A stretch of 64,000 nucleotides of DNA. Origin: Kineosporia succinea. GTDB taxonomy: Bacteria > Actinomycetota > Actinomycetes > Actinomycetales > Kineosporiaceae. The notes below the pieces were generated by a model that saw only the letters and a program-made list of their open reading frames with translations, ran no database searches and was not told the origin of the DNA. How positions within the stretch are numbered: position 1 is the first letter of the stretch; every line of letters starts with the position of its first letter. The DNA lies in assembly GCF_030811555.1 (NCBI RefSeq), contig NZ_JAUSQZ010000001.1, forward strand, positions 1,736,001 through 1,800,000. Direction: 5' to 3'. Shown piece after piece: positions 1-64,000 of the stretch. The translations under genes and the position numbers were made by a program.

Positions 1-1310
1 GCCGCGCGGGACGGGTCGTAGTGGTGGGCGGCCGTGTAGTGCACGTCAGCCGTGAGCCACACCGTGTTGCCGATCCGGCGCCGTTTGATCTCCCGCAGGA
101 TCCAGGCGATCTGGCGCTCCCGGCCGAGCGGCGCGCCCGCGTTGCCCTGCGCCACCGCCTCGATGTCGTCGCCGTCCGGCACGACCAGCCCGATCGGCAT
201 GTCCGACTGGATGACCTTCCAGGTGGCCTTGGACTTCTTCAGCTCCGAGACCAGCCAGCGGGCCTGCTCGCCGCCGAGGATGCCGCCGTCCGGCGACGGT
301 CCCCCGGCCTGCAGGCCCGGGGTGTTCGCGTCCCGGTAGGTGCGCATGTCGAGGATGAAGATGTCGAGCAGCGGGCCGTACGAGACCTTGCGGTAGATCT
401 GGTGGTCGCGCACCGTGCGTGGGCTGAGTGGCTGGTACTCGGTCCACGCCTGGTAGGCACGGGCCTTCAGCACGTCGGTGTCCTTCTCGGAGTACCGGGT
501 GTCGTCGAGAATCTCGCCCGGGTACCAGTTGTTGCTGACCTCGTGGTCGTCCCACTGCGACACCAGCGGCGTGTGCGCGTAGAAGTCCCGCAGCCCGGCG
601 TCACCGAGGTTGTAGCGGTGCGCACCGCGGAAGTCGGCGAGCGTCTCGGCCACGTGAGACTTGGCCTCCTCCAGCTCGTTCCGGTACACCCGGCCGTCGG
701 GCAGGGTGACGTCGCCGGTGATCGGGCCGTCGGCGTAGATCGAGTCGCCGGAGTGCAGGAAGAAGTGGGCGTCACGCCCCCGCATCGCCCGGTAGATCGG
801 GAAGCCGCCGAGGTCGGGGTTACGGCCCCAGCCCTGGCCGGCCTGGTCGCCGCTCCACAGGAAGCGCAGGTCGCGGGCCTTGCGCGGGGCGGTGCGCAGC
901 AGGCCGTCGGTGTGCTCTCCGACCACCCGGTGCGAGTCCGGGTGGGTCAGCACCACGCGATAGGTGACGTCCTCACCAGCGGGCAGCCCGTGCAGCTGGA
1001 CCCGGCCGGTGAAGTCGCTGCGGCCGGTCAGCACCGGACCGCGGAAGACCCGGCTGCGCCCGGAGAACCGGCCGGTGGGCGAGACCTGCACGAACATCCG
1101 CGCGGGCCGGTCGGAGCGGGTCCAGACCACCGCGCTGTCGGCGGTGACATCACCCGCCTGTACGCCGTGGGTGATGGAGGGTCTGGCCGTGTCGACCAGA
1201 GCCGACGAGGAGGCTGCCGGGACGAGTACGCCGGAGGCGGTGACGCCGGTGATACCGAGGGCGCCACGCAGCACTCCACGCCGGGAGGGCCGGGAGACAG
1301 GGTTAGGCAT
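1..1310 (-). CDS. PhoD-type alkaline phosphatase/phosphodiesterase, C-terminus outside window
   Basis: Exported metallophosphoesterase of the PhoD family, which releases phosphate from phosphodiesters or monoesters outside the cell. From the ATG at 1310 the protein begins with a twin-arginine signal (SRRGVLRG-type motif near residues 7-16) and a hydrophobic stretch ending near an Ala-rich cleavage site. The PhoD N-terminal domain follows (THGVQAGDV..SAVVWTR), then the calcineurin-like catalytic part. About 436 codons are visible and the frame runs open off the left edge, so the C-terminus is missing. An in-frame ATG 13 codons upstream (1349) would bury the Tat motif and is less likely. The gene lies about 100 bp downstream of surE on the same strand. 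Family assignment is firm; substrate is not determinable. Confidence 0.85.
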   Translation of the reverse strand, partial: MPNPVSRPSRRGVLRGALGITGVTASGVLVPAASSSALVDTARPSITHGVQAGDVTADSAVVWTRSDRPARMFVQVSPTGRFSGRSRVFRGPVLTGRSDFTGRVQLHGLPAGEDVTYRVVLTHPDSHRVVGEHTDGLLRTAPRKARDLRFLWSGDQAGQGWGRNPDLGGFPIYRAMRGRDAHFFLHSGDSIYADGPITGDVTLPDGRVYRNELEEAKSHVAETLADFRGAHRYNLGDAGLRDFYAHTPLVSQWDDHEVSNNWYPGEILDDTRYSEKDTDVLKARAYQAWTEYQPLSPRTVRDHQIYRKVSYGPLLDIFILDMRTYRDANTPGLQAGGPSPDGGILGGEQARWLVSELKKSKATWKVIQSDMPIGLVVPDGDDIEAVAQGNAGAPLGRERQIAWILREIKRRRIGNTVWLTADVHYTAAHHYDPSRA

Positions 1311-1411
1311 GGCCTTCAGGCTGCTCGCCGCCGGGGACCACCACGCCATCAGGAAGTGACACAGAGGCGACCATCGAATGGACGCCTCAAGGCTTAGGAG
1401 GGCCTGACCCG

Positions 1412-2155
1412 TCACAGTCCGGGAGGCAGGGCGGGTTCGGCCACGATCGGCTGCCGCATCGCGGTCACCGTGGTCCAGCCCTGGCGCAGGAGGGCCAGGT
1501 CACTGCCCGGACCGGCGTGCTCGCCCGGCTCGCGGAACGCCATCGTCACGAAACCCTCTCCCGGATCACCAATCTCGGCCTGCACCACGCCGAAGTCGGC
1601 GAACCCGGCCGGTTTCGGGCCCCTGACCTGATCGAGCGGGCGGTCGGGGATGTTCACGTTCACCGCGAAGAGCCCGGCCCGGGCCTCGGCGAACCAGCGC
1701 AGGACCCGGGGCGTCTCGGCCCGCACGGTGTCCCAGTGCTGCGGCGGCCAGCCGTCCACGGACAGGGCCAGGCCCGGCACGCCGTGGTTGGCGGCCGTCA
1801 GCGCCGCCCCCACGGTGCCCGAATGGATCACGGCCTGGCCGGTGTTCGCGCCGTGGTTCACCCCCGACAGCACGATGTCCGGCACGTCGCCGAACGCCCC
1901 GCGCACCCCGACGAACGCGATCATCGCGGGTGACGCGTGCACGGCGAAGGCCTTCACCCCCGCCACCTCGACCCGGTCGTACAGCAGCCGCCCGCCCTGC
2001 TCCAGGGCGCTCAGCATCGAGCCGGTGCCGCTGCGGTTCTCATGGGGCGCCGCGACCGTCACGTCGAGCCCGGCCGCCAGCGCCACCTCGGTCAGAACGT
2101 GGATGCCCTGGGCATCCACCCCGTCGTCGTTCGTGATCAGCGCACGCAGAGTCAT
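1412..2155 (-). CDS. surE: 5'/3'-nucleotidase SurE
   Basis: SurE hydrolyses nucleoside 5'- and 3'-monophosphates using a divalent metal and is a cytosolic survival protein. The 247-aa product has the N-terminal metal site ITNDDGVDAQGI (the DD pair), the Ser-rich loop SGTGSM near residue 40 and the signature SGVNHGANTG with its metal-binding Asn. Length is normal for the family. An open frame extends 28 codons upstream, but I start at the ATG at 2155 because the conserved first strand begins there (MTLRALITNDDG). A divergent dehydrogenase starts at 2307, so the 150-bp gap holds promoters for both. Confidence 0.9.
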   Translation of the reverse strand: MTLRALITNDDGVDAQGIHVLTEVALAAGLDVTVAAPHENRSGTGSMLSALEQGGRLLYDRVEVAGVKAFAVHASPAMIAFVGVRGAFGDVPDIVLSGVNHGANTGQAVIHSGTVGAALTAANHGVPGLALSVDGWPPQHWDTVRAETPRVLRWFAEARAGLFAVNVNIPDRPLDQVRGPKPAGFADFGVVQAEIGDPGEGFVTMAFREPGEHAGPGSDLALLRQGWTTVTAMRQPIVAEPALPPGL

Positions 2156-2242
2156 ACGCCCCAGCGTCTCGCGGTCCGCCCTCCCACGCACCCGTCCGGT
2201 GACGCACCCACGCAATCCCTTGACAGAGGCGTCCGCCATTTA

Positions 2243-2267
2243 CCTCTTGCATAATTGCCGTAAGAGG
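2243..2267. promoter_or_regulatory. Possible operator between surE and the SDR gene
   Basis: Perfect 6-bp inverted repeat CCTCTT/AAGAGG with 13 bases between the arms, covering a CATAAT (2250-2255) that could be a -10 element for the dehydrogenase. It may be a site for the adjacent CGNR regulator; that is inference only. Confidence 0.3.
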
Positions 2268-2306
2268 CGTTCGATGTTCACTACTTACTCAACCAAGGGA
2301 GCGGAC

Positions 2307-2999
2307 ATGACGACCGTCAGCGGCTCAGTGGCACTGGTGACCGGTGGGCAACGCGGACTCGGGCGCGCCTTCGCCCAGGCCCTGCTCGACGCGGGAGCGG
2401 CGAAGGTCTACGTGACAGCCCGGAACCCGGTTCCCACTGACGACCCCCGGCTGGTCCCCCTGCCGTTCGACGTCACGGACGAGCAGTCCGTGCGGAACCT
2501 GGCCCTGGCCGCACCCGACGTCACGATCGTGGTCAACAACGCCGGCGTCACCGTTCCGGCGCCGGTGACCGAGGCGAGCCTGGCCGACGCCCGCACGATC
2601 TTCGAGACCAACGTGTTCGGCCCGTTGCGGGTGGCCCAGGTGTTCGCACCGATCCTGGCCGCCAACGGCGGTGGTGCCCTCGTCGACATCCACTCGGTGC
2701 TCAGCTGGCTGGCCGGGAGCGGCCTGTACGGCGCGTCCAAGGCGGCGCTCTGGTCGCTCACCAACTCGCTGCGCCCGGTGCTCGGCAAGGCCGGGACCCA
2801 GGTTCTGGGCGTGCACCTCGGTTACGCGGACACCGACATGACCGCCCGGCTCGACGTGCCCAAGATCGACCCGGCCGACGTGGCCCGCGGCATGGTCGAA
2901 GCACTGGTCGCCGGGGACAGCGAGTACCTGGCCGACGACGCGAGCCGCTGGGCCAAGGGCGCGCTGAGCGGACCGCCGGAGGCTCTCGCTATCGTGTGA
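2307..2999 (+). CDS. Short-chain dehydrogenase/reductase (SDR)
   Basis: NAD(P)-dependent oxidoreductase of the classical SDR family, 230 aa. The Rossmann nucleotide motif TGGQRGLG is at about residues 12-19, NNAG at about residues 77-80, and the active site is the Ser of HSVLSW followed by YGASK (Tyr and Lys) near 150. Substrate cannot be told. The start at 2307 is supported by a good Shine-Dalgarno AAGGGAG at 2295-2301; a longer open frame upstream is antisense to surE and rejected. A CGNR zinc-finger protein follows 19 bp later on the same strand and is probably its regulator. Confidence 0.88.
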   Translation: MTTVSGSVALVTGGQRGLGRAFAQALLDAGAAKVYVTARNPVPTDDPRLVPLPFDVTDEQSVRNLALAAPDVTIVVNNAGVTVPAPVTEASLADARTIFETNVFGPLRVAQVFAPILAANGGGALVDIHSVLSWLAGSGLYGASKAALWSLTNSLRPVLGKAGTQVLGVHLGYADTDMTARLDVPKIDPADVARGMVEALVAGDSEYLADDASRWAKGALSGPPEALAIV

Positions 3000-3018
3000 G
3001 GCTCAGAGGGAGGCCGGG

Positions 3019-3591
3019 ATGCCACGATTCGCCGCCACGGAGCGACTGGACACCTCGGTCGCCCCGGAAGATCTGCTGCTCACACAGGAACTCGCCAATT
3101 CGCAGGGCCCTCCGACCTACGGCATCGACCTGTTCGACACCCCGGAGCCGGCTCAGGCCTGGCTCGACGGGCTGCTCGAGGAGTATCCCGGCGCTCCGGT
3201 GATCCGCCTGGGCCCCGGCGAGATCGAGCGGCTGCGGGCGATTCGCGCGAGCCTGCACCGGCTTCTGGCCCGGGGGGACGAGACCCTGCACTCCGGCGCG
3301 GAGCCGCCGCTCGACGCACCGGTGAACCTGAGGGCCGGCCCGAACGGGGTAGAGGGATCACCCGTCGGCACCGGCGTGGACTGGCTGGCCTCGGCCGTGA
3401 CGCTGGAGCTGTTCCGGGCCCAGGAGCACGACCTGCTCCGGCGCCTGAAGCTGTGCCACAACCCGGGGTGCACCGTCATTTTCTACGACCGCTCGAAGAA
3501 CAACAGCCGCACGTGGCACGACGTCGCCACGTGCGGTAACCGGGCCAACGTGCGGGCCTACCGGGCCCGGCGAAAAGCCTCATCGTCGTAG
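3019..3591 (+). CDS. CGNR zinc-finger transcriptional regulator
   Basis: 190-aa protein with the ABATE/CGNR architecture: an N-terminal helical stress/ligand domain and a C-terminal zinc finger of the form C-x4-C...CGNR (residues about 148-180), a family of putative actinobacterial transcription regulators. In many members the third ligand is Cys in an RRWC.. context; here it reads TWHDVATCGNR, so His may replace Cys. It follows the SDR gene closely, suggesting one transcript. Its last 12 bp overlap the end of the convergent membrane-protein gene. Confidence 0.8.
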   Translation: MPRFAATERLDTSVAPEDLLLTQELANSQGPPTYGIDLFDTPEPAQAWLDGLLEEYPGAPVIRLGPGEIERLRAIRASLHRLLARGDETLHSGAEPPLDAPVNLRAGPNGVEGSPVGTGVDWLASAVTLELFRAQEHDLLRRLKLCHNPGCTVIFYDRSKNNSRTWHDVATCGNRANVRAYRARRKASSS

Positions 3592-3990
3592 GAGTTTGAG
3601 CGCGAGCCCCACCGAGGTACCGCCCAGCACCACGAGCAGCACCACCGAGAGCAGCCCGGCGAGCGCCACCAGCGTGAGCAGCCCGGCCGTGGCCAGCAGA
3701 ACCAGTTCGGGCCCGGACGCCCGGGCGAAGCCCCGAGTGGTCACCGACAGCGCGGTCAGGATCACGAAACTGACCGCGGCCAGGGCGGTCACGACCTCGT
3801 GATGCCCGCCCAGCGTGATCACCGCGAGCACCCCGGCGTCGTCGATCCAGGGGCCGGCCGTGGTCGTCCAGGCCCCGGCCAGCACGTCGAGGAGCACGAG
3901 CGCCCAGGGCTTGCGGCCGTAGCGCGACGGGGGACGTCGCGGTGCCTTCGTCTGCACGGTCACCTCCTGTGCGGCAAGGGTTTCGGTCAT
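3580..3990 (-). CDS. Small membrane protein of unknown function
   Basis: 136 aa. The first 40 residues are charged (MTETLAAQEVTVQTKAP..), then there are hydrophobic segments: one around the WALVLLDVLAGAW stretch and two or three in the C-terminal two thirds (VTALAAVSFVILTAL, LVLLATAGLLTLVALAGLL, VVLLVVLGG), ending in a basic LKLLRR tail. I do not recognise a family. Its ATG overlaps the stop of the upstream membrane gene in an ATGA, so the two are almost certainly translated together and may form a complex. An upstream extension of the frame (to 4278) is very Arg-rich and antisense-like and is not used. Confidence 0.65.
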   Translation of the reverse strand: MTETLAAQEVTVQTKAPRRPPSRYGRKPWALVLLDVLAGAWTTTAGPWIDDAGVLAVITLGGHHEVVTALAAVSFVILTALSVTTRGFARASGPELVLLATAGLLTLVALAGLLSVVLLVVLGGTSVGLALKLLRR

Positions 3991-4607
3991 CTGGTCAGCT
4001 CCCCGCGGATCGCGCCCATCATCACGCCGAGCACGGCGGCGAGGGTGACCACGACGACGGACAGGAGCAGCACCGCCACCATCACGACGCCGGTGACCGC
4101 GCCCAGCCCGATCACGGCGACACCGCCGAGAGCGGTGGCGGTGACGATCGAGGCCCGGGTCAGGCCGGCGGTGAGGGGCAGGGCGAGGATGAGCACGGCG
4201 GCGGCGATCAGCGCGACGAGGCCGGCGACGTGTTCGTGACCGTTGAGCGTGGCCACCTCGCAGAGCCGGGTGCCGCACGGGGCCCGGCCGGTGTCCACGA
4301 GGCGGAGCCAGGTGCCGGCAGCCAGGTCGAGCACGGCGGTGCCGCGCAGGAATCGGGTGAGGTAGACGTCCAGCGGCGGACGTTCCGGAGGCTCGGGCGT
4401 CCGGCGCTCCTTTCCTGCGGGCCGGGTCGTGTTCTCGGACGAGCGGGTCTCCGGCTCGGACGGCGGGGTCTCGTTCGCGGGTGGTCGGGTCGCCTTCACG
4501 GGCGCCCCGGTCGCGCCCGTGGGCGGCTGGGGGTGGGACTCGTTGTACTGGAACGGGATCCGCACCCGGGGAAGGCCTCTGAGGATTTCTCTTCGCGTCG
4601 TGGTCAT
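3987..4607 (-). CDS. Membrane protein with proline-rich N-terminus, unknown function
   Basis: 206 aa from the ATG at 4607. The N-terminal ~80 residues are Pro/Thr/Glu-rich and probably disordered (..HPQPPTGATGAP..). A middle section follows with two cysteines (RAPCGTRLCEV), then three or four hydrophobic segments (VAGLVALIAAAVLILALPL; ASIVTATALGGVAVIGLG; VVMVAVLLLSVVVVTL). It has no recognisable domain. It overlaps the next gene by ATGA and is itself overlapped by the stop of a 34-codon ORF upstream in the same way. A GTG at 4751 would add 48 residues but runs over that small ORF. Confidence 0.6.
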   Translation of the reverse strand: MTTTRREILRGLPRVRIPFQYNESHPQPPTGATGAPVKATRPPANETPPSEPETRSSENTTRPAGKERRTPEPPERPPLDVYLTRFLRGTAVLDLAAGTWLRLVDTGRAPCGTRLCEVATLNGHEHVAGLVALIAAAVLILALPLTAGLTRASIVTATALGGVAVIGLGAVTGVVMVAVLLLSVVVVTLAAVLGVMMGAIRGELTR

Positions 4608-4708
4608 GCCATGAGCGTGCTGCGCGGGTTCATGGCGCAGCGGCGGAAGTCCTGCTTCGGGACTTTCACGATCTCTAGGTAACCCCTGCGGCCCGCCGAC
4701 CTGCGCAT
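4604..4708 (-). CDS. Possible 34-aa small protein or leader peptide
   Basis: An ATG at 4708 opens a 34-codon frame whose stop TGA overlaps the ATG of the downstream membrane protein as ATGA (4604-4607). The peptide starts MRRSAGRRGYLEIV, has a mixed polar middle (KVPKQDFRRC) and ends MNPRSTLMA. It is not the low-complexity Arg/Ala/Pro product of a typical GC-rich shadow frame. The overlap is the same type as between the next two genes, which suggests translational coupling. I know no homologue and see only a weak ribosome site (GGACGCCGG), so this is a candidate. Confidence 0.35.
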   Translation of the reverse strand: MRRSAGRRGYLEIVKVPKQDFRRCAMNPRSTLMA

Positions 4709-4906
4709 CCGGCGTCCGGCGGTTCCGCCGCCGTGACCATGAAATCCGCACTTGCCGGAGTTACTCGCGAGTGCCCCACCGGTCGCTCTCGTTGAGGGGA
4801 GTCGGAGAAAGTCACCCTCAAATGTTCCTCAGCCCGGTTCGCCGTGGTCAGACCTGCCTGAAGTCCCGCTGAACTTCACTGAACCCCGCTTGAACGTGAT
4901 TCGGCT

Positions 4907-5710
4907 TCAGGCGACTTCGGCCGGGTCGCTGTCTCTGCTCCACTGCCGGGCGTACTCCCAGGCACGCAGGCGGCCGAGCCGGGGCGGGACCGGCAGCGAC
5001 GACGCCCGAGAGGGCGGCTCGTCGGCCAGGAGGGTCAGGGCCTCGGCGCGGAGCACCCGGTAGCCGCCGGCCCGCTGCCAGGTGCGGCCACTGACCGGGC
5101 CGGTCCAGACACCGGCGAGCTGCCGCAGGTCGGAGGCGCGGTCGCAGAGGTCGATGCGGTTGCCGCTGCCGAAACGCTCGAGGGCGGCCGGGTCGTCGAG
5201 GCCGAGGCGGCGGGCCTCGTCGGGGCCCGGGCGCACCGAGAACGGGTCGAACTCGACCCAGGTCAGATGCTCGACGCAGGCGCAGACCAGCTCCGGCTGA
5301 CCTTTGGCCAGCGCGCCGCCGGCCCGGCGCAGCGCGGCCAGCTCGTCGTGCTCGCGCTCCAGCACGCGCCCGGTGCGCCAGAGCAGGTGCTCGGCCACCC
5401 GGCCGGGGCGGGGCTCGGGGCCGATCGCCCTGCGTCCGTTCGCCGCCACGAACGGGGGCACGGCCTCGTTCAGCCGGGCCTGCGCGGCCACGGCCTGGCC
5501 GAGGGTCTGCAGTCGCATGGCGTCGGCGACCAGGCGCAGGCAGTGGGTGAGGTGAAGGATCGTGCGGTCGCCCCCGGACAGCGGCGAGCGCGGCCCGAGA
5601 ACGGTGCGCCAGTCGCCGCGTTCCAGGGCGTGCACGGCGGGGGCGAGGGGGCGGGGAGCGGCGGTGGTCATGGTCATCGTGGCTACCTGCCCCGGTCGGG
5701 GATCGGTCAT
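4907..5710 (-). CDS. Hypothetical soluble protein
   Basis: 267 aa, mostly helical and Arg/Leu/Ala-rich, with no signal peptide or membrane segment. Visible stretches include ERGDWRTVLGPRSPL and TILHLTHCLRLVADAM, and the chain contains several cysteines (for example LVCACVEH). I do not recognise a domain. Start is uncertain: ATG at 5710, or 5677/5671 after a weak AGG. It is monocistronic and divergent from the HTH regulator at 5991. Coding preference is good and no competing frame is convincing. Confidence 0.6.
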   Translation of the reverse strand: MTDPRPGQVATMTMTTAAPRPLAPAVHALERGDWRTVLGPRSPLSGGDRTILHLTHCLRLVADAMRLQTLGQAVAAQARLNEAVPPFVAANGRRAIGPEPRPGRVAEHLLWRTGRVLEREHDELAALRRAGGALAKGQPELVCACVEHLTWVEFDPFSVRPGPDEARRLGLDDPAALERFGSGNRIDLCDRASDLRQLAGVWTGPVSGRTWQRAGGYRVLRAEALTLLADEPPSRASSLPVPPRLGRLRAWEYARQWSRDSDPAEVA

Positions 5711-5990
5711 GCGTCAGGTTAGGCAGAAACGGTGCCGTGGATTTCGCCCTGCCCGGCAGTGATTTTCGTGCGGTGAGCAGACCGGGGCCCGGGCCGGCTC
5801 ACCGCAAGCCGGGAAAGGTGCACCCCTTCATGCCGCCTTCGTCTACCCGGTGCGGTGAGCAAGTTGCCCCGCACTCCACCCAACCCCGGGTGAGCCTCGC
5901 CAAAGCTCGCAGTAAGACCGTAGACTCCGAATGCGGATGTTTCGTTCCATTACGCCGCAGTTGGCTGCTGACCGGGAGGGGGTTGGGGGC
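5711..5990. other. Divergent intergenic region
   Basis: 280 bp between two divergent genes. It should hold both promoters. I see a purine-rich GGGAGGGGG at about 5973-5982 that serves as the ribosome site of the HTH gene, but no convincing paired -35/-10 elements or palindrome. Confidence 0.4.
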
Positions 5991-7061
5991 ATGGCCGCAA
6001 GCGTGGGCAACGCCGCGCGTCTGGCGCAGAGACTCAAGGAGCTGCGGGAGGGCAGGCCCGGTCTCACCCAGAACCTGCTGGCGGGGGCACTGAGCACCGA
6101 GGCCAGGGTGGCCGCGGCCACGCTGAGCTCGTGGGAGTCGGCCAACAACCCGAAAACCCCCACGCCGACCCGGCTCGAGGCCTACGCCCGGTTCTTCGCG
6201 GTCGACCGCTCGTTCGACGGCCGCCGGGCGCACCTGCCCACCCACGCCGAGCTGCGCGACAACCCCGACGACCTGCTGGCCTACGACCGGCTGCACGCCG
6301 AGCTGGTCGAGCTGCTGCAGGGCGAAGACGTGATCGAGGCCGAGACCGGCCAGCGCACCCTGCTCGACTTCGACGACGGCGACATCGTCATCATCTGCCC
6401 CGACGCGCCCACCGACTCGCGCGGGCCGCTGGCGGTCGACGCGTCGCCGAACTACACGCTGCTGCACCAGTTCGCCGACACCGACGCGCTGATCGAGGTT
6501 TTCGGCCACATCCGCGCGCTGAACCCCGAGCGCAAGGTGTACTACCGCACCTCCGACAGCGTGAGCCGCAACGAGATCCAGAACCACCTGGTGCTCATCG
6601 GTGGCATCGGCTGGAGCCGCACCACGCGGCGCGTGCTCTCGCTGATCGACATGCCGGTGGAGCAGATCGACCACCCCGACCTCGACACCGGCGAGGTGTT
6701 CCGGCTGACCAAGTCCGGCGCCACCGAGGAGCGGGTGTTCTTCCCGGTCACCGACGAGAAGACCGGTGAGCTGACCGAAGACGTCGCCCTCGTCGCCCGG
6801 GTGTCCAACCCGTTCAACTCCAACCGCACCCTCACGATCCTCAACGGCATCCACAGCCGGGGCGTGCTGGGCGCGGCCCTGGCGGTCACCGACGAGACGA
6901 TCCGCACGGGCAACCAGGAGTACCTCGGCGAGCGCTTCCCGGTGGGCAACTTCGCCCTGCTCATGCGGGTTCCGGTGATCCAGGGCAAGGTGATCGCGCC
7001 GGACTTCAAGAACGCCCGGGCCCGGCTCTTCGAGTGGGCGGCCGACGAGGAAGCGGAGTGA
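5991..7061 (+). CDS. HTH (XRE-type) protein with uncharacterised C-terminal sensor-like domain
   Basis: 356 aa from the ATG at 5991, which has a strong purine-rich ribosome site. Residues about 10-75 form an XRE-like helix-turn-helix (LAQRLKELREGRPGLTQ..LSSWES). The rest (about 100-350) is an alpha/beta domain I have seen in actinobacterial HTH proteins but that has no established function. It contains DIVIICPDAP, the FADTDALIEVFGHIRA stretch and LVLIGGIGW, a pattern suggesting a nucleotide- or small-molecule-binding fold. Its stop overlaps the start of the next gene as GTGA, tying it to a glycosyltransferase-like protein. Confidence 0.7.
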   Translation: MAASVGNAARLAQRLKELREGRPGLTQNLLAGALSTEARVAAATLSSWESANNPKTPTPTRLEAYARFFAVDRSFDGRRAHLPTHAELRDNPDDLLAYDRLHAELVELLQGEDVIEAETGQRTLLDFDDGDIVIICPDAPTDSRGPLAVDASPNYTLLHQFADTDALIEVFGHIRALNPERKVYYRTSDSVSRNEIQNHLVLIGGIGWSRTTRRVLSLIDMPVEQIDHPDLDTGEVFRLTKSGATEERVFFPVTDEKTGELTEDVALVARVSNPFNSNRTLTILNGIHSRGVLGAALAVTDETIRTGNQEYLGERFPVGNFALLMRVPVIQGKVIAPDFKNARARLFEWAADEEAE

Positions 7062-8329
7062 CGGCGCCGGCGGGGCGCGAGCCCGCCGGGGTCTCCCGGG
7101 CGGCCGGTGGCCCCGCCCTTGAACTGGTCGCCGATGCCCGCCAGGTCCTCGCCCCGGGCCCGTCCTCCGTGCGGCAGCAGCCGTCCCACGCCGTTCTCCT
7201 GGGCGGCGCCCGCGATCCCGGGCGCCGGCCCGAAACCGCCACGCTCGACGCGATCGTCGTCCCGGCCGCCCGCGGCGCCGCCTCCCTGCGCAGCGCGCTC
7301 GACCTCTCGGCCCGGCTCGGCGTGCAGCTCGTGGCCCTGTGCAGCCGCCGCACCCGGGCCTTCGAGGTGGCCGAGCTGGCGAGCCGTACCCCGGGCGCCC
7401 GGGTCCTGGCCATCGACGTCCCCGCCCACTACACCCACGCGATCCTGCCCGGCCGCACCGCCGCGTCCCCTTTCACCGAGGCGAGCGTGGGCCGCACCAG
7501 CGACCTCAGCCTCAAGCGCAACCTCGGGCTGCTGCTGGCCCGGCTGCACGGCTGGGGCAAGATCCTCTTTCTCGACGACGACATCGCCACCCCTCGCGGC
7601 GCCGGGCCCGGGCTCGACGCCGCCACCGTGCAGCGCCTCGGCCGTGAGCTCGACTCCCGCCAGGTGGCGGGGCTGGTGTGCCGCTCGTTCCCCGACAACT
7701 CGGTGGTGTGCCACGCCCGGCGCCTGGCCGGGCTGCCGCAAGACAACTTCGTCACCGGCGGCGCGCTCGGTGTGAACTGCTCCGACCAGCCGCTGCCGTT
7801 CTTCCCCGACATCTACAACGAAGACTGGTTCTTCTTCTCGCGCCACGCCGCGAGCCGCGAGCTGTCGCAGGTGGGCGAGGCCCGGCAGACTCCGTACGAC
7901 CCCTACGAGAACCCGCTGCGCGCCCGGCAGGAGGAGTTCGGCGACCTGCTCGCCGAAGGGCTCTACGCACTGTTCGACCGCCAGCCCACCGAGATGCCCT
8001 TCGACGAGAGGCTTCGCGGGGCCACCGCCGGCTACTGGGAGCACTTCATCGCGGCCCGCCGGGCCGACCTGACCCGCACCGCCGTGCTGCTGAGGCGGCG
8101 CCCCGACCGGCCGGCCCGCCGCGCCGTACGATCCCTGCGCGCCGCCACCGACCAGCTCGACCGCATCGGTCCGCAGCTGTGCGCCGACTTCCTCACCGCC
8201 TGGCAGGCCGACCTGGCCGACTGGGAGCGCGCCACCCTGCGCCTCAACGGCCTGGGCACCAGCCGCGCCGCCGTGGGCTACCTGGGGCTGAGCGCGGTGG
8301 AGCCGACCGGTCTGCTCGAGGTCGGGTAG
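7058..8329 (+). CDS. Glycosyltransferase-like (GT-A fold) protein
   Basis: 423 aa starting at the GTG (7058) that overlaps the upstream stop. A nucleotide-sugar-transferase-like core is visible: LDAIVVPAARGAASLRSALD (first strand and helix), then an acidic metal site ILFLDDDIATP near residue 178, then NFVTGGALGVNC and DIYNEDWFFF (acidic acceptor-side motif). The C-terminal third is helical. Substrate is unknown, and it could also be a nucleotidyl-type enzyme of the same fold. Its last 52 bp overlap the 3' end of a convergent acetyltransferase gene. Confidence 0.6.
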   Translation: MTAPAGREPAGVSRAAGGPALELVADARQVLAPGPSSVRQQPSHAVLLGGARDPGRRPETATLDAIVVPAARGAASLRSALDLSARLGVQLVALCSRRTRAFEVAELASRTPGARVLAIDVPAHYTHAILPGRTAASPFTEASVGRTSDLSLKRNLGLLLARLHGWGKILFLDDDIATPRGAGPGLDAATVQRLGRELDSRQVAGLVCRSFPDNSVVCHARRLAGLPQDNFVTGGALGVNCSDQPLPFFPDIYNEDWFFFSRHAASRELSQVGEARQTPYDPYENPLRARQEEFGDLLAEGLYALFDRQPTEMPFDERLRGATAGYWEHFIAARRADLTRTAVLLRRRPDRPARRAVRSLRAATDQLDRIGPQLCADFLTAWQADLADWERATLRLNGLGTSRAAVGYLGLSAVEPTGLLEVG

Positions 8330-9003
8330 AGCTCCTTGCGCAGGCGGCACTCCCACACCGACTCGGTCTCGGAGATGGTGAAGACCTGCCAGAACTTGCC
8401 CCGCGCCGAGCGGAAACCCAGGCGGCGGTAGGCCTTCGAGGCTCCGTCGTTGCCCCGGAGCACCCACAGCAACAGGCGTCGCACCTTCGGGTCGCGGCGG
8501 GCCTCGACCTCGAGAAAGGCCAGCATCTGCCGCAGCACCCCCTGCCGCCGCGCCGACGGATCGACCCAGACCGACTCCACGTACCGCACCTCGTGCGGCG
8601 GGTAGGGCTTGCCGTGGTCGGCCGGGGGCTCACCGGTGAGGCGGGCGAGACCGACGTACGTCCCGGCGCACTCGGCCGCCACCCACACCGACGAGGTGCA
8701 GCGCTCGCGCCAGCGGGCGTCGGGCCAGTGCCGCTCCCGCTCGTAGGGCACCGGGAAGGCCTGAGGTGACTCGAACAGTGCGCGCAGCCTGAGGTCGCGC
8801 AGCACCTCCCAGTGCTCGCCGGTCAGCCGGACCAGCCGCACGGGAGACGGGGACGGCGTCTGAGCCGGCACCCCGATCGGCCTGCCGGCCGGCTTGCTGC
8901 CCGGCTGACGGGTCGGCCCGCCGGCCGGCTCGGCCCCCGTTGCGTCGATCGGCCCGTCGTGAGCCCGATCGGTGTCGATCCGCTCACCCGTTGTCGTGGC
9001 CAC
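8278..9003 (-). CDS. GNAT family N-acetyltransferase
   Basis: 241 aa. The first ~55 residues are a Pro/Gly/Thr-rich linker. The GNAT fold follows: VRLVRLTGEHWEVLRDLRLRAL start, central strand EVRYVESVWVDPSARRQGVLRQ (acetyl-CoA pyrophosphate loop, RRQGVL), and LLLWVLRGNDGASKAYRRLGF, the typical C-terminal motif. The acceptor is unknown. It is a close paralogue of the next gene upstream, with the same ESVWV..RR and AYRRLG/EVYRRLG features. It converges on the glycosyltransferase-like gene. Confidence 0.8.
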   Translation of the reverse strand: MATTTGERIDTDRAHDGPIDATGAEPAGGPTRQPGSKPAGRPIGVPAQTPSPSPVRLVRLTGEHWEVLRDLRLRALFESPQAFPVPYERERHWPDARWRERCTSSVWVAAECAGTYVGLARLTGEPPADHGKPYPPHEVRYVESVWVDPSARRQGVLRQMLAFLEVEARRDPKVRRLLLWVLRGNDGASKAYRRLGFRSARGKFWQVFTISETESVWECRLRKELYPTSSRPVGSTALSPR

Positions 9004-9175
9004 GGCGTCGCTCTCTGTCTGCGAAGAGGTGAAAGACAGCGGAACAATAATGCTTTTCCGCCCCGGCCCGCACTCGTTGCGCGCCCCGCCGGGCTCGCCG
9101 CACCGATCGTCGCCTTACCGAGACGCACGGCCCCTCCGGGCGAGCCCCCGGGTAACTCTCCGCAGAACCGGAAAA

Positions 9176-9208
9176 GGCCGCGTACCCGGAGCCACCGGGT
9201 ACGCGGCC
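9176..9208 (-). terminator. Intrinsic terminator of the second GNAT gene
   Basis: Perfect 14-bp inverted repeat (GGCCGCGTACCCGG arm, 5-base loop) directly after the stop at 9222. On the minus strand it is followed by TTTTC. This is the clearest rho-independent terminator in the window. Confidence 0.85.
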
Positions 9209-9221
9209 GAGGCCGGGCGCA

Positions 9222-9806
9222 TCAGACCAGGCTCTTCACCAGCCGGCGCTCGGGCTCGGGACGGCTCTGCCACCCCCGCCGCACCTCGATGAACGAGTCC
9301 AGGCCGACGTCGTGGTAGCCGAGCCGGCGGTAGACCTCGCGGGCCGGCTGGTTGGCGGTGAGCACGTACAGCACGAGCGTGCCGACCCCCTGCCGGTACG
9401 CCTTCTCCTCGATCGTTCCCAGCATGTGCCGCACCAGCCCCCGGCGGCGCCGCTCGGGGTGAACCCAGACCGATTCGATGCACTTGCTCGTGAGCGCCCC
9501 CAGCTCCTGGTCCGGGTCGTCGAGCAGCCCGGCCAGCCCCACGATCTCGCCCCCCGACCGGGCCACCGTCCACTGCCCGGTGCGGGCCCGGCGCCGCCAG
9601 GTGCGCCGGTGCACCAGGCGCTCGCGGGCGTAGTTCCCGCAGAAGGCCTCGGGCGAGCAGCGCAGCGCCTTCAGCCGCGCGTCACGCAGCACCCGCCACT
9701 CGCTCTCCGGAACCCGGAACAACTCGATGTCACGCAGAGCACCTACACCGTGGTCCGCACCGAAACCCTGCCCTGACCACCCAGACTCGACAACTGAACT
9801 TGTCAC
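9222..9806 (-). CDS. GNAT family N-acetyltransferase (paralogue)
   Basis: 194 aa, starting at a GTG at 9806. The GNAT core runs from LFRVPESEWRVLRDARLKAL through SKCIESVWVHPERRRRGLVR (cofactor loop) to LVLYVLTANQPAREVYRRLGY. It is similar in length and motif order to the gene at 8278-9003, so the two probably arose by duplication. It ends at a strong terminator, so it is its own transcription unit. Acceptor substrate unknown. Confidence 0.8.
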   Translation of the reverse strand: MTSSVVESGWSGQGFGADHGVGALRDIELFRVPESEWRVLRDARLKALRCSPEAFCGNYARERLVHRRTWRRRARTGQWTVARSGGEIVGLAGLLDDPDQELGALTSKCIESVWVHPERRRRGLVRHMLGTIEEKAYRQGVGTLVLYVLTANQPAREVYRRLGYHDVGLDSFIEVRRGWQSRPEPERRLVKSLV

Positions 9807-10069
9807 CGCCGCACCCCGTCACAACAGAAACCAGTGTCACGGACGCATTTCGCCATGGAATCGCGTCCGTACGCCTCAGCGCTCTCAGCAGTTTCACGCG
9901 CCTCGAGAACCCCTGGCAACGACGGACGGGGCTAGGTGCAGCGGTCATGCCGATGTCACGGTCGATCTACGTTTTCACTGACAGGCACTGCAAATTCAGC
10001 GGACTTCAGGTGGCTTCAGGTGATGCGGACCGAAGGCCGATTAGACGTGGCAGGCCCCCTGGCCCCACT

Positions 10070-11056
10070 GTGGCCACCGTGAAGAACGTTCTCCTGATCA
10101 CTCTGGGTGGCACGATCAGCTCGTCGGCCGACGGCTCGTCCCCGGGCGTGATCCCGCGCAGCGGCGCCGACGAGATGGCCGGGCAGCTCGCACCCTGGCT
10201 CCCGCACGTGCGGGTGGTGCCGCACGAGCTGCGGCTGCTGCCCTCGCCCTCGCTCGGTCTCGCCGACCTGTTCGCCCTGCTCGAGCTGATCACGACCAGT
10301 GAGGACGCGTCGGGCATCGTGGTCTCGCAAGGCACCGACACGCTCGAGGAGACGGCGTTCTTCCTGGACGTGCTCGGCGCCGGCGCCCGCTGCCCGGTGG
10401 TCGTCACCGGGGCCATGCGCGACCGGGACACCCCCGGCGCCGACGGGGCGGCGAACCTGGTGGCGGCCGTGAACGTGGCCGCGTCACCGTCCGCGCGCGG
10501 GGTGCTGGTGGTGTTCGCCGACCGCATCTTCGCCGGACGCACCGTGCGCAAGGAGAGCGCCGTGCACGCCGACGCCTTCGTCGCCTCGCCGTGGGGCGCG
10601 CTCGGCCTGGTGCGCGAAGGGGAGGTGCACCTGCCGCTGTGCGCGGCCGGGGAGCCCACGCTGCCCGTGCCGGTTCCGGCCGGGGAACCGCCCGCGGTGG
10701 CCCTGATCAGCACCGGCGTCGACGACGACCTGAGGCTCCTGCCCGGCCTGGCTTCCTTCGGCTACGTCGGTGTGGCGCTGGAGGGCATGGGCGGTGGGCA
10801 CGTCGCGGCCCGGGCGGTGTCGGCGGTGGCCGCGTGCGAGGTGCCCGTGGTGCTGTGCAGCCGAGCCGGGGCCGGCCCCACGTTGCGCCGCACCTACGGC
10901 TACCCGGGCGGTGAGATCGACCTGCTGGCCCGGGGTCTGATCTGGGGCGGGCACCTCACCGGGGTGAAGGCCCGTCTGCTGCTGATGCTGTGCCTGATGC
11001 ACGGGTGGTCGGGAGAGGAATTGAGGACGCGGTTCGAGGCGATCGCGGACAGCTGA
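10070..11056 (+). CDS. L-asparaginase/glutaminase family amidohydrolase
   Basis: Hydrolyses L-asparagine (possibly glutamine) to the acid and ammonia. 328 aa. The N-terminal catalytic Thr motif is LLITLGGTISS (residues about 7-17), and the second catalytic segment GIVVSQGTDTLEETAFFLD is intact. The domain ends with a typical C-terminal lobe (VALEGMGGGHVAARA). With no signal peptide it is of the cytosolic type. The long upstream open frame (to 9800) is intergenic. I start at GTG 10070 (GTG 10079 is equally possible), as TVKNVLLITLGGT is the natural N-terminus. It converges on the ABC operon with only 6 bp between stops. Confidence 0.85.
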   Translation: MATVKNVLLITLGGTISSSADGSSPGVIPRSGADEMAGQLAPWLPHVRVVPHELRLLPSPSLGLADLFALLELITTSEDASGIVVSQGTDTLEETAFFLDVLGAGARCPVVVTGAMRDRDTPGADGAANLVAAVNVAASPSARGVLVVFADRIFAGRTVRKESAVHADAFVASPWGALGLVREGEVHLPLCAAGEPTLPVPVPAGEPPAVALISTGVDDDLRLLPGLASFGYVGVALEGMGGGHVAARAVSAVAACEVPVVLCSRAGAGPTLRRTYGYPGGEIDLLARGLIWGGHLTGVKARLLLMLCLMHGWSGEELRTRFEAIADS

Positions 11057-11062
11057 CAGTGC

Positions 11063-12052
11063 CTAGGTGGCCGGGGCCGGCTGCTCCAGGTCGCCCGGTT
11101 CGAGGATCGGGTGCAGGCAGCGGTAGGCCACGCCCGAAGGTTCCGTCGAGAGCGGGGGCAGGGCCTGCGCACACTCCGGGCCCGCCCGCCAGCAGCGGGT
11201 GCGAAAATTGCACCCGGACGGGGGATTCGTGGCCGACGGCACCCGGCCGCGCAGCGGGATCGGCCGGGCCGTGGTGAGCAGGCGGGGCGTGGCCGAGAAC
11301 AGGGCGTGCGTGTACGGATGCCGCGCCACCTCCTCGACCCCGGTGGCCGGGGCCTCCTCGGCGATCCGGCCCAGGTACATCGTCACGATGCGGTCGGACA
11401 TGCGCCGCACCGTCTGGATGTCGTGGGACACGAACACCATGGCCAGGCCCAGTTCTGCCTGCAGCACGTCGAGCAGGTTGAGGATCTGCGCCCGCACCGA
11501 GACGTCGAGCGCCGAGGTGGGCTCGTCGGCCACCAGCAGCGAGGGCTCCAGGGCCAGGGCCCGGGCGATCGCCACCCGCTGCCGCTGCCCGCCCGAGAGC
11601 TGTGCGGGCACGGCGTCGGCCACCGCCGAGGGCAACCCGACCAGGTCCATCAGATCCCGCACCCGCCGGGCCCGCCCACGTCGCTGATGCACCACCAGCG
11701 GGTCGGCGATGATCCGCTGCACGCTCAGACGCCGGTTCAGCGCCGTGGACGGGTCCTGGAACACCGTGCCCACCCGCGCACCGAACATCAGCCGCCGCTC
11801 CCGGGCCGACATCGACCACAGCGACGTGCCCTCGAACGCCACCTCCCCGGCCGTCGGACGCTGCAACCCCACCAGCACTCGCGCCAGAGTGGTCTTGCCA
11901 CAACCGGATTCACCCACCACACCGACCGTCTCACCGGCACGGATCGACAGCGTGGCCTCGGTCAGCGCGTGCACCGAGGCCCGGCCGAACAACCCCCGGC
12001 CCCGGATGCGGTGCACCACCGACACCCCGTTCAGCGTCATCAGATCGCTCAC
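11063..12052 (-). CDS. Peptide-type ABC transporter ATPase (DppF/OppF-like)
   Basis: Cytosolic ATPase of a dipeptide/oligopeptide/nickel importer. 329 aa. Walker A GESGCGKTTL, signature LSGGQRQRVAIARAL, Walker B LLVADEPTSALD and H-loop VFVSHD are all present, as is the C-terminal oligopeptide-transporter cysteine region (GCNFRTRCWRAGPEC) that usually binds an iron-sulfur cluster. It starts at GTG 12052, overlapping the stop of the upstream fused permease-ATPase gene (GTGA). It is the last gene of the four-gene operon. Confidence 0.88.
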   Translation of the reverse strand: MSDLMTLNGVSVVHRIRGRGLFGRASVHALTEATLSIRAGETVGVVGESGCGKTTLARVLVGLQRPTAGEVAFEGTSLWSMSARERRLMFGARVGTVFQDPSTALNRRLSVQRIIADPLVVHQRRGRARRVRDLMDLVGLPSAVADAVPAQLSGGQRQRVAIARALALEPSLLVADEPTSALDVSVRAQILNLLDVLQAELGLAMVFVSHDIQTVRRMSDRIVTMYLGRIAEEAPATGVEEVARHPYTHALFSATPRLLTTARPIPLRGRVPSATNPPSGCNFRTRCWRAGPECAQALPPLSTEPSGVAYRCLHPILEPGDLEQPAPAT

Positions 12053-13977
12053 GCCGACACCCCCACCGGGTAGTGACACGCCACCTCGTGATCGGCCTCC
12101 CCGACCACCGGGGGCAACTGCACCGGGCACACGTCGGAATCCGCGGCCGGGCAGCGATCGGCGAACCGGCAGCCGTGATTGAAGTCGGCCGGGGCCGGCA
12201 CCACGCCCTTGATCTGGGCCAGCACCTGCTCCTGCCGCTCGATCGACACCACCGACGCCAGCAGACCCCGGGTGTAGTGGTGTCGCGCCCCGGCGATCAG
12301 TGACGAGGTCAGGCCGCTCTCGGCCACCTGCCCGGCGTACATCACCACCACGCGGTCGGTCAGTTCGGCCACCAGCGCGAGGTCGTGCGACACCAGCACC
12401 AGGGCGAACCCCAGCTCGGTCTGCAGCCGCAGCAGCAGCTCCATCACCTGGGCCTGCACGGTCACGTCGAGCGCGGTGGTGGGCTCGTCGGCGATGATCA
12501 GCTGGGGATCCCGGGCCAGGGCCAGGGCGATGAGCACCCGCTGCCGCTGCCCGCCGGAGAGCTCGTGCGGGTACGACCGCAGGGTGCGCTCCGGATCCAG
12601 CCCGACCAGCCGCAGCAGCTCCTCCGGCGACCGGCGGCCACCCCGCCGCACCACCTGCCCCAGCTGACTCTTCACGGTCAACGCGGGATTCAGCGACGAC
12701 AGCGCGTCCTGGTAGACCATCGCGATCTCGCGGCCCATCAGCCGACGGCGTTCGGCGGGTTTCAACGTCAGCAGATCACGCCCCCCGAACAGCACCTCGC
12801 CTCTCACCACGGCGCCCGGAGGCTGCAGTCCCATCACCGCCAGGGCCGTCAGCGACTTGCCGCACCCCGACTCCCCGATCAGCCCCAGCACCTCCCCCGC
12901 CCGCACGCTGAACGAGATGTCCTGCACCACCGACTTTCCCTGGTGCCGAGCGGGAAACGTGATCGACAGGCCCCGCACGTCGAGCACCACCGGAGCCGAT
13001 CCACGATCCCGGTGCCGTTCCGCGAGACGCGACCCGACCGTCTTCAATTCATCGTCGGGAAGAGAGACCAGCGTGTTCGAAGCAGCCGCCCGGGCCACGT
13101 CGGCCTGCACCGCCTGCTGGGCCTGCGGCCGGGCCGACGGCGCCGCCCAGGCGTCGGAGATGCCCTCGGCCAGCACGTTCAGCGCGAGCACGGTGATCAG
13201 GATGAGCAGGCCGGGAAACAGCGTGGCCCACCATCCGCCGAGCAGCACCAGGTCTTTTCCGTCGGCGAGCACCGAGCCCCACGACGGGTCGGGCGGCTGA
13301 ATACCCGCGCCGATGAAGGACAGTGAGCTCTCGAACACGATCGCGTCGGCCACCAGGATCGTGCAGAACACCAGCACCGGCGCCGCGCAGTTCACCGCCA
13401 CGTGCCGGGTCAGCGTGTAGAAACGTCGCGCCCCGATGGTCTTCTCGGCCGCGACGTAGTCTTCCGCGTACTGCGCGAGCACGTTCGCCCGCACCACCCG
13501 CGTCACCTGGGGCACGTACAGGAAGCCGATGGCCAGGATCAGCACCGGGATGTCCCGCCCGAACACGGCCACGAGCACCGCGGCCAGCGCGATGCCGGGG
13601 AACGCCATGACGACGTCCAGCACCCGCATCACCACCTCGTCGACCGACTTGCCCGCGGTGGCCGTGAAGGCCCCCAGAAAGGCACCGCACAGCAGGGCGA
13701 AAGCGGTGGCCAGCAGCCCGATGGCCAGCGACCAGCGGGTGCCGTACAACAGCCGGGTGAACACGTCACGCCCGTTGTCGTCGACACCGAACCAGTGGGC
13801 GCCGGACGGCCCGCCGGTGTCGGAACTCAGCTCGTTCGGCGAGTAGGGAGCGATCAACGGCGCGAGCAAGGCCACGAACGCCAGCAGGACCACCACACCC
13901 ACGGCCAGCCAGGAAGCCCGGCCCAGCCGACGGAACCGGACGCCCGGCCGGGCCAGCGCTTTCAGCGAGCCTCTCAC
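12049..13977 (-). CDS. Fused permease-ATPase of peptide ABC importer (DppC-DppD fusion)
   Basis: 642 aa combining two subunits that are usually separate. Residues about 1-290 are a DppC-type permease: a cytoplasmic start, TM1 WLAVGVVVLLAFVALLAPL, then the BPD transmembrane domain with the EAA-like loop YVAAEKTIGARRFYTLTRHV and further helices. A linker of about 45 residues follows. Residues about 330-640 are a DppD-type ATPase with GESGCGKSLT (Walker A), LSGGQRQRVLIALAL (signature), LIIADEPTTALD (Walker B), VLVSHD and the C-terminal cysteine motif (HGCRFADRCP). Overlaps of ATGA on the upstream side and GTGA downstream show tight coupling. Confidence 0.9.
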   Translation of the reverse strand: MRGSLKALARPGVRFRRLGRASWLAVGVVVLLAFVALLAPLIAPYSPNELSSDTGGPSGAHWFGVDDNGRDVFTRLLYGTRWSLAIGLLATAFALLCGAFLGAFTATAGKSVDEVVMRVLDVVMAFPGIALAAVLVAVFGRDIPVLILAIGFLYVPQVTRVVRANVLAQYAEDYVAAEKTIGARRFYTLTRHVAVNCAAPVLVFCTILVADAIVFESSLSFIGAGIQPPDPSWGSVLADGKDLVLLGGWWATLFPGLLILITVLALNVLAEGISDAWAAPSARPQAQQAVQADVARAAASNTLVSLPDDELKTVGSRLAERHRDRGSAPVVLDVRGLSITFPARHQGKSVVQDISFSVRAGEVLGLIGESGCGKSLTALAVMGLQPPGAVVRGEVLFGGRDLLTLKPAERRRLMGREIAMVYQDALSSLNPALTVKSQLGQVVRRGGRRSPEELLRLVGLDPERTLRSYPHELSGGQRQRVLIALALARDPQLIIADEPTTALDVTVQAQVMELLLRLQTELGFALVLVSHDLALVAELTDRVVVMYAGQVAESGLTSSLIAGARHHYTRGLLASVVSIERQEQVLAQIKGVVPAPADFNHGCRFADRCPAADSDVCPVQLPPVVGEADHEVACHYPVGVSA

Positions 13978-14933
13978 GACGCCGTCCTCAGTCGCGGGTT
14001 GGCGATCAGGTACAGCACGTCGACCACCAGGTTCACCACCAGGAACCCGATGGCGATCGTCAGCACGAAGCCCTGGACCTTGGCGGTGTCACCGTCGCCC
14101 ACGGCCTGGATCATGTTCTGCCCCATACCCGGCAACGCGAACATCGTCTCGATCACCACCGCTCCCCCGAGCATGTAGCCGATGCGCAGCCCGAGCACCG
14201 TCAGCGGATTCACCAGGGCGTTGCGCAGCACGTTGCGCCCGACCACCACCAGCGGCGGCAGCCCCAGACCGCGGGCCGTGCGCACATAGTCCTTGTCGAG
14301 CTCCTCCACCACCGAGGTGCGGATGACCCGCGTCATCTGGGCCGCGACCGGCATCGCCAGCGAAACGGCGGGCAGTGCGAGCGAGTTCAGCCAGGGACCG
14401 ACCCCTTCGGCCGGGTTGACGTAGCCCCCGGTCGGGAACAACCCTCGCCCCACCGCCAGCCACTGGATCAGCAGCAGCGCCACCCAGAACGGCGGCGCCG
14501 CCACCCCGACCAGGCTGACCAGCCGGATCAGCTGGTCGGGCCAGCGGTCGCGGAACACCGCCGCGGTCACGCCCAGGACCACCGCCAGGCTCAGGGCGAT
14601 GAGGATGCCCAGTGCCGTCAGCTGAACGGTGAGCGGCAGCGCGGTGCGGATCGTGTCGAGCACCGGCTGCCGTGTGATCAGCGAGGTGCCGAAATCACCG
14701 TGCACCAGGTCGATCACGAAGTTCACGTAGCGCACCGGCAGCGGATCGTTGAGCCCGTTCGCCTCGCGGAACGCCTCGAGCTGCTCGGCCGTGGCGCTGC
14801 CGCCCTCGAACGCGGCCAGGGCCGGGTCGGTCGGAGCGAACCGCATCACCACGAAGACGAACAGGACCACCCCGAGCACGAGCGGCACGAACAGCAGCAG
14901 ACGCCGGGCCAGCATCCGTGCCACCACGGTCAT
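13974..14933 (-). CDS. Peptide ABC transporter permease (DppB-like)
   Basis: 319 aa inner-membrane permease. It starts with the classic first helix MLARRLLLFVPLVLGVVLFVF-type segment and the FVVMRFAPTDPA stretch, followed by five more helices and the EAA loop DKDYVRTARGLGLPP that docks the ATPase. It pairs with the DppC half of the next gene. It overlaps the binding-protein gene upstream and the fused gene downstream by 4 bp each. Confidence 0.9.
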   Translation of the reverse strand: MTVVARMLARRLLLFVPLVLGVVLFVFVVMRFAPTDPALAAFEGGSATAEQLEAFREANGLNDPLPVRYVNFVIDLVHGDFGTSLITRQPVLDTIRTALPLTVQLTALGILIALSLAVVLGVTAAVFRDRWPDQLIRLVSLVGVAAPPFWVALLLIQWLAVGRGLFPTGGYVNPAEGVGPWLNSLALPAVSLAMPVAAQMTRVIRTSVVEELDKDYVRTARGLGLPPLVVVGRNVLRNALVNPLTVLGLRIGYMLGGAVVIETMFALPGMGQNMIQAVGDGDTAKVQGFVLTIAIGFLVVNLVVDVLYLIANPRLRTAS

Positions 14934-16501
14934 TGCTCGTCGATTCTCTGTGCCCGCACGATGTTGATGCCCGGATACCCCTGCGGCTGGATGTCTTCCA
15001 GCCGCGACCCGTTCCAGGCGGTGACCAGCTTGGTGAACACCACCGGGTAGAGCACCGCCTCGTCGGCGATGGTGTCGAGCACCTTCTTGTTCTCGGTCTT
15101 GGCGGCGGCCTCGTCGGCGGCGTAGGCGGCCTTGTCCATCTGCTCGTAGAGCGCGTCGGCGTCGGGCCCGGTGAAGCGCGCATAGGTGGCCGACCAGAGC
15201 GACGACTTGCTGTAGTAGAACCGCTCGATCAGGTCGGGGTCGTTGCCGAACTGCTGCGGGTTACCCGAGGCGGCCACGACCTGGTAGTCCTCGCCGCCGT
15301 CGAGCTTGGAGAACAGGGCCTTGGTGTCCTGCGCGTTCAGGGTGGTCTTCACCCCGATCGCGTCCCACCCCTCCTTGATCACGTTGATCGTGTCGGCCAC
15401 CAGCGAGGTGTTGGTCGAGCCGAGCGTGATGCTGAGGTCGCTGACCCCGGCCTCCTTGAGCAGCTGCTCGGCCTTGTCGGGGTCGTAGGCGAAGTCGGTG
15501 GACGCCTTCTGGTACGCCTCGAGCTCGGGGTTGAGGTACGAGTCCGCCCCCACGCCCTGCCCCTTGAGCGCGACCTGCACGACCTTGTCCTTGTCGATCG
15601 CGTAGTGCAGGGCCTGCCGCACCCGCTTGTCGTCGAACGGCTTCTTCGTGGTGTTGAACATGAGGAAGACGTTGTTCTGACCCTGCACGGCCTCGACCTG
15701 GCGCCCGTCTTCGCGCAGTTGCTCGAGGTTGGCCGGCGGAATGTTGTCGACGATCTGCGCCTGCGGACGGGCCCCGGAGATCGCGGCCACGCGCGGCGCC
15801 GCGTCGACGATCGAACGCCAGACCAGAGTGTCGTACTGCGCCGGGTGATCGCCGTTGTACTGGTCGTTCTTGACGAAGGTGGTGTGGTCGAGCGGGGCCT
15901 GCTCGGTGACCTTGTACGGCCCCGACCCCAGGGTCTTGCCGCCCGCCGCGTCTTCCCACTTTCCGTCGAACACGTGCTTCGGCAGGATCATCGCGGTCTC
16001 GACCCGGTTGAGCGCGTACCGGAAGGGCTGCTTGAGACGGAACTCGACGCTTCTGTCATCGGTGACCACGACGTCCTCGAGCCACCCCGAGAAGAACGCG
16101 CGCAACTGGACGTTCTCGTCGGGATCGAGAATGCGGTCGTAGGTGAACTTCACGTCCTCGGCCGTCACCGGTTGCCCGTCAGACCATTTCGCGCCCTCAC
16201 GCAACTCGAAGGTGATGGTGTCGCCGTCGATGTCGTCGGGCACCGCGGCCAGGCCCGCCTCCGGCTCCCGGGTGATCGGGTCGCCCGTGACGAGAGGCTC
16301 GTAGACGTTGGTGAACGCGGCCATCGAGAAGGCGGACGCGGTCTGGGTCGGGTCCCAGCTCTGGTTGTTGCCGTAGCCGATGACGGCGGTCAGCGTGTCT
16401 TTGCTCGCGCTGCTGTCGGAGGAGGCGGGCCCTCCGCAGGCAACCAGGGCGGCCAGCGCAGCCACGGCAACACTTCGCCGGAGAATCTTCGAGCGGTGCA
16501 T
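14930..16501 (-). CDS. Peptide ABC transporter substrate-binding lipoprotein (family 5)
   Basis: 523 aa, first gene of the importer operon. The ATG at 16501 has the ribosome site GAAGGAG 8 bp upstream. The lipoprotein signal ends in the lipobox LVAC (Cys about residue 22), so the mature protein is lipid-anchored outside the membrane. Family-5 solute-binding features follow: DTITFELREGAKWSDGQPVT, YTFDRIL-like KFTYDRILDP and FKLKQPF-type segments. The bound ligand (peptide, nickel or sugar) cannot be told from sequence. The longer frame reaching 17218 is an antisense artefact of the amidohydrolase. Confidence 0.9.
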   Translation of the reverse strand: MHRSKILRRSVAVAALAALVACGGPASSDSSASKDTLTAVIGYGNNQSWDPTQTASAFSMAAFTNVYEPLVTGDPITREPEAGLAAVPDDIDGDTITFELREGAKWSDGQPVTAEDVKFTYDRILDPDENVQLRAFFSGWLEDVVVTDDRSVEFRLKQPFRYALNRVETAMILPKHVFDGKWEDAAGGKTLGSGPYKVTEQAPLDHTTFVKNDQYNGDHPAQYDTLVWRSIVDAAPRVAAISGARPQAQIVDNIPPANLEQLREDGRQVEAVQGQNNVFLMFNTTKKPFDDKRVRQALHYAIDKDKVVQVALKGQGVGADSYLNPELEAYQKASTDFAYDPDKAEQLLKEAGVSDLSITLGSTNTSLVADTINVIKEGWDAIGVKTTLNAQDTKALFSKLDGGEDYQVVAASGNPQQFGNDPDLIERFYYSKSSLWSATYARFTGPDADALYEQMDKAAYAADEAAAKTENKKVLDTIADEAVLYPVVFTKLVTAWNGSRLEDIQPQGYPGINIVRAQRIDEQ

Positions 16502-16693
16502 ACCGGTGACTCCTTCGTCGGCCCAGCCGGACCTCCAAACCTTAGATTTACCGGGGAAATCCTGGCAAACGCGTCTCTTTACCGCACCGGGGCTTGCTTT
16601 TCGCCGGTTGATCATGCATGCCAGAGGTTTTCGGAATGATCTTCGTGTCACACAAGCTGGTCCGTGAGCGCCGGGTGAGCCAGAGTGGTGCCC

Positions 16694-18142
16694 ATGATTC
16701 TGCGGCACGCCCGGCTTCTCGGTTCCGGTGACCTCGTCGACGTGGAGGTGCGCGACGGGCGCATCGCCCCGGCCGGCTCCGTCACCGGCACCGGTACCGA
16801 GGTCATCGATCTGGACGGCCGCTGGCTGGCTCCCGGCCTGTGGGACAACCACGTGCACTTCACCCAGTGGGTGCGGGCCCGGCAGCGCATCGACCTGTCC
16901 GCGACCACCAGCCCCGACGAGGTGCTGGCGGTGGTCGCCGCCGAGCTGGCCGCGCGGCCCGACGACGGCACGGCGGTGGTGGGCTACGGGTTCCGCGACG
17001 GGCTGTGGCCGTACCCGCCCACCCTGGCGGCGCTCGACGCGCTGGCGCCCCACCGTCCGGTGATCCTGGTCAGCGGCGATCTGCACTGCGGCTGGATCAA
17101 CACCCGGGCCGCGGCCTCGGTCGGCATGGTCCCCGACGAGTTCGGACTGGTGCGCGAGGCCGAGTGGATGCAGGGACAGAGCCGTCTGGGCGCCGAGACC
17201 CAGCCTCTGCTCGAGCATTTCGCCACGGCGGCCGAGGATGCCGCCCGGCGGGGCGTGGTCGGCATCGTCGATTTCGAGGCCACCGAGAACGTGGCCGAAT
17301 GGCCCGCCCGGGTCGCGGCCGGCATCCGGTCACTACGGGTGGAGGCGTCGATCTGGCCCGACCGGCTGGCCGCGGCGGTGGCGGGCGGTCTGCGCACCGG
17401 AGCAGTGCTCGACCCCGACGGGCTCATCACGGTCGGCCGGCTGAAGGTCGTGGTCGACGGCTCGCTGAACACCCGCACGGCCCTCTGCCACGAGCCCTAC
17501 CCCGGCCTCGATCCCGCTTCGCCCCACGCCTGCGGAGTGCAGAGCTTCAGCCCGGCGGAGCTGCGCGACCTGCTCGAAACCGCCTACGGCAACGGGATCA
17601 CGGCCGCCGTGCACGCGATCGGCGACCGGGCGAACGAACTGGTGCTGGACGAGTACGAGCGTCTGGGCGTCACCGGCACCGTCGAGCACGCCCAACTGGT
17701 GGCGGCTACGGACTTCGAGCGCTTCGGCCGCCTGGGTCTGGTCGCGAGTGTGCAGCCCGAACACGCGATGGACGACCGGGACGTCGCCGACCGTTTCTGG
17801 AAGGGCCGCACCGAGCGCACTTTCGCATTTCGCTCACTGATCGACGCGGGGGCTGCGCTGGCCCTGGGCTCGGATGCGCCGGTCGCCCCGCTCGACCCGT
17901 GGATCGCGATCGCCGCCGCCGTGGGACGCGACCGCGACGGCCGCGAGGCCTGGCACCCGGAGCAGCGGATTCCGTTCTCCGTGGCTCTGGACGCCAGCAC
18001 CCGCTCCCGCATCGCCGTCGGCGAACCGGCCGATCTCATCGTGCTGGACGAGGATCCGTCGAGCCTGGACTCGTCGGCGTTGCGTGGTCTGCCCGTGGCC
18101 GCAACGCTTCTCGGTGGTCGCTGGACCTGGAAGAGCTTCTGA
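16694..18142 (+). CDS. Amidohydrolase, YtcJ-like
   Basis: Metal-dependent hydrolase of the amidohydrolase superfamily, 482 aa, cytosolic. Metal ligands are visible in WDNHVHFTQW (HxH near residue 55), the central EHAQLV His, and LGSDAPVAPLDPW (Asp). The C-terminal beta sandwich returns with EPADLIVLDEDP. Typical substrates are N-acylated amino acids or cyclic amides, but the real one is unknown. It is divergent from the peptide importer (192 bp between starts), so it may hydrolyse what the importer brings in; that is inference. Its last 107 bp overlap the convergent oxidoreductase gene. Confidence 0.85.
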   Translation: MILRHARLLGSGDLVDVEVRDGRIAPAGSVTGTGTEVIDLDGRWLAPGLWDNHVHFTQWVRARQRIDLSATTSPDEVLAVVAAELAARPDDGTAVVGYGFRDGLWPYPPTLAALDALAPHRPVILVSGDLHCGWINTRAAASVGMVPDEFGLVREAEWMQGQSRLGAETQPLLEHFATAAEDAARRGVVGIVDFEATENVAEWPARVAAGIRSLRVEASIWPDRLAAAVAGGLRTGAVLDPDGLITVGRLKVVVDGSLNTRTALCHEPYPGLDPASPHACGVQSFSPAELRDLLETAYGNGITAAVHAIGDRANELVLDEYERLGVTGTVEHAQLVAATDFERFGRLGLVASVQPEHAMDDRDVADRFWKGRTERTFAFRSLIDAGAALALGSDAPVAPLDPWIAIAAAVGRDRDGREAWHPEQRIPFSVALDASTRSRIAVGEPADLIVLDEDPSSLDSSALRGLPVAATLLGGRWTWKSF

Positions 18143-19052
18143 GGATCAGCAGGGTCTTCCCGATGGCCGTGCGGGCCTCGATCGCCTCGTGCGCCCGGAC
18201 CGCCTCGGCCAGCGGGAAGGTCTGCACGATAAGGGGTTTCAGCGTTCCGGCCGCAGTCAGTTCGAGGGCTCGTGCGGCCATCCCGTCCACCGAGATCACC
18301 GACAGAGGGATGACGTCGACGTCTGATCGCGGCTCGATCACACCCCAGGTGCCACTGGCGGCACCGTGTTGCAGATACCTCCCGCCGCTCCGGATACGGG
18401 CGGCCAGAGCCGTCGTGATCTCGCCACCGACCCCGTCGAAAACCACATCAGCTTGCGGCACCCTTCCGCTCCAGCCGGTTTCGCGGTAATTGAGGACATT
18501 GTCGAGCCCCACGCTCTCGGCTTTCGTCGCGCTTCCCACCAGTCCGGTCACCCGGGCTCCCGCCGCGACGGCCAGCTGAACCAGCAGGCTGCCCACACCG
18601 CCGGCCGCCGCGGTGACGACCACGACGTCTCCCGTTCTGATCTTCGCTGCCTCGAACAACCCGAGCGCTGTGCGACCATCGGCGAGAACCGCTGCCGCCG
18701 ACCTTGAATCGAGAGAATGAGGGACGACGTGCAGATCGGCCGCGTTCGCCACCGCCAGGCTCGCATAGCCTCCCGAGCCTCCGGTTGTGGTGACAACCCT
18801 TGTCGTCAAACAGGATTCGTCAACTCCCGGTCCGACCCGGTCGACGACACCCGCCACCCCGTTGCCCAGCACGATCGGGAACGAGGCCGGCGGGCCGATC
18901 GGGCTGCCGGAGCGCCGCATCACGTCCATGAAGGTGACGGCGGCGACCTCCACCCGCACCCGCACCTGCCCAGCACCGGGCTCGGGATCCGGCATTTCCC
19001 GATACGTCAGAACCTCCGGACCACCGATTCTTTCAGCAACGACAGTCCACAT
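18036..19052 (-). CDS. Zinc-independent alcohol dehydrogenase/quinone oxidoreductase (MDR family)
   Basis: 338 aa NAD(P)H-dependent oxidoreductase. It has the GroES-like N-terminal half with VLGNGVAGVVDRVGPGV, then the Rossmann domain VVVTAAAGGVGSLLVQLAVA. Catalytic zinc ligands are absent, as in quinone reductases. The start at 19052 has ribosome site GGGAGG and overlaps the end of the MFS exporter gene by 20 bp, so both are one operon under the MarR operators. After the natural family end (GKTLLILR) the frame continues about 30 residues into the amidohydrolase 3' end, an odd tail. Likely role: detoxifying a quinone-like compound that the transporter exports. Confidence 0.85.
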   Translation of the reverse strand: MWTVVAERIGGPEVLTYREMPDPEPGAGQVRVRVEVAAVTFMDVMRRSGSPIGPPASFPIVLGNGVAGVVDRVGPGVDESCLTTRVVTTTGGSGGYASLAVANAADLHVVPHSLDSRSAAAVLADGRTALGLFEAAKIRTGDVVVVTAAAGGVGSLLVQLAVAAGARVTGLVGSATKAESVGLDNVLNYRETGWSGRVPQADVVFDGVGGEITTALAARIRSGGRYLQHGAASGTWGVIEPRSDVDVIPLSVISVDGMAARALELTAAGTLKPLIVQTFPLAEAVRAHEAIEARTAIGKTLLILRSSSRSSDHREALRPRADHATPTSPGSTDPRPAR

Positions 19053-20256
19053 CCGCAGCCTCCCTCATCGCGTCACTCCTCGAACCCCCGGCCGCCCCCG
19101 ACGGCAGGAACCACACGACCGCCCCGCTGACCCCGATCAACGCCAGCACCCAGCCGTACGCCCGCACGAACGAACCGCTCTGCAGCACCAGCGCCGCCGT
19201 GACCGTGCCGGCTGATGCCCCGGCCCGCTGCACCACGCTGACCAACGCCGCCGCCCGCGGGATCGAACCGGACGGCACATCGCGATAACTGGCTGCCGAG
19301 GCCCCGATCCCGATGCCGCCCAACCCGATCCCCATGCAGACCAGAGCCGTGAGCAGCACCGACAGTGGCGCCCTCGCGCCCAGCGCCAGCGTCACGACCC
19401 CGAGAGCGAGCATCAGCGCGCCGAACGCGGCCACGACACGCGGCCCCGAACGGTCGGCCCAGCGCCCGGTGAACCACAGCGAGACCATCAGCCCGATGCC
19501 CTGCGGCGCCAGCAGAAGCCCGACCTGTTCCACGTCATAGCCTCGGACCTGCTGAAAGAAGAGCGGGGTCAACAACATCGGAGCATACAGACAGGCACCG
19601 CTGAGAAAGACCAGCAAGGCTCCCACAACGAGCGACCGGGTCTTCAGCAGGGATCCCCTCGAAGTCGGCGTCGTGCCCGGACTTTCCAGATTGCGCCCGG
19701 CCAGCAGCAACGCCGCCCCGCAGATCGGCACGTTGACCAGGAAGATCCAGCGCCAGCCCAGCGAACCCACGATCAGCCCACCGACGACCGGGCCGAGGAC
19801 GGGCGCGAGCTGACCGGGGATCCCGACGAGCCCCATCACCCGGCCGATGCGTTGCGGGCCGGCCGCCTGAGCCAGGATGGCCTGCACCAGAGGAAGAATC
19901 AGCCCGGCGCCGAGCCCCTGCACCACCCGGAACACGATCAGGCTCTCGATCGACCAGGCCGTCGAGCACAAGACCGACCCGGTGAGGAACACCGAGATCG
20001 TGCCCAACCAGAGCCGGCGCGTGCCGAAACGGTCGACCAGAGGGCCGAGCAGCGGGATCACGGCGACCATGGCCAGCAGGTAACCCGTCGACGCCCACTG
20101 GACGACCGACACGTCCACCCCGAAAACCTTTGCCAGGTCACCCAGGGCGACGCTGACGACGGTCGTGTCGATGAGCGCGGCCATCGCCCCGAGAAGCAGC
20201 ACACCGACGAGCCGGACGAGTTCCCGGTCCACCGACGCGTCCCTCATTGCTGGCAT
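19033..20256 (-). CDS. MFS drug exporter (DHA2-like)
   Basis: 407 aa, with about twelve hydrophobic helices. The MFS motif A region is LLGPLVDRFGTRRLWLG after helix 2 and a motif C-like stretch GIPGQLAPVLGPVVGG lies in helix 5, typical of drug/H+ antiporters. An N-terminal acidic residue in ALIDTTVVSVAL matches DHA2 members. The start is ATG 20256 or 20247; a -35 TTGGCA and -10 TACGTT on the minus strand put the transcription start at about 20256, so a leaderless message is possible. First gene of the operon with the oxidoreductase. Confidence 0.85.
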   Translation of the reverse strand: MPAMRDASVDRELVRLVGVLLLGAMAALIDTTVVSVALGDLAKVFGVDVSVVQWASTGYLLAMVAVIPLLGPLVDRFGTRRLWLGTISVFLTGSVLCSTAWSIESLIVFRVVQGLGAGLILPLVQAILAQAAGPQRIGRVMGLVGIPGQLAPVLGPVVGGLIVGSLGWRWIFLVNVPICGAALLLAGRNLESPGTTPTSRGSLLKTRSLVVGALLVFLSGACLYAPMLLTPLFFQQVRGYDVEQVGLLLAPQGIGLMVSLWFTGRWADRSGPRVVAAFGALMLALGVVTLALGARAPLSVLLTALVCMGIGLGGIGIGASAASYRDVPSGSIPRAAALVSVVQRAGASAGTVTAALVLQSGSFVRAYGWVLALIGVSGAVVWFLPSGAAGGSRSDAMREAADVDCRC

Positions 20257-20262
20257 GCCAAC
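20249..20262. promoter_or_regulatory. MarR operator copy 1
   Basis: GCTGGCATGCCAAC, containing the perfect palindrome TGGCATGCCA at 20251-20260. It covers the start region of the MFS gene. It is identical over 14 bp to copy 2, with centres 31 bp apart, about three helical turns. Confidence 0.75.
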
Positions 20263-20279
20263 AAACGTACCCGCCGTTC

Positions 20280-20293
20280 GCTGGCATGCCAAC
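20280..20293. promoter_or_regulatory. MarR operator copy 2, overlapping both core promoters
   Basis: The same 14-bp sequence as copy 1. It includes the minus-strand TTGGCA that would be the MFS -35 (17 bp from TACGTT), and it abuts TATCCT (20294-20299), the likely -10 of marR. A repressor bound here would shut both promoters. Confidence 0.75.
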
Positions 20294-20305
20294 TATCCTG
20301 TGGAC

Positions 20306-20788
20306 GTGACGAACCATGTGGGCACATCGATCGACGGGGCCCCGATCGGCTCAGCCCTGCTGCAGGCCCTGCGGGCGCACGCGCGCATGGGCACGGAGCT
20401 GCTGACGGCGGCGGGCGTCACCCCGCCTCACGAGATCGTGCTGCTCTACCTGCACGAACACGGCCCGGTGCCGCAGACCGATCTGGTGCACTACCTGGCC
20501 CGCGACCGCTCCACGGTGACGGCAACCCTGCAGGCCATGGAGCGGGCGGGGCTGGTGGTGCGTACGCCGTCACCGACCGATCGGCGGGCGATGGTCGTCG
20601 AGATGACGCCGGCCGGGGCCGAGGCGGCTCCGCGCGCGAAGGAGGCCTGGCAGGAGCTGGAACGGCGGACGGTGGCGAACCTCAGCGAGAGCCGGCGGCG
20701 TGATCTGCTGGCGGCGCTGGAGACGGTACGGGACACCCTGAACGATGTTCGTCCCAGTGCGGATCATCGTCGGCCGGACGGCCGTTGA
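20306..20788 (+). CDS. MarR family transcriptional repressor
   Basis: 160 aa winged-helix regulator. The core is LLYLHEHGPVPQTDLVHYL (helix-turn-helix entry), DRSTVTATLQAMERAGLVVR (recognition helix) and the wing SPTDRRAMVVEMTPAG. It is divergent from the MFS/oxidoreductase operon and separated by the twin palindromes, the usual autorepressed MarR-efflux arrangement. GTG 20306 is 7 bp after TATCCT, so the message may be leaderless; GTG 20300 is an alternative. The last 107 bp overlap a convergent gene. Confidence 0.88.
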   Translation: MTNHVGTSIDGAPIGSALLQALRAHARMGTELLTAAGVTPPHEIVLLYLHEHGPVPQTDLVHYLARDRSTVTATLQAMERAGLVVRTPSPTDRRAMVVEMTPAGAEAAPRAKEAWQELERRTVANLSESRRRDLLAALETVRDTLNDVRPSADHRRPDGR

Positions 20789-21254
20789 GGCTGGTCAGGG
20801 GCACCGAGCGACGGCCGATCCGGGTGCGGCAGACGTTCACGAACCGAAGCTTGGCCGCGTCGAGCGGGCGGCGGAGAGCGTTCCACTGCTCCAGCGTGAC
20901 CGGCCGGCCGACGATCTGCGGCGCCACTTCCCACAGGGCCTTGTCGAGGTCGTGCGCGGCCTGGACCACCTCGGCGTCCACCCGCAGGTTCAGGTTCTCG
21001 GTGGCCTGGTCGAACTCGTGCCAGTCGATGAAACCCGAGCTCGAGGAGGCCGTTTCGGTGCGGCCCGAGCGCACCGCGGCGACGTGGGCCAGATAGACGC
21101 CGGAGTAGGCCGCGAGGAACTCGGAGCAGGCGTCGGCCTGTTCGGCGAAGCGCCAGTGCCGCTGCTGCGCCCGGGACGCGAGGGCCCCGCCGACCACCAC
21201 GCCCAGCAACGATCCCCCCACGGCCAAGATGTTGGCCCAGGTCTGCCCGTCCAT
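20682..21254 (-). CDS. Hypothetical membrane-anchored protein
   Basis: 190 aa. One N-terminal membrane helix (ILAVGGSLLGVVVGGALAS) is followed by a charged helical cytoplasmic domain (QQRHWRFAEQADACSEFLAAY; WHEFDQATENLNLRVDAEVV), an arrangement common among small actinobacterial proteins of unknown function. The C-terminal ~35 residues lie over the marR 3' end and are poor in structure, so the real stop context may reflect read-through into antisense sequence. Confidence 0.6.
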   Translation of the reverse strand: MDGQTWANILAVGGSLLGVVVGGALASRAQQRHWRFAEQADACSEFLAAYSGVYLAHVAAVRSGRTETASSSSGFIDWHEFDQATENLNLRVDAEVVQAAHDLDKALWEVAPQIVGRPVTLEQWNALRRPLDAAKLRFVNVCRTRIGRRSVPLTSLNGRPADDDPHWDEHRSGCPVPSPAPPADHAAGSR

Positions 21255-21316
21255 GCCCGCACCGTTCCGCCCCCGCCGACGTCCGGAAGGAAACAGGGTA
21301 GGGCGTGAGCAGCGTT

Positions 21317-21493
21317 CTACCCGGCGTGCTCGATGCCCAGAAGGCGGCCGAGACGGAGGTCGTACTCACTGATGGCCGGCTCACGATCGGTGATGGCCTG
21401 CTCCGTCACCTGGTCTTCGACGGGAACGCGGGTGGTGCGCTCCAGCTCGGCCAGACTGACGGCGAACTCGGAGCGTTGCTGCTTCGTCGCCAT
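21317..21493 (-). CDS. Small acidic hypothetical protein (58 aa)
   Basis: An ATG at 21493 opens a 58-codon frame ending at TAG 21317. The product begins MATKQQRSEFAVSLAEL, is acidic and helical (EDQVTEQAITDREPAISEY) and ends RLGRLLGIEHAG. Composition is protein-like and opposite frames are poor. GGGATAAT lies just upstream and could be a -10 of a leaderless gene. No family recognised. Confidence 0.5.
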   Translation of the reverse strand: MATKQQRSEFAVSLAELERTTRVPVEDQVTEQAITDREPAISEYDLRLGRLLGIEHAG

Positions 21494-21660
21494 GCCCGAT
21501 TATCCCGCGCCCGCCCAGCCTTTGACCAGCCGGTGAAATCACCCCTTGGTGAGGATCTGACCCGCCCCCTCTGCCCAATTGTCCGACACCTGCAGGGCAT
21601 TTCGTCCGCCGCCCGCGCCGCCCACCAAGGTTTCGGCCAACAAATGATCTCCGTGCCGCA

Positions 21661-22074
21661 TCACGACGATCGTGGCGTGATGCCGGCTTTTCCGGCGCCC
21701 GCCAGGTTGCCGTCGATCGCGGCGTCCAGGTAGGTACCGTGCCCCTCGGCCACCAGCCCGTCGCGGAAGATGAGCACCTCGCAGACCAGACCGCCCTTCT
21801 GGTTGCGGTACTGGACGACGATCGCCTCGACTCCCGCGTACACGCCGACGATCTCGAACCGCAGGTCGGGAATGAGTTGCAGCCCTCGGGTCCAGTATTC
21901 GCGCAGGGCTGCCTTGCCAAGGATCACGCCGTCGGACCCGTCGAGCAACTGCCGCGCGACCGGGGAGGTGAAGACGACGTCTTCGGCGAAGTGTGCGAGC
22001 ACGGCTTCGAGGTCATGGGCGTTCCAGGCGGCGAGCCACTGGGCGGCGAAGGCCTGGGGGTCGGGAAGCGTCAT
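21661..22074 (-). CDS. SnoaL-like / NTF2-fold protein
   Basis: 137 aa from the ATG at 22074. The NTF2/SnoaL-type cone fold shows in FAAQWLAAWNAHDLEAVLAHF (N-terminal helices), EDVVFTSPVA, GKAALREYWTRGLQ and the central strands FEIVGVYAGVEAIVVQYRN. Such proteins are small-molecule cyclases, isomerases or binding modules; active-site identity is not clear. Monocistronic. Confidence 0.75.
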   Translation of the reverse strand: MTLPDPQAFAAQWLAAWNAHDLEAVLAHFAEDVVFTSPVARQLLDGSDGVILGKAALREYWTRGLQLIPDLRFEIVGVYAGVEAIVVQYRNQKGGLVCEVLIFRDGLVAEGHGTYLDAAIDGNLAGAGKAGITPRSS

Positions 22075-22115
22075 GGTGGCATGATGCTCTCTTCTCACAC
22101 TCTTACATCCTCACC

Positions 22116-22409
22116 TCAGAGAATTGAGGACGAGGTGAGCTCGGCCTCGAAGGTCGCCTCGGGTGAGACGTCCGGCGCCCGGACGACGCTCTCGACCCTT
22201 GGCAGGTCGCCTGTCGCCGGCTGACGTCCCAGATACGGCCCCAGCGCCCTCTGCCTCTGCGCCGTATCCAGCCCGCTGGAGTCCTGAGCGCGCAGTTCAC
22301 CGACCTCGCGGCGCAGCGCGCAGAGCAGGTACGCGCTGAGGAGGCCCCGGGCGATGCGCAGGGCCTGCGGATCGTCGCGGCCAGGGGCACGGGACAGCGC
22401 CGCGGCGGT
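22116..22409 (-). pseudogene. Start-less coding-like frame, possible gene remnant
   Basis: An open frame of 97 codons follows an in-frame TGA at 22410-22412 and ends at TGA 22116. It has no ATG, GTG or TTG, yet the product looks real: IARGLLSAYLLCALRREVG, QRQRALGPYLGR and a Ser/Glu-rich end, with normal GC-rich third positions. It may be the 3' part of a gene disrupted by a nonsense change. This frame fills most of the 430-bp gap between the SnoaL-like gene and the tRNA. Confidence 0.3.
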
Positions 22410-22427
22410 TCACTTCGACGCGCCGAA

Positions 22428-22457
22428 CAGCATGCGGCAGTGCCTGGCCGCATGCTG
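22428..22457. repeat. 11-bp inverted repeat
   Basis: CAGCATGCGGC and its exact complement with an 8-base loop, 47 bp beyond the tRNA 3' end. It could be a second terminator or a regulatory hairpin. Confidence 0.5.
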
Positions 22458-22476
22458 TGGGCAATGAGTGTCAATG

Positions 22477-22498
22477 CAGGGCCGGTTTCCCGGCCCTG
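22477..22498 (-). terminator. Terminator-like hairpin after tRNA-Arg
   Basis: CAGGGCCGG/CCGGCCCTG, perfect 9-bp arms with a 4-base loop, starting 5 bp after the tRNA CCA end on the transcribed strand; only a weak T run follows. Confidence 0.65.
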
Positions 22499-22503
22499 AC
22501 CAG

Positions 22504-22579
<76 letters not shown>

Positions 22580-22715
22580 AAGGCGCGGGTCCAGGCTATC
22601 GCAGAGCCCGGGCAACTCCGCATCCGCCCTGTTCAGGCGCCCGGCCCACGCCCTTGCGCGGCTCTTAACCCCGCGCGACCACAACGCTTAGGGCACCCGC
22701 CCCTAGCCTCCCCGG

Positions 22716-24221
22716 ATGCGTCCCTCCAGGTTCAAGCTCGCCTCCGTGGCCGCCGCCGGTGCGCTGGCCGTCGGCGTCGTGATCCAGTGGCCGATGTCGT
22801 CGTCGGCCCAGACCCAGGCCCAGGCCCAGGCAGAGGCCCAGACCGCGTCCACGCAGGCCGCCGCCGGCCAGATCTGCAACCGCTACTGCGACGGCCGCGA
22901 CGCCGCGTCCGCCGCCGGCGACCGGATCCCCGTCAACGCCGCGGTGCACGGCCGCAGTGTGAAACTGCACGTCAACGACGCCGACTCGATGGCCTGGGCC
23001 TCGCTCGAGACCGGCAACCCGGCCGACGAGGTGTGGCTCGACCGCTCGTTCGACGGCGGCAAGACCTGGAGCGCGGGCAGTCGGCTCGGCGCCACCAAGG
23101 CCACCGAGCGCAGCGCCCGCACCACCCAGTTCAACGTCGACGACTGGAACACCCGCGGCGTCGGGCTGGTGCGCGCCTGCGGCAAGGCCGGCGACCGCAC
23201 CGAGATCGCCTGCACCCCCTGGGCCCGCAGCACCTGGAACGCGTCGACCCGCAGCACCGCCGCCGCCACTGCCCTGATGACTGGTTACGACCAGAACACC
23301 GGGCTTTTCGCGAACAACGCGTGGTGGACCAGCGCCAACGCCCTGACCGCGGTGATGGACAACATCAGCAGCAGCTCGATGGGCAGCTACCGGTACGCGA
23401 TCGCCAACACCTACGACAAGCAGAAGAACGCCCACGCGGGCCAGTTCCGCAACGAGTTCCTCGACGACACCGCCTGGTGGGGCCTGGCCTGGATCAAGGC
23501 CTACGACCTGACCAAGGATCAGCGTTACCTCGACACCGCCCGGGCCGACGCCGATCACCTGCAGCAGTACTGGGACACCACGTGCGGCGGCGGGGTCTGG
23601 TGGAAGACCGACAAGAAGGCCAAGAACGCGATCGAGAACAGCCTCTACATCCAGCTCAACGCCCAGCTCAGCCAGCGCATCGCCGGTGACACCACCTACC
23701 GCGGCCGGGCTCAGGCGGGCTGGAAGTGGTTCAACGAGTCCGGCCTGGTGAACGGCCAGAACCTGGTCAACGACGGCCTGAACATGAGCACCTGCAAGAA
23801 CAACGGATCGACCACCTGGACGTACAACCAGGGCGTGCTGGTGAACGCCCTCACCGAGCTGCACCGCACCACCGGTGACGCCACCACGCTGGCCAAGGCC
23901 CGCTCGATCGCGGACGCGATGACCTCGAAGACCGGCCTGTCCCCGGCCGGCGTGCTGCAGGAGCCGCCGAACGGCAACAACTGCGACCAGGACGGCGGAA
24001 CCTTCAAGGGCGCCGCGATCCGTGGACTGGGCGTACTGAACAAGAGCACGAACAGCGCCTACTCCAGCTACCTGAAGACCAACGCCGACAGTGCCTGGTC
24101 CACGGACCGCAACGCCGCCGACTTCTACGGCTGGGACTGGGCCCCGGTCACGAACGGCCACTCCGGCACCGGCCACACCTGCCAGCTCAGCGCCCTGGAC
24201 CTGCTCAACGCGGCCTCATGA
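22716..24221 (+). CDS. Secreted GH76 alpha-1,6-mannanase-like glycoside hydrolase
   Basis: 501 aa with a signal peptide (basic start, LASVAAAGALAVGVV core, Ala/Gln-rich spacer). Residues about 45-165 form an accessory beta domain (VHGRSVKLHVNDADSM..). From about residue 170 comes the GH76 (alpha/alpha)6 barrel: TALMTGYDQNTGLFANNAWW, and the catalytic Asp pair in FLDDTAWWGLAW near 250, then NQGVLVNALTELHR-type repeats. The family cleaves alpha-1,6-mannan, as in fungal walls or mycobacterial lipomannan. Monocistronic. Confidence 0.9.
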   Translation: MRPSRFKLASVAAAGALAVGVVIQWPMSSSAQTQAQAQAEAQTASTQAAAGQICNRYCDGRDAASAAGDRIPVNAAVHGRSVKLHVNDADSMAWASLETGNPADEVWLDRSFDGGKTWSAGSRLGATKATERSARTTQFNVDDWNTRGVGLVRACGKAGDRTEIACTPWARSTWNASTRSTAAATALMTGYDQNTGLFANNAWWTSANALTAVMDNISSSSMGSYRYAIANTYDKQKNAHAGQFRNEFLDDTAWWGLAWIKAYDLTKDQRYLDTARADADHLQQYWDTTCGGGVWWKTDKKAKNAIENSLYIQLNAQLSQRIAGDTTYRGRAQAGWKWFNESGLVNGQNLVNDGLNMSTCKNNGSTTWTYNQGVLVNALTELHRTTGDATTLAKARSIADAMTSKTGLSPAGVLQEPPNGNNCDQDGGTFKGAAIRGLGVLNKSTNSAYSSYLKTNADSAWSTDRNAADFYGWDWAPVTNGHSGTGHTCQLSALDLLNAAS

Positions 24222-24224
24222 GGC

Positions 24225-24887
24225 TCAGCCGTAGACCCGCTTCGCGTAGTCCTGGTAAGCAGCCACCGCCGCCGGCCGCACCTCGCGCCAGAACTCCTCC
24301 GGCACCCCCTCGCGGATGATCTCCTGCATCGGCGCGTCCGCCTGGTCGAGCATCATCCCGATCGCCAGCGCACCGCTCTCGGGTGTCAGCTTGCCCGAGG
24401 CGGCCGCGACCGTGGCCTTCCACTCCGCGTCCGTCAGGTACGTGTCGATGAGACGGAGCACCTGGTTCTCCTCGAGTTCCAGGTGCTCCCGGAGCGCGGC
24501 GTCGACCCGGTCGGCAACGGCGGCCAGCGCGTCGCGCTCCGCCTCGCCCGCCGAGACCGCCCAGCTCCGGGCCCCGGCCACCAGCTCCTGCAGCCCCACG
24601 TCGAGCTGGTCGTGCTGTGCCTCCATGGTGGAGACCAGCGGCTGCACCTCCTCCAGGCAGCGCTCGTGCAGCAGCGGCCACACGTGGTCGTCCTCGCTGC
24701 CGTGATGCCCGTGCAGCAGAGCGGCCAGCAGCTCGATGTGGCCGGTCACGACTCCGGCGCGCTCCACGTCTCCGGGCGCGACGCCCCGCACGAGCGCGGG
24801 CAGCTTTCCGTAGTGGAGCCGGAACATGTCGTGCGCTCCGACCATGTCCCGGCTGTCCGCCATCTTCACGTCCTGGGCCTGGCTCAC
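24225..24887 (-). CDS. Hemerythrin-domain protein
   Basis: 220 aa, cytosolic. The four-helix diiron pattern is present: HDMFRLHYG, HIELLAALLHGHHGSEDDH, HDQLD and HLELEE supply the expected His/Glu/Asp ligands. Likely roles are oxygen or nitric-oxide sensing or iron handling. I start at GTG 24887 because GAAGGAG sits 5 bases upstream; an ATG at 24905 would lie on top of that site. It converges on the GH76 gene with 3 bp between stops. Confidence 0.85.
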   Translation of the reverse strand: MSQAQDVKMADSRDMVGAHDMFRLHYGKLPALVRGVAPGDVERAGVVTGHIELLAALLHGHHGSEDDHVWPLLHERCLEEVQPLVSTMEAQHDQLDVGLQELVAGARSWAVSAGEAERDALAAVADRVDAALREHLELEENQVLRLIDTYLTDAEWKATVAAASGKLTPESGALAIGMMLDQADAPMQEIIREGVPEEFWREVRPAAVAAYQDYAKRVYG

Positions 24888-25105
24888 CGTTGCTCCTTCG
24901 TCCATCGCTCGACTGCTGTCAGGCTAGGAGGACGAACGCCGGTGGGCGACCGGAGCCGAAACTCGCTCGACGAGCCAAAAAGCCTCAGCGAAACACTTTT
25001 TCGGAAATCGTCAGCTTCCCGGAAGCCAGACGTCAGCGTATTCGGAAGGACTTTCAGTGCCGATGCGCCGTCGACAGGACCGAGAACTGCTGCGGCCCGG
25101 AATGG

Positions 25106-26164
25106 TCACCGCGTCTCCAAGGCCTCCTTGACCGCCGCGTCGACCCGCGCGTCCTCAAGCTCCTGCCGACGACGGCGACGCCGCCGCGACAGCACCACCA
25201 TTCCCACGACCAGGGCGACCACGACCACGATCAGCAGCCCGAGCGTCCACGGCAGTGCCCACGTGGTGGCGGTCTCGACCACCGGCGGGAGCGTCGTGCT
25301 CGAACCCGCCGCATCGGTGATGATCGGCACCAGAGTCACTCTCGCGGTCAGGCGGCCAGAGGGCACGACATCATGGACGACGCCCGTCACCTTCCAGCTC
25401 TCGCCCGGCAGGAGCTGCTCGGGCACGACCTGTGCGTCACCGTCGGCCTCGAACCAGCCGAACGGGCCCGTGATCGTGCTGTTCCCCTGACCCGACAGGA
25501 TCGCGTTGCCGGTGTTGTGGATCGTGTAACTGACGTCAGCGTCACCCTTTCCGGCCGGGTTCGGAGTGCCCCGGTATTCGACGGAAAGGCCCTCGATCGC
25601 GAGACCCGGCTTCAGGTCGCCGTCCACGCGTAGCTTGATCTGGATGCCCAGCCGCCGGTCGACGTTGATGGTCTCCTCGGAGTCCTCCTGCACCAGCGAC
25701 GTGATGATGCCACCGGCGTGGTCGCCAGGCGTGGCGTTCTCGGGAATCATTACCTTGAAGGGCACTTCGGCGCTCTTGCCGGGCTTGATCGTGACGTTGT
25801 CGGACGTGGGCCGCACCCACGAGCCCACCGCGATCGACTCCGCGTCCTTCGTCACCAGGTCCATCTGGCCGGCTTCGGTGGTGAATCCGTCGGCCGCGTA
25901 GACCCCCAGGGTGAGCGGGGTCTTGCCACGATTGGCCACCACCATGGCGTCCTCGAGCGTGTCGCCGGGCCTGATGTCGTAGCTGAAACTGGTGCGGTTC
26001 TCGCCCAGGTCGTTCGACGCCGTGCGCACGGTCCAGGTCACGTCATCGGTGGGAGCGGCAATGGTGGACGTGGTGGCCGACGCGGGTGCGGCACCCACCA
26101 GGGCGGCACTCGCGGCCAGAACCATGGCGGCAAGCATCTTTACGGTCTTCACGAACCGGCTCAT
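25106..26164 (-). CDS. DUF916/WxL-interacting-type surface protein with C-terminal anchor
   Basis: 352 aa. It starts with a signal peptide (MLAAMVLAASAALVGAAPASA), followed by a first immunoglobulin-like domain with FSYDIRPGDTLEDAMVVANRG and GVYAADGF, the pattern of DUF916 peptidoglycan-binding proteins. A second beta domain is followed by a membrane helix (LGLLIVVVVALVVGMVVL) and a cytoplasmic RRRRRR tail. It lies 53 bp downstream of the purple acid phosphatase gene, same strand. In Firmicutes such proteins pair with WxL-domain proteins; here the partner candidate is that phosphatase. Confidence 0.75.
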   Translation of the reverse strand: MSRFVKTVKMLAAMVLAASAALVGAAPASATTSTIAAPTDDVTWTVRTASNDLGENRTSFSYDIRPGDTLEDAMVVANRGKTPLTLGVYAADGFTTEAGQMDLVTKDAESIAVGSWVRPTSDNVTIKPGKSAEVPFKVMIPENATPGDHAGGIITSLVQEDSEETINVDRRLGIQIKLRVDGDLKPGLAIEGLSVEYRGTPNPAGKGDADVSYTIHNTGNAILSGQGNSTITGPFGWFEADGDAQVVPEQLLPGESWKVTGVVHDVVPSGRLTARVTLVPIITDAAGSSTTLPPVVETATTWALPWTLGLLIVVVVALVVGMVVLSRRRRRRRQELEDARVDAAVKEALETR

Positions 26165-26217
26165 TCCTCGAGAGTCGGTGGGGCGGTCCCCGGTACGGGA
26201 CCGCCCCACCGGGTGGA

Positions 26218-28110
26218 TCAGCTGCTGAGCGCGGTGATGGTCAGGGTGGCGCGGTAGCTACCCGTCTCGACGCTGCTCGGGATCTTCAGATCGAGGTCGG
26301 CCGAGAGCTTGCCCTCGCCCTTCTCGTGTCCCTGGTCGGCCTGACCCAGGGTGCGGGAGACGGAAAGACCGTCACCGCCGTCCAGGCCGGAGTCGACCTC
26401 GGCACCCGCCTTGGCCCCGGCGCCGGCCTGCGCCACCTCCGGGGTCCAGCCCAGGTACGACCCGGAGAACGTCTTGTCGCCGTCCTTGAAGTCGCCCACC
26501 GAGGCCGAGATCGACCACGGGGCCTGGGAACTGCGGGTGTCGGTGACCGCGATCGGGTTGATCGTGCCGGTCGCGCCGAGGTACTTGCCGTCCTTGTCCT
26601 GTGCCGTGCCCATGTCGACCAGGCCGTTCTTGCCGTCGATCGTCCACCCGAACTCACCGGGGGCGGCCTTCGGCACCTTGACCTGGATCTCCTGGCCCTC
26701 ACCGTGGTACGGGTGCACCGTGACCTTGTCGACCGTGGAGCCGACGTTCGTCTCGCTGCGGATGTTCTCGACGACCAGCTCGTCGGAGCGCACCTTCACC
26801 TTGACGTAGGTGCGGGTGTTCTCCTGGTTCTGGACCGAGTTGTACCAGTAGTTGCCCGGGTTCAGCGGGTCGGCGCCGTTACCGGCACCGCTCGTCCCAC
26901 TGTTGTCCGGCGCCGTGATGCCGTAGTACTTCGACCCGGAGGCCGAGTTCGCCGTCACGTAGAGCACGCCACCCGGACCCGGGTAGACGTTCTCGGCCCC
27001 CGGCCGCTCGGCCGCGTCCGCCTTCTCGCCGTTCTTGATCAGGTAGCTACGGGTGTAGGCGTGGTCGTGGCCCTGCAGAACCAGGTCGACACCCAGCTTC
27101 GAGAAGGTGGTCGGGAAGTCGACGCGGCGGACCTTGGCGTCGCTGTCCTTCGCGTGGCTGGCCGGCGAGTAGATCGCGTGGTGGTACACGAGAACCTTGT
27201 ACTTGGCCTCGTTGCCGTGCTTGTTGATGACGTCGGTGACGTAGCCCAGGTGTGCCTCGTCACCGCCACCACCCTGAGAGGTGGCGTAGCTGTTGCTGTT
27301 CAGGTCGATGAACAGCACGTCCTTGTAGATGTACCAGTAGTCGCCACCGGAGGTGTTCGACGACGGGTTGCCGTTCGAGTAGTACGCACCCGAGCGATCG
27401 TTGTTCGGCACCGCCATGTGCTGCTCGTAGGCCTTGCCACCGACGTCGTGGTTACCGATCGTCGCCGCCCAGGGGATCGAGCGCAGCTGGTCGGGAGCCA
27501 GGAAGGCGTCCCACTGCGTCTCGGTGTTGGCGGTCTCGACCTGGTCGCCGCCGGACACCAGGATCTCGGCGTCCGGGTTGGCCTTGGTCGCCACGGCCAG
27601 CGTGTCCGCCCAGCCGGCCTGGTCCTTGGCCACGTTGCCGGACGCACCGATCTGCGGGTCACCGAGGAACAGGAAGTCGTAGTCCCCGTCGAAGTCCTGG
27701 GTCTTGAAGGTGTAGGCCTTCGACCAGTTGCCCTCCGACCCGACATGGTAGGAGTACGAGGTGTTCTCGGCCAGACCGGTGATCGTGGCGTTCCGGTTGT
27801 AGCCACCGCTCGAGGCGATGTTGGCGCCGCCGACCGCCGAGAAGCTCTTGGCGGAGGCGGGGAACTCACCGTCCTTGACCGAGGCGGCCGGGGCCACCTC
27901 GACAGCCTGCGTGGTGTCGCCCGAGGAGTACCAGGACACCATGCGCTGCGTTTCGTCGGCACCGACACCGAGAATGACACCGGTCAGGTTGACCGTGTCG
28001 GCCGCCGACGCGGGAGCGGCGAATCCACCGACCGCGACGGCCAGACCGAGCGCGCACGCCGCGATCGGCCGGGCCAGCCGCAGCGGCCGGCGAGCGTCTT
28101 TGTGAGACAC
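26218..28110 (-). CDS. Secreted purple acid phosphatase with C-terminal WxL-like domain
   Basis: 630 aa. Signal peptide (ACALGLAVAVGGFAAPASA), an N-terminal fibronectin-like domain (about 40-145), then a dinuclear metallophosphatase domain with FLGDPQIG, VSGGDQVE, IGNHDVG, VYHHAIYS and QGHDHAYTRS, the full set of purple acid phosphatase ligand blocks. After a linker beta domain, residues about 505-630 resemble a WxL surface domain (APWSISASVGDFKDG.., ..YLGWTP, ending in YRATLTITALSS). Start GTG 28110 is preceded by GAAAGGGATG. It probably scavenges phosphate while held at the wall by the DUF916-type neighbour. Confidence 0.85.
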   Translation of the reverse strand: MSHKDARRPLRLARPIAACALGLAVAVGGFAAPASAADTVNLTGVILGVGADETQRMVSWYSSGDTTQAVEVAPAASVKDGEFPASAKSFSAVGGANIASSGGYNRNATITGLAENTSYSYHVGSEGNWSKAYTFKTQDFDGDYDFLFLGDPQIGASGNVAKDQAGWADTLAVATKANPDAEILVSGGDQVETANTETQWDAFLAPDQLRSIPWAATIGNHDVGGKAYEQHMAVPNNDRSGAYYSNGNPSSNTSGGDYWYIYKDVLFIDLNSNSYATSQGGGGDEAHLGYVTDVINKHGNEAKYKVLVYHHAIYSPASHAKDSDAKVRRVDFPTTFSKLGVDLVLQGHDHAYTRSYLIKNGEKADAAERPGAENVYPGPGGVLYVTANSASGSKYYGITAPDNSGTSGAGNGADPLNPGNYWYNSVQNQENTRTYVKVKVRSDELVVENIRSETNVGSTVDKVTVHPYHGEGQEIQVKVPKAAPGEFGWTIDGKNGLVDMGTAQDKDGKYLGATGTINPIAVTDTRSSQAPWSISASVGDFKDGDKTFSGSYLGWTPEVAQAGAGAKAGAEVDSGLDGGDGLSVSRTLGQADQGHEKGEGKLSADLDLKIPSSVETGSYRATLTITALSS

Positions 28111-28246
28111 GTTGATTCATCCCTTTCAGGGTGAACAGAAATGAGGCGGGCTCAATGTTCAGCGGTGCGATGAACGAACGGTGAACGGCCCCACTGTTTC
28201 TGGGGGTGATCGTCGTAAGACATGACACTGTGTGCCATTTCGTTAT

Positions 28247-29428
28247 CTAGAAGACGCGTTCCACGAACCAGTAGAGGCCGACGACGGTCACGACGACCGA
28301 GATCAGGCCGCTCGTCCACACCGCCGCGGTCGGGGCCCGGTGACGCATCAGCGCGAGCACGGGGAAGATCACGGCGATGATGCCGAGCTGCACCGCCTCG
28401 ATCCCGATGTTGAACACCAGCAGCGACCAGAGCAGCGACCAGGAGAACGCCTCGTCGATGCCCAGAGCCCCCGCGAAACCCAGCCCGTGCACGAGGCCGA
28501 AGCAGAAGACCACGCCCAGACGCGTCCATCCGGCCCGGTCGAGACTGAAATGGCTCTCGCCGGTATCGATGTCGGAGGCCCTCGAGCCCTTCCGGAAGAG
28601 GCGCCACAGGTACCAGGCGGCCACGCCGGCGATGGAGATCGCGATGATCGGCTCGACGACGTCGCCCGAGACGCTCACCAGGCCGAGGGCGGCCAGGATG
28701 AACGTGACCGAGTGGGCAAGGGTGAACGAGGTCGCGACCAGCACGACCTCGCGCAGGCGACGGGAGCCGACGATCAGGGCGAGCAGGAAGAGCAGGTGGT
28801 CGGGGCCCTCGTAGAGGTGCTCGGCGCCGAGCTTGAAGAACTCCCGGAAGCGCTGGAAACCGCTCTGCGACAGGTCGAACGAGGGGTTGGACGCGTCCAG
28901 GGCGGCGGAGCCGTGGAGTCCGCCGACCGAGTAGGTGACGATCGTCCTGGTGTCCCGGACGAAGGTCTCGCTGTCGGGGAAGAGCTTGCTCGTGACCACG
29001 TAATCGTCCGAGGTACAGGCGTGGTCGAGCGTCAGGAAGGCGTAGGGCACGCCCTCGCGCTGCTTGATCCCCATGCTTTCACTGAGGGAAGGTGTGCACC
29101 CGTTCACCTGGAACCGCTGGGTGACGTAGTCGGTCACCACCGCGGTGTGCTTCTCGAGAGCCTGGGCCTGGGCGGTGGCGTCGCCGCTCTCGAAGGCGGC
29201 GGTTCCGTCCTGGAAGAGCGCGTCCTCCTGGGCGGCGTCCGCGGCCGAGACGACGAGCAGGTCGTACTCGAGGCCGAGTTCGGTGGTGACGTGGTTCTTC
29301 TCGGGTGCGGTGGCGTCGACGTACACCACGGACGTGAAGCCGTGGGCTTGAGCCGGGGCCGCACCGAGAACGATCCCCGCGGCGACGACGACCCCGAGGA
29401 CGGCGGCGCGGAGAGGGCGGCTGGACAT
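28247..29428 (-). CDS. HupE/UreJ-type membrane protein
   Basis: 393 aa from ATG 29428, with ribosome site AAGGAG. Signal peptide, then an extracytoplasmic domain of about 170 residues with a CTPSL..HACTSD cysteine pair, then six or so membrane helices carrying the HupE/UreJ signatures EHLYEGPDHLLFLLALIVG, TLAHSVTFILAALGL and GLVHGLGFAGAL (conserved His). Related proteins are metal (nickel/cobalt) permeases or accessory proteins; the large exported domain is typical of the long variant. It is 136 bp upstream of the phosphatase gene, same strand. Confidence 0.75.
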   Translation of the reverse strand: MSSRPLRAAVLGVVVAAGIVLGAAPAQAHGFTSVVYVDATAPEKNHVTTELGLEYDLLVVSAADAAQEDALFQDGTAAFESGDATAQAQALEKHTAVVTDYVTQRFQVNGCTPSLSESMGIKQREGVPYAFLTLDHACTSDDYVVTSKLFPDSETFVRDTRTIVTYSVGGLHGSAALDASNPSFDLSQSGFQRFREFFKLGAEHLYEGPDHLLFLLALIVGSRRLREVVLVATSFTLAHSVTFILAALGLVSVSGDVVEPIIAISIAGVAAWYLWRLFRKGSRASDIDTGESHFSLDRAGWTRLGVVFCFGLVHGLGFAGALGIDEAFSWSLLWSLLVFNIGIEAVQLGIIAVIFPVLALMRHRAPTAAVWTSGLISVVVTVVGLYWFVERVF

Positions 29429-29590
29429 GGGACTCCTTACGGTTGGCGCGAGCAACCTTCCCGTTCCAGGTGAATGAATAACGTTGCCTCGGCCAACAGA
29501 GACGGAACACTCCGGCCCGAAACGGTCTCGATCGGGTTGGACGTCTTCAAGGGGGTAAGAAGTACGGACGCATTCATGAAGGAGGAGCCC

Positions 29591-30274
29591 GTGCGCCCCT
29601 GGCCCGCTGTACTTCCGGCGGCTGTACTTCCGGCGGCAGTACTTCTGGCGGCGGTGCTCGCCACCGCGGCCTGCGGATCGGGTGACTGGTCGCAGTCCCG
29701 CCCGATGCCGACCGCGATCGGCGCTCTCGGAGCCGGTTTCACCGACCCCGCCTCACCCCCGGGCCCGGAGGCCACCTTCACCCCGGCACCCGGTTCGTGG
29801 GACGAGGTGCGCCCGTCGAAGGGCTTCCGCGTGGTGCTGCTGACGGCCGGCGACGACGCCCCGACCCGGGCGCTGGTCTCGGCGGTCGAGTCCTGGGCCT
29901 CCGCGGAAGACGTGGACCTGCGTACGGTCGACGGCACCGGTGAGCACGACCTCGTCCCCAGGATCACCGAGGCGATCGGGATGAACGGCGACCTGGTGAT
30001 CAGCGCGGGCAATGCCCTGATCGACCCCCTGACCCTGGTGAGCGCGAGTCACCTCGACCAGGAGTTCCTGGTGATCGGGGCCGAGACCGGCGAGCCGACG
30101 GCGAATGTCACGGCGGTGGACTGGACGGGAGCTGCCTACCGCGGTGCGGAGCTGCAGGCGTCGTCCGAGTTCGACCCGGCGACCTTCACGGCCGAGCGGT
30201 GCGGGGACGCGGTGCGGGCAGGGGTGGCGAGCGTGCTGAGCGGGGTGACGGGGGTGGTGTTGTGGCTGGCGTGA
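29591..30274 (+). CDS. Lipoprotein, BMP/periplasmic-binding-like
   Basis: 227 aa starting at GTG 29591, directly after AAGGAGGAGCCC, a near-perfect ribosome site. The signal peptide ends at the lipobox-like TAAC (Cys about 28). Its h-region is coded by a 15-bp repeat (about 2.9 copies, 29606-29650), giving repeated AVLPA. The mature part looks like a small binding-protein fold (FRVVLLTAGDDAPTRALVSAV; GDLVISAGNALID; EFLVIGAET) related to BMP family lipoproteins but much shorter. Ligand unknown. Confidence 0.6.
   Translation: MRPWPAVLPAAVLPAAVLLAAVLATAACGSGDWSQSRPMPTAIGALGAGFTDPASPPGPEATFTPAPGSWDEVRPSKGFRVVLLTAGDDAPTRALVSAVESWASAEDVDLRTVDGTGEHDLVPRITEAIGMNGDLVISAGNALIDPLTLVSASHLDQEFLVIGAETGEPTANVTAVDWTGAAYRGAELQASSEFDPATFTAERCGDAVRAGVASVLSGVTGVVLWLA
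29606..29650 (+). repeat. 15-bp tandem repeat inside the signal peptide
   Basis: Two exact copies of GCTGTACTTCCGGCG and a third with two changes, encoding repeated Ala-Val-Leu-Pro/Leu-Ala. Copy-number change would lengthen the hydrophobic core in steps of five residues. Confidence 0.7.
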
Positions 30275-30423
30275 TACTTGAAGCGCACATCACCGCGAAG
30301 GAAAGCCCTGACAGGTGGTCGCGCATGGCCACTGAAACTGGTGATTCCCTTTGAGGAACTCTCTGCCCCTGTGGCCGAGGCCGATCCAGAACTGGACGTC
30401 AAGACTTCTCCGACTGCATCCGT

Positions 30424-30496
30424 GCCCCGGCTCAGAAGATTGAGCAGAGGTTTCCTCAAGCTTGTGTCGGAGGTTCGAATCCTCTCGGGGCCGCAC
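30424..30496 (+). pseudogene. tRNA-Arg(CCT) pseudogene
   Basis: From 30430 to 30490 it matches the functional tRNA-Arg of this window at 57 of 61 positions, including the whole T arm. It has lost the two linker bases before the D arm, has a mispair in the anticodon stem, a C at position 37, and an acceptor stem that no longer pairs cleanly (GTGCCCC against GGGGCCGCAC). It has no CCA. Probably non-functional. Confidence 0.7.
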
Positions 30497-30546
30497 AGAT
30501 CGGGTGTTCAGCGGCGGGCCGCCCCAGTAGTTCGGATCAGCGGGAC

Positions 30547-30584
30547 AGTCCTGCTTTCGATTATCGATGATCGAAAGCAGGACT
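30547..30584. repeat. 38-bp inverted repeat, perfect 15-bp arms
   Basis: AGTCCTGCTTTCGAT and its exact complement around the 8-base centre TATCGATG. It is relatively AT-rich, lacks a T run, and lies 50 bp from the tRNA pseudogene. A recombination or regulatory site is more likely than a terminator. Confidence 0.75.
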
Positions 30585-30770
30585 CTCTCGGGCCTCGGAG
30601 GCCGGAGCGCCAGGCCTGCAATGACCTGATCCGGGTCTGTAGAGGCCAGCGTTCTCGCGACGAGAGCCACTTCGCCGGGGTCGAGGAAGCTCAAGGTGGA
30701 TGGGGTCCAGGCTGCGAACAGTGGTTGGGCCGAGTCCACATAGATATCGTCACGGTCTCGGTCACGCCGC

Positions 30771-30818
30771 GAGCCTAAGACGCGGCGAGCCTAAGACGCG
30801 GCGAGCCTAAGACGCGGC
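30771..30818. repeat. 16-bp tandem repeat, three exact copies
   Basis: GAGCCTAAGACGCGGC repeated three times without change, then a partial copy (GAGCC). Confidence 0.9.
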
Positions 30819-30834
30819 GAGCCGTCGGAAAAGC

Positions 30835-30868
30835 GGAAGGGCCCGCAGCCGAAGCTGCGGGCCTTTCC
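30835..30868 (-). terminator. Terminator of the phytase-like esterase gene
   Basis: 15-bp arms around a TTCG loop on the minus strand (GCTGCGGGCCC side), one wobble pair, followed by CTTTTCC. It starts 17 bp after the stop at 30886. Confidence 0.8.
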
Positions 30869-30885
30869 AGAAGCAGGAGCTCAGG

Positions 30886-33207
30886 TCACTTCTTACCGAA
30901 GATCTTGTTCGCCTTGCCGATCGACATGAACACCGTCTCGCCCGTCGAGTCGTCCAGCGCGTCGTTGTCGGTCGAGATCCACACCTGACCGTCACCGCCC
31001 ACCGTCAGACCCTCGAGCTTCTCCTGCGTCCACCCGTTCCCCGCCTGCAGGAACGGCAGCACATCCACCGCCAGCTTCTTCGACAGCACCGGCAGCGTCC
31101 CCGGCGCCGGGTCCTTCGACGGCAGCGTCACCGTGTAGACCCGCTTGATCTTCGCGTTCGGGCCGTTCAGCTTGTCGCGCTCGATCACCGCCAGCCGTCC
31201 GTCCGACAGCGCCGTCACCTCCGACAGACCGATCCAGTCGCCCGCCGTCGTCGTGGTCTCCAGCTGGTAGCCGAACCACGTCCACTTGCCCGTCTTCACG
31301 TCGTAGCGGCCGATCCGGGCCACGTTCGCCGGGTCCTTCGACGACGCCCGCTGCACCACCGCGAACAGGTGCTCACCGTTACGGTCGTAGGTGGCCGTGA
31401 CGCCCTCGAAACCCTGCGACTTCAGGCCCACCGCCACGTCCGAGGGCAGCGGAACCGTCTGGGCCACCACACCGCGCTTGTCCACGCGCACCAGCTTGTT
31501 CTCCGCGCCGGTCGCACCCTCCACCGCCAGCCAGTAACCGCCACCGGACGAGTACGGACGCGCGTAGATGCCTTCTGCGTCCAGCGCCACCGCCTTGCCC
31601 GTGGAATCGGTGACGTCGAGACGCTTCGTGATCCGCGCCGGCTTCGACGAGGTGTCGATCGTGAGGATGCCCGTGGTGCTGTAGCCGGCGTCCGTCACGC
31701 TCACCAGGCGGTCGCGGGAGTCCGGCACCGCCGACAGGGCACCCAGAGTGCCCCAGCCGATCGGTGCACCACGACGTTCGCGAGACTCGATCTGCGGGTA
31801 CGACGACGAAGAAGCACCCAGCTCGTAGAGCGCCACCGACGAACGCACCCCGGCGTCCGCGTCGTCCACCTCGCTCGAGACCGCCAGCAGACCGCGCGAC
31901 GGGATCGGCAGGATGCCCTCCGGCCCGTTCGTCGTCGGCAGCACCTGCACGAACTTCGGGTCGCGAGCCTTCGAGATGTCGTAGACCGCGACGAAGTTGC
32001 TGCGCTCCGAACCCACGAAAGCGTACTTCTGGCCGTTGAAGTCGGCCGTGGCCAGGCCCTCGAGCTCGATGCCCTTCTTGCCCGCCCGCGACTCGGAGTG
32101 CTGCCCGATCTGCACCGCGAGCTTCTCCAGCTCGTTGCCCGAGTCCCAGCGCACCTTGCCGGTCTTCGAGTCGAACACCGTCCAGCCGCGCGTACCGCCT
32201 TTCCAGTCACCCTCGTTCGCGGTGCCCAGGTAGCGGTTGTCCAGCCAGGCCACGGCGTCCGGCTCGCGCGGGACGTCCTTGATCGAGCCGGTCTGGTCGA
32301 TCACCCCGTCGTCCTCGGTGTCGATGCCAGAGACCGAGGCGGTGCCGGCGCTGAACACCTTGCTGACCCGGTGAGAGGCAGCGTCGATCAGCACGATGCC
32401 GTTGTTCTCCTGCAGCGTCACGGCCAGCTGGCCGTCGTCGCTGAACGAGACGTACTCGGGCTCGGGGTCGATCGGGGTGTCGATCCCCGCGTCCGCGAAC
32501 GACTTCAGCGCCGAGCCGTCGGCGTTGACCAGGGAGACCTTGTGCGCGGTCCACGTCGCCGGGTCGGCCGGCCGGCTCAGGTCGAGGATCTGCACGAAAC
32601 CGGCCGGGAGCTGCGGCAGGTCGCCCTCCTCACCACCGGTGGGGGTGGCCTCCTCGTCGCGCTCGTTCTCGATGGCGATCGCGACCCGGGTGCCAGCCTT
32701 GTTCGCCGCGATCGAGTCGGGCTGGCCACCGAGGTCGATGCTGCGCACCCGCGTGCGGTCGGAGACGCGGATGACATCGACCCGGCCCGACGGCTCGGTG
32801 TAGCTCTTGCTGGTGTTGACCACCACGAGCACGTAGTCACCGACCACCGTGACCGACGTGGGCTCGTCCTCGGTGTCGCCCAGCTGGGCCAGCGACAGCG
32901 TGCCGAGCCCCTTCACCTCGTCCGGGTTCGAGATGTCGAGGAAACCGATGCGCCTGCCCGCCGCATCGGTGTAGATCATCGTCTTGCCGTCCTTGGTGAC
33001 GGTCGAGATCTCGGCCACCGTCTCGTCGGACACCGCGGCACCGGCCGGGCGGTTCTGGTACACCGCGTAGGTGTCGGTGCGGGAGAAGAACCGGCCGTGC
33101 GACGACCCCGCACTGGCGGGCTGCGCGACGGCCGCCAGGGCCGCCCCCGCCAGTGCCGTCGCGGTGAACACGGCTGCGGTGCGAACCCCGGTCTGCCTCT
33201 TACCCAC
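30886..33207 (-). CDS. Secreted phytase-like esterase (choice-of-anchor-free)
   Basis: 773 aa, exported. I start at GTG 33207, 6 bases after GAGGAG, giving a signal peptide with core AAVFTATALAGAALAAVA. The body is a long beta-propeller-like protein: an alternating N-terminal LVIP/choline-esterase-like part (YTDAAGRRIGFLDISNPDEV; SVTVVGDYVLVVVNTS) and a C-terminal part with ALDAEGIYARP, FEGVTATYDRNG and KLEGLTVGGDGQVWISTDND, characteristic of the esterase-like phytase family. Its substrate may be organic phosphate esters. It is followed by its own terminator. Confidence 0.75.
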   Translation of the reverse strand: MGKRQTGVRTAAVFTATALAGAALAAVAQPASAGSSHGRFFSRTDTYAVYQNRPAGAAVSDETVAEISTVTKDGKTMIYTDAAGRRIGFLDISNPDEVKGLGTLSLAQLGDTEDEPTSVTVVGDYVLVVVNTSKSYTEPSGRVDVIRVSDRTRVRSIDLGGQPDSIAANKAGTRVAIAIENERDEEATPTGGEEGDLPQLPAGFVQILDLSRPADPATWTAHKVSLVNADGSALKSFADAGIDTPIDPEPEYVSFSDDGQLAVTLQENNGIVLIDAASHRVSKVFSAGTASVSGIDTEDDGVIDQTGSIKDVPREPDAVAWLDNRYLGTANEGDWKGGTRGWTVFDSKTGKVRWDSGNELEKLAVQIGQHSESRAGKKGIELEGLATADFNGQKYAFVGSERSNFVAVYDISKARDPKFVQVLPTTNGPEGILPIPSRGLLAVSSEVDDADAGVRSSVALYELGASSSSYPQIESRERRGAPIGWGTLGALSAVPDSRDRLVSVTDAGYSTTGILTIDTSSKPARITKRLDVTDSTGKAVALDAEGIYARPYSSGGGYWLAVEGATGAENKLVRVDKRGVVAQTVPLPSDVAVGLKSQGFEGVTATYDRNGEHLFAVVQRASSKDPANVARIGRYDVKTGKWTWFGYQLETTTTAGDWIGLSEVTALSDGRLAVIERDKLNGPNAKIKRVYTVTLPSKDPAPGTLPVLSKKLAVDVLPFLQAGNGWTQEKLEGLTVGGDGQVWISTDNDALDDSTGETVFMSIGKANKIFGKK

Positions 33208-33313
33208 GTCACTCCTCACGATCTGTTGCCTGGTCGGGCGGAGCTTTTCAAGCGGGGGTGAGGCAGGGTCGACCAGAGGATGAACGGGAGTCAACCAGTG
33301 GCATTCGGTGACC

Positions 33314-34675
33314 TCAGAGCAGGACTTCCAGGATCAGGTCGCGCACGGCCGTGGCTTCGAACGATGCTGCTGCGACGGATGAGTCGGAGCAGAGCAGGAC
33401 CGGACCGTCCGAGGGATCCACCGCCGCACGACCGTGACTCCCGCGCACCGGTTTCGGGTCGAGCGGCACCACCCTCATCGCATAACGCAGCCCGCTGAAC
33501 TTCCGGGCCAGGGTCAGAGCAGCGCGGGCCTTCACGAAACGGTCGTCCGGATCCATGAACAGCTCGGCCGGGTCGTAACCGGGCTTGCGGTGGATCTCGA
33601 CACCCCGCGCGAAGTCGGGAGCCCGCGCGTCGTCGAGCCAGTAGTAGTAGGTGAACCACGACCGTTCGTCGGCCACCACCACCAGTTCACCGCTGCGCGC
33701 GTGGTCGAGCCCGTGCTCCTTCTTGCCGTCGGCGTCGAGCACCGTCTCCACTCCCGGCAGAGCGGTCAGCAGCTCCCGCACCCGGGGCACGTCACGAGGA
33801 TCGTTCACGTACACGTGTGCGATCTGGTGGTCCGAGACCGCGAACGCCCGCGAGGTCCAGGGGTCGAGATACTCCATACCCGCCTGGGTGTAGACCTCGA
33901 GCAGCCCTTCTCGCCGCAGCAGGCGGTTGACGTCGACCGGCCGGTCGACCTCGGTGATGCCGTACTCCGAGAGCACGACCACCGTGTAACCGATACCCCG
34001 GGCACAGGCGATGAGATCACCCGCCACCGCGTCGATCTCTTGCGCCGCGGCCACCGCCTGCGGGCTGTGCGGGCCGAACCTCTGCAGGTCGTAGTCGAGA
34101 TGAGGCAGGTAACAGAGTGCCAGATCTGGTCTTTCGGTGCTGATCAGCCGGCGGGTCGCGTTCGCGATCCAGGCCGACGAGCGGATGGACGCGGTGGGCC
34201 CCCAGTAGGTGAACAGCGGGAAGGGGCCGAGCTCACCCGTGAGCCGGTCATGCAGTGACGGAGGCCGCGTGTAACAGTCGGCATCCTTCTTGCCGTCGGC
34301 GAAGTAGATGGGCCTCGGGGTGACGGTCCAGTCGGTGGTGGCGCCCATCGCGTACCACCAGCAGATGTTCGCCGCGGTCAGCCCGGGCCGGTGGTGACGC
34401 GCTGTCTCCCAGACCTTCTCGCTCTCGATCAGCCGATTGTGCTGACGCCACAGATAGACCTCGCCCTGATCACGGAAATACCAGCCGTTGCCGACAATTC
34501 CGTGGTCGGACGGGAGCTTGCCGGTGAGGTACGTGGCCTGGGCGCTGCACGTGACGGCGGGCAGCACGGTGCCCAGGTTCGCCACGAATCCGGTGGAGGC
34601 GACGCGCGGCATGTGCGCGAGCAGCCGCGGGGTCAGACCCACGACATTGATCACGAGCACCGGGTTCTTCGTCAT
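33314..34675 (-). CDS. Alkaline phosphatase-superfamily phosphodiesterase of the ebo operon
   Basis: 453 aa, cytosolic (no signal peptide). Nucleotide pyrophosphatase/phosphodiesterase fold: first metal site VINVVGLTPRLL, nucleophile Thr in PAVTCSAQATYLTG, HLDYDLQRFGP and LSEYGITEVD metal ligands, and a late SGELVVVADERSWF region. It is the last gene of the operon and overlaps the EboE gene by ATGA. In other bacteria a phosphodiesterase of this type travels with ebo genes; its substrate is not known, but a phosphorylated or nucleotide-linked metabolite fits the neighbours. Confidence 0.8.
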   Translation of the reverse strand: MTKNPVLVINVVGLTPRLLAHMPRVASTGFVANLGTVLPAVTCSAQATYLTGKLPSDHGIVGNGWYFRDQGEVYLWRQHNRLIESEKVWETARHHRPGLTAANICWWYAMGATTDWTVTPRPIYFADGKKDADCYTRPPSLHDRLTGELGPFPLFTYWGPTASIRSSAWIANATRRLISTERPDLALCYLPHLDYDLQRFGPHSPQAVAAAQEIDAVAGDLIACARGIGYTVVVLSEYGITEVDRPVDVNRLLRREGLLEVYTQAGMEYLDPWTSRAFAVSDHQIAHVYVNDPRDVPRVRELLTALPGVETVLDADGKKEHGLDHARSGELVVVADERSWFTYYYWLDDARAPDFARGVEIHRKPGYDPAELFMDPDDRFVKARAALTLARKFSGLRYAMRVVPLDPKPVRGSHGRAAVDPSDGPVLLCSDSSVAAASFEATAVRDLILEVLL

Positions 34676-35787
34676 CGGATCGGCTCCAGGCCCAGGGCGG
34701 CGAGTTGGGTGGCGGTCCAGTTGAGCTCCCCGGCAATGCCTTTCACCAGATCATGCGTCGATTGCGGACGTTGTGGCCCGGGGAGCACTGACCACGTGTA
34801 GGTCTCGACGTCGAGGTGGGTGGTGCGCGCCCGCTCCTCGCCGACCAGGTACCTCAGCGTGTTCACCAGCTCGGGCTGCGTGGTGTTCACCGTCTGGTCG
34901 AGCGGGAGGTGGAAGTGCACCCGCCATTCCTGTTCCGCGTCGAACGACTTCACCGTGGCGATGTCGAGATCATCTTCGCCGTAGCCGTCTTGCTGGCGGA
35001 TCTGGTGCATGAACCGCGGCTCGGCGAACTCCCCCAGCCATTCGCGCTCGTCTCCGTTGACCCGCAGCGCGTTCGAGACCTGGGCCTTGTAGATCGACAC
35101 CTCCCCCAGGTCGGGAACGTCCTCGAACTGGGTGGCCAGGTGACACGCGTCCAGGCACATCCCGATCCACCCGGGAACCCCCAGCCGCGAGACCGCGGCG
35201 ACCCCGGCGCCCATCGTCTCGACCACGCACCCGGGTTCCGGCTCGACGGCCAGCCGCACCGGGCGCCCGTACTCCCCCGCCAGCGCCTGCAGTTCGGTCG
35301 CGACGCCCAGCATCGCGGCGTCGGCGGGCGCCGTGCCGTCGGGAAACCGGGTGCGCCAGCCGAAGGGCAGCGTGGAGATGCTGCCGGAGAGCGCGTCGCC
35401 GGGCAGCAGCTGGTGCAGGATCGAGGCCAGATCGAGCGTGTAGTCGAGCCGCTCGCGCTTCAGCCAGTCGGGCCGGTAGACGGCACCTTTCACCACCTCG
35501 GCCTGGAAGGCCCGGTAGGGGAAGCCGTTGAGCGTGACGACCTCGAGCTGCTCGGCCCGGAGGGTACGCCACAGCAGATCGAGCGCCTTGCGGTCTTGCG
35601 CCAGGTGCCGGGCCGCCGGCGCGGGCAGCCACAGCCCCACCCCCAGCAGCGGCCAGCCCAGGCTGCGCCGCACCGGCCCGGCGTACTGATGCAACTGCGC
35701 CAGGATGCCCTCGAGGTCTTCGGCGGGATGCATGTTGGTGCAGTACGACAGGTGGATCACACTGCCGTCAGGATGCCGGAACCGCAT
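34672..35787 (-). CDS. eboE: EboE-like TIM-barrel metabolite-traffic protein
   Basis: 371 aa, xylose-isomerase-like TIM barrel of the EboE family. Typical stretches are HLSYCTNMHPAEDLEGI near the N-terminus, VVTLNGFPYRAFQ, LAVEPEPGCVVET (metal Glu) and MCLDACHLATQFED (metal Asp/His), with HFHLPLDQT near the end. The role in the ebo system (export of an aromatic or prenylated metabolite to the periplasm, first seen with scytonemin in cyanobacteria) is known only genetically. It overlaps the TatD gene by one base (TGATG) and the next gene by four. Confidence 0.85.
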   Translation of the reverse strand: MRFRHPDGSVIHLSYCTNMHPAEDLEGILAQLHQYAGPVRRSLGWPLLGVGLWLPAPAARHLAQDRKALDLLWRTLRAEQLEVVTLNGFPYRAFQAEVVKGAVYRPDWLKRERLDYTLDLASILHQLLPGDALSGSISTLPFGWRTRFPDGTAPADAAMLGVATELQALAGEYGRPVRLAVEPEPGCVVETMGAGVAAVSRLGVPGWIGMCLDACHLATQFEDVPDLGEVSIYKAQVSNALRVNGDEREWLGEFAEPRFMHQIRQQDGYGEDDLDIATVKSFDAEQEWRVHFHLPLDQTVNTTQPELVNTLRYLVGEERARTTHLDVETYTWSVLPGPQRPQSTHDLVKGIAGELNWTATQLAALGLEPIR

Positions 35788-36641
35788 CAGCTTCGCTCCC
35801 CCCGAAGGATCGAATTGCCTTGCGAAAGATCATCTCTCAACGGCGGCGTCAGGTCCAATCGGTCGCTCTGACCGAAGAACTCGACCGGGTTGCCCCAGAC
35901 CACGCCCTCCACCTCGGCGTGACTGAACCCCGCCGCCAGCAGGGCCTGCGCGGTCTTGGCGACCTTGAGCGGATCGCTGCGGCCCCAGTCGGCGGCGGAG
36001 TTCACGATGATCCGCGCCAGACCGAGCTCCTTGGCCACGAGCACCATGCGGCGTTCGTCCATCTTGGTGTCGGGGTAGATCGAGAAGCCGGCCCAGAAAC
36101 CGTTCTCGACCACCAGCCGGGCCGTCAGCTCGTTGTTGTGGTCGATCAGCACCCGTTCCGGTGCGAGGCCCGACTCCTTCACCACGTCGAGCGTGCGGCG
36201 CGTGCCGGCCAGCTTGTCGCGGTGCGGCGTGTGCACCAGCACCGGCAGGTCGAACTCGAGAGCCAGCTCCAGGTGCCGGGCGAGCAGCTCGTCCTCGGCC
36301 GGGGTGATCGAGTCGTACCCGGTCTCCCCCACACCCACCACGCCGTCCTTGGCCAGGTACCGCGGCAGCAGGTCCATCACCTCGGCCCGGAACGACGGGT
36401 CGTTGGCCTCTTTCGGGTTCAACGCGATCGTGCAGTGGTGCGCGATGCCGAACTGCGCGGCCCGGTAGCGTTCCCAGCCGATCAGCGCGTTGAAATAGTC
36501 CACGAACGACCCGGCGCCCGACCGGGGCTGGCCGAGCCAGAACGCGGGCTCCACCAGAGCGGTGACCCCCGACGCGGCCATCGCCTCGTAGTCGTCGGTG
36601 GTGCGCGACGTCATGTGGATGTGGGGCTCGAAGATCCTCAT
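35787..36641 (-). CDS. eboB: TatD-like metal hydrolase (EboB type)
   Basis: 284 aa TIM-barrel hydrolase. Metal ligands: FEPHIHMTSR (HxH near residue 6), GETGYDS (Glu about 103), LVHTPHRDKL and DHNNELTA (His), and the final Asp in NSAADWG. It is probably not a DNase here: within ebo operons this TatD relative belongs to the metabolite pathway. It lies 1 bp after the EboA gene and overlaps EboE by 1 bp. Confidence 0.82.
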   Translation of the reverse strand: MRIFEPHIHMTSRTTDDYEAMAASGVTALVEPAFWLGQPRSGAGSFVDYFNALIGWERYRAAQFGIAHHCTIALNPKEANDPSFRAEVMDLLPRYLAKDGVVGVGETGYDSITPAEDELLARHLELALEFDLPVLVHTPHRDKLAGTRRTLDVVKESGLAPERVLIDHNNELTARLVVENGFWAGFSIYPDTKMDERRMVLVAKELGLARIIVNSAADWGRSDPLKVAKTAQALLAAGFSHAEVEGVVWGNPVEFFGQSDRLDLTPPLRDDLSQGNSILRGERS

Positions 36642-36642
36642 G

Positions 36643-37254
36643 TCAGCCTCTTCCTGCGAGGGCCTGCGCCGCCGCCCTTCGCCGTTCCGGGTCGTCGGCC
36701 GTGAGCTGCCGCTCGATCTGGGCGATCTCGACGTCCGGCGGATAACGGTCGATCACGCCCCAGAGCTGGGGTGCCACGTCGCGGCCGGCCACGATCCGCT
36801 CCAGCGCGAACCCGGCCACCATCTTCGAGGTGCGGGCGGTGGCGCGGGCCGTCAGCGCCGGCACCTCACTCAGGTCGATGCCCATGAACACGCACTTCAT
36901 GAGTACCTGGTCGACCTCGTCGTCACTCAGCCGCTCGACGACGGCAGCCGCGGCCGACGCCGTGACGAGCCGGGGATCGTTGCTGCGGAACGCGTCTCGG
37001 GCGAGTTCGAGCAGAGTGTCATCGACCCCGAGCACCGCGGCGGACGCGATCACGGCCCGGCGCTCGTGAACGTCACCGTAACGGTAGAGGCCGGGAAGCT
37101 CGCTGCGGTCGGGCAGGGCCCGCAGCAGTCGCGCCCGCACCTGCTCGTGCCCGGCGCCGACCTTGCGCGTGACCATGGGGAACAACCGGCGGATGCTGGC
37201 GGGATCGGCCTCGATCCGGACCAGTGACTCGCGAACCCAGACGTCCCCGTTCAC
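36643..37254 (-). CDS. eboA: EboA-domain protein
   Basis: 203 aa, all-helical and cytosolic. The EboA pattern is clear: FPMVTRKVGAGH, GDVHERRAVIASAAVLG, NDPRLVTASAAAAVVERLSD and MKCVFMGIDLSEVPAL. The start is GTG 37254 after GGGAGAC. A 34-bp gap separates it from the TIM-barrel gene upstream, and inside it a 13-codon ORF links the two by ATGA and GTGA overlaps, which may just pass ribosomes along. Biochemical role unknown. Confidence 0.85.
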   Translation of the reverse strand: MNGDVWVRESLVRIEADPASIRRLFPMVTRKVGAGHEQVRARLLRALPDRSELPGLYRYGDVHERRAVIASAAVLGVDDTLLELARDAFRSNDPRLVTASAAAAVVERLSDDEVDQVLMKCVFMGIDLSEVPALTARATARTSKMVAGFALERIVAGRDVAPQLWGVIDRYPPDVEIAQIERQLTADDPERRRAAAQALAGRG

Positions 37255-37288
37255 GCCCGGTCTCCCGACGCGTCCGTCATCGCTGCCC

Positions 37289-38140
37289 TCATGTGAAATC
37301 CTCTCGCGGACGAACGTGTTCGGCGTGACGGAGAAACTCGATCGCCCGCGGGACCGCCGTGTGCGCCGTGTGCGAGTGCCGCGACAGCTCGACCGCGACC
37401 AGCCCCTCGAAACCCTTCAGTGCCCTCATCACCGGCGGGAAGTCGACGTCACCCTCACCGAAGTTCAGGTGCTGGTGCACACCCCGGGGCATGTCGTCGA
37501 TCTGGACGTAGGTGAGGTTGTCACGCACCTGCTCGATCACCTCAGGGACCGGCCGCTTCTCGGTGACCAGACAGTGCCCGATGTCGAGCGTGAGCCCGAA
37601 CAGCGGGTGGCTCAGCTGCTCGTCCAGGGCGCGCCAGTCGTCGACCGACTCGATGTACATCCCCGGCTCCGGCTCGAAAGCCAGCTTCACACCCAGCGGT
37701 TCGGCCGTCATGAGCACGGCCTCACACCCCTGCAACACGCGGCGCCAGGCCAGCCCGGGCCCGACCGAGGGATGACGGGCGCCCGACCAGAAGGAGACCG
37801 CCTCGGCCCCCAGATCGTTCGCGACACGGGTGGCGATACGCAGGAACTCGACGCGCCGGTCGCGACCCTCGTCACTGAGCAGGGTGGGTTCGTGCTTGCG
37901 ACGGGGGTCCATGACGAACCGGCCGCCGGTCTCGACCACCACGGCCAGACCGAGATCACGCAGTCTGTCGGCGATCACGGCGACCTTGCGGGGCAGGTCC
38001 GGGCCGAACGGATCGAGGTGATGGTGATCGAGCGTCAGCCCGACCCCCTTGTAACCGTGGTCGGCGAGCAGGCTCAGCGCATCGTCGAGGCGGTGGTCGC
38101 CGAGACCGTTGGTGACGTAGGCGTACCGCAGGCCGGGCAC
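37289..38140 (-). CDS. Sugar phosphate isomerase/epimerase-like TIM barrel
   Basis: 283 aa AP-endonuclease-2/xylose-isomerase fold. N-terminal YAYVTNGLGDHRLDDALSLL, then FWSGARHPS, FEPEPGMYIE (metal Glu), TLDIGHCLVTE (Asp, His) and VAVELSRHSH (Glu near the end) give the expected metal site. It is distinct from EboE and may act on an inositol- or sugar-phosphate made by the first gene. GTG 38140 lies 1 bp after the prenyltransferase stop, so coupling is tight. Confidence 0.8.
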   Translation of the reverse strand: MPGLRYAYVTNGLGDHRLDDALSLLADHGYKGVGLTLDHHHLDPFGPDLPRKVAVIADRLRDLGLAVVVETGGRFVMDPRRKHEPTLLSDEGRDRRVEFLRIATRVANDLGAEAVSFWSGARHPSVGPGLAWRRVLQGCEAVLMTAEPLGVKLAFEPEPGMYIESVDDWRALDEQLSHPLFGLTLDIGHCLVTEKRPVPEVIEQVRDNLTYVQIDDMPRGVHQHLNFGEGDVDFPPVMRALKGFEGLVAVELSRHSHTAHTAVPRAIEFLRHAEHVRPREDFT

Positions 38141-38141
38141 G

Positions 38142-38987
38142 TCAGGTCACCCGCCGGCGGGCCGCGAGCGTGCGCGCGCCCTGCCAGAGAGCCAGCAGCG
38201 CGACGGACGTGACCGGTTTCCGGTGCGCCGCGATGAGCGCACTCTGCAGCGGAATCATGCCCAGAACCCCCGTTTTCACGATCTTCTGCACGTGCTGAGG
38301 TGTCGGGTCCGTGGCCGCCGTCAGGGAGGCCCGCACCGACGGCACCAGATACGTCCCGGTGGCGACGGCTGTCACCAGTGCATTCCGGCCCGGGGCGCAG
38401 GCGGTGACGGCCGCCGCCACCATCGCGGTGACGGCGGCCGAGACCTGGCCCACGGCCGGGTCTGCGCCCTTCACCTCGTGCCGGCTGACCTGCGTGATCG
38501 CGTAGGTGTGAGCGGCCACCAGCGCGGCCGGCCACACCGCGGCCCGCACGCTCGGGCTGCCGCGTTGCACGTCGAGGAACCGGCAGAGGGCCATCGTCGC
38601 CGGACCGGCCGGGGTGTCCTTGGCGGCGAAGTCGTAGGCGATCACGGCGCTCGAGGTGGCCAGCGACCAGGCCACCCCCCGACGGCCCGATCCCCACCAG
38701 GCCACGACCAGGTCCGCCGCCAGGAGTCCGGTGCCCACGGCGAGGGCCTTCCCCGGCGAGATGCGCCCGGAGGGGATGGGACGCCCGGGGCGCTCCACCG
38801 CGTCGACGTGCCGGTCCGCGTAGTCGTTGAGGGCCATCCCGGCCATATAGGTCAGCGCCGACGACAAGGCCGCCGACGCCGTCGGCCGGACCACCCCCGC
38901 GCGACCACCGGCCGCAGCCCCGAGCAGCGCGTCACCCGGCGCACTCAGCACCGCCGGGAGCCGCACCAGGTCGGCGTAGACGTTCAC
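38142..38987 (-). CDS. eboC: UbiA-family prenyltransferase (EboC type)
   Basis: 281 aa integral membrane protein with seven to nine helices. The prenyl-diphosphate site NDYADRHVDAVERPGRPIPSG starts near residue 54 and matches the N-D-x-x-D and R-P-x-R-P-I-P-S-G motifs. The second Asp-rich motif is weaker (YDFAAKDTPAG, about 117). It probably transfers a polyprenyl chain onto a small polar acceptor, perhaps an inositol derivative here. It overlaps the inositol-phosphate synthase gene by ATGA. Confidence 0.85.
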   Translation of the reverse strand: MNVYADLVRLPAVLSAPGDALLGAAAGGRAGVVRPTASAALSSALTYMAGMALNDYADRHVDAVERPGRPIPSGRISPGKALAVGTGLLAADLVVAWWGSGRRGVAWSLATSSAVIAYDFAAKDTPAGPATMALCRFLDVQRGSPSVRAAVWPAALVAAHTYAITQVSRHEVKGADPAVGQVSAAVTAMVAAAVTACAPGRNALVTAVATGTYLVPSVRASLTAATDPTPQHVQKIVKTGVLGMIPLQSALIAAHRKPVTSVALLALWQGARTLAARRRVT

Positions 38988-40294
38988 GCCTCACCGATGC
39001 CCCGGGCGTCGAGGCTCGTGACCGGAGCACCCACCCAGCCCGTTCCCTCGCCCCGCCCGGCCACCCCGTCGACCCGCACCGGCGCGCCCAGGCCCGCCAC
39101 CGCGTCCATACGCCGGGCCACCTTCGAACGCCCGGGACGAACCGTGGACGGCACCGCGACCACCGGCGCCAGGTCGCGCAGCCCCTGCGCCCAGGCCACC
39201 AGGCGCCGGAACTGGCGGTCGAGCCGGTGCTCGTCGCTGCCCAGCGGATCCTTGAAGAAGAAGCCCAGTTCGTCGAGCGCCCCGACGCGGCCCACCGATC
39301 GCGCCCGGGCCGTCAGCCGGGCCAGGTCGATCACCAGCGGCGCGGCCAGCGTCGAGTCGCAGCCCTGCCAGGTGATCTGCATGGTCATCGGCGTGCCCAG
39401 GAAACCGGTGAAACGCACCTGGTTCCAGGCGGTCTTCCACTCCCCCATATCTTCGACGTAGTCGATGTGCACCGGCGCCACCACGTCTTCACCCAGCGTC
39501 TCGCGCACCGAGCGGGCCTTGGAGGCGAGCTTGGCCGCGGCCCGGTCGGGATCGGCCAGCACCCGCCCGTCACCGCCGCCGAGCAGGTTCAGGCCCGCCC
39601 ACGACGTCACGGTCAGGTTCCGGCTGCCGAACATCGAGGCCAGGGCCGTCTTCACCAGGGTCTCGCCGGTCTTGCCGTCGCGCCCCGCGTAGACCGTGCC
39701 GCGGTCGAGGGCCAGCTGGTGCAGGGCCGGGACCGCCGCCCCGGTGGACGGGGTGAAGTCGACGAACGGCAGCCCGGCGTCCAGTGCGGCGTAGGCGTAG
39801 AGGGCGCTGGCGGGCAGAGGGTCTTCACCGGCATCGAGGGCGGAGTCCAGCTCGGCGAGCGTGCCACCGAACGGAGCCGAAAGAGGCTCGGTGGAAGCGA
39901 TGTTCAGCACCACGACGGTCTCGAGGTGATGCTGATAACTGAAAGAGCGCAGGTCTCGCTGGATCTGCTCGATCCCCGGGCGACCGCCGCCCCGCACCCC
40001 CGGCTGCACCCGCGTGTCCGCCGCCTCGAGGTCGGCCCGCACCAGCGACAGCACGTTCGCGGGAAGCACCCCGGCCCGCGCGAGCCCGGCCGCCCGCTCG
40101 GCCAGCGGCACCTCGCTCACGTCGTGCCCGCCGACCACCAGGTCACCCGGATCGGGCAGGCCCACGTCCGCGAATTCGGGCAGCGCCGTGACCATTCCGG
40201 TGGTCGACGCATTCGTCGGCAGCAGCGCGAGCCCCGCCGTCACGGTGGTTCCGATGGACCCTCGGGCCCCGACCAGCCACAGCCCGACAGCCAT
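38984..40294 (-). CDS. Myo-inositol-1-phosphate synthase family protein, first ebo-operon gene
   Basis: 436 aa. It converts glucose-6-phosphate to inositol-phosphate with NAD in characterised relatives. The N-terminal Rossmann motif is GLWLVGARGSIGTTV, and later family blocks are VVLNIASTEP, PFVDFTPSTGAAVPAL, GKTGETLVKTALASMF and LNLLGGGDGRVL. The active-site lysine region is present (KTGETLVKT). The start at ATG 40294 uses GGGGAGG 8 bp upstream; the GTG at 40303 would sit on that site. In cyanobacterial ebo clusters this position is held by a dehydroquinate-synthase-like EboD. Confidence 0.85.
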   Translation of the reverse strand: MAVGLWLVGARGSIGTTVTAGLALLPTNASTTGMVTALPEFADVGLPDPGDLVVGGHDVSEVPLAERAAGLARAGVLPANVLSLVRADLEAADTRVQPGVRGGGRPGIEQIQRDLRSFSYQHHLETVVVLNIASTEPLSAPFGGTLAELDSALDAGEDPLPASALYAYAALDAGLPFVDFTPSTGAAVPALHQLALDRGTVYAGRDGKTGETLVKTALASMFGSRNLTVTSWAGLNLLGGGDGRVLADPDRAAAKLASKARSVRETLGEDVVAPVHIDYVEDMGEWKTAWNQVRFTGFLGTPMTMQITWQGCDSTLAAPLVIDLARLTARARSVGRVGALDELGFFFKDPLGSDEHRLDRQFRRLVAWAQGLRDLAPVVAVPSTVRPGRSKVARRMDAVAGLGAPVRVDGVAGRGEGTGWVGAPVTSLDARGIGEA

Positions 40295-40428
40295 TGTCGG
40301 CACCTCCCCGGCACGCGCACCGGGTCACCTGCGACGCCGATGTCCGTTCCAAAAGGTAACAAGCCGGACGATGCGTGACAACACCTCGTGTCACAGAATC
40401 ACTGCAGCGGGTAATTCTTTGTGCAGAG

Positions 40429-42396
40429 TCAGGCCAAAGATCGACCGCCCTCGGGACGAAGTAGGGCCAGGAACGGCGTGAGCGAGTCCGGGTCGGCCAG
40501 CGCGTCACGGCTCACGGCCTGCTCGACCGGCACCCCGCTCAGGATCCGCTTCACCGGAACCTCGCACTTCTTGCCGTTGAGCGTGCGCGGCACGGCCGGG
40601 ATCGCGATGAACCGGTCCGGCACGTGCCTCGGGGACAACTGGGACCGGAGCATCGTCCGCAGAGGTGCCTCCACGTCCGCCATCGAAACCCCCTCGTGCA
40701 GAACGAGGAAGCACAGCAGCTCGTCGGCGTCGATCACCAGCGAGTCGGCCACGCCGGCCAAGGACTCCACCACGGAGTAGAACTCGGCCGTGCCCATGCG
40801 CACCCCGCCGCGATTGAGCGTGGAGTCACTGCGCCCGTAGATCACGAACGACCCGCGCGGCGTGGCCCGCACCCAGTCGCCGTGCCGCCACAGCCCCGGA
40901 TAGGTCTCGAAATAGGCTTCGCGCAGGCGGGTTCCGTCGGGGTCGTTCCAGAAGGCCACCGGCATCGAGGGCATCGGCTGCCCGATGACGAGCTCCCCGA
41001 CGCGGTCGATGAGGTCGCGTCCCGCCTCGTCGAGCGAGTGCACGTCGGCACCCAGTGACGCGCACGACAGTTCACCCAGCCAGATCGGCACGGTGGGTGC
41101 GCCGGTGAGAAAGGCGGTGCAGACGTCGGTTCCGCCGGACACCGAGCAGATGCGCACGTGCTCGCCGACGGCCGAGCCGATCCAGCGGAAGTTCTCGGGC
41201 GACAACGGCGATCCGGTGGAGCCGAGGGACTCCATCGCGCTGAGGTCGAACTGCTCACCAGGCCTCAGACCGGAACGCGAGGCCGCCTGCACGAACGGCG
41301 CCGAGACCCCGAAGAGCTTGATGCGGTGCCGGGCCGCCAGTTCCCAGAGCCGGGACGCGTCGGGAAAGGCCGGGCTGCCGTCGTACAGCAGGATCGTGGA
41401 GCCGGCCAGCAGACCGCCGACGAGGAAGTTCCACATCATCCAGCCGGTGGTGGTGAACCAGAAGAGCACGTCGCCCGGGCGCAGGTCGTGCTGCAGCCGC
41501 AGGGTTTTCAGCTGCTCGAGCAGGATGCCCCCGTGGCCCTGCACGATGCCCTTGGGCAGGCCGGTGGTGCCGGACGAGTAGAGCACCCACAGCGGATGGT
41601 CGAACGGCACCGGTTCGAAGGCCAGTTCGCCGGGCCGGGCGGTGAACTCGGCCCAGCTGATCTCACCGGCCCGAGGCCGGGAGCCGGGATCGAGGTAGGG
41701 CAGGATCACCGTGCGGGTCAGCGAGGGCATCGACTCACGCAGGGCGGTCACGGTGTCACGGATGCTGAAACGCTTGCCGCCGTAGAGATATCCGTCGACG
41801 GCGAACAGCACCTTGGGCTCGATCTGGGCGAACCGGTCGGTGACGGCCCGGGCCCCGAAGTCGGGTGAGCAGCTCGACCAGATCGCGCCCAGCGAGGCGG
41901 TGGCCAGGAACAGCACCAGGGCCGCGATGCCGTTGGGAGCCAGGGCCACCACGCGGTCGCCGCGGCCGACACCGGCATCGACCAGGCCGGTGCGGGCGCG
42001 GCCGACCAGGTCACGCAGCCCGGCGTAGGTCAGCTGCTGCTCCAGGCCGTCTTCCCGGACGAAGATGACGGCCGCCCCGTCGTGGGACAGCGCATGCTCG
42101 GCGTAGTTCAGTGTTGCCCCGGGAAACCATTGCGCCCCGGGCATGCTCGCGTCGGCCAGGGGGCGCACCGGCTTCGCACCGAAGCGGACGCCGAGGAATT
42201 CTGCCGCCGCCGACCAGAAATCGCCGACATGCCGCACCGACCAGCGGTGCAACGCTGCGTAGTCCAGCGGATCGACGACGACCTCACGGTGATCGCCCAG
42301 CCACCGCCCGAATTCAGCGATCTGGCTCCGCGCCGCCCGTTCGGCATCGGGATGCCACAGGATTTCAGCCGAACTGCTGTCTGGGTGCACTGTCAT
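40429..42396 (-). CDS. Acetoacetate-CoA ligase
   Basis: Adenylate-forming enzyme of 655 aa that activates acetoacetate with CoA and ATP. Length and sequence order fit the long acetoacetyl-CoA synthetase group: N-terminal HRWSVRHVGDFWSAAAEFLGV and DASMPGAQWFPGATLNYAEH, phosphate loop LYSSGTTGLPKGIVQ, and the C-terminal hinge YGRSDSTLNRGGVRMGTAE with the late lysine in NGKKCEVPVKRIL. The ATG at 42396 (residue 11 of the longer frame) is preferred. It lies 134 bp upstream of the ebo operon on the same strand, and whether they are cotranscribed is unclear. Confidence 0.9.
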   Translation of the reverse strand: MTVHPDSSSAEILWHPDAERAARSQIAEFGRWLGDHREVVVDPLDYAALHRWSVRHVGDFWSAAAEFLGVRFGAKPVRPLADASMPGAQWFPGATLNYAEHALSHDGAAVIFVREDGLEQQLTYAGLRDLVGRARTGLVDAGVGRGDRVVALAPNGIAALVLFLATASLGAIWSSCSPDFGARAVTDRFAQIEPKVLFAVDGYLYGGKRFSIRDTVTALRESMPSLTRTVILPYLDPGSRPRAGEISWAEFTARPGELAFEPVPFDHPLWVLYSSGTTGLPKGIVQGHGGILLEQLKTLRLQHDLRPGDVLFWFTTTGWMMWNFLVGGLLAGSTILLYDGSPAFPDASRLWELAARHRIKLFGVSAPFVQAASRSGLRPGEQFDLSAMESLGSTGSPLSPENFRWIGSAVGEHVRICSVSGGTDVCTAFLTGAPTVPIWLGELSCASLGADVHSLDEAGRDLIDRVGELVIGQPMPSMPVAFWNDPDGTRLREAYFETYPGLWRHGDWVRATPRGSFVIYGRSDSTLNRGGVRMGTAEFYSVVESLAGVADSLVIDADELLCFLVLHEGVSMADVEAPLRTMLRSQLSPRHVPDRFIAIPAVPRTLNGKKCEVPVKRILSGVPVEQAVSRDALADPDSLTPFLALLRPEGGRSLA

Positions 42397-42458
42397 CGCC
42401 ACAAGCCCCTTCGCCCACGGATGCACTCAACTCTATGCGCCCCTAGACTCCGGGCGAT

Positions 42459-43460
42459 ATGGCAGAACATTCGCAGAACGGGTGGCCCGTCCTGTCGAGC
42501 AACCGGCTGACCTGGTTCACCGCAGCCGGGGGCCGGTTCGCCGCGGCCAACTCCGACGTCGCCTTCCTGGCGAAGTACCTGATCGAACGCTTCAGCAAAG
42601 AGGTTGAGCCGATCAAGGGCAAGGTGCTCGACGACTGGTCCTGGGCCGCGCGCAACGTGCGCGGCTCGTCCGTCATCAGCAACCACGCCAGCGCGACCGC
42701 CTGGGATCTGAACGCCACCCAGCACCCGCTGGGCGTGAAGGGCACCTTCACCAGGAGTGAGATCGCCAAGGTGCACAAGATCCTCGCCGCCGTCACGGAC
42801 GGCAAGGGGCACAAGGTCTTCCGCTGGGGCAACGACTACGTCGGCCGGGTCGACGGGATGCACTTCGAGATCAACGTGAGCGCGGCCATGGTCAAGCGGG
42901 CCCGCACGGTGCTGCAGAAGAAGCTGGAGGAAGAGGACGACATGAAGTGGACCGATCAGGTCAAGCTCACTTCCACGGACGCCAAGATCTGGGGCAAGCC
43001 CTACAAGGAGGGCGACAAGATCACCTTCGGGCTGATGGTTCGTTACCCCACCCTGGCGCGTAAGACGCAGGCCGACCTGACCGCGTTCGCGGCGGCCTCG
43101 GCGAAGCGCGACGCGGCCATGAAGGCCCAGCTCGACACGCTCATCAAGGCCGTCACGGCGCTGGCGTCGGGTTCGTCGGCCGAGGTGGCCCAGGCGTTCG
43201 CCGACGGCAGCAGCCGGCTGCAGGCCGAGGTGGCGCAGATCAACGCCGAGGCCGACCAGCTGCAGGGCACGTCGGTCAGTGACGACGAGATCAACGCCGA
43301 CGTCGCGGCGGCCGTGGCCGAGGCGGAGGCCGTCGAGGCGGCCGAGGCCGCTGACGCCCTGGCGAAGCCCGGTGACGCGGCGGTGGTCGGCCAGGCGGCC
43401 GACACGGGCGGGACGACCGTCGACGTGCGCGAGGGAGCTACGGTCAGTTCCAACGCCTGA
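42459..43460 (+). CDS. M15 (VanY/endolysin-type) peptidase with long Ala-rich tail
   Basis: 333 aa with no signal peptide. The zinc peptidase domain spans about residues 20-155: SNHASATAWDLN (His and Asp ligands) and GRVDGMHFEIN (catalytic Glu, His ligand). The rest is a helical Ala/Glu-rich tail (LQAEVAQINAEADQLQ..), perhaps a coiled coil. D-Ala-D-Ala or L-Ala-D-Glu cleavage is typical. Lack of a signal and the tail are more like a phage-type endolysin or a non-classically released enzyme, but no other phage gene is near. It is divergent from the ligase gene (62 bp). Confidence 0.78.
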   Translation: MAEHSQNGWPVLSSNRLTWFTAAGGRFAAANSDVAFLAKYLIERFSKEVEPIKGKVLDDWSWAARNVRGSSVISNHASATAWDLNATQHPLGVKGTFTRSEIAKVHKILAAVTDGKGHKVFRWGNDYVGRVDGMHFEINVSAAMVKRARTVLQKKLEEEDDMKWTDQVKLTSTDAKIWGKPYKEGDKITFGLMVRYPTLARKTQADLTAFAAASAKRDAAMKAQLDTLIKAVTALASGSSAEVAQAFADGSSRLQAEVAQINAEADQLQGTSVSDDEINADVAAAVAEAEAVEAAEAADALAKPGDAAVVGQAADTGGTTVDVREGATVSSNA

Positions 43461-43474
43461 CGGCACTCGACCGG

Positions 43475-43512
43475 CCGTGATCGTGCCCCGGCACCCCGGG
43501 GCATGGTCACGG
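43475..43512 (+). terminator. Terminator-like hairpin after the M15 gene
   Basis: 17-bp arms with two G-T wobbles (CCGTGA..GCCCCGG / CCGGGGC..TCACGG), loop CACC, 15 bp after the stop. No T run. Confidence 0.6.
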
Positions 43513-43685
43513 TCCGGGTGACCGATGATGGACGGGGTGGTCACCCGCCCGCGAACGGGCACCGCGGGCGCGGTCACGCGCAATCGCACCGCAAGGCGTG
43601 CCCTCGTCACCGACCGGCAAGGCAGTGGGATAGAACTGGTGTCCATGCAGACGGGCCGCACACGTCAGACGGGCACCCCTGAATC

Positions 43686-46600
43686 GTGCTGACCGTGCAC
43701 CGCAGTGCTCACGGGGTTCCTCTGGCGCACGCTCTGGCCGACGTGCTGGCGGAGCCTCTCGCCGACCCGTTCGCCGTCGAGATGATCGCCGTCCCGGCCA
43801 AGGGCGTCGAGCGCTGGCTCACCCAGAGGCTCTCCCACGTGCTCGGCACCGCCCCCGCGACCGGCACTCGAACTGCACCCGACGGGGTCTGCGCCAACGT
43901 CGACTACCCGACGCCGGCCGAGGTGGTCGAACAGGCGGTGCGGGCGGCCTCACCGGAGATTGCGGCGTCGGTACGCGCGTGGGCCCCCGACCGGGTGCGC
44001 TGGCCCCTGATCGAGGTCATCGACGTCTCGCTGAGTGAGCCCTGGTGCGCACCGCTGGCCCGGCACCTCCGGCACGGCGGCCGCCGTCTGGCCGTGGCCA
44101 CCCGCCTGGCCCGGTTGTTCGACGAGTACGGGCAGTCCCGCCCGGCCATGATCACCGCCTGGGCGCAGGGCCGTGACGAGTTCGGCGACGGGCACCGCCT
44201 CGACCCGGACCTGATCGGGCAGGCCGAGCTCTGGCGCCGCCTGCGCGACCTGCTCGGCCGCCCCGCGCCGGGTGAGCTGCTCGACGAGGCCTGCACCCGA
44301 CTGCGCGAAGACCCCGCTCTGTCGGCCCTTCCGGACCGGATCTCGATCTTCGGCGCGAGCCGCCTCTCCCCCGCCCGGGTGCAGGTGCTGGCCGCCCTGG
44401 CCGAGCACCGCGACGTTCACCTGTGGATGCACCACCCCTCGCCCGCGCTCTGGGAGGCGACCGGCGCGCCCGCCGTGCGACGGGCCGACGACGACAGCCG
44501 CAGCCGGGTGCACAACCCGCTGCTGGCGTCGATGTCCCGGGATCTGCTCGAGCTGCAGCAGACCCTGAAAAGACATGCCCCGCAGGCCCGCACGATCGAG
44601 CACCCGGTGCCACCGCGTCCACCGACCCTGCTCGGGCGTCTCCAGCACGATCTCTACACCGGCGAGATCATCGACGTGGCCGACCGGCCCGCCCTGCATC
44701 CCGGCGACACCAGCGTGCAGGTGCACGCCTGCTACGGCCGCGTGCGCCAGGTCGAGGTGCTGCGTGAGGTGATCGTGGGCCTGCTCGCCGACGACCCCAC
44801 CCTGGAACCGCGCGACATCCTGGTGATGTGCCCCGACGTGGAGACGTTCGCGCCGATCATCGCGTCGGCCTTCGCCATCGGCGACGACCACGACAGCGAC
44901 GACGGGCACCCGGCCCAGCGCCTGCGGGTGCGCGTCGCCGACCGCTCGCCGCGCCAGACCAACGCCCTCTACGACGTGCTCGGCGTGCTGCTCGACCTCG
45001 GCACCGCCCGCATCACCGCGCCTCAGGTGCTCGACCTGGCCGGGCGCGAAGCCGTGCGCCGGCGCTTCGGTTTCGACGACGACGACCTCGCCCGGATGCG
45101 GGACTGGCTGGTGGGGGCCGGGATCCGCTGGGGTCTTGACGAGTCGCACCGCCAGACCTGGCACCTGGCCTCGATCCCGCAGGGCACCTGGCGCGCCGGG
45201 CTGGACCGGCTGCTGCTGGGCGTCGCGGTCGAGGGCGACACCGAGCACCTCGGCGGCGTGGTCGGTCTCGACGACGTGGACAGCGCCGACATCGACCTGG
45301 CCGGGCGGCTGGCCGAGCTCGTCGACCGGCTCACCACCGCGCAGTCGCTGATGGCCGGCGAGCACCCGGTCGGGCACTGGCTGGCCGGCCTGGAAGAGGC
45401 CGTGCTCGGGCTCGGCGGCACCGACCGCACCACCGCCTGGCAGGTCAACCAGCTGCGGTCGGAGCTGTTCGACGTGATCGAGACCGCGGCGGGCAGCTCG
45501 TCGCCGTGCGGTCTGGCCGACATCCGGTCGCTGCTCTCGGACCTGCTCGCCGGTCGCCCCACCCGCTCCTCGTTCCGCACCGGCACCCTCACCGTGTGCA
45601 CGCTGGTGCCGATGCGCTCGGTGCCGCACCGGGTGATCTGCCTGCTCGGCCTCGACGACGGCAACTTCCCCCGTCGCGCCGATCCGGACGGCGACGACGT
45701 GCTCGGCCGCGACCCCTGGGTGGGCGAACGCGACGCCCGCAGCGAAGACCGGCAGCTCTTCATCGACGCCGTCGGCGCGGCCGAAGAGCGGCTCGTGATC
45801 ACCTATTCCGGCGCCGACGACCGCACCGGCACCCCGATCCCGCCGGCCGTGCCGCTGGGTGAGCTGCTCGACGCCGTCGACCGCACGGCCTGGGTCGAAG
45901 ACGGCCGGGTGCGTGACCGGATCACGATGAACCACCCACTGCAACCGTTCGACCCGCGCAACTTCACGGCGGGGACGCTGGGCCGGCCCGGGCCGTTCAG
46001 CTTCGACCAGCCCGCGCTCGACGGGGCCCGGGCCCTGACCGGCGCCAAGGTCGCCGAGAAGCCCTTCCTGGAGGGCATTCTCCCGGCGCCGCGGCGGCAG
46101 ACGGACATCGAGCTCGCCGACCTGCACCGCCTGCTGCAGCACCCGGCCAAGGGATTCCTGCGGCAGCGGCTCCAGGTCAGCATGGCCCTCACCGACGAGG
46201 AGCCCGACGACACGCTGCCGGTGCAGCTCGATGCCCTGCAGCAGTGGAGCGTGGGCGATCGGCTTCTGCGGCTGCGCCTTTCGGGTCTGTCCCCGGCCGA
46301 CTGCATCACCCTCGAACAGCGACGCGGGCTGCTGCCCCCGGGTGAGCTCGGACGGGCGGTGCTGGCGCAGGTCGGGCGCAACGTCGAGAACGTGCTGCGG
46401 GCCTCGACGATCGAGCGGGCGGCCCCGGCCGACACCCGCGACGTCGACGTCACGCTGCCCGACGGCACTCGTCTCACCGGCACCGTCGGCGGGGTGCGCG
46501 AGGGCACGATCCTGTCGCTGTCGTATTCGCGGCTCGCCGCGAAACATCGCCTGGACAGCTGGATCGACCTGCTCGCGCTCACCGCCACCCCCGGCGTGAA

Positions 46601-47060
46601 GGCGCCCTCGGCCGTCACCGTCGGGCGTGGCCGAGGAGGGGCCGCCCGCAGCGTCTTCGACCCGATCGACGCCGAGCTCGCGCTGACCACGTTGACCGAG
46701 CTGGTCGGGCTCTACCGGTCCGGCCTGCGGTCGCCGCTCCCGCTGCCGATGAAGACCTCGGCGGCGTACGCCGAACGGCGTTTCCGGCGCTCGATCGTCT
46801 CGGCCGCGCGCGTCGAGGCGGCCAAGGCCTGGCTCGACCGCACCGACGACCGCTTCGGTTTCATGGCGGGCGAGCAGTCCGACGCGGAGCACCGGCTGGT
46901 CTTCGGGGGGACGGCGACGATGGACGCGCTGGTCGCCGAACGCCCGGCCGTGGACGAAGAGGGTGAGGGCTGGGTGATGGACGAGACCGACCGGTTCGGC
47001 CGTCTCAGCCGCCGCCTGTGGGACCCGCTGCTGGCCGCCGAACGCCTGGAGGGCCGATGA
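43686..47060 (+). CDS. recC: Exonuclease V subunit gamma (RecC)
   Basis: 1124 aa, Chi-recognition subunit of the RecBCD helicase-nuclease. Features: N-terminal VPAKGVERWLTQRLSHVLG, the family block HACYGRVRQVEVLREV near residue 350, and TLVPMRSVPHRVICLLGLDD with GNFPR near 650. The C-terminal nuclease-like fold is inactivated as expected. It starts at GTG 43686. Its stop overlaps recB by ATGA, so the order is recC-recB-recD. RecC is needed for double-strand-break processing and degradation of linear foreign DNA. Confidence 0.92.
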   Translation: MLTVHRSAHGVPLAHALADVLAEPLADPFAVEMIAVPAKGVERWLTQRLSHVLGTAPATGTRTAPDGVCANVDYPTPAEVVEQAVRAASPEIAASVRAWAPDRVRWPLIEVIDVSLSEPWCAPLARHLRHGGRRLAVATRLARLFDEYGQSRPAMITAWAQGRDEFGDGHRLDPDLIGQAELWRRLRDLLGRPAPGELLDEACTRLREDPALSALPDRISIFGASRLSPARVQVLAALAEHRDVHLWMHHPSPALWEATGAPAVRRADDDSRSRVHNPLLASMSRDLLELQQTLKRHAPQARTIEHPVPPRPPTLLGRLQHDLYTGEIIDVADRPALHPGDTSVQVHACYGRVRQVEVLREVIVGLLADDPTLEPRDILVMCPDVETFAPIIASAFAIGDDHDSDDGHPAQRLRVRVADRSPRQTNALYDVLGVLLDLGTARITAPQVLDLAGREAVRRRFGFDDDDLARMRDWLVGAGIRWGLDESHRQTWHLASIPQGTWRAGLDRLLLGVAVEGDTEHLGGVVGLDDVDSADIDLAGRLAELVDRLTTAQSLMAGEHPVGHWLAGLEEAVLGLGGTDRTTAWQVNQLRSELFDVIETAAGSSSPCGLADIRSLLSDLLAGRPTRSSFRTGTLTVCTLVPMRSVPHRVICLLGLDDGNFPRRADPDGDDVLGRDPWVGERDARSEDRQLFIDAVGAAEERLVITYSGADDRTGTPIPPAVPLGELLDAVDRTAWVEDGRVRDRITMNHPLQPFDPRNFTAGTLGRPGPFSFDQPALDGARALTGAKVAEKPFLEGILPAPRRQTDIELADLHRLLQHPAKGFLRQRLQVSMALTDEEPDDTLPVQLDALQQWSVGDRLLRLRLSGLSPADCITLEQRRGLLPPGELGRAVLAQVGRNVENVLRASTIERAAPADTRDVDVTLPDGTRLTGTVGGVREGTILSLSYSRLAAKHRLDSWIDLLALTATPGVKAPSAVTVGRGRGGAARSVFDPIDAELALTTLTELVGLYRSGLRSPLPLPMKTSAAYAERRFRRSIVSAARVEAAKAWLDRTDDRFGFMAGEQSDAEHRLVFGGTATMDALVAERPAVDEEGEGWVMDETDRFGRLSRRLWDPLLAAERLEGR

Positions 47061-50000
47061 TCCCGGGACAGTCGACCCTGCGCCGGCAGACCCCGTTCGA
47101 CCTGCACGGTGAGCTCCCCCGCGACACCACGACGATGCTCGAGGCCAGCGCGGGCACCGGCAAGACCTTCACCATCGCGGCGCTGGTCACCCGCTACCTG
47201 GCCGAGGGCTGGGCGCAGAACATGAGCGAGCTGCTCGTGGTCAGCTTCAGCCGGGAGTCGACGCGGGAGCTGCGCGAGCGGGTGCGGGAGCGGCTGGTGA
47301 GCGTGCGCGACGGGCTGGCCCTGGCCGACCCGGCGATGATCGACCCGGCCGACGAGGTGCTGGTGCACCTGGCCGACGTCGATCCCTCCCGCAGGCAGCG
47401 GCGGCGGGAACGCCTGGAGAAGGCCCTGGCCAGTTTCGACGCCGCGACCGTCACCACGATTCACGGCTTCTGCCAGCAGGTTCTGACCACCCTGGGCACG
47501 AACGGCGACCACGACCCGGACACCGTGCTGCTCGAGGACGTCGCCGATCTGGTGCACGAGGTGGCCGACGACCTGTACCTGCGCAAGTGGGGCAGCGCCG
47601 GGGCACCCGCTCCGGACCTGGGCCGGGAGGAGTTCCACCGGCTCGCGCTCGACGCCGTGGCCGAGATGGCCGACCTGGTGCCGGAGCCGTCGGTCGGCGG
47701 CATCCCCGGGCTGCGGGCGCGCATCGCCGGGGCCGTGCGCGAGGAGGTGGAGCGGCGTAAGCGGCGGCTGAACGTGTTCGGCTACGACGACATGCTGACC
47801 CGCCTGGCCGCGACGCTGAGCGACCCGCTCACCGGCCCGGCCACCTGCGAAAGGCTCCGTTCCCGCTACCGGTTCGTGCTGGTCGACGAGTTCCAGGACA
47901 CCGACCCGGTGCAGTGGGACATCATCCGCCGGCCGTTCCACGGGCACGCCACGCTGATCCTCATCGGCGACCCCAAGCAGGCCATCTACGGATTCCGCGG
48001 CGCCGACGTGCAGGCCTACCTGAACGCCTTCGAGACCGCCGAGACCGTGCGCACGCTGCCCACGAGCTACCGCAGTGACGCCGGGCTGCTGAACGGTCTG
48101 GACGCGGTGTTCCGCGGTGCCGCCCTGGGCGACGAGCGCATCCGGGTGCAGCCGGTCCAGGCGCACCACACCGGGCGCATGGTGCGGGTACAGGGAACCG
48201 GTGCGGCTGTCCGGCTGCGCGTGCTGACCCGTGACGACCTGCCGCAGACCGACCGGGGCCTGGCCAAGTCGCCGCAGGCGCGCGCGGCGGTGCTGAAGGA
48301 TCTGGTGGCCGAGACGGTGCACCTGCTCGACGGGGCCGCCCGCCTGCAGCCCCGCGACGACCGGCCCGAGCGCGACCTGCGCCCCGGTGACATCGCGGTG
48401 CTGGTGCGCACGAACAGCCAGGCCCAGCAGGTGAACTCGGCCCTGTCCGCGGCCGGGGTGCCGGTGGTGGTGACCGGGCGCACGAGCGTGTTCGACACGC
48501 CGGCCGCGGCCGAGTGGCGCCTCCTGCTCGAGGCGATGGAGCAGCCGCACCGCACCACCCGCGTCCGTCGTCTGGCCCTGAGCTGTTTCTACGGGGCCAC
48601 CGCGCGCGAGCTCGACGAGCGCGGCGAGGAGATCGACGAGGAACTGGCCCTGAACCTGCGCGAGTGGGGACGCATGCTGGCGGAGCGGGGCGTCGGGGCC
48701 CTGTTCGAGATCGTGGCCATGCGCACGCACCTGCAGCGGCGGATCCTGCAGAAGCCGGGCGGCGAAAGACTTCTCACCGACCTGCGGCACGTGGCCCAGG
48801 CGCTGCACGAGGCCTCGGACACCGGGCAGCTGGGGCTGACCGGGCTGCTGGTCTGGCTGCGGCACCGGCAGGATGAGGCGACCAGCGGTGAGGGCACCCT
48901 CGAGCGCAGCCGCCGCCTGGAGTCCGACGCCGCGGCCGTGCAGGTGATGACCGTGCACACCAGCAAGGGCCTCGAGTTCCCGGTCGTGCTGGTGCCGTTC
49001 GCCTGGAACCAGTGGGCGCCGAACGAGCGCGAGATCACGACGGTCACGTTCCACGAGGGCGACCGACGACTGCGCGACGTGGGCGGCGCCGGGTCGCCGG
49101 GCTGGGCCGGGCACCTGGCGGCCAGTCTGCAGGAAGACGCGGACGACGAACTGCGCCTCACCTACGTGGCTCTCACCCGGGCCCAGTCGCACCTGGTGCT
49201 GTGGTGGGCCCCGACCTTCAACACGCAGCTGGCCCCGTTGCAGCGCATCCTGCTCAACCCTGACCCGGAACAGCCTGCCCCGCGCCGGATCCCGGTTCCC
49301 TCCGACCCGGGCGCCCTGGCCGACTTCGAACGGCTGGCGAGCCGCAGTTCCGGTGGGCTGACCGTGCAGCTGGTGCCGAAGCGTCCCTCGCCGACCTGGA
49401 AGGCACCCGCCCCGGAGCCCGCCGCGCTGAGCGTGGCGCGGCTGGAGCGCGAACTCGACCTGGACTGGCGGCGCACCTCGTACAGCGCGCTCACCGCCTC
49501 GGCCCACGAGCAGCACCTCGGCAGCGAGCCCGAGGTGCATCTCAAGGACGACGAGGCCGACCTGCCGCTCGGTGCCGGGGAGCCGGAAAGCCATCCGCTG
49601 CAGGCGGTTCCCAGCGCCTGGAACGACCTCCCGGCCGGCGCGCGCTTCGGCACCCTGGTGCACGAGGTGCTGGAACTGGCCGCCGACGCGGGCAACACCG
49701 ACGAGCTGCGGACCACCGTGGCCGCCCGGGTGGCCCGCTCCGGGCCCGCCGTCGACGTGGAGACCCTGGTGCAGGCGCTGATCCCGGCGGTCTCGACGCC
49801 GCTGGGCTTCGGCGACCTGACGTTGCGGGACATCGACACCCGGGACCGCCTGTCCGAGCTCGTCTTCGAACTGCCCCTGGCCGGTGGCGACCGTCCGGTG
49901 GCGGGCGACGTGGCGCTGTCCGACCTGGTGCCGATCTGGCGCCGGCACTGCCCGCCCGGCACCCGGCTGGCCGAGTATGCCGACGCCCTGGCCGATCTCG

Positions 50001-50407
50001 ATCCGGTGACGCTGCGCGGCTACCTGAACGGCAGCATCGACGCCGTGCTGCGGGTGCCCGGCCCGCGGTACGTGGTGGTCGACTACAAGACCAACCGCCT
50101 GGGGACGCCCGACGCGCCGGTGAACGCGTGGCACTACCGGCCCGAGGCCATGACCGAGGCCATGATCGAGGCCCACTACCCGCTGCAGGCGCTGCTGTAC
50201 GCCGTCGCGCTGCACCGTTTCCTGCGCTGGCGGCAGCCCGGCTACGACCCGGCGGTTCACCTCGGCGGCGTGCGCTACCTGTTCCTCCGGGGCATGTCCG
50301 GGCCCGGTGTGCTGAGCGACGACGGCACCGCGCCGGGCGTGTTCACCTGGGACCCGCCCACCGCCCTGATCACCGACACCTCCGACCTGCTGGCGGGTAT
50401 CCGATGA
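47057..50407 (+). CDS. recB: Exonuclease V subunit beta (RecB)
   Basis: 1116 aa, 3'-5' helicase plus nuclease of RecBCD. UvrD-like motifs: Walker [21 protein letters not shown] (about 28-47), [13 protein letters not shown] (motif II), [14 protein letters not shown] (III), [19 protein letters not shown] (V) and [16 protein letters not shown] (VI). The C-terminal nuclease has [11 protein letters not shown] and the Gln-rich [15 protein letters not shown]. Start at ATG 47057 overlaps the recC stop; the end overlaps recD by ATGA. Confidence 0.93.
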
Positions 50408-52305
50408 AGGCTCCCGAGACCGACGAGGCCGGGCACCCGCACCGCGTCGCGGCGACGGCCACCGGTCTGCTCGCCGACTTCAACCAGGCGGGCATCCTCA
50501 CCGCGGCCGACGTGCACGTGGCCCGGCGGCTGGGCGTGCTCGGCTCGGAGCCGGACGAGACCGTGCTCCTGGCGGTGGCTCTCGTGGTGCGCTCGGTGCG
50601 GCACGGCTCGGTCGTGCTGGACCTGTCCACGGCGGCCGCGACGATCAGCCCCGACGACGAGGAGGAGGAGCTCGACGAGACCCTCCCGCTCGTGCAGCTG
50701 GCCTGGCCGGACATCACCGACTGGGTGACGCGCTGCGCGGCCAGCCCGCTGGTGTCCGGGCCGATCCGGATGACCGGGTCACAGCTGTGGCTCAGCCGGT
50801 ACTGGGAACAGGAGCAGGCGGTGGCGGCGGAACTGCTGCTGCGCGCGGCGTCCCGGCCCGACGACCTCGACGAACCGGTGCTGGCCGCCGGTCTGCAGCG
50901 TCTGTTCAGCGAGAAGCAGTACGCCGACCAGCAACTCGCCGCCGCCGTCTGCGCCCTGTCCCGGGTGGGTGTGCTCGCGGGCGGGCCGGGCACCGGCAAG
51001 ACCACCACCGTCTCGCGCCTGCTGGCCCTGCTGCGTGAGCAGCACCCGGAGTACCGCATCGCCCTGGCCGCACCCACCGGCAAGGCCGCGGCCCGGCTGC
51101 ACGAGGCGGTGCGCTCGTCCACGGCCGACCTGCCCGCGGTCGACGCGGCCCGGCTCGGCTCCGATCTGACGGCAACCACGCTGCACCGCCTGCTGGGCTG
51201 GCGCCCGGACGCGCGCAGCCGGTTCCGGCACGACCGCAACAACCGGCTGCCCTACGAGGTGGTCATCGTGGACGAGAGCTCGATGGTCTCTCTCACCCTG
51301 ATGGCCCGGCTGCTCGAGGCGCTGCGCCCGTCCACCCGGCTGATCCTGATCGGCGACCCCGACCAGCTGGCCTCGGTGGAGGCCGGAGCGGTGCTGGGCG
51401 ACCTGGTCGACCGCAACCAGCTGGGGCGGCGCACCACCGACTTCGCCGAGGCGCTGGGCCGGGTCCTGCCGTCCGTGAGCCCGGGCGAACCCGCCAAGGA
51501 CACGCCCACGGCCCGGTTCCGCAACGGCGTCAGCACCCTGCTGGCCACCCGGCGCTTCGCGGCCGGGGGTGACATCGCCGCGCTGGCCGCCGCCATCCGC
51601 GACGGTGAGGCGGACAGGGCGGTGCAGGTGCTGCGGTCGATGTCCGGCGCCGTCGAGTTCGTGGAGCTGGCCGACGACGACCGGGCCGGGCCGGAGCAGC
51701 TGGAGCCGGTGCGCACCGAGGTCCGCAACAGCGCCACGCAGGTGATGGCCGCCGCACTGGCCGGTGACCGGGTGGGCGCCCTGGCCGGGCTGGAGCAGCA
51801 CCGCCTGCTCTGCAGCCACCGGCGGGGTCCGCGCGGCGTGCAGCTGTGGAGCGACCTGGCCGCCGGGTGGATCTTCGAAGACCATCCGGTGGTGCCCCGC
51901 AGCGACGGCCGCTACGCCGGGGAACCGCTGCTCGTCACCACCAACGACTACGAGTCCGGGCTCTACAACGGCGATACCGGCGTGGTCGTGGCCCAGTCCG
52001 ACGACTCGCTGATCGCGGTGTTCGGCCGGGGCGGCGACCCGATCCCGGTGCCGCTGGCCCGGCTCGGGGCGGTGCGCCCGCTCTACGCGATGACCGTGCA
52101 CCGCAGCCAGGGCAGCCAGTTCGACCGGGTCAGCGTGCTGCTGCCGGCCGCGGCCTCGTCGCTGTGCACCCGCGAGACGTTATACACCGCAGTGACCCGG
52201 GCCCGTGAACACGTCCGGGTGATCGGGTCCGAAGAGGCACTGCGTGCCGCCATCGTGAAGCCGGCGGCGCGGGCGACCGGTCTGCGGGAGCGATTGACGG
52301 GCTGA
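50404..52305 (+). CDS. recD: Exonuclease V subunit alpha (RecD)
   Basis: 633 aa, 5'-3' helicase of RecBCD. Walker A is AGGPGTGKTTTVSRLLALL (about 197), then LAAPTGKAAARL, VDESSMVSLTLMARLL (motif II), GDPDQLASVEAGAVLGDL (III) and AMTVHRSQGSQFDRVSVLLP with YTAVTRARE (V/VI) at the end. It starts at ATG 50404, coupled to recB. It completes the three-gene operon. Confidence 0.92.
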   Translation: MKAPETDEAGHPHRVAATATGLLADFNQAGILTAADVHVARRLGVLGSEPDETVLLAVALVVRSVRHGSVVLDLSTAAATISPDDEEEELDETLPLVQLAWPDITDWVTRCAASPLVSGPIRMTGSQLWLSRYWEQEQAVAAELLLRAASRPDDLDEPVLAAGLQRLFSEKQYADQQLAAAVCALSRVGVLAGGPGTGKTTTVSRLLALLREQHPEYRIALAAPTGKAAARLHEAVRSSTADLPAVDAARLGSDLTATTLHRLLGWRPDARSRFRHDRNNRLPYEVVIVDESSMVSLTLMARLLEALRPSTRLILIGDPDQLASVEAGAVLGDLVDRNQLGRRTTDFAEALGRVLPSVSPGEPAKDTPTARFRNGVSTLLATRRFAAGGDIAALAAAIRDGEADRAVQVLRSMSGAVEFVELADDDRAGPEQLEPVRTEVRNSATQVMAAALAGDRVGALAGLEQHRLLCSHRRGPRGVQLWSDLAAGWIFEDHPVVPRSDGRYAGEPLLVTTNDYESGLYNGDTGVVVAQSDDSLIAVFGRGGDPIPVPLARLGAVRPLYAMTVHRSQGSQFDRVSVLLPAAASSLCTRETLYTAVTRAREHVRVIGSEEALRAAIVKPAARATGLRERLTG

Positions 52306-52413
52306 CCAGGCCGAACCCGCTTGAATGCCGCTAGCACGTGTCAGCTTTTTTGCCCATAGATGCAGCGCGAGTTCCCGGTCACATCTTGATCGACTATCGC
52401 ATTACATGATGCA

Positions 52414-52439
52414 CGTTTACCGTGAAGTACGTGTAAACG
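52414..52439. promoter_or_regulatory. Possible operator upstream of the 62-aa protein gene
   Basis: CGTTTAC, 12 bp, GTAAACG: exact 7-bp arms in a locally AT-rich patch that ends 25 bp before the ATG at 52465. A regulator site is suggested by symmetry only. Confidence 0.4.
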
Positions 52440-52464
52440 GCACTGGGAAATCCGGGAGTTCGCC

Positions 52465-52653
52465 ATGAACAACGATGTTTTGGGAACCGTCTCCACCACG
52501 ACAACTTCCCTGTCCCCCAACGGTTCTGAGTCCGGCACGATGATGTCGTGCGAGACCTGCAACCTGGTCGGCGGACCTTTCCCGGCAGCCGAGGCCGCAC
52601 ATCTGCGCGCCATCCACGACCGCCTCCACCACGGCATGCTGTTCGCCGCCTGA
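52465..52653 (+). CDS. Small C2H2-like zinc-finger candidate protein
   Basis: 62 aa with start ATG and ribosome site GGGAG 6 bases upstream. Residues 1-27 are Thr/Ser-rich. Then MSCETCNLVGGPFPAAEAAH and LRAIHDRLHHG give CxxC and HxxxH spacing of the zinc-finger type (Cys about 29 and 32, His about 46 and 50, more His after). It is a free-standing unit: an AT-rich upstream region with a palindrome, and a strong hairpin downstream. Function unknown; the call rests on motif spacing and unit layout. Confidence 0.6.
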   Translation: MNNDVLGTVSTTTTSLSPNGSESGTMMSCETCNLVGGPFPAAEAAHLRAIHDRLHHGMLFAA

Positions 52654-52687
52654 GCCGGCCGGAACGCGCCTTCACGATCCCGGCAGC

Positions 52688-52728
52688 AGAGACACCCCCT
52701 ATACCGATTGGGTATAGGGGGTGTCTCT
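52688..52728. terminator. Very strong hairpin after the 62-aa gene
   Basis: Perfect 18-bp inverted repeat (AGAGACACCCCCTATACC arm) with a 5-base loop, 35 bp after the stop. It is followed by pyrimidines rather than a T run. The arm length is unusual for a simple terminator. Confidence 0.7.
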
Positions 52729-52730
52729 CC

Positions 52731-52752
52731 TCTCGGGCCCACGGGCCCGAGA
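52731..52752. repeat. Second palindrome next to the hairpin
   Basis: TCTCGGGCCC and its exact complement with only two bases between, 3 bp downstream of the 18-bp hairpin. It could stack on it as a second stem. Confidence 0.6.
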
Positions 52753-52816
52753 GCCGGTAAGCCCGAGAGCCCCGCGAAGACCCAGCGAAGACCGGCGAGG
52801 ACCGGCGAGGACTCGC

Positions 52817-52899
52817 GAAGACCGGACAGGCCGTGAAGACCGGACAGGCCGCGAAGACCGGACAGGCCGCGAAGACCGGACAGGCCGCGAAGACCGGAC
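52817..52899. repeat. 18-bp tandem repeat, about 4.6 copies
   Basis: GAAGACCGGACAGGCCGC: copy 1 has a final T instead of C, copies 2-4 are identical, and a fifth stops after 11 bases. Weaker, diverged copies precede it from about 52775. It ends about 40 bp before the dehydrogenase start. Confidence 0.9.
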
Positions 52900-52940
52900 G
52901 AAGCTAGCCTCGAACAGCAACGGACGACACGAGCGAAGGT

Positions 52941-53789
52941 GTGCAGACGATGCGGGTTGGCGTGGTCGGGTGCGGGCTGATGGGCGCGGGCATCGCCGAG
53001 GTGTGCGCCCGGGCCGGTCAGGACGTGATCGTGGTCGAGTCCACTCAGGAGCGGGTGGACGCCGGGCGCGACCGGATCGTCAGCTCCCTGCAGCGCGCGC
53101 AGAGCAAGGGCAAGATCGAGGCGGCCCAGCCCGCGATCGACCGGATCCGGCTCACCGACGACCTCAACCAGCTCGAAGACCGGGAACTGGTGATCGAGGC
53201 GGTCGTCGAGCACGAGCCGACCAAGCTCGACCTGTTCACCCGACTCGACCAGGTCGTCAAGGCGAGTGACGCGATCCTGGCGACCAACACGTCCTCCATC
53301 CCGGTCATGAAACTGGCCACCGCCACCCAGCGCCCGGCGAACGTCGTCGGTATCCACTTCTTCAACCCGGTGCCGGTGCTGAGCCTGGTCGAGATCGTGC
53401 CCAGCCTGCTCACCTCGCCCGAGACCACCCGCCGGGCGCAGGACTTCGCCGAGCAGAGCCTCGGCAAGCACGCGATCCGCAGCCCCGACCGGGCCGGGTT
53501 CATCGTGAACGCGCTGCTGGTCCCGTTCATCCTGTCCGCGGTGCGGATGGTCGAGTCGGGCTTCGCCACCGCCGAGGACGTCGACGAGGGCCTGGTGCGC
53601 GGCGCCGCCCACCCGCAGGGTCCGCTGCGGCTGGCCGACCTGATCGGGCTGGACACCACGGCGGCCATCGCGCAGTCGCTGTACGCCGAGTTCAAGGAGC
53701 CCCTGTTCGCTCCTCCGCCCCTGCTCAACCGCATGGTCGAGGCCGGTCTGCTGGGTCGCAAGAGCGGCCGCGGGTTCTACGAGTACTGA
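52941..53789 (+). CDS. 3-hydroxyacyl/3-hydroxybutyryl-CoA dehydrogenase
   Basis: 282 aa NAD-dependent enzyme. Rossmann motif GVVGCGLMGAGIAEVCARAG, the NTSSIPV block and catalytic His in GIHFFNPVPVLSLVE (about 142) with its Glu partner, then RAGFIVNALLVPFI and the late helical domain ending GRGFYEY. It suits butyryl/PHB or fatty-acid metabolism and could feed the acetoacetate handled by the ligase about 10 kb away. Start GTG 52941 (GAAGG just upstream) or ATG 52950. Confidence 0.9.
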   Translation: MQTMRVGVVGCGLMGAGIAEVCARAGQDVIVVESTQERVDAGRDRIVSSLQRAQSKGKIEAAQPAIDRIRLTDDLNQLEDRELVIEAVVEHEPTKLDLFTRLDQVVKASDAILATNTSSIPVMKLATATQRPANVVGIHFFNPVPVLSLVEIVPSLLTSPETTRRAQDFAEQSLGKHAIRSPDRAGFIVNALLVPFILSAVRMVESGFATAEDVDEGLVRGAAHPQGPLRLADLIGLDTTAAIAQSLYAEFKEPLFAPPPLLNRMVEAGLLGRKSGRGFYEY

Positions 53790-53885
53790 AAGTTGCCTGG
53801 CAATCCCCTGGGCCGACTCGCTCTACGGCCTGTGCTCGGGAGAGCATGGCAGGGTGACACACGAAATCTGCCCGGGAACCCGATC

Positions 53886-54998
53886 ATGAGCCTGAGCGGC
53901 CCCACCAGCGGGCCCGTCGAGGGCGGCCGCGCCCTGTTCAAGGGCAAGGTGCTGGGCTTCCCGGTGCACATCGACTGGTCGTTCATCATCATCATGGCGA
54001 TCCTGGGCTACCTCTCCTCGCCGAGCCTCACCGGCCTGGTGGTCTGGGTCCTGATCACCCCGGTGATGGTGCTGGCCCACGAGCTGGGTCACGCCGTGGT
54101 CGCCCGCACCACCGGGGCGAAGCCGGAGATCGCGCTGGCCGGCTTCGGCGGCGTCACCAGCTTCACCCCTCCTCGCGAGCTGAGCCGGGCCCGGTCGATC
54201 GCGATCTCGCTGGCCGGCCCCGCGGTCGGCATCGTCATCGGGATCACGCTGCTCTTCCTGAGCCGCACCGTGTGGACCGACATCAGCACCGAATGGGCCT
54301 ACTGGCTGCTGGAGTTCGGCATCTTCACCTCGCTCGGCTGGAGCGTGCTGAACCTGCTGCCGATCCTGCCGCTCGACGGCGGCCAGGCGATGCGCGAGTT
54401 CCTGCCCGGCGACCCGCTGACCCGGCTGCGCCGCGCGGCCTGGGTCTCCCTGGTGGTGGCGCTGCTGGCCGCGGCCGCCGCCTACTACCTGCTCGACGGC
54501 CGGATCTTCCTGACGATCTTCCTGCTGTTCTTCGCCGCCAGTAATTTCATGACGGTGCGCGACCTCTCGCGCAACGAGTCGGTCAGCCAGGACGGCCTGC
54601 GCGGTCCCCGGCCGGGTCAGTCGCCCGAGACCATGATCGTCGAGATGCTCTGGCGCAACCAGGCCGAGCGCGCCCGTCAGGTGATGCAGTCGCTGCCCGA
54701 CGGCGTGGCGATCGACCTGGCACTGCACGGCGCGGTGCTGAGCCTGACCGGTGACCCGCAGCAGGGGCACGCACTGCTCGAGCAGGAGACGCAGCGGCGT
54801 CCCCAAGACCCGAACCTGGCCGCGATCCTGGCCCTCACGCAGGCCCTGGAACACGACTGGGACGCACTGATCCACACCCTGCAGGGGCCTCTGGGGCCGC
54901 ACGTGCCGCCGCCGGTGATGGACCGGGCCGTCACCGAGGCGCGGGCCACGGGCCGGGAGGACGTGGCCGGGCGACTCACGGTTCTGCGCACTGCCTGA
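53886..54998 (+). CDS. Site-2 protease family (M50) membrane metalloprotease
   Basis: 370 aa. I take ATG 53886; the upstream extension is intergenic. After a short N-terminus come the helix IDWSFIIIMAILGYL, zinc motif LAHELGHAVV (HExxH), and the second half of the site in LNLLPILPLDGGQAM, plus four to five more helices. The C-terminal ~110 residues are soluble and TPR-like (ALLEQETQRRPQDPNLAAILALTQAL). It cleaves membrane-bound substrates such as anti-sigma factors in related systems; target unknown. It ends at a bidirectional terminator. Confidence 0.88.
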   Translation: MSLSGPTSGPVEGGRALFKGKVLGFPVHIDWSFIIIMAILGYLSSPSLTGLVVWVLITPVMVLAHELGHAVVARTTGAKPEIALAGFGGVTSFTPPRELSRARSIAISLAGPAVGIVIGITLLFLSRTVWTDISTEWAYWLLEFGIFTSLGWSVLNLLPILPLDGGQAMREFLPGDPLTRLRRAAWVSLVVALLAAAAAYYLLDGRIFLTIFLLFFAASNFMTVRDLSRNESVSQDGLRGPRPGQSPETMIVEMLWRNQAERARQVMQSLPDGVAIDLALHGAVLSLTGDPQQGHALLEQETQRRPQDPNLAAILALTQALEHDWDALIHTLQGPLGPHVPPPVMDRAVTEARATGREDVAGRLTVLRTA

Positions 54999-55010
54999 GA
55001 TCCCCATGAT

Positions 55011-55042
55011 GGACGCCCACGCGAACGTTCGCGTGGGCGTCC
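55011..55042. terminator. Bidirectional terminator
   Basis: Perfect 32-bp palindrome (GGACGCCCACGCGAAC and its complement) between the convergent protease and exchanger genes. Confidence 0.8.
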
Positions 55043-55058
55043 TTCAGTTCGGCGGGTG

Positions 55059-56135
55059 TCAGGCGAGAATCGGAACCAGACCGATCGCGAACACCACGTA
55101 GAACAACCCGGCCACCGCGAGCCGTGCCGGTGTGAGCCTGTGGGCCGCCATGAGCGCGAGCAGATACCCGATCGCGACCATGGTGACGCCGCCCGACCAG
55201 GTCAGCGCGTGGTCGAAATGCCAGCTGGTGAACAGCAGACCGAGACCGCTGGGCACGGTGGCCTGGATCATCATCGCACCGGAGATGTTGGCCAGCGCCA
55301 GCTTCACCTTGCCCTGGCGCACCCAGATGATCGCGTTCATGATCTCCGGCAGCTCGGTCGCGACCGGTGAGAGCAGCAGCGCCGTCACGGTTCCGGACAG
55401 GCCGAGCATCGGGCCGATCGCGTCGAGCTGGTGCACGAAGAGCTGCGAGGCGACGAAGATGACGACCAGCGTGGCTGCCGTCTGGGCCAGAACCGCCCAC
55501 GTCGCGGGAGATTTCGCGTTCGGCTGGATCTTGAGGGGCTCCAGCTCCTCGTCGTCATCACTCCCGTGACTGTCACCGCCGCCGCTCATCTCCTTCCAGA
55601 AGTAGAGCGCGTAGACGGCGAAGAACAGCAGACCGAGCCAGGGCTTGAACGCGAACGCGACCAGGCCGAGCGCGACCTTGAACACGAAGACGCCGAGGAA
55701 CCACTTCTGGTCACGGGCCAGCCGGGCCATGTCTTCCCGGGTACCGAGAGCGTCTTCACCGGAGAGGCTTTCAGCGGCCGGAGGGCCACCCGCACCCACC
55801 AGCTCCCGGCTGATGATGCGCTTGCGGTAGAGCAGCATCACGCCGGTGACGCCGTAGGCGACGGTGGCCAGCGCGAGCGGGCCGCCCATCGCGGCGCCGA
55901 CGCCGATGTTCTTGGCGTCTTCGGTGGCACCGGTCGTGACGGCCACCAGGGTGACCACGGATTCCGGGAGGGCGGTGCCGAAGGCCGCGAGAATGGTTCC
56001 CACGGCCATCTTTCCGACGTTGAGTCGCTGGCCGAGCCATTCCACCGCGTTGACGAACCACTCACACGAGAGATAGATCGCCACCGCGCAGGTGATGAGT
56101 AACACGAAGTGCCACACGATGTTTTCCTCAGCCAT
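55059..56135 (-). CDS. Cation exchanger of the CaCA family
   Basis: 358 aa integral membrane protein with two alpha repeats: TILAAFGTALPESVVTLVAV (about 45-65) and LLLSPVATELPEIMNAIIW (about 250-270), whose acidic residues bind Ca2+ or Mn2+. About ten helices, with an acidic cytosolic loop (SHGSDDDEELEPL) in the middle. I use ATG 56135: the longer ORF would begin inside a stem after the riboswitch. The riboswitch upstream suggests Mn2+ as inducer, so Mn2+/Ca2+ efflux is likely. Confidence 0.82.
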   Translation of the reverse strand: MAEENIVWHFVLLITCAVAIYLSCEWFVNAVEWLGQRLNVGKMAVGTILAAFGTALPESVVTLVAVTTGATEDAKNIGVGAAMGGPLALATVAYGVTGVMLLYRKRIISRELVGAGGPPAAESLSGEDALGTREDMARLARDQKWFLGVFVFKVALGLVAFAFKPWLGLLFFAVYALYFWKEMSGGGDSHGSDDDEELEPLKIQPNAKSPATWAVLAQTAATLVVIFVASQLFVHQLDAIGPMLGLSGTVTALLLSPVATELPEIMNAIIWVRQGKVKLALANISGAMMIQATVPSGLGLLFTSWHFDHALTWSGGVTMVAIGYLLALMAAHRLTPARLAVAGLFYVVFAIGLVPILA

Positions 56136-56179
56136 TTCCGCGTCCGCAGACGGGATCTCGGCTGGCGGGGCGGCCTTGA

Positions 56180-56219
56180 TCCCGATAGCAGACACACTTG
56201 TAGCGTGCATCTGTCGGGA
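56180..56219 (-). promoter_or_regulatory. Expression-platform hairpin after the riboswitch
   Basis: On the minus strand TCCCGA pairs with TCGGGA, enclosing CAGA/TCTG and a partial TGCAC/GTGTG stem. It has no T run, so it may act on translation or Rho access rather than as an intrinsic terminator. Confidence 0.5.
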
Positions 56220-56317
56220 CCAAAGGTCTCGTCCACCTGCTGCGAGGCAGGTCTCACGACCGGAGGGCCGAAGCTCTCAGTATGTCGATCGTGAGTTCGC
56301 GGACTACTCCCCTCCGG
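56220..56317 (-). promoter_or_regulatory. yybP-ykoY (Mn2+) riboswitch candidate
   Basis: The minus strand has both signatures of this class: GGAGGGGAGTAGTC at the 5' side (GGGGAGTAG at 56304-56312) and GACGAGACCTTTGG at the 3' side. CCGGAGG (56311-56317) pairs with CCTTTGG (56220-56226) over 7 bp including two G-U wobbles, which is the P1 helix. Between them lie GTCGTGAGACC and further stem sequence. It is located about 85 bp upstream of the exchanger start. Confidence 0.75.
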
Positions 56318-56428
56318 AACTCTTCGAGAGTGACACACGTTGATGCGCGGGCGCAATCGCTGAGACACCCATGTGGCCCAGGTGACAGTGAGGTTGAACA
56401 CCGCCATGCTGGGGCGGGGGTGCACATC

Positions 56429-56821
56429 ATGATGACTCTGAAGCTGACCGCCCGTGGGCCCGTCGATCCGGATCTGGCCTGGCTGCGGTACGTCGAACCA
56501 CAACGGTGGACGTCGTGGTCGCCTCAGCTGCGCCGCGTCGAGTACGCGCCGCAGCGGCTCGAGTCCGGGACCGGCGGACGCGTCGTCGGGCCGCTGGGCG
56601 TCTGGCTGGGATTCTGGGTGGAGGACGTCGACGAGACCGCCCGCACCTGGACCTGGGTGGTGCGGCGAGGACCGGTCTCGGTGGTGCTGCAGCACGGTGT
56701 GGAGGCGGCCGGGTCCGGCACCCGCACCTGGCTGGCACTGCGCGGGCCGGCACCGTTGGTGCTGCCCTACGCCCCGGCCGCCCGGATCGCGTTGCGGCGA
56801 CTGGTCACTCGGCCGGAATGA
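56429..56821 (+). CDS. SRPBCC-fold protein
   Basis: 130 aa, probably a START/SRPBCC ligand-binding protein. TLKLTARGPVDPDLAWLRY (opening strand and helix), TSWSPQLRRVEY, GVWLGFWVEDVDETARTWTW and the terminal helix PYAPAARIALRRLV fit the helix-grip fold. No active-site motif is expected. The longer frame back to 56282 is antisense to the riboswitch region and rejected; ATG 56429 or 56432 is the start. Confidence 0.65.
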   Translation: MMTLKLTARGPVDPDLAWLRYVEPQRWTSWSPQLRRVEYAPQRLESGTGGRVVGPLGVWLGFWVEDVDETARTWTWVVRRGPVSVVLQHGVEAAGSGTRTWLALRGPAPLVLPYAPAARIALRRLVTRPE

Positions 56822-56940
56822 TCCGATCCGTGAACCCGCGAGGACGCCGTGGTGACCTCGGGGAGCGAGGTGACCACGACGTCCTCAAGCCCGTGAGAGC
56901 CCGTGAAAAAACCCGTGAAAGAAGCCGCGGGGGAACGGCC

Positions 56941-57600
56941 CTACGAACCGCTGCTGCCCGCCCGCAACCACGAGAGCACCGCGAGCACGCGCCGGTTGTC
57001 GTCCGACCCGGCCGGGATGTCCAGCTTGCCGAAGATGCTGGCCGCGTAGTTCTCCACGGTCTTGTGACTGAGGTTGAGCACCGCCGCGACACCCGCGTTG
57101 GAACGCCCCTCGGCCATCTGCCGCAGCACCTGACGCTCGCGCACGGTGAGGGCCGCGAGCGCGTCCTGCCGTCGGGAGTGACCGATGAGACTGTCGACCA
57201 GGGTGGCGTCGACGAGGGACTCCCCGGCCGCGAGGCGCACGAGCGCGTCGCGGAGGGTGCCGACGTCGTCGACCCGGTCTTTGAGCATGTAACCGCGGCC
57301 CGCGCTGCCGTTGGCGAAGAGCTCGGCGGCGTAGGTGGTCTCGGCGTAGGTGGAGAGGATGAGAACGCCGATGGAGGGGTCGGTCTCGCGGATCTTCGCG
57401 GCGGCGTGCAGGCCCTCCCGGGTGAAGGTGGGAGGCATCCGGATATCGAGGATCGCCACCTCGGGCTTCGCCTCGGTGATGCCCTCGACGAGGTCGTCGG
57501 CGTTGCCGGCCTCCAGGCAGACCTCCACCCCGACCTGGCCCAGCAGCAGTTTGAGTCCGCCCCGGAAGAGGCTGGAGTCGTCTGCGATCGCGACCCTCAC
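56941..57600 (-). CDS. NarL/LuxR-type response regulator
   Basis: 219 aa. Receiver domain: acidic pair IADDSS, phospho-acceptor Asp in VAILDIRMP (about 52), switch residue in LILSTYAE and Lys in GYMLKDRVDD, all intact. Then the LuxR HTH with LTVRERQVLRQMAEG and LSHKTVENYAASIFGKL. Start at GTG 57600 has AGGAGG 5 bases upstream. It follows the kinase at 57671-59470 after 70 bp and is the only regulator near both kinases, so it is the likely shared target. Confidence 0.9.
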   Translation of the reverse strand: MRVAIADDSSLFRGGLKLLLGQVGVEVCLEAGNADDLVEGITEAKPEVAILDIRMPPTFTREGLHAAAKIRETDPSIGVLILSTYAETTYAAELFANGSAGRGYMLKDRVDDVGTLRDALVRLAAGESLVDATLVDSLIGHSRRQDALAALTVRERQVLRQMAEGRSNAGVAAVLNLSHKTVENYAASIFGKLDIPAGSDDNRRVLAVLSWLRAGSSGS

Positions 57601-57670
57601 GTGCGCCTCCTGGATGATCCGGTGCCGCCGTGGTGCCCGTTCTTCACTACGCGCCCGCCCCTCACTCGTT

Positions 57671-59470
57671 TCATCGGTACGGGATCTCCGCCGTCAGCGT
57701 GGTCCCTGCCCCCGGTGGGCTCTCGAGCAGCAGCGTTCCCCCGGCTGCCCTGACCCTTTCGTCCAGTCCGCTCAGTCCGGTGCCCGCGGCCAGATCGGCC
57801 CCGCCGCGCCCGTCGTCTTCGATGGTCAGCCGCAGCGTCCTGCCGGTGTCGGCGCCGCGGACGTCGATGCGCGAGGCGGCGGCGTGCCGCACCGCGTTGG
57901 TGATCGCCTCGGCCGCGACGAAGTACCCGGCGACCTGGGCCGCCATCGGCAGGCCGGGCAGACGGTCGGGCAGGTCGACGGCGACGGTGACCGGCTGGGC
58001 CTGGCCGATGCGGCGCACCGCCTCGGCCAGGCCCAGGCGGTCGAGGATCGAGGGGTGCAGCCCGGCGGCGATCTCGCGCAGCTCGGCCACGGTGGCGCGC
58101 AGCTGCTCGGCCGCGTAGCCGACGGCGTCCTCGATGCCCTCGACCGGCTCGATGGTGGTGAGCAGGTCTTGCACGCGGCGCAGGGCGCCGTCGTCGAGGT
58201 CTTTCTCGAGGGCCTGCCGTTCGGCCAGCTGGGCGGCGACGATGCGGGCGTGGGAGGCGCGCACCAGCTCGAGCTGGGCGCGGGCCTCGACCTGCAGGCG
58301 GGCGTTCTCGATGGCCAGGCCGGCGGCCGAGCCGACCGCCTCGACCAGGTCGGGGTAGCGCCAGAGGGCCTGGTCGGCGCGGATGATCGCGAGGCGCGAG
58401 CCGTTGGTGGAGGTGATCGGCAGGAGCAGGGCCTCCTCGCCGGTCTCGCCGCCGGGCTCGGCCTTGGTGGCGCCGTGCCGGTCGACGTAGGCACCGATCT
58501 CCGCGGCCCAGTAGTGGATCTCGAGGCCGGGGTCGCCGAGCACCTTGCGGAAGGCCTCTTCGAGCCGTTCGGGAGTGCGCTCGACGCGCAGCAGCGGCAG
58601 CAGGTCGGCGATCACCACGCTGGCCAGGCGGCGGCGCACGGTGGCGACGACGAACGCGACCGGCACGGTGAGCAGCAGCGTGGTCTGCAGCACCAGGATG
58701 TCGTCGAGCAGGTCGCCCCGCACCCCCATGACCTGGGCCAGCGAGCCGCACATGCTGGCGGTGCCGGCGATCGCGGCGGCCCCGGCGACGGGCAGCAGCA
58801 GCTTGCGGTCGAGGCCGCGGATGCGCCGGCTGCGGCGCACCCAGAGGATCAGGAAGCCGGTGGCGAGCAGCACCTCGCCGACCGAGGAGACGTAGGCCAG
58901 CGTGCGGTGGAAGCCCGGGTCGGACTGCACCGTGGGCCACCAGGCGGCGCCGTGGTCGCGTTCGGCGGCGAGGTCGGAGCTGACCACCACCAGGACGCGG
59001 CCGACGAGGACCCAGGCGGTGAGCGAGAACAGGAAGCGGCGCTCGGCGCGGCCGACCGAGGCCGGGTCCGGGTAGCCGAAGATGGCCCAGGCCGCGAGCA
59101 CCAGGGTGAGGGGCGCGGCGAGGAACGAGACCAGGTGCAGCGGGCCCCGGGTGATCTCCTCGACCCAGCTCAGCGGCCAGACGCAGCCGGCCAGCACGAT
59201 GGCCCGCCCGGCCGGGCCCTGACCGGGTTCGCGGGCCAGGATCACGCCGACCGCGACCAGGGCCCCGGCGAAGACGACGGTGGGTGCGGCCAGGGCCGGG
59301 TTCTTGGCCCAGAGCGAGCTGATGCCGATCGAGGCGACGGCGGTGACCGTGCTGCCGGCCAGCAGCGCCGCGAGCCAGAACACGGGGCGCAGGCGGGCGG
59401 CCGGCGAACCCCCGTTACCCCCGGAGGGCGCCGGTGCGGACCCGCGCGACCCGGTGAACCGGGAGGCCAT
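57671..59470 (-). CDS. Sensor kinase lacking the phospho-acceptor His
   Basis: 599 aa from ATG 59470. Residues about 25-270 hold seven or so membrane helices; a GAF-like domain follows (about 285-400). The HisKA_3 helix reads LEKDLDDGALRRVQ where the family has LERDLHDGAQQRL: the codon at 58193-58195 (residue 426) is GAC, Asp instead of His. The ATP domain is normal: YFVAAEAITNAVRHA (N box, Asn 525), EDDGRGGADL and GTGLSGLDERV (G box). So it should bind ATP but cannot autophosphorylate in the usual way. Confidence 0.88.
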   Translation of the reverse strand: MASRFTGSRGSAPAPSGGNGGSPAARLRPVFWLAALLAGSTVTAVASIGISSLWAKNPALAAPTVVFAGALVAVGVILAREPGQGPAGRAIVLAGCVWPLSWVEEITRGPLHLVSFLAAPLTLVLAAWAIFGYPDPASVGRAERRFLFSLTAWVLVGRVLVVVSSDLAAERDHGAAWWPTVQSDPGFHRTLAYVSSVGEVLLATGFLILWVRRSRRIRGLDRKLLLPVAGAAAIAGTASMCGSLAQVMGVRGDLLDDILVLQTTLLLTVPVAFVVATVRRRLASVVIADLLPLLRVERTPERLEEAFRKVLGDPGLEIHYWAAEIGAYVDRHGATKAEPGGETGEEALLLPITSTNGSRLAIIRADQALWRYPDLVEAVGSAAGLAIENARLQVEARAQLELVRASHARIVAAQLAERQALEKDLDDGALRRVQDLLTTIEPVEGIEDAVGYAAEQLRATVAELREIAAGLHPSILDRLGLAEAVRRIGQAQPVTVAVDLPDRLPGLPMAAQVAGYFVAAEAITNAVRHAAASRIDVRGADTGRTLRLTIEDDGRGGADLAAGTGLSGLDERVRAAGGTLLLESPPGAGTTLTAEIPYR

Positions 59471-59739
59471 GGCGTTGGCTGACAATCCGTCCCTCGTGCC
59501 CGATGCTCACGTGCGCCGACAAGTGCCCCGGACTGAGCGGTTCTGCCCGACACCGGGCGATCCGCCGCTTTCGTCGTCCATTGTTACTGAACAGCATCAG
59601 AGAGTATCGGCTGCTCGGCGCAATGACCCCATCCAGGACGGATCTCACGTCTCACAGGGCACTGTGTGACCAGGCGTCTCACCGGCTGCGTGCTCCGGTC
59701 CGCTGCCGTAGCGGTGTTCGGGCACAGGGGCGGCTGCGT
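59471..59739. other. Intergenic region between the two kinase genes
   Basis: 269 bp between the end of one kinase gene and the start of the other on the same strand. It probably holds a separate promoter for the downstream kinase. No open frame or clear hairpin was seen. Confidence 0.4.
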
Positions 59740-61530
59740 TCAGGCGCAGGGGATGGCGGCGACCATCAGCGAGCCGCCGCGGGAGAGCGTGGAGAACATG
59801 ATGTCGCCGCCGAGAGCCCGCACCCGGTCGAGCATCCCGGGCAACTCGGCGTCGAGACGCATCTGCGCCGGGCGCCGCCCGTCGTCCTCCACCTCGATGG
59901 TGAGCACACCGTCGGTCTCGTGCCCGCGGATGCTGACCCGGGCCCCGGACTGCTCGGCCGCTCCCTTGAGCGCGGCACAGATCAGGTAGTAGGCCGTCTC
60001 CTCGGTGGCGGCCGGGAAACGCCCGGCGGGCAGGTCGGCGTCGACCACCAGGGGCTGCTGCTGGGCCATCGCCTCGATCGCCGCCGACAACCCGGCCTGG
60101 CTCAGCACCGCCGGGTGGATGCCGCGGGCCAGGTCGCGCAGTTCGTTCAGGGCCAGCGCGATCTGATGGCTCATGCTGCGCAGCCGTTCCCGCGAGGAGT
60201 CGCTGAGGTCGGGCGAGTCCGAGGCCGCGAGCACCAGCCGCAGGGCGAGGAGCCGCTGCTGGGCGCCGTCGTGCAGGTCGCGCTCGACCCGGCGGCGCTC
60301 GGCCACCCCGGCCTGCACCGCCTGCATGCGCACCTGCCGCACCTGGCTGAGCCGGCCCAGCACCGCGGCCTGCAACTGCGCGTTCTCCAGGGCCAGGCCA
60401 CTGGCGGCGAGCGCGTTGGAGACCACGTGCGGATGCCGGCGCAGCACCGCATCGGCGTCGATGACGGCGAGCGGGCCGCCGGCCGGGGCGGTGACGACGA
60501 GCTCGAGCCGGTCACCGCCGGACTGGTCGACGGGCTCGTCGATGGGGGTGCCGGTGACGTCGACGTAGGCGTTGAGGTCGGGCGCCCAGTAGCGCACGCG
60601 GAGGGTGGCGTCGCGCAGGGCGGTGCGCAGCGCTGTCTGCACGGCCTCGGGGGTGGGGCGGCGTTGCACCTGCTGGATCAGGGTGAGCACGGCGTTGTCG
60701 GCGAGGCGCCGGCGCACCACGCTGACCAGGAAGGCGAGGGGCACGACGGCGAGAACGGCGGGCTGGAAGGCGTACACCGTGTCCATCCGGGTGCCGCTCA
60801 GGCCGAACAGCCGGGCCACCGGCACGGCGGCCGCGGCCAGCCCGGCGGCGGGTGCGGCCAGGGCCATCGGGGCGAGCAGTTCCCGGTCGAGGCCGCGCAT
60901 CCGGCGGATCCGCACCATCCACAGCAGCAGGAACCCGGCCACCAGCAGGACCTGGACGGTCTGCATGACCTCGCCGATCGCGTCGTGCAGGGCACGGTCG
61001 GCGTGCAGGGTGATCCAGAGGGTGCCCGGGTCGTAGTCCTTCCACTCGGGGCGCATGGTGACGGTCTCGGCGAGGATCCCGCCGATCACGGTGACGGCCA
61101 GTACCCGCACGAAGACCCGCTCCACGCGGTTCATCAGGGCCGGATCCGGGTAGCGGAACATGGCCCAGACGGCGAGCGAGAGCGCCACGTAACTGGAGAT
61201 GCCGGAGACCAGCGGGAACGGGCTGACCCGCCACTCCTCGCTCCAGCCGAGGGCCCAGAACTGCCCGGCGAGCACCAGCAGCACGGCGGTGCGGCGGTGG
61301 CCGGGTTCGCTCCACAGGATGGCCCCGGCACCGCTGAACATCGCGGTGAAGAGGATGCTGCCCGCGGCGACCTCGGGGTACTCACGCCAGAGGGGGCCGA
61401 AGACGAACGCACCGAGGAGTGTGAGGGCACCGGTGACGGCCAGGGTGTGCGACCACTGGCGGCTCGGCGAGAGCGGTGGTGGACGTTGCTGGGACGTCGG
61501 CGCCAGAGACGTCGTCCTCACCGTATTCAC
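59740..61530 (-). CDS. Sensor kinase with intact His but degenerate ATP-binding domain
   Basis: 596 aa, same architecture as the neighbour: multi-pass N-terminus (about 30-290), GAF-like region, HisKA_3 and ATPase. The DHp motif is intact, RRVERDLHDGAQQRLLALRL, with His 420 (codon 60271-60273). The ATP domain is not: the N box reads YYLICAALKGAAEQSGA, so Glu becomes Ala and Asn becomes Gly (codon 59962-59964, residue 523), and the glycine lid is DAELPGMLDRV. The D box EDDGR remains. It can probably be phosphorylated but should be a poor ATPase. GTG 61530 is the assumed start. Confidence 0.88.
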   Translation of the reverse strand: MNTVRTTSLAPTSQQRPPPLSPSRQWSHTLAVTGALTLLGAFVFGPLWREYPEVAAGSILFTAMFSGAGAILWSEPGHRRTAVLLVLAGQFWALGWSEEWRVSPFPLVSGISSYVALSLAVWAMFRYPDPALMNRVERVFVRVLAVTVIGGILAETVTMRPEWKDYDPGTLWITLHADRALHDAIGEVMQTVQVLLVAGFLLLWMVRIRRMRGLDRELLAPMALAAPAAGLAAAAVPVARLFGLSGTRMDTVYAFQPAVLAVVPLAFLVSVVRRRLADNAVLTLIQQVQRRPTPEAVQTALRTALRDATLRVRYWAPDLNAYVDVTGTPIDEPVDQSGGDRLELVVTAPAGGPLAVIDADAVLRRHPHVVSNALAASGLALENAQLQAAVLGRLSQVRQVRMQAVQAGVAERRRVERDLHDGAQQRLLALRLVLAASDSPDLSDSSRERLRSMSHQIALALNELRDLARGIHPAVLSQAGLSAAIEAMAQQQPLVVDADLPAGRFPAATEETAYYLICAALKGAAEQSGARVSIRGHETDGVLTIEVEDDGRRPAQMRLDAELPGMLDRVRALGGDIMFSTLSRGGSLMVAAIPCA

Positions 61531-61637
61531 CCTGATGGCCTACAAAGATTCGGACAAGAGGGATATCCCCTGTTTCGATCCTGTTGAATCCGGCCGGGGT
61601 TGTTGTCGGTGCCGCCCCGGACTGTCAGCCTGTGCGC

Positions 61638-61997
61638 ATGCCCAGCCTGCGCGGTCCGGGGATCGACGACCGCTTCGACTCCACGGATCTGGAAGACGTC
61701 CGCGACCGAGTGGTGGTGCCCGTTCTGGACGGGTTGCTCCGACCGGGTGAACTGGAGGCGGCCGACGTGGCCCGCGGCCCGGGCCAGGAGATCCGGCTGG
61801 CCGTGACGGCCCGCGGCCAGACCTGGAACTCGGGCTTCTGGTTCGGCGCCGATCCCGAGGAGACACTCGGCGAGGTGGCCTACTACCTGGCCGACCGGCT
61901 CGAGGACTGGATCTGCTCGGACGTGGCCTGGGGCGAGCAGCGGATCGCGGACATCCGGATCCCGGCGCGCCGCGGCCCGGCTCGCCGGAGCGCCTGA
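61638..61997 (+). CDS. Hypothetical acidic protein
   Basis: 119 aa from ATG 61638 (GTG 61632 also possible). Acidic and compact: SLRGPGIDDRFDSTDLEDV, FWFGADPEETLGEVAYYLADRL and a basic C-terminal end RRGPARRSA. No recognised domain or signal peptide. It starts 107 bp from the divergent kinase and stands alone. Confidence 0.6.
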   Translation: MPSLRGPGIDDRFDSTDLEDVRDRVVVPVLDGLLRPGELEAADVARGPGQEIRLAVTARGQTWNSGFWFGADPEETLGEVAYYLADRLEDWICSDVAWGEQRIADIRIPARRGPARRSA

Positions 61998-62063
61998 CCC
62001 CACCACCCGGTTCACCAGCCCAACCTAATACGTACCTGCGCCTTTTGCCGCGAATGGGCAGAC

Positions 62064-62441
62064 TCAGTCGCGGTAGCGGAACCCGTCGAGGAAGCGCCGG
62101 AACACGCCCCCCTGCCTCGGGAGCGGTGCGGCCGGGACCGGTGCGGTGCGGCGCTGCGTGGCCACGGGCTGGTCGTAGTCGGTGCGGGCGATCGCGTCGA
62201 CGACCTGCTCCTCGGTGAAATCGTCGGAGCCCGGGATCGACGGCACGAACCCGACCAGTACACCGTCGCGCATGACCTGGGCCTCCAGCCCGGCCGAGCC
62301 GTCGGTGTCCCAGATCGCCTCGCGGCCGCCGGGGATCTTGATCCAGAGGCCGAACTGGTAGACCCCGGCCTTCTCCATGCGCGCGTCGATGCCTCGATCC
62401 CGCAGCGCGTCGACCACGCGCCGGGCCCGGTTCTCTTCCAT
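62064..62441 (-). CDS. Hypothetical small protein
   Basis: 125 aa from the ATG at 62441. ARRVVDALRDRGIDARMEKA at the N-terminus is a helix that recalls small cytosolic proteins of unknown function. The central strands are QFGLWIKIPGGREAIWDTDG and a late basic-rich segment GGVFRRFLDGFRYRD. The frame continues far upstream (to 63593), but that part is antisense to the expansin-like gene and is rejected. Confidence 0.6.
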   Translation of the reverse strand: MEENRARRVVDALRDRGIDARMEKAGVYQFGLWIKIPGGREAIWDTDGSAGLEAQVMRDGVLVGFVPSIPGSDDFTEEQVVDAIARTDYDQPVATQRRTAPVPAAPLPRQGGVFRRFLDGFRYRD

Positions 62442-62552
62442 GCGCCCACGAAACCCCGGATTCCTGGGAAGTGGCTGTGCGCCGCCTGCGAAGACCTTTC
62501 TTAACCCGGACAGAAGGTACGCCTGACGTCGCGGCACCCAGACTCCCCGAAC

Positions 62553-63530
62553 GTGTCGCGAAAGAAGATGGATGCCCGGGCCGCTGCGGCCCTCGTCGCC
62601 TTCGCCGTGGTGGCGGTGACCGGCGGTGTGTTCTACGCCCGCTCCGGTTCCGACGCCGGTCAGGCCCAGCTGGTGCTGTCGCGACCCGATGTCGCCATCG
62701 CCACGCAGAGCGCCCAGGCGCCCGACGACGCGCCCGACAGCGGCGCCGACCCCACCACGTCCCCCTCCGCATCCGTCTCCCCCTCGGCGAAACCGAGACC
62801 GAAGCCGAAGAAGACGGCCGAGAAAGAAGAACCGCTGACCGCGGCGGCGACGTCGCCGACGAAGAAGGCGGCCGCCCCGAAGAAGGCCGCCTCGAGCAGC
62901 AAGGTCGCGGCCGACACCTCCGGCGACCGCATCGTGTTCGGCCAGACCTACGACGGCATCGCCACCTTCTACGGCGCGACCGGCGCGGGCAACTGCTCCT
63001 ACGACCCCACCACCGACCTGATGGTGGCCGCGATGAACGAGCAGGACTACCAGGGCTCCCAGGCCTGCGGCGCCTACGTCGACGTCACCGGGCCGGCGGG
63101 CAACACCGTGCGGGTCAAGATCGTCGACCGCTGCCCGGAGTGCCGGCCGGGCCACATCGACCTCTCCGCCCAGGCTTTCGCCAAGCTGGCCGAGCCGGTC
63201 GAGGGCCGCATCGACATCACCTGGAAGATGGTGAGCCCCAGCCTGTCCGGGCCGGTGAAGTACGTGTACAAGGAAGGCAGCACCCAGTGGTGGTGCGGCA
63301 TCCAGGTGCGTGACCACCGCAACCCGATCCGCAAGGTCGAGCTCAAGGGCCCCAACGGCTGGATCACTCTCGACCGGCAGATGTACAACTACTTCCTCTC
63401 CGCGAACGGCGAGGGTTGCGGCGGAACGGTCCGGATCACCGACATCCAGGGCAATCAGCTCACCGACAGCGGCATTTCGATCAAACCGCTGGTCGAGCAG
63501 AGCGGCGCGGGCCAGTTGCCGGCCGCCTGA
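62553..63530 (+). CDS. Secreted expansin/RlpA-like protein
   Basis: 325 aa. N-terminal membrane anchor or signal (ALVAFAVVAVTGGVF), then a Pro/Ser/Lys-rich linker to about residue 125. Next is a double-psi beta-barrel domain with DGIATFYGATGAGNCSYD, VKIVDRCPECRPGHIDLS (the catalytic-type Asp) and disulfide cysteines, followed by a C-terminal beta-sandwich similar to expansin domain 2 with YKEGSTQWWCGIQVRDHR and surface aromatics. It probably loosens cell-wall polysaccharide without hydrolysis. It starts at GTG 62553; ATG 62568 is an alternative. Confidence 0.85.
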   Translation: MSRKKMDARAAAALVAFAVVAVTGGVFYARSGSDAGQAQLVLSRPDVAIATQSAQAPDDAPDSGADPTTSPSASVSPSAKPRPKPKKTAEKEEPLTAAATSPTKKAAAPKKAASSSKVAADTSGDRIVFGQTYDGIATFYGATGAGNCSYDPTTDLMVAAMNEQDYQGSQACGAYVDVTGPAGNTVRVKIVDRCPECRPGHIDLSAQAFAKLAEPVEGRIDITWKMVSPSLSGPVKYVYKEGSTQWWCGIQVRDHRNPIRKVELKGPNGWITLDRQMYNYFLSANGEGCGGTVRITDIQGNQLTDSGISIKPLVEQSGAGQLPAA

Positions 63531-63542
63531 AAACCTCGGGGA

Positions 63543-63588
63543 GGACGCGCCGGTCACCTTCGACCCGAAAGGTGCCACCGGCGCGTCC
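63543..63588 (+). terminator. Intrinsic terminator of the expansin-like gene
   Basis: GGACGCGCCGGT and ACCGGCGCGTCC arms, with inner CACCTT/AAGGTG, 12 bp after the stop; CCCCCATTTT follows. Confidence 0.75.
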
Positions 63589-63603
63589 CCCATTTTGCGG
63601 GTG

Positions 63604-63631
63604 TTGACGTATGCCTATATCGGAATACGAT
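63604..63631 (+). promoter_or_regulatory. arsR-type promoter with overlapping operator
   Basis: -35 TTGACG (63604-63609), 16-bp spacer, -10 TACGAT (63626-63631), predicting transcription start at about 63638. The imperfect repeat CGTATGCC/GGAATACG (63608-63629, 7 of 8 pairs) lies between the two elements, right where an ArsR repressor would act. Confidence 0.6.
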
Positions 63632-63638
63632 GAGTGGC

Positions 63639-63989
63639 ATGGCCCGCGCCGCGACGACGACCGATGCGTTCAGCGCCGTGGCCGAGCCGCGCCGGCGACA
63701 GCTCCTGCTGCTGCTGGCCCGGGGGGAACTGCCGGTGAACGACCTGGTCGGGATGACCGACCTGGCCCAGCCGGTGGTGTCGAAACATCTGCGGGTACTG
63801 CGCGAAGTGGGTCTGGTGACGGCGCGGGACGAGGGACGGCAACGGCTCTACCGCCTGAATCCCGAGGGCCTGCAACCGATCCACGACTGGCTGGCGTCGT
63901 TCGAGCGGCTCTGGCAGGGGCGGTTCTCCGCCCTGGACGACGTCCTCGCGGAACTCGAGGCCGAATCCGAGAAGGGGCAGGGGACATGA
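63639..63989 (+). CDS. ArsR family transcriptional regulator
   Basis: 116 aa winged-helix protein. VAEPRRRQLLLLLARGELPV, then DLAQPVVSKHLRVLREVGLV (recognition helix) and DEGRQRLYRLNPEGLQ (wing), then a helical C-terminus. It lacks the CVC metal site of ArsR metal sensors and belongs to the ArsR group paired with SRPBCC enzymes. ATG 63639 coincides with the predicted transcription start (leaderless); ATG 63630 lies inside the -10 and is rejected. The stop overlaps the next gene by ATGA. Confidence 0.88.
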   Translation: MARAATTTDAFSAVAEPRRRQLLLLLARGELPVNDLVGMTDLAQPVVSKHLRVLREVGLVTARDEGRQRLYRLNPEGLQPIHDWLASFERLWQGRFSALDDVLAELEAESEKGQGT

Positions 63990-64000
63990 CATCTTCCACG
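63986..64000 (+). CDS. Start of a coupled downstream gene, probably SRPBCC/AHSA1
   Basis: Only five codons (MTSST) are in the window. The ATGA overlap with the ArsR stop and a GGGGCAGGGGAC ribosome site support a real start. ArsR proteins of this type are normally followed by an AHSA1-type protein; that is inferred from family habits, not from sequence. Confidence 0.4.

Follow-up and report, generated by a model that had tools for sequence, protein, structure and literature searches.

The locus considered here raises the question of whether two different histidine kinases, enzymes generally described as homodimers, can share the work of one. It lies in a window of 64,000 nucleotides from Kineosporia succinea (the whole stretch of DNA that was analysed), where two adjacent sensor kinases, HK1 and HK2, have lost opposite halves of one enzyme, which suggests, as far as sequence can tell, that they function only as a mixed pair. 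We consider it likely that they form a heterodimeric sensor kinase in which HK1 would provide ATP catalysis and HK2 the phosphorylated histidine, with the neighbouring regulator receiving the phosphate. Related bacteria seem to have arrived at the arrangement on several independent occasions.

Complementary losses in two neighbouring sensors

On re-check, the reading frames, coordinates and strands given in a preliminary description of both kinases were correct (Table 1), and the kinase residues that it had singled out are as it described them. The H-box region of HK1 reads EKDLDDGALRRV, with Asp at the position of the phospho-acceptor histidine, where lone relatives mostly have RDLHDGAQQRL; the N box (AEAITNAVRH), D box (DDGRGG) and G box (GTGLSG) are all retained. 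In HK2 the histidine sits in a normal RDLHDGAQQRL, the N box reads CAALKGAAEQ, and the lid, DAELPG, is no longer glycine-rich. The DDG of the D box is present in the HK2 of the window, and its Gly is missing from HK2 in the five other Kineosporia genomes. HK1 matches Pfam HATPase_c, not HisKA_3; HK2 matches HisKA_3, not HATPase_c. The combined HisKA_3 and HATPase_c architecture is thus absent from each protein and present only in the pair taken together, whereas the majority of lone relatives carry both motifs. The two proteins are 34% identical across 595 columns. A search of the genome with the HK1 core led to two further places, C1:5685423 and C1:5687673, both judged by eye to hold another kind of HATPase protein.

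Table 1. Positions of the kinase pair, its key sites and the adjacent regulator in the window
Feature	Position	Strand
NarL-type response regulator; phospho-acceptor Asp52, Asp7/Asp8, Ser83-Thr84 and Lys107 intact	56941..57600	-
HK1, multi-pass sensor kinase without phospho-acceptor His; proposed ATP-donor subunit	57671..59470	-
HK1 N box, intact, Asn525	57884..57916	-
HK1 codon GAC, Asp426 (numbered from the ATG at 59470), at the phospho-acceptor His position	58193..58195	-
HK2, multi-pass sensor kinase without ATP site; proposed His-acceptor subunit	59740..61530	-
HK2 degenerate N box (Glu to Ala, Asn to Gly)	59950..59982	-
HK2 His420, predicted sole phospho-acceptor of the pair, within an intact HDxxxQ motif	60271..60273	-

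Neither protein lacks a whole domain. Each runs to full length and has predicted DHp and CA elements, and in the monomer models (mean pLDDT 71 for HK1 and 74 for HK2) the CA of HK2 keeps its predicted fold. DesK is the best fold match for the HK1 model and ranks high for the HK2 model; being monomers, the models are uninformative on DHp handedness. The GAF-like region that the preliminary description had assigned to both proteins gave no match to Pfam GAF, and what stands of that claim is a small α/β domain modelled in each with moderate confidence. Adjoining the pair, as had also been noted, is one intact NarL-type regulator (Pfam Response_reg and GerE), whose orthologues in Kineosporia are 89–93% identical; gene order points to it as the partner of HK1 and HK2.

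Conservation and selection in Kineosporia

The same complementary defects beside an intact NarL-type regulator were found in all six Kineosporia genomes, the orthologues in the five others being 77–81% identical for HK1 and 76–85% for HK2. The acidic residue and the lost N box, whose joint conservation had been put forward as a check, are indeed conserved together: the histidine position of HK1 carries Asp in five genomes and Glu in one, and every HK2 lacks the N-box Asn and Glu and has a broken lid GxG. The phosphatase Gln is absent from HK1 and kept by HK2 in 6/6 genomes. Since identical defects occur in all six, sequencing error is very unlikely, and this conservation together with the dN/dS values leads us to reject both sequencing error and a pseudogene. 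Judged against the 39 other HisKA_3 matches of the genome, a control that is blind to His-less kinases because it was drawn from a HisKA_3 search, the defects exceed chance: none of the 39 lacks the His, and just one, a short and apparently broken frame, lacks the N-box Asn that the other 38 have.

Selection mirrors the split. Whole-protein dN/dS is 0.33 for HK1 and 0.31 for HK2 (six genomes, open frames). In HK1 the H box is relaxed (0.45) compared with an N box at about 0.11, and in HK2 the H box is constrained (0.09). This swap in variability between the boxes of the two proteins (permutation p = 2.5e-4) recurs in five pairs of family f35 (p = 1e-3); six lone complete kinases of family f36 have both boxes constrained (0.056 and 0.055). 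Because its N box is strongly constrained and its H box is not, the catalysis of HK1 seems to be in use. In HK2 the CA (about 0.2) and what was once the N box (0.15, i.e., not relaxed) also remain constrained, which points to a role for this domain that ATP binding does not explain.

Recurrence across the sensor family

Sixteen of 23 neighbouring pairs in the sensor family are complementary, spread over four bacterial families, and none of the 23 consists of two complete kinases. Lone members, meaning one family member in a fetched stretch (some stretches stop at contig ends), are complete in 85 of 98 cases. The survey took in all listed places, save for the HK1-orthologue search, where the loci taken are part of the matches listed. 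A strict split does not describe every relative: five pairs join a complete kinase to a CA-less partner, one joins a complete to a His-less kinase, one has a broken frame, and four lone kinases lack both the His and the ATP site. A kinase split over two frames (L129) and the second frame of L121 were dropped before the residue table was made. Three rows are unreadable: L121 and L227 have broken frames (both motifs of L227 can be found in a different frame), and the contig ends within L213.

A further set of 42 loci was retrieved ahead of any reading of their kinase residues. The two pairs in it (L192 and L218, one lineage of family f27) are complementary, the N box of the L192 acceptor being deleted; 38 of the 40 lone kinases are complete and two are unreadable. 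The kinase-core Pfam domains of all 12 proteins tested, from six pairs, are HisKA_3 only in acceptors and HATPase only in donors. By Pfam and residues alike, the acceptor His and the ATP site are on separate proteins, as in a split kinase. That HK1 and HK2 are merely a decaying pair of post-duplication pseudokinases without kinase function is scarcely credible; both have lost catalytic residues, but their frames stay open under purifying selection in six genomes, the regulator is intact and conserved, and complementary loss is repeated in neighbouring pairs.

One ancient split inherited by all pairs is ruled against by AU tests on two partitions, whose hypotheses were set after a preliminary tree had been seen and in which many branches are long: for donors as one clade p = 1.5e-6 in the sensor tree and 5e-4 in the catalytic tree without motif columns, and for acceptors 7.5e-50 and 6.6e-6. 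The sensor-family tree was built from 83 of 100 rows, after 17 that were near-duplicate, short or divergent had been set aside; the catalytic set has 78 rows, with six CA-less rows removed and the L101 donor added. For the Kineosporia plus f35 acceptors the catalytic test is no better than marginal (p = 0.047), and a single clade of Kineosporia HK1, HK2 and HK3, a third paralogue, is decided neither way by the catalytic data (p = 0.53). At least two separate origins are well supported, and there were probably about five.

A third paralogue in Kineosporia

HK3 is a lone, His-only kinase, another relative that departs from a strict split. Its N-box Asn and Glu are gone in 6/6 genomes, its lid GxG is broken in the five readable sequences, and little constraint is left on its N box (dN/dS 0.65 across five genomes). 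BLAST with HK1, HK2 and the regulator found no partner in five of the six fetched HK3 loci; the locus in genome G001 has a distant regulator-like frame (28% identity) about 1.1 kb upstream. No His-less partner lies in the fetched flanks. With HK3 present, HK1 may have more than HK2 to pair with; probably HK3 acts as a second acceptor in competition for HK1, perhaps as another supplier of His. Both HK3 and the recurrence in other families lay beyond the data of the preliminary description.

These losses bear on whether the altered CA of HK2 could bind ATP non-canonically, with HK2 an ordinary homodimer and HK1 a dominant modulator. The DDG remaining in the HK2 of the window, the predicted CA fold and the continued constraint on the CA and former N box would fit, but the reading is distinctly improbable given that the N-box residues and the lid are lost throughout HK2 and readable HK3, that the HK3 N box varies so freely and that the L192 acceptor has none. 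It is also highly improbable that HK2 is a phosphatase or sink that dephosphorylates the regulator through HDxxxQ under the control of HK1, with no forward kinase step: the motif is retained in all 12 HK2 and HK3 sequences, but the strict keeping of the ATP site of HK1 would be left unexplained.

HK2 and HK3 might also be phosphorylated by another complete kinase, HK1 being merely a regulatory or co-sensing partner in the manner of GacS/RetS. We consider this unlikely. Elsewhere in the genome, 38 HisKA_3 kinases carry the His together with the N box, HK3 lacks a His-less partner in the fetched flanks, and partners that modulate a complete kinase are described; on the other hand, HK1 is strongly constrained in its N box and not in its H box, and a His-less, ATP-competent kinase occurs near a His-only one in at least two lineages of separate origin, probably about five. 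The HK1/HK2 pair itself includes no complete kinase for a partner of the RetS/GacS kind to block; complete kinases on which one might act occur elsewhere in the genome.

Proposed mechanism

In the heterodimer that we favour, the CA of HK1 would bind ATP and phosphorylate His420 of HK2 in trans, and the phosphate would move from HK2 to Asp52 of the adjacent regulator. HK2 is likely also to be the phosphatase subunit, since it carries the sole HDxxxQ motif of the pair (for the role of this motif, see PMC6798134). Neither homodimer is expected to autophosphorylate, so that a signal would need both kinds of subunit.

The preliminary description took trans phosphorylation within HisKA_3 dimers as established. 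This is too strong as a general rule: the direction varies with the DHp loop, and trans phosphorylation may not extend to NarX/NarQ (PMC8199190); what stands is that active DesK of Bacillus subtilis is asymmetric and that in the DesK complex one CA contacts helix α1 of the other protomer (PMC5231405). DesK shares the HisKA_3-type core with HK1 and HK2, but it is a homodimer, whose two subunits are in principle interchangeable in role, whereas the roles of HK1 and HK2 are fixed in sequence. By analogy with H188E, a phosphomimetic change that traps DesK in the asymmetric phosphotransfer form (PMC5231405, PMC6798134), the Asp or Glu of HK1 may serve as a built-in phosphomimetic.

If this is true, the transient asymmetry of DesK has here been fixed genetically. 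Whether DesK-type kinases act in cis or in trans is not settled for all members, and with natural one-role subunits trans phosphorylation should be directly readable by mixing HK1 and HK2, no engineered mutants being needed. Complementary losses recurring after duplication would clearly exemplify subfunctionalisation that yields an obligate two-subunit sensor (AND gate). The broader proposal, that this actinobacterial family of membrane sensors repeatedly makes obligate donor/acceptor heterodimers from duplicated kinases and that in Kineosporia HK2 and HK3 compete for the donor HK1 in a half-enzyme logic gate, seems to us evenly balanced.

Comparison with known systems

In Mycobacterium tuberculosis the ATP-binding part and the His part lie in two proteins, Rv0600c and Rv0601c, with one regulator, TcrA; there, one kinase is divided into domain-sized proteins, not two full-length sensors. 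Another pair of sensors, FasB/FasC, differs in kinase class from HK1/HK2. The Rv0600c and Rv0601c kinases cooperate with TcrA (PMC9274095).

The preliminary description knew of no described system of exactly this form, but two of those that follow, CheA3/CheA4 and FasB/FasC, are comparable. In CheA3/CheA4 of Rhodobacter sphaeroides, as in HK1/HK2, the ATP site is on one protein and the His on the other; neither autophosphorylates alone, and together they phosphorylate a regulator (PMC3591291). These cytoplasmic kinases serve chemotaxis and are each missing entire domains (one has no P1, the other neither P3 nor P4), whereas HK1 and HK2 are full-length membrane sensors with a HisKA_3-type core and complementary losses at the level of residues, which are repeated. 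In group A Streptococcus, FasB and FasC are two kinase-like sensors of one locus with one regulator, FasA; they heterodimerise in a two-hybrid assay, FasC being proposed as a pseudokinase whose His is used and FasB as the ATP donor (PMC12675982). Unlike HK1, FasB retains a candidate His (H284), which leaves reciprocal loss undemonstrated, and repeated origin is not known to be reported for this system.

Hik36/Hik43 of Synechocystis, two proteins and a regulator shown by two-hybrid, has been termed a split histidine kinase (PMC7656254). Unlike HK1/HK2, its Hpt and its DIM, CA, CheW-interacting and REC parts are divided between unlike proteins, and its genes are far apart rather than neighbours. 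In the actinobacterium Corynebacterium glutamicum, the native paralogues ChrS and HrrS heterodimerise in a two-hybrid assay; the pseudokinase described there came from a laboratory-evolved strain, its His was dispensable and, when truncated, it gave no significant heterodimer signal (PMC9491836). Since CheA3/CheA4 and FasB/FasC are already known, split or hetero-kinases are not new as such; the HK1/HK2 type is a new, recurrent variant.

Complementary Losses in Two Neighboring Kinases

The placing of the two sensor kinases in the preliminary description, HK1 (predicted ATP donor) and HK2 (predicted His acceptor), was borne out, and its sequence observation was confirmed as a whole. On its 8.07-Mb contig, the window occupies positions 1736001-1800000. 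In HK1, the phospho-acceptor histidine is indeed replaced by aspartate (GAC, residue 426 from the ATG at 59470), and the N, D, and glycine-lid boxes are intact. HK2 retains a normal histidine, with CAALKGAAEQ in place of the N box and DAELPG in place of the lid. Pfam returned a HATPase_c match and no HisKA_3 match for HK1, and the reverse for HK2. The NarL-type regulator encoded downstream is intact, as described, with Response_reg and GerE domains and a complete phosphorylation site. As background, the 41 HisKA_3 matches of the genome, minus HK2 and the third paralogue HK3, were fetched; all 39 carry the histidine and 38 the N-box asparagine, the exception being a short, apparently broken frame, in a control to which His-less kinases are invisible.

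Other genes of this region and loci set apart from the main pairs are included in the table. No link to the kinases was seen for the peptidase-like, exchanger, and ArsR-type genes near them. The L190 proteins, judged by eye, are a different kind of His-less kinase.

Coordinates of the kinases, their motifs, and additional loci
Feature	Position (strand)	Description
HK1	window 57671-59470 (-)	sensor kinase
HK1 His position	window 58193-58195	Asp codon
HK1 N box		AEAITNAVRH, intact
HK1 D box		DDGRGG, intact
HK1 glycine lid		GTGLSG, intact
HK2	window 59740-61530 (-)	sensor kinase
HK2 phospho-acceptor	His420	motif RDLHDGAQQRL
Regulator	window 56941-57600 (-)	NarL type
HK3	G000:C1:4218475-4220178 (L044:6386-8185)	copies in 5 other Kineosporia genomes
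M50 peptidase-like protein	window 53793-54998 (+)	
Sodium/calcium exchanger	window 55059-56210 (-)	
Double-psi beta-barrel protein	window 62553-63530 (+)	Pfam DPBB_1; expansin-like by eye
ArsR-type regulator	window 63630-63989 (+)	
L190	G000:C1:5683000-5691000	outside window; two neighboring HATPase-like proteins, no HisKA_3 match, another frame between
L119	G252:C1; 5026-7164 (+) and 7489-9309 (-)	complete kinase convergent with a His-less, ATP-competent one
L105	5250-7211	sensor without His and ATP site
L108	5584-7377	sensor without His and ATP site
L111	5677-7506	sensor without His and ATP site
L118	4245-6164	sensor without His and ATP site

Conservation and Constraint in Kineosporia

HK1, HK2, and the regulator adjoin in all five other genomes of the genus searched, where the orthologues are 77-81%, 76-85%, and 89-93% identical, respectively, to the window copies. 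The joint conservation that the preliminary description had proposed to check was found in 6/6 Kineosporia genomes: HK1 has Asp (five) or Glu (one) at the His position and a complete N box, and HK2 keeps its His and has no N box. The Gln of HDxxxQ, a motif that kinases of this class are reported in a review to require for their phosphatase reaction (PMC6798134), is absent from HK1 and kept by HK2 in all six. The distribution of these three elements indicates that acceptor-side residues reside in HK2 and ATP-site residues in HK1.

Selection followed the same division. Mean pairwise dN/dS values, roughly estimated by the Nei-Gojobori method in short windows, were 0.45 around the lost His versus 0.11 in the N box for HK1, and 0.09 around the His versus 0.15 in the former N box for HK2. 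The swap in amino-acid variability between HK1 and HK2 was significant (p = 2.5e-4, labels permuted site by site) and was repeated in the pairs of family f35 (p = 1e-3); no contrast between the boxes was present in six lone complete kinases. The former N box of HK2 is not relaxed by dN/dS, and its whole catalytic (CA) part is constrained, at about 0.2. This persisting constraint points to a role for the HK2 CA part that would be independent of ATP.

HK3, a second HK2-like gene encoded elsewhere in each of the six genomes, is 65-70% identical to HK2. His and HDxxxQ are complete and the N box is gone in every copy, one of which ends at a contig end before the lid; dN/dS (five genomes) was 0.09 around the His versus 0.65 in the former N box. 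BLAST detected neither a His-less partner in any of the six HK3 loci retrieved nor an adjacent regulator in five of them; the sixth (G001) has a distant regulator-like frame about 1.1 kb upstream. Since the sensor profile at E <= 1e-45 recovers exactly HK1, HK2, and HK3 in each genome, an ATP site is present in HK1 alone among these members, and HK2 and HK3 may share HK1 as ATP donor.

Recurrence in Related Families

Further kinase pairs beyond Kineosporia came from a search with the HK2 sensor part, covering 394 genomes of the class, and from profile searches in families f36 (35 genomes) and f35 (200 genomes). In five f35 genomes, a His-only kinase gene comes first, followed by the regulator and then by an ATP-only kinase; Tyr replaces the N-box Asn in 5/5 acceptors, and the lost His of the donors is replaced by Gln, Arg, or Lys. 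Complementary pairs in three f36 genomes (L094, L096, and L101) have Glu, Ala, or Leu instead of His. The first tally of 21 pairs comprised 14 complementary pairs, five of a complete kinase with a CA-less partner, one of a complete with an ATP-only kinase, one with a broken frame (L097), and none of two complete kinases. Among 58 lone members, 47 were complete, six were HK3, four lacked both parts, and one had a broken frame.

The remaining listed places were retrieved before their kinase residues were read, as 20 and then 22 loci (two from the list of the HK1 search). These 42 contained two pairs, L192 and L218, both from family f27 and both complementary. L192 encodes one protein with His and a deleted N box and another whose N box is intact and whose His is replaced by Ala; the two are separated by a transporter-like gene and by one that, by eye, encodes a receiver-only regulator. 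The L218 donor carries Arg at the His position together with a complete N box, and its partner keeps His but has Gly in place of the N-box Asn. The donors are 42% and the acceptors 44% identical, indicating one conserved lineage, present in two genera. The other loci gave 40 lone kinases: 38 complete ones, L213, which ends at a contig end, and L227, whose frame is broken.

Overall, among loci fetched, 16/23 pairs are complementary and none has two complete kinases, and 85/98 lone members are complete (the rest are six HK3, four without both parts, and three unreadable); these tallies count genomes, and origins are far fewer. For the kinase-core Pfam domains (HisKA_3 and HATPase), 12/12 proteins of six pairs matched the expected one only. 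Wider profile searches gave no pairs outside Kineosporia, with five lone members in 396 genomes of the phylum and zero in 297 of the order.

Other arrangements were also observed. Five loci of genus g110 in f36 (L093, L095, L098, L099, and L100) encode a complete kinase and a CA-less partner, which has also lost its His in 4/5. The same-family sensors of L105, L108, L111, and L118 are open frames with regulator-like frames adjoining and are full pseudokinases.

Separate Origins

Trees were built from the sensor part (83 rows) and from the catalytic part (78 rows, 169 columns, motif columns taken out). AU tests rejected a single clade of donors (p = 1.5e-6 sensor, 5e-4 catalytic) and of acceptors (p = 7.5e-50 and 6.6e-6). 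Within f35, donors and acceptors together form one clade (support 100/100 sensor, 100/97 catalytic), as local duplication predicts. Grouping the Kineosporia and f35 donors was rejected (3e-5 and 3e-7); for the acceptors, the catalytic test was marginal (0.047). The Kineosporia genes fall together in the sensor tree (94/77), and the catalytic tree is undecided on their grouping. Separate origins in Kineosporia and f35 are well supported. The sensor tree requires a minimum of five label changes for donors and four for acceptors (six and five in a quick tree with L192 added). About five separate origins are likely, the exact number being uncertain given long branches and a preliminary tree seen before the tests. 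The regulator follows the pair in Kineosporia, lies between the members in f35 and L094, precedes them in L101, and is divergent in L096, which also fits separate origins.

Comparison with Known Systems

Fold searches ranked DesK first for the HK1 model and placed it among the top matches for the HK2 model. The phosphotransfer complex of DesK was solved with the phosphomimetic H188E; in it, the CA of one protomer is reported to contact helix alpha1 of the other, and a single regulator site remains (PMC5231405). This asymmetry would be matched by a heterodimer having a single CA and a single His, which is the best-supported reading of HK1 and HK2. The Asp/Glu of HK1 resembles H188E and might thereby hold HK1's half of the His-bearing (DHp) bundle in its active form; this position is occupied by Gln, Arg, Lys, Ala, Leu, or Glu in the donors of other lineages. 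Phosphorylation in trans, taken in the preliminary description as an established HisKA_3 rule, may not extend to every member (PMC8199190).

The preliminary description knew of no system of this exact form. As an idea, the split kinase is already known: CheA3/CheA4 has been characterized biochemically (PMC3591291), Hik36/Hik43 has been called a split kinase (PMC7656254), and FasB/FasC has been proposed to pair an ATP donor with a pseudokinase acceptor in a heterodimer (PMC12675982). For reciprocal residue-level loss in neighboring HisKA_3 kinases, or its repeated origin, no description was found in passages from open-licence PubMed Central papers. Relative to these systems, the reciprocal form in full-length membrane sensors, its repeated origin, and the putative third shared subunit look new.
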